In this document: piece after piece, positions 1 through 27,500 of the stretch
Numbering within the stretch: position 1 is the first letter of the stretch
How the letters are laid out: each line of letters opens with the position of its first letter
Assembly (NCBI GenBank): GCA_002104895.1
Contig: MCFG01000018.1
Coordinates: 272,501 to 300,000, forward strand
DNA: 27,500 nucleotides
DNA from: Anaeromyces robustus
Taxonomy: Eukaryota; Neocallimastigomycota; Neocallimastigomycetes; Neocallimastigales; Neocallimastigaceae
Direction of reading: 5' to 3'
Program-made: the position numbers and the translations under genes
The notes under the pieces: generated by a model
What the model was told of the DNA's origin: nothing
Databases searched by the model: none
What the model saw: only the letters and a program-made list of their open reading frames with translations

Positions 1-98
1 TAAGTTATTTTCAAATTTTTCGAGTAAAAGATGAAAGTACACGAACCAATTTAATCCAAGGGATTGAAATTGCTTCAGTAAGGAGTATAAGCTATTGA
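1..98 (+). CDS. Possible 3' end of an unidentified protein-coding gene (partial)
   Basis: One frame is open from the left edge of the window (codons starting at position 3) to a TGA at 96-98. It gives about 31 residues of mixed composition, beginning SYFQIFRVKDEST and ending ASVRSISY. Codons such as GGG, AGG and AGC, and the lack of I/N/K/F/Y monotony, make this stretch look more like coding sequence than the surrounding low-complexity DNA. The opposite strand is open only in short pieces. I do not recognise the protein. It could be the last exon of a gene lying to the left or a leftover fragment, and there is an AG at 3-4 that could be a splice acceptor. Confidence is low because the piece is so short. 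Confidence 0.3.
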   Translation, partial: SYFQIFRVKDESTRTNLIQGIEIASVRSISY

Positions 99-239
99 AA
101 AAAAAATGATTTTATATAATAATGAAATGATAATGATACATAATACCATATATTTTTGTTATTTTATTTTTATATAGATATAATTATAATAACTACATAT
201 AGGAACACTGTGATTTAATACATGTCTAAATAGAAAAAT

Positions 240-420
240 AAAATAAAATATAATAAAAATTATATTATAATATTTAATTGAACTTGGAGTAAATTTATAT
301 ATAAGTAAATTGGAAAAGATAAAACACCAGTATATCATGTACAACCCAGTAGGAAATATAATATATGAAATATTTAAAACAAAATATAGCAAATATATTA
401 ATTGAATATTAAATAAAAAA
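240..420 (+). pseudogene. Decayed ankyrin-repeat fragment
   Basis: The stretch resembles one to two units of the ankyrin family seen intact at 13403-16735. It has an ATTTAATTGAACTTGGAGTA stretch (LIELGV in the family), then an AAAACACCAGTAT segment like the KTPLF part of a repeat, then a segment like the AC..GN part. No frame is open across it. It reads as a remnant of a paralogous host gene. The match rests on short degenerate motifs in A+T-rich DNA, so it is less sure than the remnant at 720-1245. Confidence 0.4.
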
Positions 421-719
421 AAATAAAAAAAAAGAATGAAGAAAAAAAAAAAAAAAACTTGTTATTTCAATTTTAATTTATATATTGTGAAAAGAAAAAT
501 GCTTAATAATAACAATAATAATAAGTTTTTAATATAATGTTATATAATATAATAAAAATAAAAATAAAAAATAAAAAATAAAATAATAAAATTAAATTAA
601 AAAATTTAATGTATGAATATCAAATTTATTCAAATTAATTCATACATCAATAATAAAAATAATATTAAAAGGAAAGAAAATTAAATAAAGAATAATAGAA
701 ATAAAGTTGTTATTTTAAA
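421..719. other. Gene-less low-complexity stretch
   Basis: The stretch holds A-runs, AAATA-type repeats and a short inverted repeat: ATGTATGAAT at 609-618 with its complement at 638-647. I see no coding signal. Confidence 0.6.
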
Positions 720-1245
720 ATTATATAATAATTATTTACTTACTTTTGAAAAATTACAATAAAAATTATAATTTTTATTTGAAAATTTTTATAAATACTT
801 TAATACTTTAATATATAACTTTTAACTTCGAAAAAATAATTATTAAAAGAAGATAATTACGAAATTATTAGATATTGTTCTTAATTATATAAAAATTTTT
901 TTAATTTAAGGGAATTTATTTTAAAATTTGATTAACTATTATAAAAATAATATTTCAATTTCTATTTCTGACTTGAATCAATCAATTTAAATTTCGATAA
1001 AGAAGGATAAAATTATTTGGAATAATAATTATTATAATTCTAAGTCATATTTATTTAGTTAATGTCTGTGAAAATGGAAACTTTTACATGAACAACTTGG
1101 ATTAAATACAAAAAAAAATGGTGAAAGTTTTATTATATTTCATGAATATGACAATGAAAATATATACAAATTTAATAATATATTTCATTTAACTTGAAAA
1201 AGATATAAATAAGAAAAAATAGTAAAAAAAAAAATTAGTTCATTT
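720..1245 (+). pseudogene. Decayed copy of the N-terminal half of an ankyrin-repeat gene
   Basis: This region lines up over about 500 bases with the N-terminal part of the intact ankyrin gene (roughly 13535-14050). Shared landmarks in order are the ATTTACTTACTT segment, the GAAGATAATT..GAA segment ending in TTAGATATT, the CAATTTCTAT..CT segment followed by AATCAAT, the AAGGATAAAA..ATTTGGAATAAT segment, TATTATAATTCTA, and the first TGTGAAAATGG and AAATGGTGAAA motifs of the repeats. The copy carries many stops and frame changes in the family's reading frame, so it cannot encode the protein. It stops soon after the first repeat. It is a degenerate paralogue in the same orientation as the other members. 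Confidence 0.75.
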
Positions 1246-1553
1246 TCATGTTCATGTAATTTATTCATTCTCTAAAATATAATATATTATTAAATAAATA
1301 AATGAAATAAATTAAATAAATAAATTAAATAAATAAATTAAATAAATAAATCTAATAATAAATAAATAAATAAATAAATTAAATTAAATATTTTTTATAT
1401 ATAAAAGAAACTCTATTATGTATGCAATGTTTTTTTATTTGGTTTCGTAATTTATTCAAATAAAATTTGTTTTCGTTCTTTTTATAATAATTAAAGTTTT
1501 TAATGTTTTTTTTCGGTATTTCCTGTTCCATAATAAAATCATCTTTTTTTTTT

Positions 1554-1611
1554 CTTTTTTCTTTTTTCTTTTTACCTCTTTTTTCTTTTTACCTCTTTTT
1601 TTTTTATACCA
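1554..1611. repeat. Pyrimidine-rich tandem repeat, 17-bp unit
   Basis: Two exact 17-bp units with the pattern C-T6-C-T5-ACCT (1561-1577 and 1578-1594) sit between longer C/T-only stretches, giving strong strand asymmetry. Confidence 0.8.
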
Positions 1612-1790
1612 ATTTTATTTTTTAATTATATATAAAATATAATATAAAATATATAATATATAATATAAAAATATATATTATTATTATATATAATACAAAT
1701 ATATATTTTTTAATTTCTTTTCTTTTTTTTTTTCTTTTTGCATATACATTTAAAAAATCTTAAATTCTAAATGTTTCATAAGTATTATTC

Positions 1791-1825
1791 AACTTACTTC
1801 TACATCATCGATGTAGAAGTAAGTT
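1791..1825. repeat. Perfect 16-bp inverted repeat (hairpin, 3-bp loop)
   Basis: The left arm AACTTACTTCTACATC (1791-1806) is exactly complementary to the right arm (1810-1825), with ATC between them. The arms contain several G/C pairs, so this is not a by-product of AT repeats. No T-run transcription stop or transposon structure is evident around it. Confidence 0.85.
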
Positions 1826-2030
1826 GTATGTTTGTTTGTATGTAAGTATGTATGTATGTATTTCATATTTATTATTAATATTATTATTATTATTATTATT
1901 ACATTATATTTATAGCTTCATCATTTTTATTGTTATTGTTAGGTTAATGGTTCGAATTTAGAATTTAGAATAAATAGTTAGTTATATTTTATCAAAAGAA
2001 AATAAAGAAAATACTATATATAGAAATATA

Positions 2031-2065
2031 TAATATAATATAATATAATATAATATAATATAATA
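2031..2065. repeat. (TAATA)7 pentanucleotide microsatellite
   Basis: Seven uninterrupted copies of TAATA run head to tail. Confidence 0.9.
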
Positions 2066-2290
2066 TGAATTTTTTTTAATTGTATATAGCCATGCATGAT
2101 TATAAATTAAAATCTTAAAAAAAAAATCTGTTAATATTTACTTATATTACTTATATTACTTTTATTTCATAATTTAATAAAGATTTATTTCTATCAAATT
2201 TTAGTTATTAATTAGTTATTTGTTTGTTTGTTTAATTATCATTCTAAGTTTGGATTATTATTGGATGGCTAGTGTATAACAAATAAAATA

Positions 2291-2343
2291 AAATAAATAA
2301 ATAAATATATGAATAAATAAATAAATAAATATATGAATAAATA
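2291..2343. repeat. 24-bp tandem repeat (AAAT array with TATATGAA)
   Basis: The TATATGAAT motif recurs at a spacing of exactly 24 bases (2306 and 2330) within an AAAT array. Confidence 0.75.
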
Positions 2344-2441
2344 TAATTTGTTTTTAAAAAAAGATAGAAATCGAAAAAAAATTTTTTTTGTATTTTTATT
2401 ATTAATATAATTTTGGACATAACATATAAACTTTTATAAAG

Positions 2442-2525
2442 TTTGATTTTGATATATTTAATTTTCTTAATATAGTTATATTTATTATAATATATTTTAA
2501 TTAAATTAAATATATCAAAATCAAA
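2442..2525. repeat. 21-bp inverted repeat with interleaved secondary repeat
   Basis: The 21-base arm at 2442-2462 (TTTGATTTTGATATATTTAA then T) is complementary to 2505-2525. Just inside the left arm and just outside the right arm, a second complementary pair (TTTTCTTAATATA and TATATTAAGAAAA) partly interleaves with it. Together they could form two alternative fold-backs. No coding sequence lies in the loop. Confidence 0.75.
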
Positions 2526-5052
2526 TCAAAATATATTAAGAAAATACAGTTTTATTATAAGTTAAATTAAGTTATTTACATAATATATTACTTCTTTTAT
2601 TTTCTTTTTTTTTATTTTATTTTATTTTATTTTTATTTTTATTTTATTCTTTTTGTTTATTATATAAATAATATTAATAATATACCTCATTATTAAAACT
2701 TTTTTTTCTTAATATTAACGGTTTCAAAATATTTATTGATATTATAGTTTTAAACGAACAATTATATTGATATCTATACAATATCAAAAAAAAAAAAAAA
2801 TTTTTTTTTTGTTTATAAAGTAAATAGATATGCTCCAAAGTTATCAGAAAAATCCATATGGATGGATGATTTTGAAATGTGCAGTATTATATTCTAATAA
2901 TGAAGTATTGCAACGAGTTTTAAAGGCAAAAGATGCCAAAGGAAACAAACTTATTGATATTAATTATAAAGATGATTTTGGATATACAGCATTATCAATA
3001 GCAGAAGATATGGGTGATGAGGATAAAATGATTTTGTTGTTAAAAAATGATGCTAATATAGAGTTAACAAAAAATAATTCAAAAAAGGAGGTAAGTAAAA
3101 AACTTAAATATCTTCAAGAATGTATAGAAAATGCCAGTAAAAAATTTGTAGAAGCCGTATATCTCAGTAATATAAAAGGGACAGAATATATCAAAAGGAT
3201 AGAATCTATGTTAGAAAATAAATATGTTAATATTAACTCAAAAATGAAAAATCCAAATCCTACAGAAACATTCGATATTTATCCATTAATTTTTGCATCA
3301 GAATTTGGACGTAAAGATATAGTTAAATTATTATTGAAACAACCAAATATTAATATTAATATCCGAGATAATCTTGGACTTACAGCATTAATATGTGCAG
3401 CAGAAAATGGAAAAGAAGATGTAATTAAATTATTGTTAAAACAACCTGATATTGATGTTAATATACAAGGTAATAATGGTGTTACAGCATTAATATTAGC
3501 AGCAAGAAATAATCATTGTAAAGTTATTGATTTGTTATTGGAACATCCTGATATCGATGTTAATAAAAGAGATTTAGGTGGAAGTACCGCATTGATGCGT
3601 GCCGTGGATAAAGGAAATGAGGATGCTGTTAAATCACTACTAAAACATTATAATCTCGACATCGGTATTAAAAATAAGATGGGAATCATAGAACTACGGA
3701 AAAATCCAGAAATCGGAGATGTACTCAAAGATGGAATCACTGCATGTAATTATGCCTCATCGAAAGGGTATGATAAAATAGAAAAATTATTAGAAAATCA
3801 TACTCCAGAATTAATCAATGCAGCAAAGAATGGACAACATGAAAAAATTCATCAATGACTCTTACTTCATAAAAATATCAATATTAATATTAAAGATAAT
3901 GAGGGATGTACAGCACTGATATATGCGGCAGAGAAGGGTCATTATGAAACGGTGAAAATTTTATTAAAACAACCTAATATTGATATAAACCACCAAGATA
4001 TTATAGGATATACAGCATTGATGTGGGCAGCACAAAATGGTTTTAATAAAGTGGTTGATTTATTGTTAAAACAACCTAGAATTAATGTTAATGCTAAAAC
4101 GAATGAAGGAGGAACAGCTTTGATGTTTGTAGCTGAGAAAAATCATAAGGAAATAGCTAGATCATTATTAAAACATCCAAATATCAATATTAATATACAA
4201 AGTCGAAATAAAAGTACTGCATTAATTCAAGCAGCAATGTTAGGTCATAAAGAAATTGTTGAAATGTTATTGAAACAAAAAAATATTCATATTAATGATC
4301 AAAATAATGATGGTTTTACAGCGTTAATGTATGCAGCATCAAAGGGTTATAAAGATATTGTCAAACTGTTTCTGGAACATAAAAATATTAATGTTAATAT
4401 ACAAAATTGTGAAGGATTTACCTCCTTGATGTATGCAGCATGCAAAGGATTTCATGAAGTGGTCCAACTACTATTAAATCATCCAACTACTGATATTACT
4501 ATTGCTATTGAAGGTCCTGATATTTTGGCCATGGATGCCATGCTATGTGCAATATATAATGGACAAAAAGAAATAGTAAAATTGTTATTGAATTATATAG
4601 AAGATAATCATCTAGATATTAAATATCCTATTGATGAAACTCTTGATTTTGATGGAAATTATTATTTATTCTTAGCAGTAATAAATGGTCATGAAGAAAT
4701 TGTTGAATTATTAATTGAACGTGGTGCTGATATAAATAAAAAGAATTCACAAGGATTTAATCAATTAATGTGTGCTATTGATTATGGATGTGAAAATATG
4801 GTTGAATTATTATTGAAACATGGAGCAGATATAAATGATAGTAATAATATCTATGGAATTTCACCATTAATGATGGCTGTTGATGAAGGAAGTGCAAGAC
4901 TTGTTGAGATATTATTAAATCAACCAGGTATTGATTTAGATGTTGTTAATATTTATGGTGATACAGCTTTAACTTTTGCTCATAGAAGAGGTAGAATGAA
5001 GATTGTTAGATTAATCTTATTCAAAATGATTGCCTTAAGTCAATGGACAGAT

Positions 5053-5193
5053 CCAGTGAAGAAGGAGGAAGTTTTACATTATCAACGTATTGAACCTGTT
5101 AAGGAAGAAATTTTAAAAGATCAAAAATATGAACCTGTTAAGGAAGAAATTTTACAAAGTCAACAATATGAATCCCTCAAAGAAGAAATTAAG
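5053..5193 (+). repeat. 13-codon tandem repeat forming a charged linker in the ankyrin-toxin locus
   Basis: Two exact-length 39-base units encode PVKEEIL followed by a Q-containing segment and YE. They are flanked by two degenerate units (PVKKEEVL before, SLKEEIK after). The lysine/glutamate-rich sequence is predicted helical or coiled-coil-like by composition. It separates the two ankyrin blocks. Confidence 0.75.
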
Positions 5194-5772
5194 CATCTTT
5201 CAATTAAAGAAAAGGAGGAAAGATTTTTCAAGGCCGTTTCTCAAGGAAATATTGATGAAATAGATTTGTTATTGGAAACGAATACAATGGATAATAATAA
5301 ACCTGTTAATGTTAATATGGTGAATAAAAAAGGTGATACTGGTTTGATCATTGCCTCTGAAAAGGGAAATTTGGACATGGTAAAATTACTTTTAGAATAT
5401 AAAGCAGATCTTAAATTTAAAGATACTAATGGGAATAATGCATTAATTAGAGCAGCAAAAAATGGATGTTTTAGGGTTGTTGATGTATTATTACGTAACA
5501 AAATAGGTATTAATTCCTCTAATCATTATAAAAGAACAGCATTAATGGAAGCAACAGAAGGTGGTCATATTTGTATAGTAAAATTATTAATTAAGAATGG
5601 AGCTAAAGTTGCTATTAAAGATAAATTTGGTAAGACTGCTTTAGATATTTTAAATGGAATAGGTCGTAAATCCAGTAATTATACCTCTATTAAAAAAATC
5701 TTGGAAAAAAAAATTAGTGAGCCTAATAATTCGTTGGAGGAAGACGTAGAGAAACCAGTTTTATTAAATGAA

Positions 5773-6051
5773 TGGGAAATTGTTAGGGATAAAAACTTTG
5801 AAAAAGATTTAAATCTTTTGGATGATAATAATTCTAGTAAGGTAAAAATGTTAATTAATGATATTCGACGTAATCCATTTGAAGGAGGTGGTGGACAAGT
5901 AGAATGTTTATCAAAAGATATGGGTGGATTATATTCTAGGAGAATAAATAAAAAAGATCGATTAGTCTATGGAGTAGATGGAGAAAAAGTTATTCTTAGG
6001 TCATGTAAAGGACATTATAAACGAGAAAAAAGAAAAAGTACCAAGATTTAA
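5773..6051 (+). other. YoeB/Txe-like toxin domain plus basic tail (domain within the 2830-6051 locus)
   Basis: Seen in the translation, in order: WEIV; a region with KVKMLINDIRRNPFEG; a glycine-rich turn with a glutamate; GGLYSRRINKKDRLVYGV; and a final CKGHY. From memory of E. coli YoeB (84 residues), these match its RRTPFEG, SGFWSRRI, HRLVYAV and RYHY segments. The residues known to matter there (Glu46, Arg59, Arg65, His83, Tyr84) all have counterparts. The family is a bacterial ribosome-dependent mRNA interferase, normally a stand-alone protein paired with the YefM antitoxin. Here no antitoxin-like gene is visible next to it. Unlike YoeB, which stops at HY, ten more mostly basic residues (KREKRKSTKI) follow. 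Codon use is as A+T-rich as in the ankyrin part, so a transfer, if real, is not recent. Confidence 0.85.
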
Positions 6052-6140
6052 TGATTTTAATTAAAATTTATTTTTATTTTATTACTATTACTATTAATCT
6101 TTTTTCATCACAAAGTAAAAAAAAAAATAACAATAAAAAT

Positions 6141-6341
6141 AAAAACCAGTAATTAATTTTCTGTTTCTTTTATTGTCAAACAAATGATGGATATGATGGT
6201 TTTGAAATTGTTATAATGTCAATATAAAAAAAAAAATAAAAATAAAAATAAAAGGAAAAACCTATAATTAATTTTCTGTTTCTTATATTGTCAAACAAAT
6301 GATGGATATGAATGGTTTTGAAATTGTAATAATTTCAATGT

Positions 6342-6342
<1 letters not shown>
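6141..6342. repeat. Imperfect direct duplication (about 85 bp, twice) downstream of the ankyrin-toxin locus
   Basis: Copy 1 (6141-6230) and copy 2 (6256-6342) share a core with TAATTAATTTTCTGTTTCTT, then ATTGTCAAACAAATGATGG and GGTTTTGAAATTGT, with only a few differences. Both are followed by long A-runs. They lie 90-290 bases past the stop codon, in the likely 3' untranslated or terminator zone. Function is unknown. Confidence 0.85.
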
Positions 6343-6378
<36 letters not shown>

Positions 6379-7024
6379 ATTAAATTTTATCAAAAATTAT
6401 TACACATAAAAAATATAAATTTGAAAAGAAGAAAAAAAATTTCTTTATAAATAGAATAGAGAAAAGGTTATATTTTATTCTTATTAATTTTTTTTTTTCT
6501 TTTTCTTTGCTTTTTTTCTTTCTTGTAGAATAAAAATATAGAAATTCTAATAATAATCTGTATAAAAACAAAAAGGATTGTATTTTTTTTTTATTATCAA
6601 ATATATACTAATAATAATAAATAAATAAATAAATAAAAAATTAAAAAATAAATAAATAAATAAATAATTAAAAAATTAATATTATATCTAAAAAAAATAT
6701 ATATATATGGCAAATTTTATATTTTTCTAACAAAAGTTTACATTTCTCAAATGTAGATTATGATTTTTTTTTATTTCTTTTTTTTTTTTTTTATTTTTTT
6801 TTTATTTCTTTTTTTTTTTATTTATTTATTGATATTGTTTTTTATTACATAATTTTCTATTTTAAAATAATATATTTTTATTTTTATTTTTTATTTTTAT
6901 TTTTATTTTATTTTGTATTTTTTAATTTTTTATTTTTTTATTTTTTATTTTTTATTTTTTACTTTTATTTTTTATTTATCCAGTAAAAAAAAAAAAAAGT
7001 GAGAGAATGAAAAAGATAGGGAAT
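6343..7024. other. Gene-less low-complexity stretch between convergent genes
   Basis: The stretch has A-runs, then AAAT arrays (6620-6665), then T-rich TTTTA repeats (6760-6980). It lies between the 3' ends of the ankyrin-toxin locus and the PDI gene. The only open frames are F/K/L monotony. I see no gene or RNA. Confidence 0.65.
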
Positions 7025-9652
7025 CTATAATTCACCATTTGGACGAAGTTTACTAGTATTAGCAGCGGCAGCTGCTTTTTCTTCTTCAATAGCTTCTAAG
7101 GTAGCACCTCTGAAAACTTCTAAAATATTTAATCTGGTCTTGAAATTATCATAAAATTGATCATCAACATTAAGAGTTTTAAGAATTTTTTCTACACGTT
7201 CACATTCTCTGAAAATAAAATCTCTATCATCAGTAATTTTTTGAATGATCTTGTAATAGAATTTAGTAGAACTATTCATATTATATAATATTATATATTA
7301 TTATATATATATAATATAATACAAAATAATAAATATTATATGATATATAGAATTAATAAATATGATATTACATATAATTAATAATATTTATATATAATAA
7401 AAAAAAAATAACCAAATAAAAAAAAAATTCAAATAAAAGTGTTATTAAATAAATAAATAAATAAATAAATACCTGTTCTTTTTATCTAAAGAAAATATAC
7501 GCATATAGTTGAGTAAATCACCTCTTTGAACAGGGTTATTACTTAAAACATATTTTTTGACCATTTTATCCATATCATAATCTCTACCAGCCTATATTTA
7601 TTTATTAAATAAATAAATATATATATATATATATATTCAAAATAGTTAAATATAAATATATATATATATTTTATATAATAAATTATAGAAATCATTATTT
7701 AATTTAATTATTATTATTATTTTCTCAATTTTAACTTACTCCGTTATTTAAACCACCACCTACAGTACGGAAAGTGTCACATTTATCATTAAGGTATCTA
7801 ACGAAATCCTAATAATAATAATAATATCATAATAAAATTAAATAAATATATCTATAATCTTTATTTATTTATTTTTATTTTTTTCTTTTTTTTTTTTTTT
7901 TTTTTTTTTAATAAACTTACAGCTTCTTCAACACCGTTATCATAAGGTTCTGGGTTAGAATTACGTTTATTAGCTTCGAAAAAGTAAATAGTCTAATGAT
8001 TTAAACATAAAATGAATAAATTTTTGAATATAACTAATTAAGTGAAATTAGATTTAAAAATTATAATTATTTTATTTCGAAGAACTAAATAAAAAAAAGA
8101 AAAAAAAGATACTTACTGGGAAACTACCAATGAGGTATCTTTTTGATTAATTATATATAAATAAAATATAAATGAATAAATAATTTTAATAATAATTTTA
8201 ATATATAAAAAAAAAAATATTTTAACATTCATTATATATTATTTTTTTATTATTTATTATTTTTATTTTAATTATTATTATTAATTTTGTTATTATTTTT
8301 GATTATTTTACCTTGTACCTAAATCAACATTAGCAGTAGCATCAACTCTAGCAATAATAACATTCTTTTCTTTATGGAAATCCTTAGCAACTTTTTCATA
8401 AGTTGGTTGTAATTTTTTACAATGACCACACCATGGAGCATAGAAAAGAACCTATTATGAATAGAAATATATATGAAATAATTAAATAGTGTTAAAAAAA
8501 TTTTTTTTTTTTTTGTTAAAAATCAAAAACAAATATATAAATATATAAATATATATAAATAATAATAATAATAAAATATATATATATATTATTTTCTAGG
8601 ATATTAAATTATTTAAATATATATTACCATAACATGATTCTTTGGATCACCAACAACTTCATCAAAGTTACTTTCATCAAGTTCAACAACATAACTTCTA
8701 ATTGACTTTGGTTTACCGATAAGACCTGTTTTTTCATCAATAAATTTAACAAATTCTTCTAAACTTCTTTCTTTATCATAAAGAATACCTTTTTTATCTT
8801 GTGGCATATATAATTTGATAGTCTTTTTTCGGGATATTAATTTTTATTTTATCATATATTAATTATATATTTAATAAAAAAAAAAAAAAAGAAAAGAGTA
8901 ATAATATATAAAAGAGTTTTTTCATTTTGTTTTTTTTTTTAGTAAATAGAATATAAAATATCATTAAATAGATATTTTTATAATATAATACTAACTGGAT
9001 AACTTTTAACTCCTTGAGATTTTGCAAGTTCCTTGTATTTATCACCATCAATTTTGGAAATGTAAACTTTTTCCTTAACATGTTCGTAGGCTTCAGCAAC
9101 TAAATCATAAGTTGGTTTTAAATTCTATAATTTCATATTATATAGAAAAAAACGAAAAAATAAAAAAAAGAAATAAAAAGTATAAAAAAAAGTATAAAAA
9201 AGTAAAGTAAAATAAAAAAAAATTAAAATTATTAATATGTTTTAACTACAATTTAATTATTAATATGTATATCATAATATATACTTTACAGTGACCGCAC
9301 CATGGAGCATAAAATTCAACTAAAATTGGTACATCACCACCAATTAACTATTTTTTTTAATAAAAAAAAATAATTGTTAATATTTATCAAATTTATCAAG
9401 TAAAAATACTTTTTTTTTTTCTTCAAGTTATATTAATAATGATACAATAATAATAATAATAATATCATAAATGTTATTTTATTATTATTACTGTTATTTT
9501 TATTAAAATATATTTTTCTTATATATTATATATATTTTTTGAATTTAAATAATTACTTCATTAAATTTTGTGTCATCAAGTTCAACCATACCGGCTGAAA
9601 CAAAGCTTATACAGAAAACCAATAATGCTAATAATATACTTCTTTTAAACAT
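7025..9652 (-). CDS. Protein disulfide isomerase, two CGHC domains plus ERp29-type C-terminal domain (10 exons)
   Basis: ER enzyme that forms and reshuffles disulfides in secreted proteins. Exons by eye, in gene order: 9652-9557, 9347-9285, 9124-8996, 8822-8628, 8451-8312, 8138-8117, 7992-7921, 7808-7740, 7591-7473, 7271-7025. All nine introns (112-209 bp) are GT..AG and keep frame, giving about 383 residues. Residues 1-20 are a signal peptide (FKRS, then a hydrophobic run to SFVSA). Thioredoxin domain a has [10 protein letters not shown] with CGHC at 49-52, and domain a' has CGHC at 169-172. Each keeps the family's cis-proline (SYP-TIKLY and SFP-TIYFF, both split by introns). From about 265 an alpha-helical ERp29/ERp38-type domain follows. 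This a-a'-D order is known in some fungal, plant and Dictyostelium PDIs. The terminus is NGEL rather than KDEL/HDEL. The start is the only ATG ahead of the signal peptide. Confidence 0.93.
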
Positions 9653-9770
9653 TTTTAATTGTTTATTGAATTATCTTTTTTTTTTTTTTTTCATTATGAA
9701 ATTCGAAAATAATTGAATATCAAAAATATGAAATATAACAATAAAAATTAAAAATGGAAATAAAAATAAA

Positions 9771-9795
9771 CGTTGTTGTTAATGGACCGTTGTTG
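9771..9795 (-). promoter_or_regulatory. CAACAACG direct repeat upstream of the PDI gene
   Basis: On the gene's strand, CAACAACG occurs twice, 17 bases apart, about 120-145 bases before the PDI start codon. The motif is G/C-bearing in otherwise nearly pure A/T DNA. A further CAACAACG lies at 10211-10218 in the opposite orientation. It is a candidate transcription-factor site. It does not match the yeast or animal unfolded-protein-response elements I know. Confidence 0.35.
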
Positions 9796-10323
9796 AATAA
9801 AATGTAATAAAAAAAAAATAGAAAAATTAAATATATGCATATTATATATTATATTAGACATAAGATAGATATATATGAAATTCGTTAATAATGATTTTAT
9901 TTTTAGTTTATTTATTATTTTAATTTACTTATTTTATTATTTTATTATATTTTATTTATATATTTATTATTATTTTATACAATAAATATTAATAAATATA
10001 TTATAATTTTTACATTTATTCCTTTTACTAATTGCAATTATTATTATTCTTTCAACAGAAGAAAAATAAAATTAATAAAGAAAAGAAAAACCTTGAAAAA
10101 TAAAATAAAAAAAAAAAAGGAAAAATCATAATAATTATTATTTATAGAATTTTATGTTTTACATGATACATTTACATTATATAATAATAGTTTTTATTAT
10201 AATTTTGTATCAACAACGTATTATAATAATAATAAACTTTAATAAATATAAAAATTAATTAGTTGAAAAAAAAAAAAAAAACATATAGATCAAAAATGTG
10301 AGTGACTGTGTGACTTGACTTGT

Positions 10324-10349
10324 AAATTTATGTATATTTACATAAATTT
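10324..10349. repeat. Perfect 11-bp inverted repeat, 4-bp loop
   Basis: AAATTTATGTA (10324-10334) is complementary to TACATAAATTT (10339-10349). Confidence 0.8.
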
Positions 10350-10846
10350 TTGCTTTAAATAATAATATTAATATTATTAAAGATATTCAATATTCATCAA
10401 TATGAATTTTATAATATAAATTATTTATTATATATAAAATAGTGTTACTTATAATTATTTATGTAAAATAGTGTTTTAAAAGTATTTTTTTTTTATTAAG
10501 CATTTTTTTTTTTTTTTTTTTGAAATTTTTGTAATAAACTTTAAACAAAAAATTTTCTCCCAAAAAAAAGTTAGTTTGAACAGCAGAGTTAGATCAAAAA
10601 CAAAATATCTTAACTTCATTTTATAATCCTATTTTAAAATTATTACATAATAAATATTTAAAATATATTATTTAATAATATATATATATAATGATTATTA
10701 TATAAATATATTTATATATAATTTTATTAAATATTTTTTTATATTCGATGATTAAAAGAAAGTAAATTTTCTTTAAAGTTTATTTATTAATAATTATTAT
10801 TTTTATAAATTATTCAATGCATCTTATAATCCATTAAATTATTATA

Positions 10847-10897
10847 AATTTACTATTATTTTTTTTTCATATTCAGAAAAAAAAATAATAGTAAATT
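10847..10897. repeat. Perfect 21-bp inverted repeat, 9-bp loop
   Basis: The arm at 10847-10867 (AATTTACTATTATT then seven T) is exactly complementary to 10877-10897, around the loop CATATTCAG. Partly homopolymeric, but the TACTATTATT core makes it specific. Confidence 0.85.
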
Positions 10898-11099
10898 AAA
10901 GATAGTTACGTCATAAAAAAAAATAATAATAACAGAAGTTATAATAGAAAAAAAAAAAAAAACAAAAAGAATTAGCAACATAAAAAAAAAAAAAAAAGAA
11001 AGAAAAAAAGAATTTAATACATAAAAATAAATTCATATTTGATTATTAGATTATAATAAAAAAACAAAAAAAAAAAAAAAAAAAAAAAGAAATAAAACT

Positions 11100-12260
11100 T
11101 TAAAAATTACTACCTACTTCTGATTTGAATCAATTAATTAAAAAAATAAATATAAAATTTTGACAAAGAAGGATAAAGTTATTATAATTCTAGTAATATA
11201 TTTTATTACTTAATGCCTGTGAAAATGAAAAAGATAATTTATTAAAAAATTTTACATGAAGTAACTTGAATTGAATTTAAAAATATATAAAAAGTAGAAA
11301 TGGTTGAAAATTCTATTATTTTATACATGTGAAAATGGAAAGATAAATTTAGTAATATATATTTATATAAACTTGGAGAAAATATAAATAAGAAAAAATA
11401 GTAATAATGAAACAGCAATATTTAAAGCATGTTTAAATGAAAATAAAAAATTAGTAAAATATTTAATTGAGTAAATATCAATAAAGAAAACGAAGAAGGT
11501 GAAACATCATTATTTAAAGCATGTTTCAAGTGGAAATATAAATTTGGTAAAATATTTAATTGAATTAAGGAGAACAGATAAAAATAAAGAAAATGAAAAT
11601 ACTGAAACTTCTTTTTTTTTTTTTTAACCATGTTTAAATGGGAATAAAAATTTTGTAAAATGTTTAATTGAGTTAGACAAAGATATCAATATAAATATAA
11701 ATATAAATAAAGAAAATAAAAATGATGAAACTCCATTATTTTATGCATATTCAAATGAGAATAAAAATTAATAAAATTTTTAATTAAACATATAACAGAT
11801 AAAAATAAAAAAAAAAAAAAAAAAATAGAGGTAATAAAATATTATTATTTAATGCATGTCAAAGTAGAAATGATAATTTAGCAAAATATTTAATTGAATT
11901 AAAGGGAGCCAATATAAATATAAGATGATATAAATAAAATAAATGAAGTAGTAAACTTTTTAAAAGAAACGATTTTTTTTCAATGAATGTAAATATAAGA
12001 ATAAGAATTTAATAAAATATATTTAATTAAATTGAGAGCAAATATTAATAAAAAAAATTGAGATAATGAAACACTATTACTTATTTTAAATTGGAATAAA
12101 AATGAAAAAACAAATTAATGTTTTATTAATGAATTAAGAGTAAATATAAATACAAGAAAAATAAAAAAAAAAAAAAGAAAGAGAGAGAAAATGATTTAAC
12201 ACTAATAATCATGATTATCTGTAGGGGAATAAAAGAAAATATTAAAAAAAAGTGAAATAG
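11100..12260 (+). pseudogene. Decayed ankyrin-repeat gene, paralogue of the 13403-16735 gene
   Basis: The region carries the family's landmarks in the right order. The N-terminal ones are CTGATTTGAATCAATTAATTA, AAGGATAAAGTT and ATTATAATTCTAGTAATAT. Then come at least eight degenerate repeat units, seen as GAAACxxCxxTATTTAAAGCATGT, TTAGTAAAATATTTAATTGA and AATAAAGAAAATGA-like motifs, for example near 11408, 11500, 11610, 11720 and 11860. No single frame continues for more than about one repeat. Stops, frame changes and A-run insertions are spread throughout, and the N-terminal part is shortened. It lies about 1.1 kb before the intact member and in the same orientation, as expected from tandem duplication followed by decay. 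Confidence 0.8.
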
Positions 12261-13402
12261 AAACTAAATAATTAAAATAATTAAATACGAATACAAATAC
12301 AAAATACAAAAACGAAAATAAAAAAATAAATTAAAATAAAATAAATAATAGAAATAAAAATACTATAATATTATATAAAATAAAAGTAAATAATAATAAT
12401 AATGATAATCAATTTAGTATCATATTTCTATTACAATAAATCTTACTATTTATATAAATATATAAAATATTTTAATTATTTTATTATATATAAAATTATA
12501 CATTATATTTTTTATATTATATTTTTACTTCATTTTTTTTATTATAACTGGTATAAAGATAATAACTATTATTATTATTATAATTTTTTATTTATTATAA
12601 AAACTATTTGAAAAAGTATTACAAAAAATAAAACTTTAAAATTTTAAAATTGAAAAAAAAAAAAAAAAAAAAAAAAAGTATTACAAAAAAATAATAAAAT
12701 AAAAAATTTAAAAATTGAAAAAAAAAAAAAGTATTACAAAAATTTAAATAAAAATTAAAACTTTAATATTAATTTTTTTTTATATTTATTTTATTTTTTA
12801 TATTTTTTATATTTTTTATTTTTTTAAAATAAAAAAATTTTATTATCAAAACATAATATATACTATAATATAATATATGATAGAAACAAAACGTAATATA
12901 AAATTCATTATGAATTACAAGTAAAATTAATAAAATTAATAAATAAACCTTGGTTTTTGTTTTTGTTTGCCAAACTTTTGCCAAATTATCTTTTTTATCA
13001 AGTTTCTTTTGTTTTAATATTCTAAGTTTTTTTTTTTTAACAAAGATAAAAAAAAAAAGAAAGAAAAGTAAAAAAAAAAAATTAAATAATAAGAATTATC
13101 AACTTTTTTTTTTTTTTTAATATAATTTTTAATATTGTAATTCAAATAAATAAATAAATAAATAAATAAATAAATTTTTTATCATGATATAATTCATAAA
13201 GATAAAATACAGCTATAAAAGTAGTCATACTAAAAAAAAAAAAAAATAAAATAAAATAAAAACTAATACACAATAAAAAATAAATAAAAAGAAATAAAAA
13301 TTAATATTTAACTAATTATTATTAACTAACTATTATTATTATTTATTTATTTATTTATTTATTTTTTAAAAAATAATAATAATTCAGAAAAATACAATAA
13401 TA
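12261..13402. other. Gene-less stretch upstream of the intact ankyrin gene
   Basis: The stretch holds A-runs, AAAT arrays (13143-13175) and TTTA arrays (13338-13362). Its short open frames are Y/I/F/K monotony. One exon-like island on the minus strand (12949-13021) is reported among the findings. The last few hundred bases must include the promoter of the downstream gene, but no element stands out. Confidence 0.6.
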
Positions 13403-16400
13403 ATGACGAAAAAACAATTACAAATTAATGCATTCGTCGAAGCTATCGATAATAAAAATATTAAAGATATAAAAGATATAGAAGATATAATAACGAATAA
13501 TATAAATAATGATATTGCTTTAGAATTAAATAATAATAATTTACTTACTTCTGAAAGATTACAATTTCTATTTGAAAATTATTCTAAATATTTAAAAATT
13601 TCTTTCACATTAATTAACAAATTATTCCATGAAGATAATTTCGAATTACTAGATATTATTTTTAATAATATTTATTTTTTTAATAATGAAGCGATTTTAA
13701 ATTTACTTAATCATTACAAAAATAAAATTTCAATTTCTATCTCAAATTTAAATCAATTAATTATTAATTATAAAATTTCAACAAAAAAGGATAAAACCAT
13801 TTGGAATAATTATTATAATTCTAGTAATATTTATTTACTAAATACTTGTGAAAATCGAAAATATGATTTATTCGAATATTTATATAAACATATTAAAATA
13901 GATATAAAAAATATAAGAGGCAAAAATGGTGAAACTCTATTATTTAAGGCTTGTGAAAATGGTAATATTAATTTAGTATTATTTTTAATTAAACTTGGAG
14001 AGGATATAAATACTGAAAATAGTTATAATGAAACCCCATTATTTAAAGCATGTTCTAGTGGAAATAAAAACTTAGTAAAACTTTTAATTGAATTAGGAGC
14101 AGATATAAATAAAGAAAATAATATTGGTGAAACACCATTATTTGAGGCCTGTTCCAGTGGAAATGAAAATTTAGTAAAATATTTATATGAATCATTGAAA
14201 GTAAATATTTATAAAAAGAATTATTTGGGTGAAACGCCAATATTTAAAGCATGTTCCAGTGGGAATGAAAATTTAGTAAAATATTTAATTAAACTTGGTT
14301 TAGATATAAATAAAGAAAATGATATGGCTAAAACTCCATTTTTTAATGCATGTGAAAGTGGGAATGAAAATTTAGTAAAATATTTAATTAAACTTGGTGT
14401 AGTAGATATAAATAAAGAAAATCGGGAAAATGAAACACCATTATTTGAAGCATGTGAAAGTGGGAATGAAAATTTAGTAAAATATTTAATTAAATTAGGA
14501 GCAGATGTCAATAAAGAAAATAATAATAGTGAAACCATATTATTTAAAGCCTGTCAAAAGGGAAATGAAAATTTAGTAAAATATTTAATTGAATTAGGAA
14601 TAGATATCAATAAAGATAATGAAATGTTTAAAACACCATTATTTGAAGCATGTTTAAGTGGGAATGAAAATTTAGTAAAATATTTAATTAAATTAGGAAC
14701 AGATGTTAATAAAAAGGTTAGAGGAGGTGAAACACCATTATTTAATGCCTGTTTAAGTGGAAATGAAAATTTAGTAAAATATTTAATTGAGTCGGTTAGA
14801 GTACAAAGTATAAATAAAATAAATATATTGAATGAAATACCTTTTTTTAATGCCTGTAAATCTGGAAATAAAAATTTAGTAAATTATTTAGTTAAAAAAT
14901 TTGGTGTAAAACCAAATTATAAAAATAGATATGGTGAAACACCATTATTTTATGCTTGTTTAAGTGGAAATGAAGATATTGTAAAAGAATTAATTGAATT
15001 AGGCGTAGATATTCATGTCAAAAGTAAATATGGTGATACACCATTATTTCATGCTTGTCAAAATGGAAATTTAAATATTGTAAAATATTTAATTAAATTA
15101 GGTGCTGATATTAATGAAGAAAATTGGAATAATGAAACACCAATATTTAAAGCATGTTCTAGTGGGAATGAAAATTTAGTTAAATATTTAATTAAATTAG
15201 GAGCAAATATAAATAAAGAAGATTATAAGGGGGAAACACCATTATTTGATGCCTGTCACAGTGGAAATGAAAATTTGGTAAAATATTTAATTAAATTAGG
15301 AGCAGATATCCATAAAGAAAATCATCAAAATGGTGAAACACCATTATTTGTTTCTTGTAAAAAAGGAAATGAAAATTTGGTAAAATATTTAATTAAATTA
15401 GGAGCAGATATCCATAAAGAAAATCATCAAGATGGTGAAACACCATTATTTAAAGCCTGTTTAAGTGGGAATGAAAATTTAGTTAAATATTTAATTAAAT
15501 TAGGAGCAAATATAAATAAAGAAAATAGGAATGGTGAAACTCCATTATTTACAGCATGTTATCAAAAAAATGAAAATAATATAAAATACTTAATTGAATT
15601 AGGAGCAAATATAAATAAAGTAAATAGGAATGGTGAAACTCCAATATTTGGAGCATGTTTAAATGGAAATATAAATATTGTAAAATATTTAATGGAATTA
15701 GGAGCAGATATCAATAAAGAAAATAGTGAAGGTGAAACCCCATTATTTAATGCATGTATTAGTGAAAATGCGGATTTAATAAAATATTTAATTGAATTAG
15801 GAAGAGTAGATTTAGATAAAAGTGTAGATATAGATAAAAGTGTAGATATAGATAAAGGTGTAGGTACAGGTGTAGGTACAGGTGTAGGTGTAGATAAAGG
15901 TGTAAATACAAGTGTAGATGTAGGTGTAGATATAGATGAAAGTGTAAGTTCAAGTGCAAGTACAGGTGTAGGTGTAGAAGTAGGTGTAGATATCAATAAA
16001 GAAAAACATAATGAAGAAACACCATTATTTTATGCCTGTTCAAGGAATAGAAATGAAACTATAATTAAATATTTAATTGAAGCCGGAGCGGATGTCAATA
16101 AAGAAAATACCTCTAAGGAAACTCCATTAATTGATGCATGTTTAAAAGGAAATGAAAAAGCAGTAAAATATTTAATTGAAGCAGGAGCTGATGTTAATAA
16201 AATAACTAAAAGACGAGAAAGTCCATTGCTTATAGCCTGTTGTAATGGAAATGAAAAAATTATAAAATATTTAATTGAAGCAGGAGCAGAAGTTAATCAA
16301 GGAAATGATGAAGATGAAACCCCTTTATTTTTTGCCTGTGTTCGAGGAAATGAAAATATTATAAAATATTTAGTAGAACATGGAGCAGATGTGAATAAAG

Positions 16401-16735
16401 AAAATTATGATGGCGAAACACCATTATTTAATGCTTGTTGGAGTGAAAAAAAAAATATAATTAAATATTTAATTGATAAAGGAGCAGATATCAATAAAAC
16501 AAATGATGAAGAAGAATCACCAATATTTGGAGCCTGTATAAAAGGAAATGAATTATTAGTAAAATATTTAGTAGAATTAGGGGCAGATATTAATATAATA
16601 AATGAAGAAGGGGAAACACCATTATTACGAGCCTGTGAAGTTGGAAATCAAAAATTAATAATGTATTTAATTGATAATGGAGCAAAAGTCAATAAAAGAA
16701 ATATTAAAGCGGTTAGGAAAGCATTAAATATTTAA
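13403..16735 (+). CDS. Large ankyrin-repeat protein (1110 residues, 26 clear repeats)
   Basis: An intronless open frame runs from the ATG at 13403, the first in frame after A-rich leader DNA, to TAA at 16733-16735. Residues 1 to about 170 are an N/K/I-rich, mostly helical region with a degenerate ankyrin-like end. From about 175 to 1105, 26 units of mainly 33 residues follow. Each has the (G/N)ETPLFxACxxGN helix 1, the ENLVKYLIxLG helix 2 and the ADINKEN loop. No signal peptide, membrane segment or catalytic domain is visible, so a cytosolic or nuclear protein-binding scaffold is the best guess. Partner and role are unknown. Unlike the locus at 2830-6051, it has no toxin-like C-terminus. Two decayed paralogues lie upstream. 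One loop carries a 60-codon V-D/V-G expansion, and two neighbouring repeats are nearly identical in DNA. Confidence 0.92.
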   Translation: MTKKQLQINAFVEAIDNKNIKDIKDIEDIITNNINNDIALELNNNNLLTSERLQFLFENYSKYLKISFTLINKLFHEDNFELLDIIFNNIYFFNNEAILNLLNHYKNKISISISNLNQLIINYKISTKKDKTIWNNYYNSSNIYLLNTCENRKYDLFEYLYKHIKIDIKNIRGKNGETLLFKACENGNINLVLFLIKLGEDINTENSYNETPLFKACSSGNKNLVKLLIELGADINKENNIGETPLFEACSSGNENLVKYLYESLKVNIYKKNYLGETPIFKACSSGNENLVKYLIKLGLDINKENDMAKTPFFNACESGNENLVKYLIKLGVVDINKENRENETPLFEACESGNENLVKYLIKLGADVNKENNNSETILFKACQKGNENLVKYLIELGIDINKDNEMFKTPLFEACLSGNENLVKYLIKLGTDVNKKVRGGETPLFNACLSGNENLVKYLIESVRVQSINKINILNEIPFFNACKSGNKNLVNYLVKKFGVKPNYKNRYGETPLFYACLSGNEDIVKELIELGVDIHVKSKYGDTPLFHACQNGNLNIVKYLIKLGADINEENWNNETPIFKACSSGNENLVKYLIKLGANINKEDYKGETPLFDACHSGNENLVKYLIKLGADIHKENHQNGETPLFVSCKKGNENLVKYLIKLGADIHKENHQDGETPLFKACLSGNENLVKYLIKLGANINKENRNGETPLFTACYQKNENNIKYLIELGANINKVNRNGETPIFGACLNGNINIVKYLMELGADINKENSEGETPLFNACISENADLIKYLIELGRVDLDKSVDIDKSVDIDKGVGTGVGTGVGVDKGVNTSVDVGVDIDESVSSSASTGVGVEVGVDINKEKHNEETPLFYACSRNRNETIIKYLIEAGADVNKENTSKETPLIDACLKGNEKAVKYLIEAGADVNKITKRRESPLLIACCNGNEKIIKYLIEAGAEVNQGNDEDETPLFFACVRGNENIIKYLVEHGADVNKENYDGETPLFNACWSEKKNIIKYLIDKGADINKTNDEEESPIFGACIKGNELLVKYLVELGADINIINEEGETPLLRACEVGNQKLIMYLIDNGAKVNKRNIKAVRKALNI
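15263..15451 (+). repeat. Recent 102-bp duplication of one ankyrin unit
   Basis: The 87 bases from 15263 and those from 15365 differ at one position (AAT/GAT in the HQNGETP/HQDGETP turn). Both units are 34 rather than 33 residues long. Other repeats in the array differ much more. Confidence 0.85.
15806..15985 (+). repeat. In-frame hexanucleotide expansion inside an ankyrin loop
   Basis: About 180 bases are built from GTAGAT, GTAGGT, ACAGGT and AGTGTA-type hexamers. They encode about 60 residues (802-861) of V-D, V-G and T-G dipeptides with DIDKSVDIDKGVGTGVG-like order. The block sits where a repeat's VDINKE loop should be and ends by resuming VDINKE, so it looks like slippage growth of that loop. 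It is the most G-rich stretch of the gene. Confidence 0.85.
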
Positions 16736-18443
16736 TATTAATAATAATAATAATAATAATAATAAAAGAAAAAAAAAAAAAAAAGAAAAAAAGAAAAACA
16801 AAAAAAAGAAAGAAAGAAAAAAAAAAAAAAAAGAAAAAATAAATATTAATATTAGATAGTGATAATAATAATAATTATTATTATTATTATTACTTATATA
16901 TACTTAAAATATAAAGAAAGAATTAAAAAAAAAAATTAAATAAATAAATAAATATAAATATAAATATAAATATAAATATAAAAAAAAAATTTAATAAAAA
17001 CAAATAATTATGATAAATATTAATAAACAAGTTATAAAATATTTTTTTTTAAACTTTTTTTATTTTTTTTTATTTTTTTTTTGTTTTTTTTTTTTGTTTT
17101 TCTTTTTTTTTTTGTTGTTAAATGTTATTTGCTTTTTTTTTTTTTTTTTATTTTTTTTATTATTATTTAATAACTTTTATATACTTTAATATATAATATA
17201 TAATATATAATAATATCTTTATATATAAATATTAATTTTTTTTTTATTGAAAAAAAAAACCTACTAAAGATTATTCATCTTTTATTTTAACTTTTCTCCT
17301 TTTTTTTTATATATATAAATATATATATTACTATTCTATATATCTTTTATTATTATTATTATTATTAGTAATAGTAGATGTAGTAGTAGATGTAGTGGTA
17401 ATCATTATTTAATCCTTTTTTTTTTCTCTTCATTATTTTTATCTTCCATAATCAATACTTTAGATAAAAAAAATGAAATAAAAATGAAATAAAAATGTAA
17501 AAAAAATAAAAACTAAATAATTAAATAATAACTATATATAAAATAAAATATATATATATAATTATAAAAAAAAAAAAAAAAAATGAAAAAAAGATTTTTT
17601 TTTTTTTATTATTATTAATAAATAAAAATATAGAACTTAGTTTTTTCTTCTTTTTTTTTTTTTGTTTTTGTTTTTGTTTTCCTCAATATATATAATTTGC
17701 TATGCTTTGTATTTAAAATAAATTGCTATTTAATATTGGTATTAAAAAAAAAAATTTTTGTTTTTTTTTTTTTTTATTTGTATATTATTGAATATTATTC
17801 TTATATAAATATTTTTTCTTGATTTATAATATATATAAATATATATATATTTTAAACCAAAACTATTATATTATTATTAGTATTAATATTATTTATTATA
17901 AATTATTATATAAATTATTATTAATTATTACTGTTTTTTTGTCGTTAATTATTAAACATTTGAAATTTGTTGATATAAAATTTTGTCGTTTTTTTTTTTT
18001 TTTTTTTTTTTTTTGAAAAATTTATTTTTTATTTCTCTCCTATTTTTTCCTTTTTTTGTTTTTTGTTTTTTGTTTTTTTGTTTTTTTTTTGTTCTGTTTT
18101 AAATGCTTATTTTCTTAAATTCTCTTTTTTTTTTTTTTTGTTTTTGTTTTTGTTTTTTGTTTTAAAATTTAGATATTATTATTATAATTTTTATAAAATA
18201 TTATAATTATAATTAACTAAAAATATATATTTTAATATTATTATTATTATTATTAATTTGGATATAAAATAAAAACTATTTAATTTTAAAAACTATTTAA
18301 TAATTGCTGCTTACTTATTTATATGTGTAAAAAAAAGTAATAAAAAAAAAAAGAAAAAAAATAAACAATTCTTTAAAAAAAAAAAATAAAAACAATTTTT
18401 AAGAAAAATAAACCATTTTTATTTCCTTTCTTTTTTTTCTTTT

Positions 18444-18489
<46 letters not shown>

Positions 18490-18562
18490 CTTATTTGATT
18501 GATTATACTTAAAAAAAAAATATTTCATTACTACTTTTTTTTTTCTTTATTCCTGCTGTTTT

Positions 18563-18594
<32 letters not shown>

Positions 18595-18753
18595 AAAAAA
18601 TTAAAAAGAAAAATTTACTTATAATATATTCTATATACTCTCTTTTTTTTTTTTTTTTATTCAACCAAAATATATTACTTTATTTTAATTTTAATTTTTT
18701 TTTTTATGTATTTTTTTTTTTTTTTTTTTTTATTAAATGCTTTTTTTTTTATA

Positions 18754-18784
<31 letters not shown>

Positions 18785-19323
18785 TTCTTCTTATTTTGTT
18801 TCTTATTAAATAATTATATATATGTATAAGAAAAAAAAATAATAATATATTCAAATCTAAAATTATATAAAAAAAAAAATTGATAATAAAAAAATGTATA
18901 TTATATATGTTATAAATATATAATAAAATAAATTTAAAAAAAAATTAAAAAAATTTTTTTTTTTTATAAGAAAAAAAAAAAAAAAAAATAAAAAAGAAAT
19001 AAAATGAAAAGAAAAAAAAAATGTTTTAAAATATACTAAAGATAAATAAATTTGAGCATGATTTGAATGTATTTTATTATTAAAAAAAAAATTCATTCAC
19101 ACTTGTTATTAAAATTTGTTAATTTCTTTAATGTTTAATGTAGTTTTGTTGCTAAAAAATTGATAATAAAAAAAAGATTAAAAATATAGGTCTTTTCTTT
19201 TTCTTTTGCACTTTTTAGTTTAAATATATTTCCTTTTTTTTTAGATATTTTAAAACTTTTTAAAATATATAAGATAAATAAAAATAAAAAAGTATCTTTT
19301 TTTTTTTGGAAAGGCTTTCAAAC
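16736..19323. other. Gene-less T-rich region between convergent genes
   Basis: The 3' ends of the ankyrin gene (plus strand) and the kinase gene (minus strand) face each other here. After an AAT array and purine-rich runs (16736-16850), the plus strand is dominated by T-runs and TTTTTG/TTTTTC patterns (17040-18790), then turns A-rich (18820-19100). The open frames are homopolymer products. I see no RNA gene. Confidence 0.65.
18446..18489. repeat. 44-base uninterrupted T run
   Basis: It is the longest homopolymer in the window, and several others of 18-25 bases lie within 300 bases. Confidence 0.85.
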
Positions 19324-20364
19324 TTAATTTTCTATCCATTCAATACGGTCTTTTAAACCATGTCTTCTATTAAATGTATTATATGTAGAATTATTGTATG
19401 GAGTTAAACGTCTATAAAGTTGTTCAAATAATTTATAACAATACAAATAATCTGGTTCTTCCATAAAACCTAAATTTCTGGTATAATCTAATAATTTTGC
19501 AAATTCATTTGGTAAATTACCACAAATTTCATATAATGTAGATTCTCTCTTCTTAATTCTAATTTTTGCCCAACCTTCTCTTGAAGAGGATGCTTTAATT
19601 CCCATCCATGGTAGTGAAGCTTTGGCTAAATCTATAAGAACATAAGCTAAAGATTCTAAATCATCTCTACGAGTATGATCAAAGCCTTCATGTACATTTA
19701 CACTAGCATATCTTGCTGTACCAACACGTGAACGACTTTTCATTGGTTTTCTAAATGGAATATGTCTCTTGGTTACTGGATCACGATAAAATGATGAAAG
19801 TCCAAAATCAACAACATATATAGTTTGATCTTTAGGATTATTTACATTACCTACACAAAATTGATCTGGTTTAACATCACGAAAAACAATACCTTTTGAA
19901 TGAATAAATTGAAAACGATTAATAAGTTCCATACCACAATAAGCAACAGCTCTTAATGAAAGTTTACCAGTTGGTGAAGATTTCTGAATATCTCTTAATG
20001 ATGGACCTAATTGTTCCATAACAAGAATATTCCAATTTCCTTCAACACCCATATGGAATACTTTTGGAATACCTACAGGTCTTTCCATGTTTTGATTCTT
20101 TATTTTATCGTAATTACGATTATAATATCTCATATCCATATTGTTAGTATTTCCATAATTTTTAATCATATTATTATGACTTGGTTGGGATAAACATAAA
20201 TACATATCCCTTTCATGTTCTAATTGAGGATAATCAATAGTTGCTGGTTCACGTTTAACTGCTACTTTAGAATTAGTACGAATATTTAAAGCAGAAAAAA
20301 CTTGTCCGAAAGTACCTTCGGAAAGTTTTTCAACTACTTCCCATTGACCTGCTAAAATTACCAT
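19324..20364 (-). CDS. Casein kinase 1-like protein kinase, divergent catalytic loop
   Basis: An intronless 346-residue frame starts at ATG 20362-20364 in an AAA-ATG context. It covers a whole kinase fold of the CK1 group (serine/threonine phosphorylation). Visible motifs are the nucleotide loop SEGTFGQVF (15-23), Lys37 in VAVK, VFRDVKPDQF (160-169), DFGLSS (186-191), and the CK1-specific segments GTARYASVN (215-223), RRDDLES (232-238) and SLPWMG (250-255). The late KRESTLYEICGNLP and PDYLYCYKLF segments are also CK1-like. Oddities: the first glycine of the loop is Ser15, the HRD histidine is Phe161, and the metal-binding asparagine of the catalytic loop is Gln168. An N/Y-rich insert of about 30 residues (64-95) lies where CK1 is short. 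The catalytic Asp163, Lys165 and Asp186 remain, so activity is possible but uncertain. The tail past the kinase core is very short. Confidence 0.93.
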   Translation of the reverse strand: MVILAGQWEVVEKLSEGTFGQVFSALNIRTNSKVAVKREPATIDYPQLEHERDMYLCLSQPSHNNMIKNYGNTNNMDMRYYNRNYDKIKNQNMERPVGIPKVFHMGVEGNWNILVMEQLGPSLRDIQKSSPTGKLSLRAVAYCGMELINRFQFIHSKGIVFRDVKPDQFCVGNVNNPKDQTIYVVDFGLSSFYRDPVTKRHIPFRKPMKSRSRVGTARYASVNVHEGFDHTRRDDLESLAYVLIDLAKASLPWMGIKASSSREGWAKIRIKKRESTLYEICGNLPNEFAKLLDYTRNLGFMEEPDYLYCYKLFEQLYRRLTPYNNSTYNTFNRRHGLKDRIEWIEN

Positions 20365-20956
20365 TTTTGATTTTTTTTTTTTTTTTTAACTTTTTTTAAT
20401 TTTTCTCTTATAACAATTTTTTTTTTAAAAAAAAAAAAGGCTATTGTATTTTAAAATTATTTTTCAATGAAAATTATAATAATATATTGATATTATAATA
20501 GATATATTTATAAAATATTATTGTTTAATTTTCTTTTATGAAAAAAATTTTGTTTACAATTTTTAATCTGGTAAAAAAAAAAAGGATGTATGATGTTCAA
20601 TTAAAAAAAAAAGTAAATTGATTGCATAAGACTTATTATTTTTAGATTGAGATTAACTTTCGATAATAATGAAATATTCTCTTTTTCTCTTTTTTTTATA
20701 TATATTTTTTAATTTGCTTTATTAAATTATTGTTTTTTGTTTTGTTTTGTTTTTTCGTTTTATTAATAGTAATAGTTTGATATTACATATATTATTTACT
20801 TTTCAAAATCATAGAAAGAAAAATATATAATATTTGAAAATAATTTATAAATCTTTTTTTATATTCAGATTTATTTTATTATTTATTAGTATTTGTAATA
20901 TATATTTATTATTATAAAGAACTGTCATAAATTTGTCTAAAGTTTAAAATGTTCTT

Positions 20957-20998
20957 TACTTTAATAAATATTAAAAATAAATAACTTTTATTAAAGTA
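20957..20998. repeat. 12-bp inverted repeat
   Basis: TACTTTAATAAA (20957-20968) is complementary to TTTATTAAAGTA (20987-20998), with an 18-base spacer. Confidence 0.65.
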
Positions 20999-23900
20999 AT
21001 AATCCTTTAAATTAATGTCTTATCACTTTATAAATTATATTTTTTTCAATTTTCAGAAGCAATAGTATTAATTATATTATTGTTAATACAGTTGCTATTT
21101 CGTTTTTATTATTATTTTGTTTTTTCGTTTTTCGTTTTTGTTGTTTTTGTTTTTCGTTTTTTTTTTTTTTATTTTTATTTTTTGTTTTGTTGTATTTGTT
21201 TTTGTTTTGTTTTTTTAATTTTTTTTTACTTTAATTTTTTCGAAAGTTAAAAAAAAATTTAATAATAAATTGCTTTAATCAATAACGATATTATTATTAA
21301 TTATTTTTTCAAACTTAAATCAAGAAAAAAAGAATGAATAATTAATTTATATAATCGATAAAATAACTAAATATTCCTTTTATCTTTTAAGATAATAACG
21401 TGTTTTTTATTTTTTAAATTGCATTTAGTATTATTATATTGATTATCTTGTATTTTTTTTTATTATATCGTTTTCACTTTTATAGTATTTCTGGCACTTT
21501 TTAAATAATTTTATTATAAAAATGAATTTTTTTTATATTAATGTTAGATATTTCTCTTCATTAAATGAAAAAATGCATTCTTATTATCAAAAATATTAAA
21601 TTTAAAATTCTGAAAAAATATTTTTTTTCTTTATTTCTCTTTTTTTTATTTTATTTTCACTATATTAAAATAAAAATAAAATAAAAATAAAATAATTTTA
21701 ATATTAATTAAATATATATATATTATAAATATTTTATAAATAATTTAAAAAAAATTCTTTTTTTTTAATAATTCTTGAAAAAAAAAATATTTAAAAATAT
21801 ATATTATAAAAATAAAAAATAATAGAATTAATTTAAAAAAAAATAAAATAAAGAAAAAAAAAAGTTCTATTATTAATAAAATAATATAATTTTAATATAA
21901 ATAAAAACCTATTGTTTCAGAATTTCTTTGTCCTGAAATATAAAAGATAAAACTAATAAAAAAAAAAGATATTCTTTGTTCAATTTATTTTATGTATAAA
22001 TATATATACATAAATTTAATTGAATAAAAAATATAGAAAATTAAATTTTCTAATACTAATTAAAATAAAATTTTTATTTTAATTCAATAATATATTAATG
22101 CATTTAATCAAATATTTAATTTTTTTATTTTTTTTTTTGTTATTTTTTGAAAAGGGAAATAATGTCTTTTGTAGTTTTTGTTTTTATATTGAATTTTTTT
22201 TTAAGATTTTAACTAAATATTTAACTTTTTTTTTAATTTTTTTTTAATGCATTTTATATATACCAATGTTTTTAAAGTTAATTCGTTTTATTAATTTTCT
22301 AATTATTAAGTTATGCTAGGAAATATATAAACGCTGTAATATTTTATCTTTAGTTTATGTTTTTTTTTATTAAATCTATAATATTTATGTAATATTTAAA
22401 AGTTATTTATGAAAAATAATTTTATATATATAGTTTTACAAATATTTACAATTATATATATAAATGATTATTATATAGATATGAATATTAATACTAATAA
22501 TACTAAAAACAAAAAATAATTTCCTTTTATTTTTTTTTCTTTTTTTTTTAACCTATATATTTTCTACTAGGTAAGGGGATTTTCTCGCTAATATTTTTTT
22601 TTAAATTTATTTTCTTAATAAAAAAATGAAAATTAACAATTTATAAACATAAAGTGTTTTTTTTTTATTATTTTTTTTTGTCTTTATTATGAAACTATTG
22701 TTAAACTAATATTGTTAATCTATTACTTCACTAATTTACTAAATATAACTTAATACTTAATCAACATAACTATTTAATATTCAAATACTATAAATTTCAC
22801 GTTTTGTTGATTTAACTTTTTTTAATGAACTACTTAATATATGCTACTTTTAATATTATTAAATATTTTTTTTCAATTTCTTTTGATCCTTTTTAATTAA
22901 TAATATATATTTCACAATTTATTGTTAATTTTTTATTTTTATATTATTAAATTTAAAAAATATATTCATGTATTAAGTAAAAAAAAAATAAAAGAATTCT
23001 CTTTTTTTATATTTTTACTTTTTGTTTTTAATTTTTATGAAGAAAAAAAAAAAAAGAAAAGAAATAAAAACGTTATTTATATCTATTTAAATATAAAAAA
23101 AAAATAAGTAGTAAATAATATATTTATATAATATATTATTAAATTATTTAGATTATACATAAAAAATATTATTATTAATACTTAATATCATTTATAATAT
23201 ATATATAATTAATTAGTAATATATTATTATAATAATTTTATACTATTTAGGCATAGTTTTTAACAAATAAAATAGAAAATTGAAAACCAATAATAATATA
23301 ATTATAATATAAATTCAATTTATTGCATTTATATTTAGAATTATGTAATATATAGTTTGAATATATACTATTATATATTATTAATATATTAATATATATT
23401 ATAATAATATGACAAAATTATAAATATTGAATTGGTATGTGGAATAAATTTTATCATATATAGTAAAATAAAGAAAAAAATTTTTATATTGTATAAAATA
23501 TCAATATTTAAAATTTATTGAAAATATATAATTTCCGTATATTAATATATATTTTAATATATATGAATTTTAATTTATAAATAATTAAACTATTATATTT
23601 ATTTAAATTTATATTGCGTAGTATTTAATCTTTTTTTTTTTTTTTAAAAAAAAAATTTTTTTTGTGAATAGAAAACTTATCACTTTCTTTATACAAATAA
23701 ATATATTGTATATAATAAAATATATTGTAATATATGTTTTAATATAAATGTATATAATTTTAACATAATACTATTGTTAATATATTTATATATAATATTA
23801 ATATATTTTAAAATATAATATTTTATATTCTTTTTTAATTTTTTTATAACAAATCCATTTAATATTAATTATGTATAATGTGATTTTATTAAATAATCTA

Positions 23901-26360
23901 AATATATATTATCACTTGTTATGGTGATGATTTTTATAATAAAATTATAATATATTATATATATAATAATAATATATATAATTTTTACTAACAAATAATA
24001 AATCACAAATAATATATTGAAAATATAAATAAAAAATACATATTTAAATAGAATAACGAATTAAATTATAACAAATATATTATAATATACTATATTATAT
24101 ATAATAATATATTTGGAAATTTTTAATAAAAATGTTTTTTTTTTAGAAAATATTAGAACACAAAAAAAGTAATTATTATTAAATAAAGGAATAATAAATT
24201 ATTATTAAGATTATTATTTAATATATAATAATATAGAATAATAAGAAGTAATAAGAAATCGTAAGAAATATTAATTAATAATAATTATTTATGATAATAT
24301 TAATTAATAATAATAATTAATAAATTTATTATTCTATTCATTATGTACAAATTATAAATATTATAAATATTATTATTACTTGTATAATAAAAAAAGGTTA
24401 AATAATAACATAATATACAACTTTTAATCATTAATAAGGAATGCTATGTAATAATAATAATAATTAGTAAATAATGTTTATATTATTATTAATTGTTAAT
24501 TATTTTATTATATAGTAATTATTTATTATTATCTATGATTATTAATGATTATTAATGATTATAGTTTATTTATTATTTATTAATTATTATAACTTATTAT
24601 TTATTAATTATTATTTATTATTTATTATTTATTATTTATTTGTTATTAATACTTTTTTATGTTTTATGTAAATACTTTTTTTATAACATATTTAATAATT
24701 TATTTATTATATTTTTAGTTTTTTAAAACTAATAATTGTTTTTTTTTTAAATTATTAATTACTTGTTTATTATATTCCATTATATTCTATTATATGTTTA
24801 TTATATATTAAAATTTTTGTAATGAAATTTAATTACAAAAAATGTTTAAGAAAACAAATTTTATACAAAATATAAAATATAAAATATTAATTATATAATT
24901 ATAAAATTATAAAATTATAAAATTATGAAATATTAAATATAAAATATTAAATATAAAATTGATGAGATCATTTTTATTATCAATTCAATTACATTTGTAT
25001 CTCTTCTAATATAAAAGTTAATATTAAATCTTTTTTATTTTATTCTTATTATATTTATATTGATTATACTGATTGATTATTACATTTTAAAATAATTATT
25101 AAAAATTGACTTTTTAAAATAAAGTTTTAGGAAATATACATAAAATTTATTACATAATTTTTACTTTTACTACATCATTTTTAGCAATCACTTAATATAT
25201 ATATATGGTCATATTAAATTTTTTGTTAAAACGTATTTTAACTTTAAATTTTAGATATATTAAAAAATTATTATTCAAAGTATGTACAAAAATAAGACAT
25301 CAAAAATAATAATAATAATAATAAATAATAAATACAAAGAATTAAAAATGAATAAAAGAATATATGAATATATAAAAAAAAAGTTCAAATAAGAAAAATT
25401 AAACATAATATATATCCCATCACCTCCATTCATTATTCCTTATAATTACAATATTCTATACTTTATGTTTTGTTCTGATACTAATATTCAAAAATGTAAT
25501 TAATATCTAAAAACATTCAATAAACGAATTATAAGAAAAATAATTATTATTTAAAATAAAAAAAAAGCTTATTTGAAATAAAGTGTTTGAATAAATAAAA
25601 TATAAGAATTGATTAAAACCAATGATTGAATCAAAGAGATAAAAAATAAAGTATGGATTATTAAATTCTTTTTTGTAATTTCAAAATAGTATATTATATT
25701 ATTAATTATTATGAAAAATGACAATTAATAATGAAAATATAGAATTATATAATATATACAATATACAAACATGCATTAATAATTACGATTAAAAGTTCCT
25801 ATCTCAAAACTTTAATTGAAATAAACTTTTTATATTAATTTTGTAATTTAATTATTTGATATCGTTAAAACCTAGCCATCTTTATCTAATAAATGTTACA
25901 ATAATTATTAATATATAAAAAGTAAAAAGTGGATATGAAAAAAAAAAAAAAAAGAAAATAAAATTCCTATAATTATATTTTATAATAAATATAAAATAAT
26001 CATTTTAATAACTAACAACTCTATAATTTAATTTTGATTAAGTTTTTATATAATTTAAATTTAAAGTATAATTAATAACATATTATTTTTTTTTATTATT
26101 AATAAAATAAATATTAAGAATATATGGAATAATTCTTTTTCAACTAGATCAACATAGTAATAATATTTGTTTATGTATGATTGAAGCCATCGCTTTAGTG
26201 ATTTAACCATCTGATTAAATTTTATTTATTCAAATGATTTTTTGAAAAGGTTAAGGTTTTTTTTTTAAAAAATTATTCTTTTAGAAGAATAATTTATATT
26301 CATTTCAATTTTTTTTTAAATAATATATATCTATGATATTATATAATTATATTTAATAAT

Positions 26361-26412
26361 TATATTTCACATTTATATTTCACATTTATATTTCATATTT
26401 ATATTTCATTTT
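26361..26412. repeat. 13-bp tandem repeat, four copies
   Basis: Units TATATTTCACATT, TATATTTCACATT, TATATTTCATATT and TATATTTCATTTT run head to tail with at most two changes. Confidence 0.9.
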
Positions 26413-27339
26413 TTTATATTTTGTTATTTTTTCTATATAATAGAATATGTATAAAAGGACTTCTTTTTTTATGTAATATTCATATGTTTTTAACTCATAA
26501 TCTAACCTTTTTATGTTTTTAATTTATTTTTATTTTTTTATTTTTTTACTTTTTTATATTTTCAATTCTCAAAATTAAAAATTGAAAATATGAAAAAAAG
26601 TTTAAAATTTAAATTATTGTTTTATAATAATTACAATTATAATATATTTTAATATATAATGAACAATATATTATTATTTGGTAATAATATAAATTCAATA
26701 ATAATATTAATACATTAAAGAAATATTTTTAATTTCTTTTATAATATTTTCAAAATAAGTTATTGAATAATAAATTATTATTATATTGTAATATATATTA
26801 AAAATATATAATAAAATATATTATTTAATAATGTATAATATTAATTTAATTTAATTATTTATTTATTGTAAAAGAAAAAAAGGATTATATAAAAACTTTA
26901 TAAATGAATGTATGAATAAATAAATAAATAAATAAATATGTTAAATATAAATATATTATAATTAATAATTAAATAAATAAAAGAAAAATTATTTATTATT
27001 CTATTTTATTTTAATTTTTTTTTTAAATTTAAATTTTGCATTAAATAAATTAAAATACTAAATAAAAAATTGTGATTGTTAGTTGTGATTTAACACATTA
27101 TTTAACATTATGTGGTTTAATGTTTAATGTTTAGTGTTTAAGTCATTATTGATTAAGAGACTTTTGAAAAAAACAAAACAAAACAAAATAAAATAAAAAA
27201 AAAAATTTTTTATTTTTCTATTCTCTTCTATCACGTTTGTAATTATAAAAAAAAAAAAAACAAGTTTTTTAAAAAAATTTTAATATTATAAAAATCACCA
27301 AAAAAAGTTTAAATTTTTTCTTTTTTTTTTTTTTTTCAA

Positions 27340-27500
27340 TCAATTAAATTAAAAGTCAGGTTTATGGTCAGCTCATGGATTAACGTGATACAAAAAAAAA
27401 AAAGATTTAAGAAATTCTAATGGAAGTGGTTGTTTTATTAAACAAAGGTAAAATTATTAAAATGATTTAAGGGATGAAATCAAATAATTAATAATAACAA
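27340..27500 (+). other. Coding-like scrap at the right edge, unidentified
   Basis: Base composition becomes more balanced here. On the plus strand 27404-27447 reads DLRNSNGSGCFIKQ and ends in AG followed by GTAAAA, which resembles the 5' splice sites of the PDI gene. A stop lies a few codons upstream in that frame, and no start codon or further exon is visible. It could be an exon of a gene continuing beyond the window or a remnant. I do not recognise it. Confidence 0.25.

Follow-up and report, generated by a model that had tools for sequence, protein, structure and literature searches.

An ankyrin–YoeB gene copy in the anaerobic fungus Anaeromyces robustus and its same-architecture relatives in Alphaproteobacteria

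The window, meaning the whole 27,500-nucleotide stretch of A. robustus DNA that was analysed, carries on its forward strand a reading frame (2824-6051, with an ATG at 2830 and a stop codon at 6049-6051) that joins ankyrin repeats to a YoeB/Txe-type toxin domain. The features of the locus are as follows.

2830..6051, + strand: ankyrin–YoeB gene copy, made up of two open reading frames that share a frame, 2824-3858 and 3859-6051
2830..3855, + strand: N-terminal ankyrin part (Ank_2 E 3e-36 for 2824-3855), the N-terminal module of the family with a shortened start
3856-3858, + strand: in-frame TGA, the sole interruption; either a true lesion or a sequencing error
3859..5199, + strand: central ankyrin array (Ank_2 E 2e-98 for 3859-6051)
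5200..5769, + strand: family-specific C-terminal ankyrin module and linker (5221-5769 matches eight YoeB loci)
5770..6018, + strand: YoeB/Txe mRNA-interferase domain, by profile matches and a PDB match
5902..5904, + strand: codon aligned with Glu46 (general base) of E. coli YoeB
5959..5961, + strand: codon aligned with Arg65
6013..6018, + strand: codons aligned with His83-Tyr84
6019..6048, + strand: short basic tail of ten residues beyond HY

The roles of Glu46, Arg65, His83, and Tyr84 are those given for E. coli YoeB in PMC3814384. Ankyrin repeats flank the TGA on both sides, and the N-terminus of the window copy is shorter than those of its sister copies, its module being matched (E 5e-20) only from query residue 24 on. 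The C-terminus scored 60.3 bits against PF06769 (cut-off 27) and 60.6 bits against TIGR02116 (cut-off 51.8), and its best PDB match was E. coli YoeB (2a6q, E 7.5e-11), with the alignment ending at HY. All 10 domains compared, eight fungal and two bacterial, exceeded the TIGR02116 cut-off. A chance match was ruled out by these cut-off scores and by recurrence at eight loci. The original prediction of one frame with an ankyrin array, interrupted once in its ankyrin part, and a C-terminal YoeB/Txe domain therefore agrees with the profile search. Its statement that the match runs from the N-terminal strand to the final HY holds at the HY end; the first strand of the window copy is weak, because the PF06769 match begins at profile position 16-17, compared with positions 2-8 in the seven sisters.

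A genome-wide search found eight ankyrin–YoeB loci in the 70-Mb genome, as had been expected from the prediction of relatives elsewhere in it, and the same fusion was found in two other named anaerobic fungi, Piromyces sp. E2 and Neocallimastix. The idea that the two parts belong to different assembled molecules is refuted, because the fusion recurs at eight loci, in two named fungi, and in bacterial contigs. Positions 5221-5769 of the window match the same eight YoeB loci with E<=3e-31, the next best match being 2e-19 (150 scored of 1905 candidates), and the N-terminal module was found in the fungus only in YoeB genes and in one YoeB-less remnant (150 scored of 280 candidates). We considered whether the terminal modules also bear other toxin domains and rejected this for both: among the scored candidates, the N-terminal module is confined to the YoeB genes and the one remnant, and for the C-terminal module the eight YoeB loci far outscore other ankyrins. 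A remnant at C224 is 74%/69% identical to the database protein P0008 and 70%/65% to P0016; no other database protein of the set exceeds 40%. No export signal was predicted by charge and hydrophobicity from the first in-frame ATG of the window copy, C734, C456, C64, or C128, a reading that leaves room for an upstream spliced exon, and C23 retains an export-signal-like stretch with no start codon ahead of it.

The YefM/Phd antitoxin profile PF02604, which detects 8 of 14 controls, had no match anywhere in the fungal genome, in line with the original report of no adjacent antitoxin-like gene; this search covered antitoxins of the YefM/Phd type, as distinct from the RelB and ribbon-helix-helix types. 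A fungal antitoxin partner of the PF02604 type was rejected on this basis, and a profile search for the ParE/RelE-type PF05016 also found none in the fungal genome. Inspection of two of the four bacterial ankyrin–YoeB genes, L016 and L017 (the other two being L090 and L091), showed no antitoxin-like ORF upstream.

These bacterial genes came from a GTDB scan of 36 loci, in which the best two matches, at 71% (residues 3-97) and 64% (residues 3-85), were ankyrin–YoeB genes situated amid bacterial genes; the next loci matched at 38-41% over similar lengths and reached up to 61% on short segments only. The alphaproteobacterial order to which these metagenome-assembled genomes belong contains four ankyrin–YoeB genes, in 3 of 49 genomes, and all four have MKK-type export signals as predicted from charge and hydrophobicity, with no trained predictor. 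The ATP/ADP translocase is typical of intracellular bacteria; a translocase of this TLC type occurs in 45 of the 49 genomes, including the three with ankyrin–YoeB genes, and in none of 14 controls. With genome sizes of 0.5-1.6 Mb, this suggests that the bacterial relatives, as distinct from the window, probably belong to an obligate intracellular order. P0011 (868 aa), which differs from L016 at one position, is the sole export-signal database protein tied to a bacterial contig. A viral carrier was also sought, and 46 pattern matches in viral_contigs yielded no confirmed relative.

One fungal copy, C189, is un-ameliorated. Its GC3 is 0.371, close to those of the bacterial L016 (0.372) and L017 (0.437), whereas the other seven fungal copies have values of 0.12-0.20, and it adjoins a bacterial gene fragment (PGM_PMM_I, E 6e-8). 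The copy is flanked on either side by AT-rich fungal-type DNA and groups with the export-signal proteins P0002/P0012 (support 99/98). Because a stretch of its frame is unreadable, a chimera at C189 is still conceivable, and for the same reason this copy dropped out of the tree built from YoeB domains only. That tree places most of the family beside three free-standing YoeBs of the same bacterial order (84/90), each of which has a small ORF overlapping just upstream, and sets L091 apart. The tree is compatible with the 11 ankyrin–YoeB domains forming one clade, a grouping not rejected (p 0.3).

How often the genes were transferred depends on which proteins are counted as bacterial. A single fungal clade was rejected against eight bacterial or export-signal rows (p 0.0002), a result that hinges on P0002/P0012, database proteins with no organism on record; single transfer is thus rejected only if the export-signal database proteins are taken to be bacterial. 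A single fungal origin was not rejected against the two bacterial contigs alone (p 0.26), without C189 (p 0.2), or in the tree of known organisms (p 0.18), and amino-acid composition fails to separate P0002, P0012, and P0014 from the Piromyces protein P0009. P0001, P0010, and P0015 pair with the window copy, C11, and C734, respectively, at 100/100, and are called fungal by this pairing, not by record. From the bacterial genes of the same architecture, together with the codon usage and neighbouring fragment of C189, we infer that anaerobic fungi probably received effector genes from symbionts on more than one occasion, with tree support that depends on the organism-less database proteins.

The explanation we consider probable is that the fusion was built in Alphaproteobacteria that are probably obligately intracellular, that whole genes moved into anaerobic fungi, and that the window copy is now decaying. 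Since ankyrin–YoeB genes with export signals exist in bacteria and C189 still looks bacterial, the fungus most likely acquired a ready-made fusion; the original idea of a captured bacterial mRNA interferase on an ankyrin scaffold stands, its joining to ankyrins within a eukaryote is probably wrong, and the suggested fungal roles in defence, competition, or self-regulation are hypothetical. In an alphaproteobacterial lineage that includes rumen members, a chromosomal YoeB would have been freed from its antitoxin and, with an export signal and an ankyrin array placed ahead of it, turned into an exported effector. There it would act against host translation, and its export would keep it away from the producer's own ribosomes. 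Whole genes would then have passed, probably repeatedly, into the nuclear genomes of anaerobic fungi, where the export signal was presumably lost in most copies while five of the eight here stayed uninterrupted. The variable array would bind a partner protein and position or restrain the C-terminal YoeB, which is predicted to cut mRNA in the ribosomal A site through the Glu46/Arg65/His83/Tyr84 chemistry, so that retained fungal copies may act as cytosolic ribonucleases gated by the array.

A further-reaching proposal, which we regard as tentative at best, is that the fungi reuse captured endosymbiont effectors as ankyrin-gated, antitoxin-free YoeB RNases, which would be the first eukaryotic YoeB system. 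The array would sense a partner, such as a stress signal or some component of an intracellular bacterium that invades the cell, and free the RNase on ribosomes; the protein would work as a switch for cell-autonomous defence or for dormancy. In this proposal the donor order would live inside anaerobic fungi.

The copies might instead be neutral relics of symbiont DNA that lands repeatedly in fungal nuclei and has no function there. Three of the eight copies are broken or partly unreadable. Breaks are seen in the window copy and C11, as well as in the C224 remnant; the branch of the window copy in the tree is long (0.87 vs 0.22 for its sister), and this copy looks like a decaying member of the family. 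Against this, five of the eight have uninterrupted, low-GC frames of 1097-1481 codons, and the likely orthologues P0001, P0010, and P0015 preserve the architecture. A codon model for a fungal trio gave omega values of 0.054 for YoeB and 0.217 for the ankyrin module, and fixing omega at 1 cost 35.5 and 26.5 lnL, respectively; GY models gave 0.006-0.06 and MG models 0.05-0.22. Pairwise NG86 ratios between fungal copies (e.g. 0.12/0.42, 0.34/0.51, and 0.40/0.55) are weaker evidence for constraint, part of which could stem from the bacterial phase. We consider functionless relics unlikely.

It is also conceivable, though quite doubtful, that the YoeB fold serves the fungus as a binding module whose catalysis is lost or irrelevant. 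The position of Arg59, also named as required, is Arg in 19 of the 23 alignment rows, including the window copy, and is H, K, K, or T elsewhere; that of Glu63 is substituted in 21 of 23, and most copies have a tail after Tyr84. By contrast, the equivalents of Glu46, Arg65, His83, and Tyr84, among them the general base and the general acid, are invariant in 23/23 rows, although the rows were located via a motif containing HY, which none of them lacked. The YoeB domain is also the more strongly constrained part in the codon models, and its catalytic residues are kept under purifying selection.

That the fusion arose in ankyrin-rich fungi and then moved to rumen bacteria appears improbable. Fungal copies do outnumber bacterial ones, some branch off deeply when the tree is rooted on long branches, known organisms alone are compatible with a single fungal clade, and anaerobic fungi have expanded ankyrin families, according to PMC8778642. 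However, the more divergent export-signal ankyrin–YoeB genes and the nearest free-standing YoeBs sit in the bacterial order, and the codon usage and gene fragment of C189 and the headless export-signal-like stretch of C23 also argue against it. Contamination or misassembly, to which the bacterial-like composition of C189 and its adjoining unreadable stretch might point, is highly improbable and, for the family, already largely refuted by the fungal codon usage of seven copies, by the presence of the fusion in named fungal assemblies on contigs of 241 kb and 1.29 Mb, and by the lack of any bacterial 16S rRNA among the 5 of 69 candidates scored in the assembly.

On the preferred reading of transfer from Alphaproteobacteria, the family can be compared with known systems. 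It shares with type II YoeB/Txe toxins (PF06769 and TIGR02116) the domain, its scores, and the catalytic equivalents; those toxins are small and free-standing with a cognate antitoxin adjacent, whereas here the domain ends ankyrin proteins of 660-1481 aa, with none upstream of L016/L017 and no PF02604 in the fungal genome. The array plus C-terminal toxin domain by which host-directed symbiont ankyrin toxins are recognised is present. According to PMC3482391, ankyrin effectors with Tox-REase-8 in Wolbachia and Amoebophilus, which have passed to animals several times, likewise combine endosymbiont origin, an ankyrin array, a C-terminal nuclease without an immunity gene, and transfer to eukaryotes; they differ in their restriction-endonuclease fold and animal recipients, compared with a ribosome-type RNase, another bacterial order with rumen members, and a fungal recipient. 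In the same paper, proteins with a latrotoxin C-terminal domain, known from endosymbionts and widow spiders, share the scaffold, a C-terminal toxin domain, and a proposed endosymbiont-to-host transfer and reuse, but unlike the fungal YoeB case their toxin domain is a conserved hydrophobic helix and the recipient an animal. Tox-RelE polymorphic toxins are exported proteins that likewise end in a related RNase domain of the BECR fold, but that paper groups them with RHS repeats, HINT peptidase, and Imm54. The word YoeB does not occur in the first 300,000 characters of PMC3482391, nor do ankyrin, toxin, or YoeB in the main text of PMC6712302, which deals with genes that anaerobic fungi acquired laterally. 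A literature search that left most subscription papers outside its reach found no paper on an ankyrin–YoeB fusion.

The family points to a partnership of which we found no description, between probably energy-parasitic, reduced-genome Alphaproteobacteria with rumen members and anaerobic fungi whose nuclei their genes appear to reach. Uninterrupted, conserved eukaryotic YoeB genes make RNA cleavage by a host-encoded YoeB directly testable. Elsewhere in Alphaproteobacteria, a YoeB-type RNase sits on Sel1 repeats or on an unrecognised scaffold, which, with the ankyrin genes here, suggests recruitment of a toxin–antitoxin RNase as an exported repeat-scaffold effector.

One frame in the window, at 2824 to 6051 on the plus strand, begins with an ATG at 2830 and ends with a stop codon at 6049 to 6051, with a single internal TGA at 3856 to 3858. 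A profile search found ankyrin repeats in both halves of this frame, on either side of the TGA. The C-terminus scored above the curated thresholds for both PF06769 and TIGR02116, and its best Protein Data Bank match was Escherichia coli YoeB, with an alignment reaching the final HY. These results bear out the original prediction of a YoeB/Txe domain behind an ankyrin part interrupted about once. The suggestion that the locus may be a fossil also gained support: the window copy looks like a decaying member of its family because of its long branch (0.87 versus 0.22 for its sister, database protein P0001, in a 20-row tree), an N-terminal module matched only from residue 24 of the query (bacterial locus L016) onward, and the stop codon, though the TGA may be a sequencing error. 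The surroundings are ordinary nuclear DNA, with a GC content of 9 to 30% around the locus and, farther along the window, a further ankyrin gene as well as a protein kinase. Two features were located as follows:

7028 to 7282, minus strand: ERp29 C-terminal domain piece adjoining the ankyrin-YoeB gene on the opposite strand, likely a single exon from a PDI-like gene
13406 to 16732, plus strand: uninterrupted ankyrin protein of another type (1109 amino acids) without YoeB

A PF06769 search of the 70-Mb assembly (nine of nine candidates scored) gave eight loci, most within long ankyrin frames, and the window's own YoeB domain recovered the same eight. Within the 10 kb examined around each of the other seven, five copies (C734, C456, C64, C23, and C128, named after their contigs) had uninterrupted frames of 1097 to 1481 amino acids from stop to stop, consistent with the expectation of relatives elsewhere in the genome. 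The C11 copy consisted of two overlapping frames with an extra stop near the start, and the C189 copy was partly unreadable. The C-terminal ankyrin module (window 5221 to 5769) is family specific; as a query, it found the same eight loci at E ≤ 3e-31, the next ankyrin match being at 2e-19 (best 150 of 1905 candidates scored). The N-terminal module of L016 matched nine places among the best 150 of 280 candidates scored, namely, a remnant on contig C224 and all YoeB genes except C189, which is unreadable in this region; C734 accounts for two of the nine. Both Piromyces sp. E2 and a Neocallimastix sp. carry relatives of the fusion, which together with the base composition point to an anaerobic fungus. 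Long poly-asparagine linkers precede YoeB in two fungal loci (L010 and L013), as if expanded after transfer, and a third (L011) has a short poly-glutamine run.

When 23 rows were aligned to E. coli YoeB, Glu46, Arg65, His83, and Tyr84 were identical in all of them. According to the 2013 YoeB–ribosome paper (PMC3814384), Glu46 is the general base, His83 the general acid, and Arg65 the transition-state stabilizer; Tyr84 is required for activity, and Arg59 and Glu63 are among the mRNA-contacting residues. The Arg59 position was R in 19 of 23 rows (H, K, K, and T in the other four), the Glu63 position was E in two, and the Lys49 position was variable. For the five uninterrupted fungal copies, omega under the MG2K model came to 0.131 in YoeB and 0.206 in the C-terminal ankyrin module. 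The corresponding values for C23, C456, and C64, grouped at 92/94 in the 20-row tree, were 0.054 and 0.217, and omega = 1 was worse by 35.5 and 26.5 lnL, respectively; these differences are approximate because one kappa was held at 2 in the null. Pairwise NG86 ratios, at about 0.3 to 0.7 in several fungal pairs, exceeded the modeled omega values, as saturation of synonymous sites in AT-rich DNA would predict; they are weaker evidence of constraint. Part of the constraint may date from a bacterial phase.

A GTDB genome scan with a YoeB-domain alignment (A1) gave 36 loci, the best two being L016 (71%), from the metagenome-assembled genome (MAG) proteobacterium RUG13554, and L017 (64%), from the MAG Alphaproteobacteria RGIG8297 of water-buffalo rumen; we take the RUG prefix to denote rumen. 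Both contigs are bacterial: L016 lies downstream of miaB-, ybeY-, and corC-like genes, and L017 lies downstream of relA/spoT- and argS-like genes (all named by inspecting translations) and has another ankyrin frame on its own immediate downstream side. YoeB ends an ankyrin protein of 868 or 891 amino acids with an export-signal-like N-terminal peptide, and the DNA upstream of both genes showed no antitoxin-like ORF. Among 49 sampled genomes of this order (0.5–1.6 Mb), 11 had a YoeB match at E ≤ 1e-8, and three carried four ankyrin-YoeB fusions, all starting with an MKK-type signal as judged by charge and hydrophobicity. Since an ATP/ADP translocase (PF03219) was present in 45 of the 49 genomes and 0 of 14 controls, we read the order as probably obligate intracellular. 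Several of the 49 genomes were rich in ankyrin-like candidates, and one frame of 209 amino acids (L055/L092, G002:C24) has a divergent YoeB-like domain with a C-terminal extension resembling that of locus L057.

The strongest single indication of a bacterial source, and of a date after the other copies arrived, is the C189 region, which looks like a recent insertion of bacterial DNA into a fungal contig. GC3 was 0.371 in this copy versus 0.12 to 0.20 in the seven other fungal copies, with 0.372 in L016 and 0.437 in L017, and its amino acid make-up was similar to that of the two bacterial proteins. Its 3′ side is continuous with AT-rich fungal-type DNA, and between that DNA and the gene lies a PGM_PMM_I (PF02878) fragment (L014:1703–2074), which we read as bacterial GlmM. 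The C224 remnant (L087:4858–6724), two ankyrin frames without YoeB (GC3 0.29/0.26), is perhaps a further acquisition, now broken; its frames were 74%/69% identical to P0008, a protein with an export signal, and 70%/65% identical to P0016; no other database protein in the set exceeded 40% identity. C23 keeps the hydrophobic export-signal stretch in frame without a preceding start codon, and C734, C456, C64, and C128 lack it as read from the first ATG, although a spliced exon farther upstream might supply it. Bacterial 16S rRNA was not detected in the fungal assembly among the 5 of 69 candidates scored.

In the 20-row tree, from which L057, L066, and P0003 were left out because of long branches, C189 grouped with the export-signal proteins P0002 and P0012 (99/98), as it did when these rows were included (100/98). 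Forcing the 12 fungal-labeled rows into one group, with eight bacterial or export-signal rows as the other side, cost 59 lnL (AU p = 0.0002), and 12 without C189 (p = 0.2); P0001, P0010, and P0015 were called fungal because they paired with own-genome copies, and the tests depend on the labels of proteins without an assigned organism (P0002, P0008, P0012, P0013, P0014, and P0016). When own copies and Piromyces P0009 were forced together, p was 0.0002 against the eight rows, was 0.26 when the other side was reduced to L016 and L017, and was 0.18 in a tree limited to known organisms. More than one transfer is likely, with an outcome that varies with the row labels.

In the symbiont, the protein would leave the cell in an unfolded state, sparing the producer with no need for an antitoxin, and would act on host translation. 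YoeB can act in eukaryotes, since the Streptococcus pneumoniae toxin is reported to cause cell death when expressed in Arabidopsis (PMC4430920). In the fungus, copies without an export signal would be cytosolic, and in the simplest working model, the ankyrin array would hold or address the YoeB domain because unregulated YoeB would be harmful; such an arrangement may serve defense, control of mRNA, or no purpose at all. The observed basis of this mechanism is the architecture, residue conservation, export-signal-like starts in bacteria, their absence in four fungal copies, and constraint. No report of an ankyrin-YoeB fusion was found in the literature searched, in line with the original remark that no eukaryotic version joined to ankyrin repeats is known; the kind has precedents. 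As described in PMC3482391, these are the Tox-REase-8 ankyrin proteins of Wolbachia and Amoebophilus, which lack immunity genes and passed repeatedly to animals, and the latrotoxins, which that paper regards as probably acquired from an endosymbiont. Two further papers report expanded ankyrin families in anaerobic fungi (PMC8778642) and propose transfer of biosynthetic genes from rumen bacteria to them (PMC8106346).

A tree of the YoeB domain alone, with 66 rows and few columns, placed ten ankyrin forms of this order and the fungus, seven of them fungal and three bacterial, beside three free-standing YoeBs of the order (84/90). The fourth bacterial form (L091) fell outside this group; constraining all 11 ankyrin forms together was not rejected (p = 0.3). 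By ORF position, a small ORF overlaps just upstream of each of the three free-standing YoeBs. A RelB-type antitoxin lies beside another free-standing YoeB of genome G001, outside that group. Among 385 Alphaproteobacteria spread over the class, 37 had YoeB at E ≤ 1e-6, and besides two G001 fusions, three frames longer than 500 amino acids matched. Their architectures suggest that YoeB is a reusable effector part: L113 joins an export-signal-like start to Sel1 repeats with YoeB at the C-terminus, L114 has such a start, an unrecognized scaffold, and YoeB in the same terminal position, and L115 carries YoeB in a 547-amino acid frame with a possible signal in a separate upstream frame (signals judged by eye).
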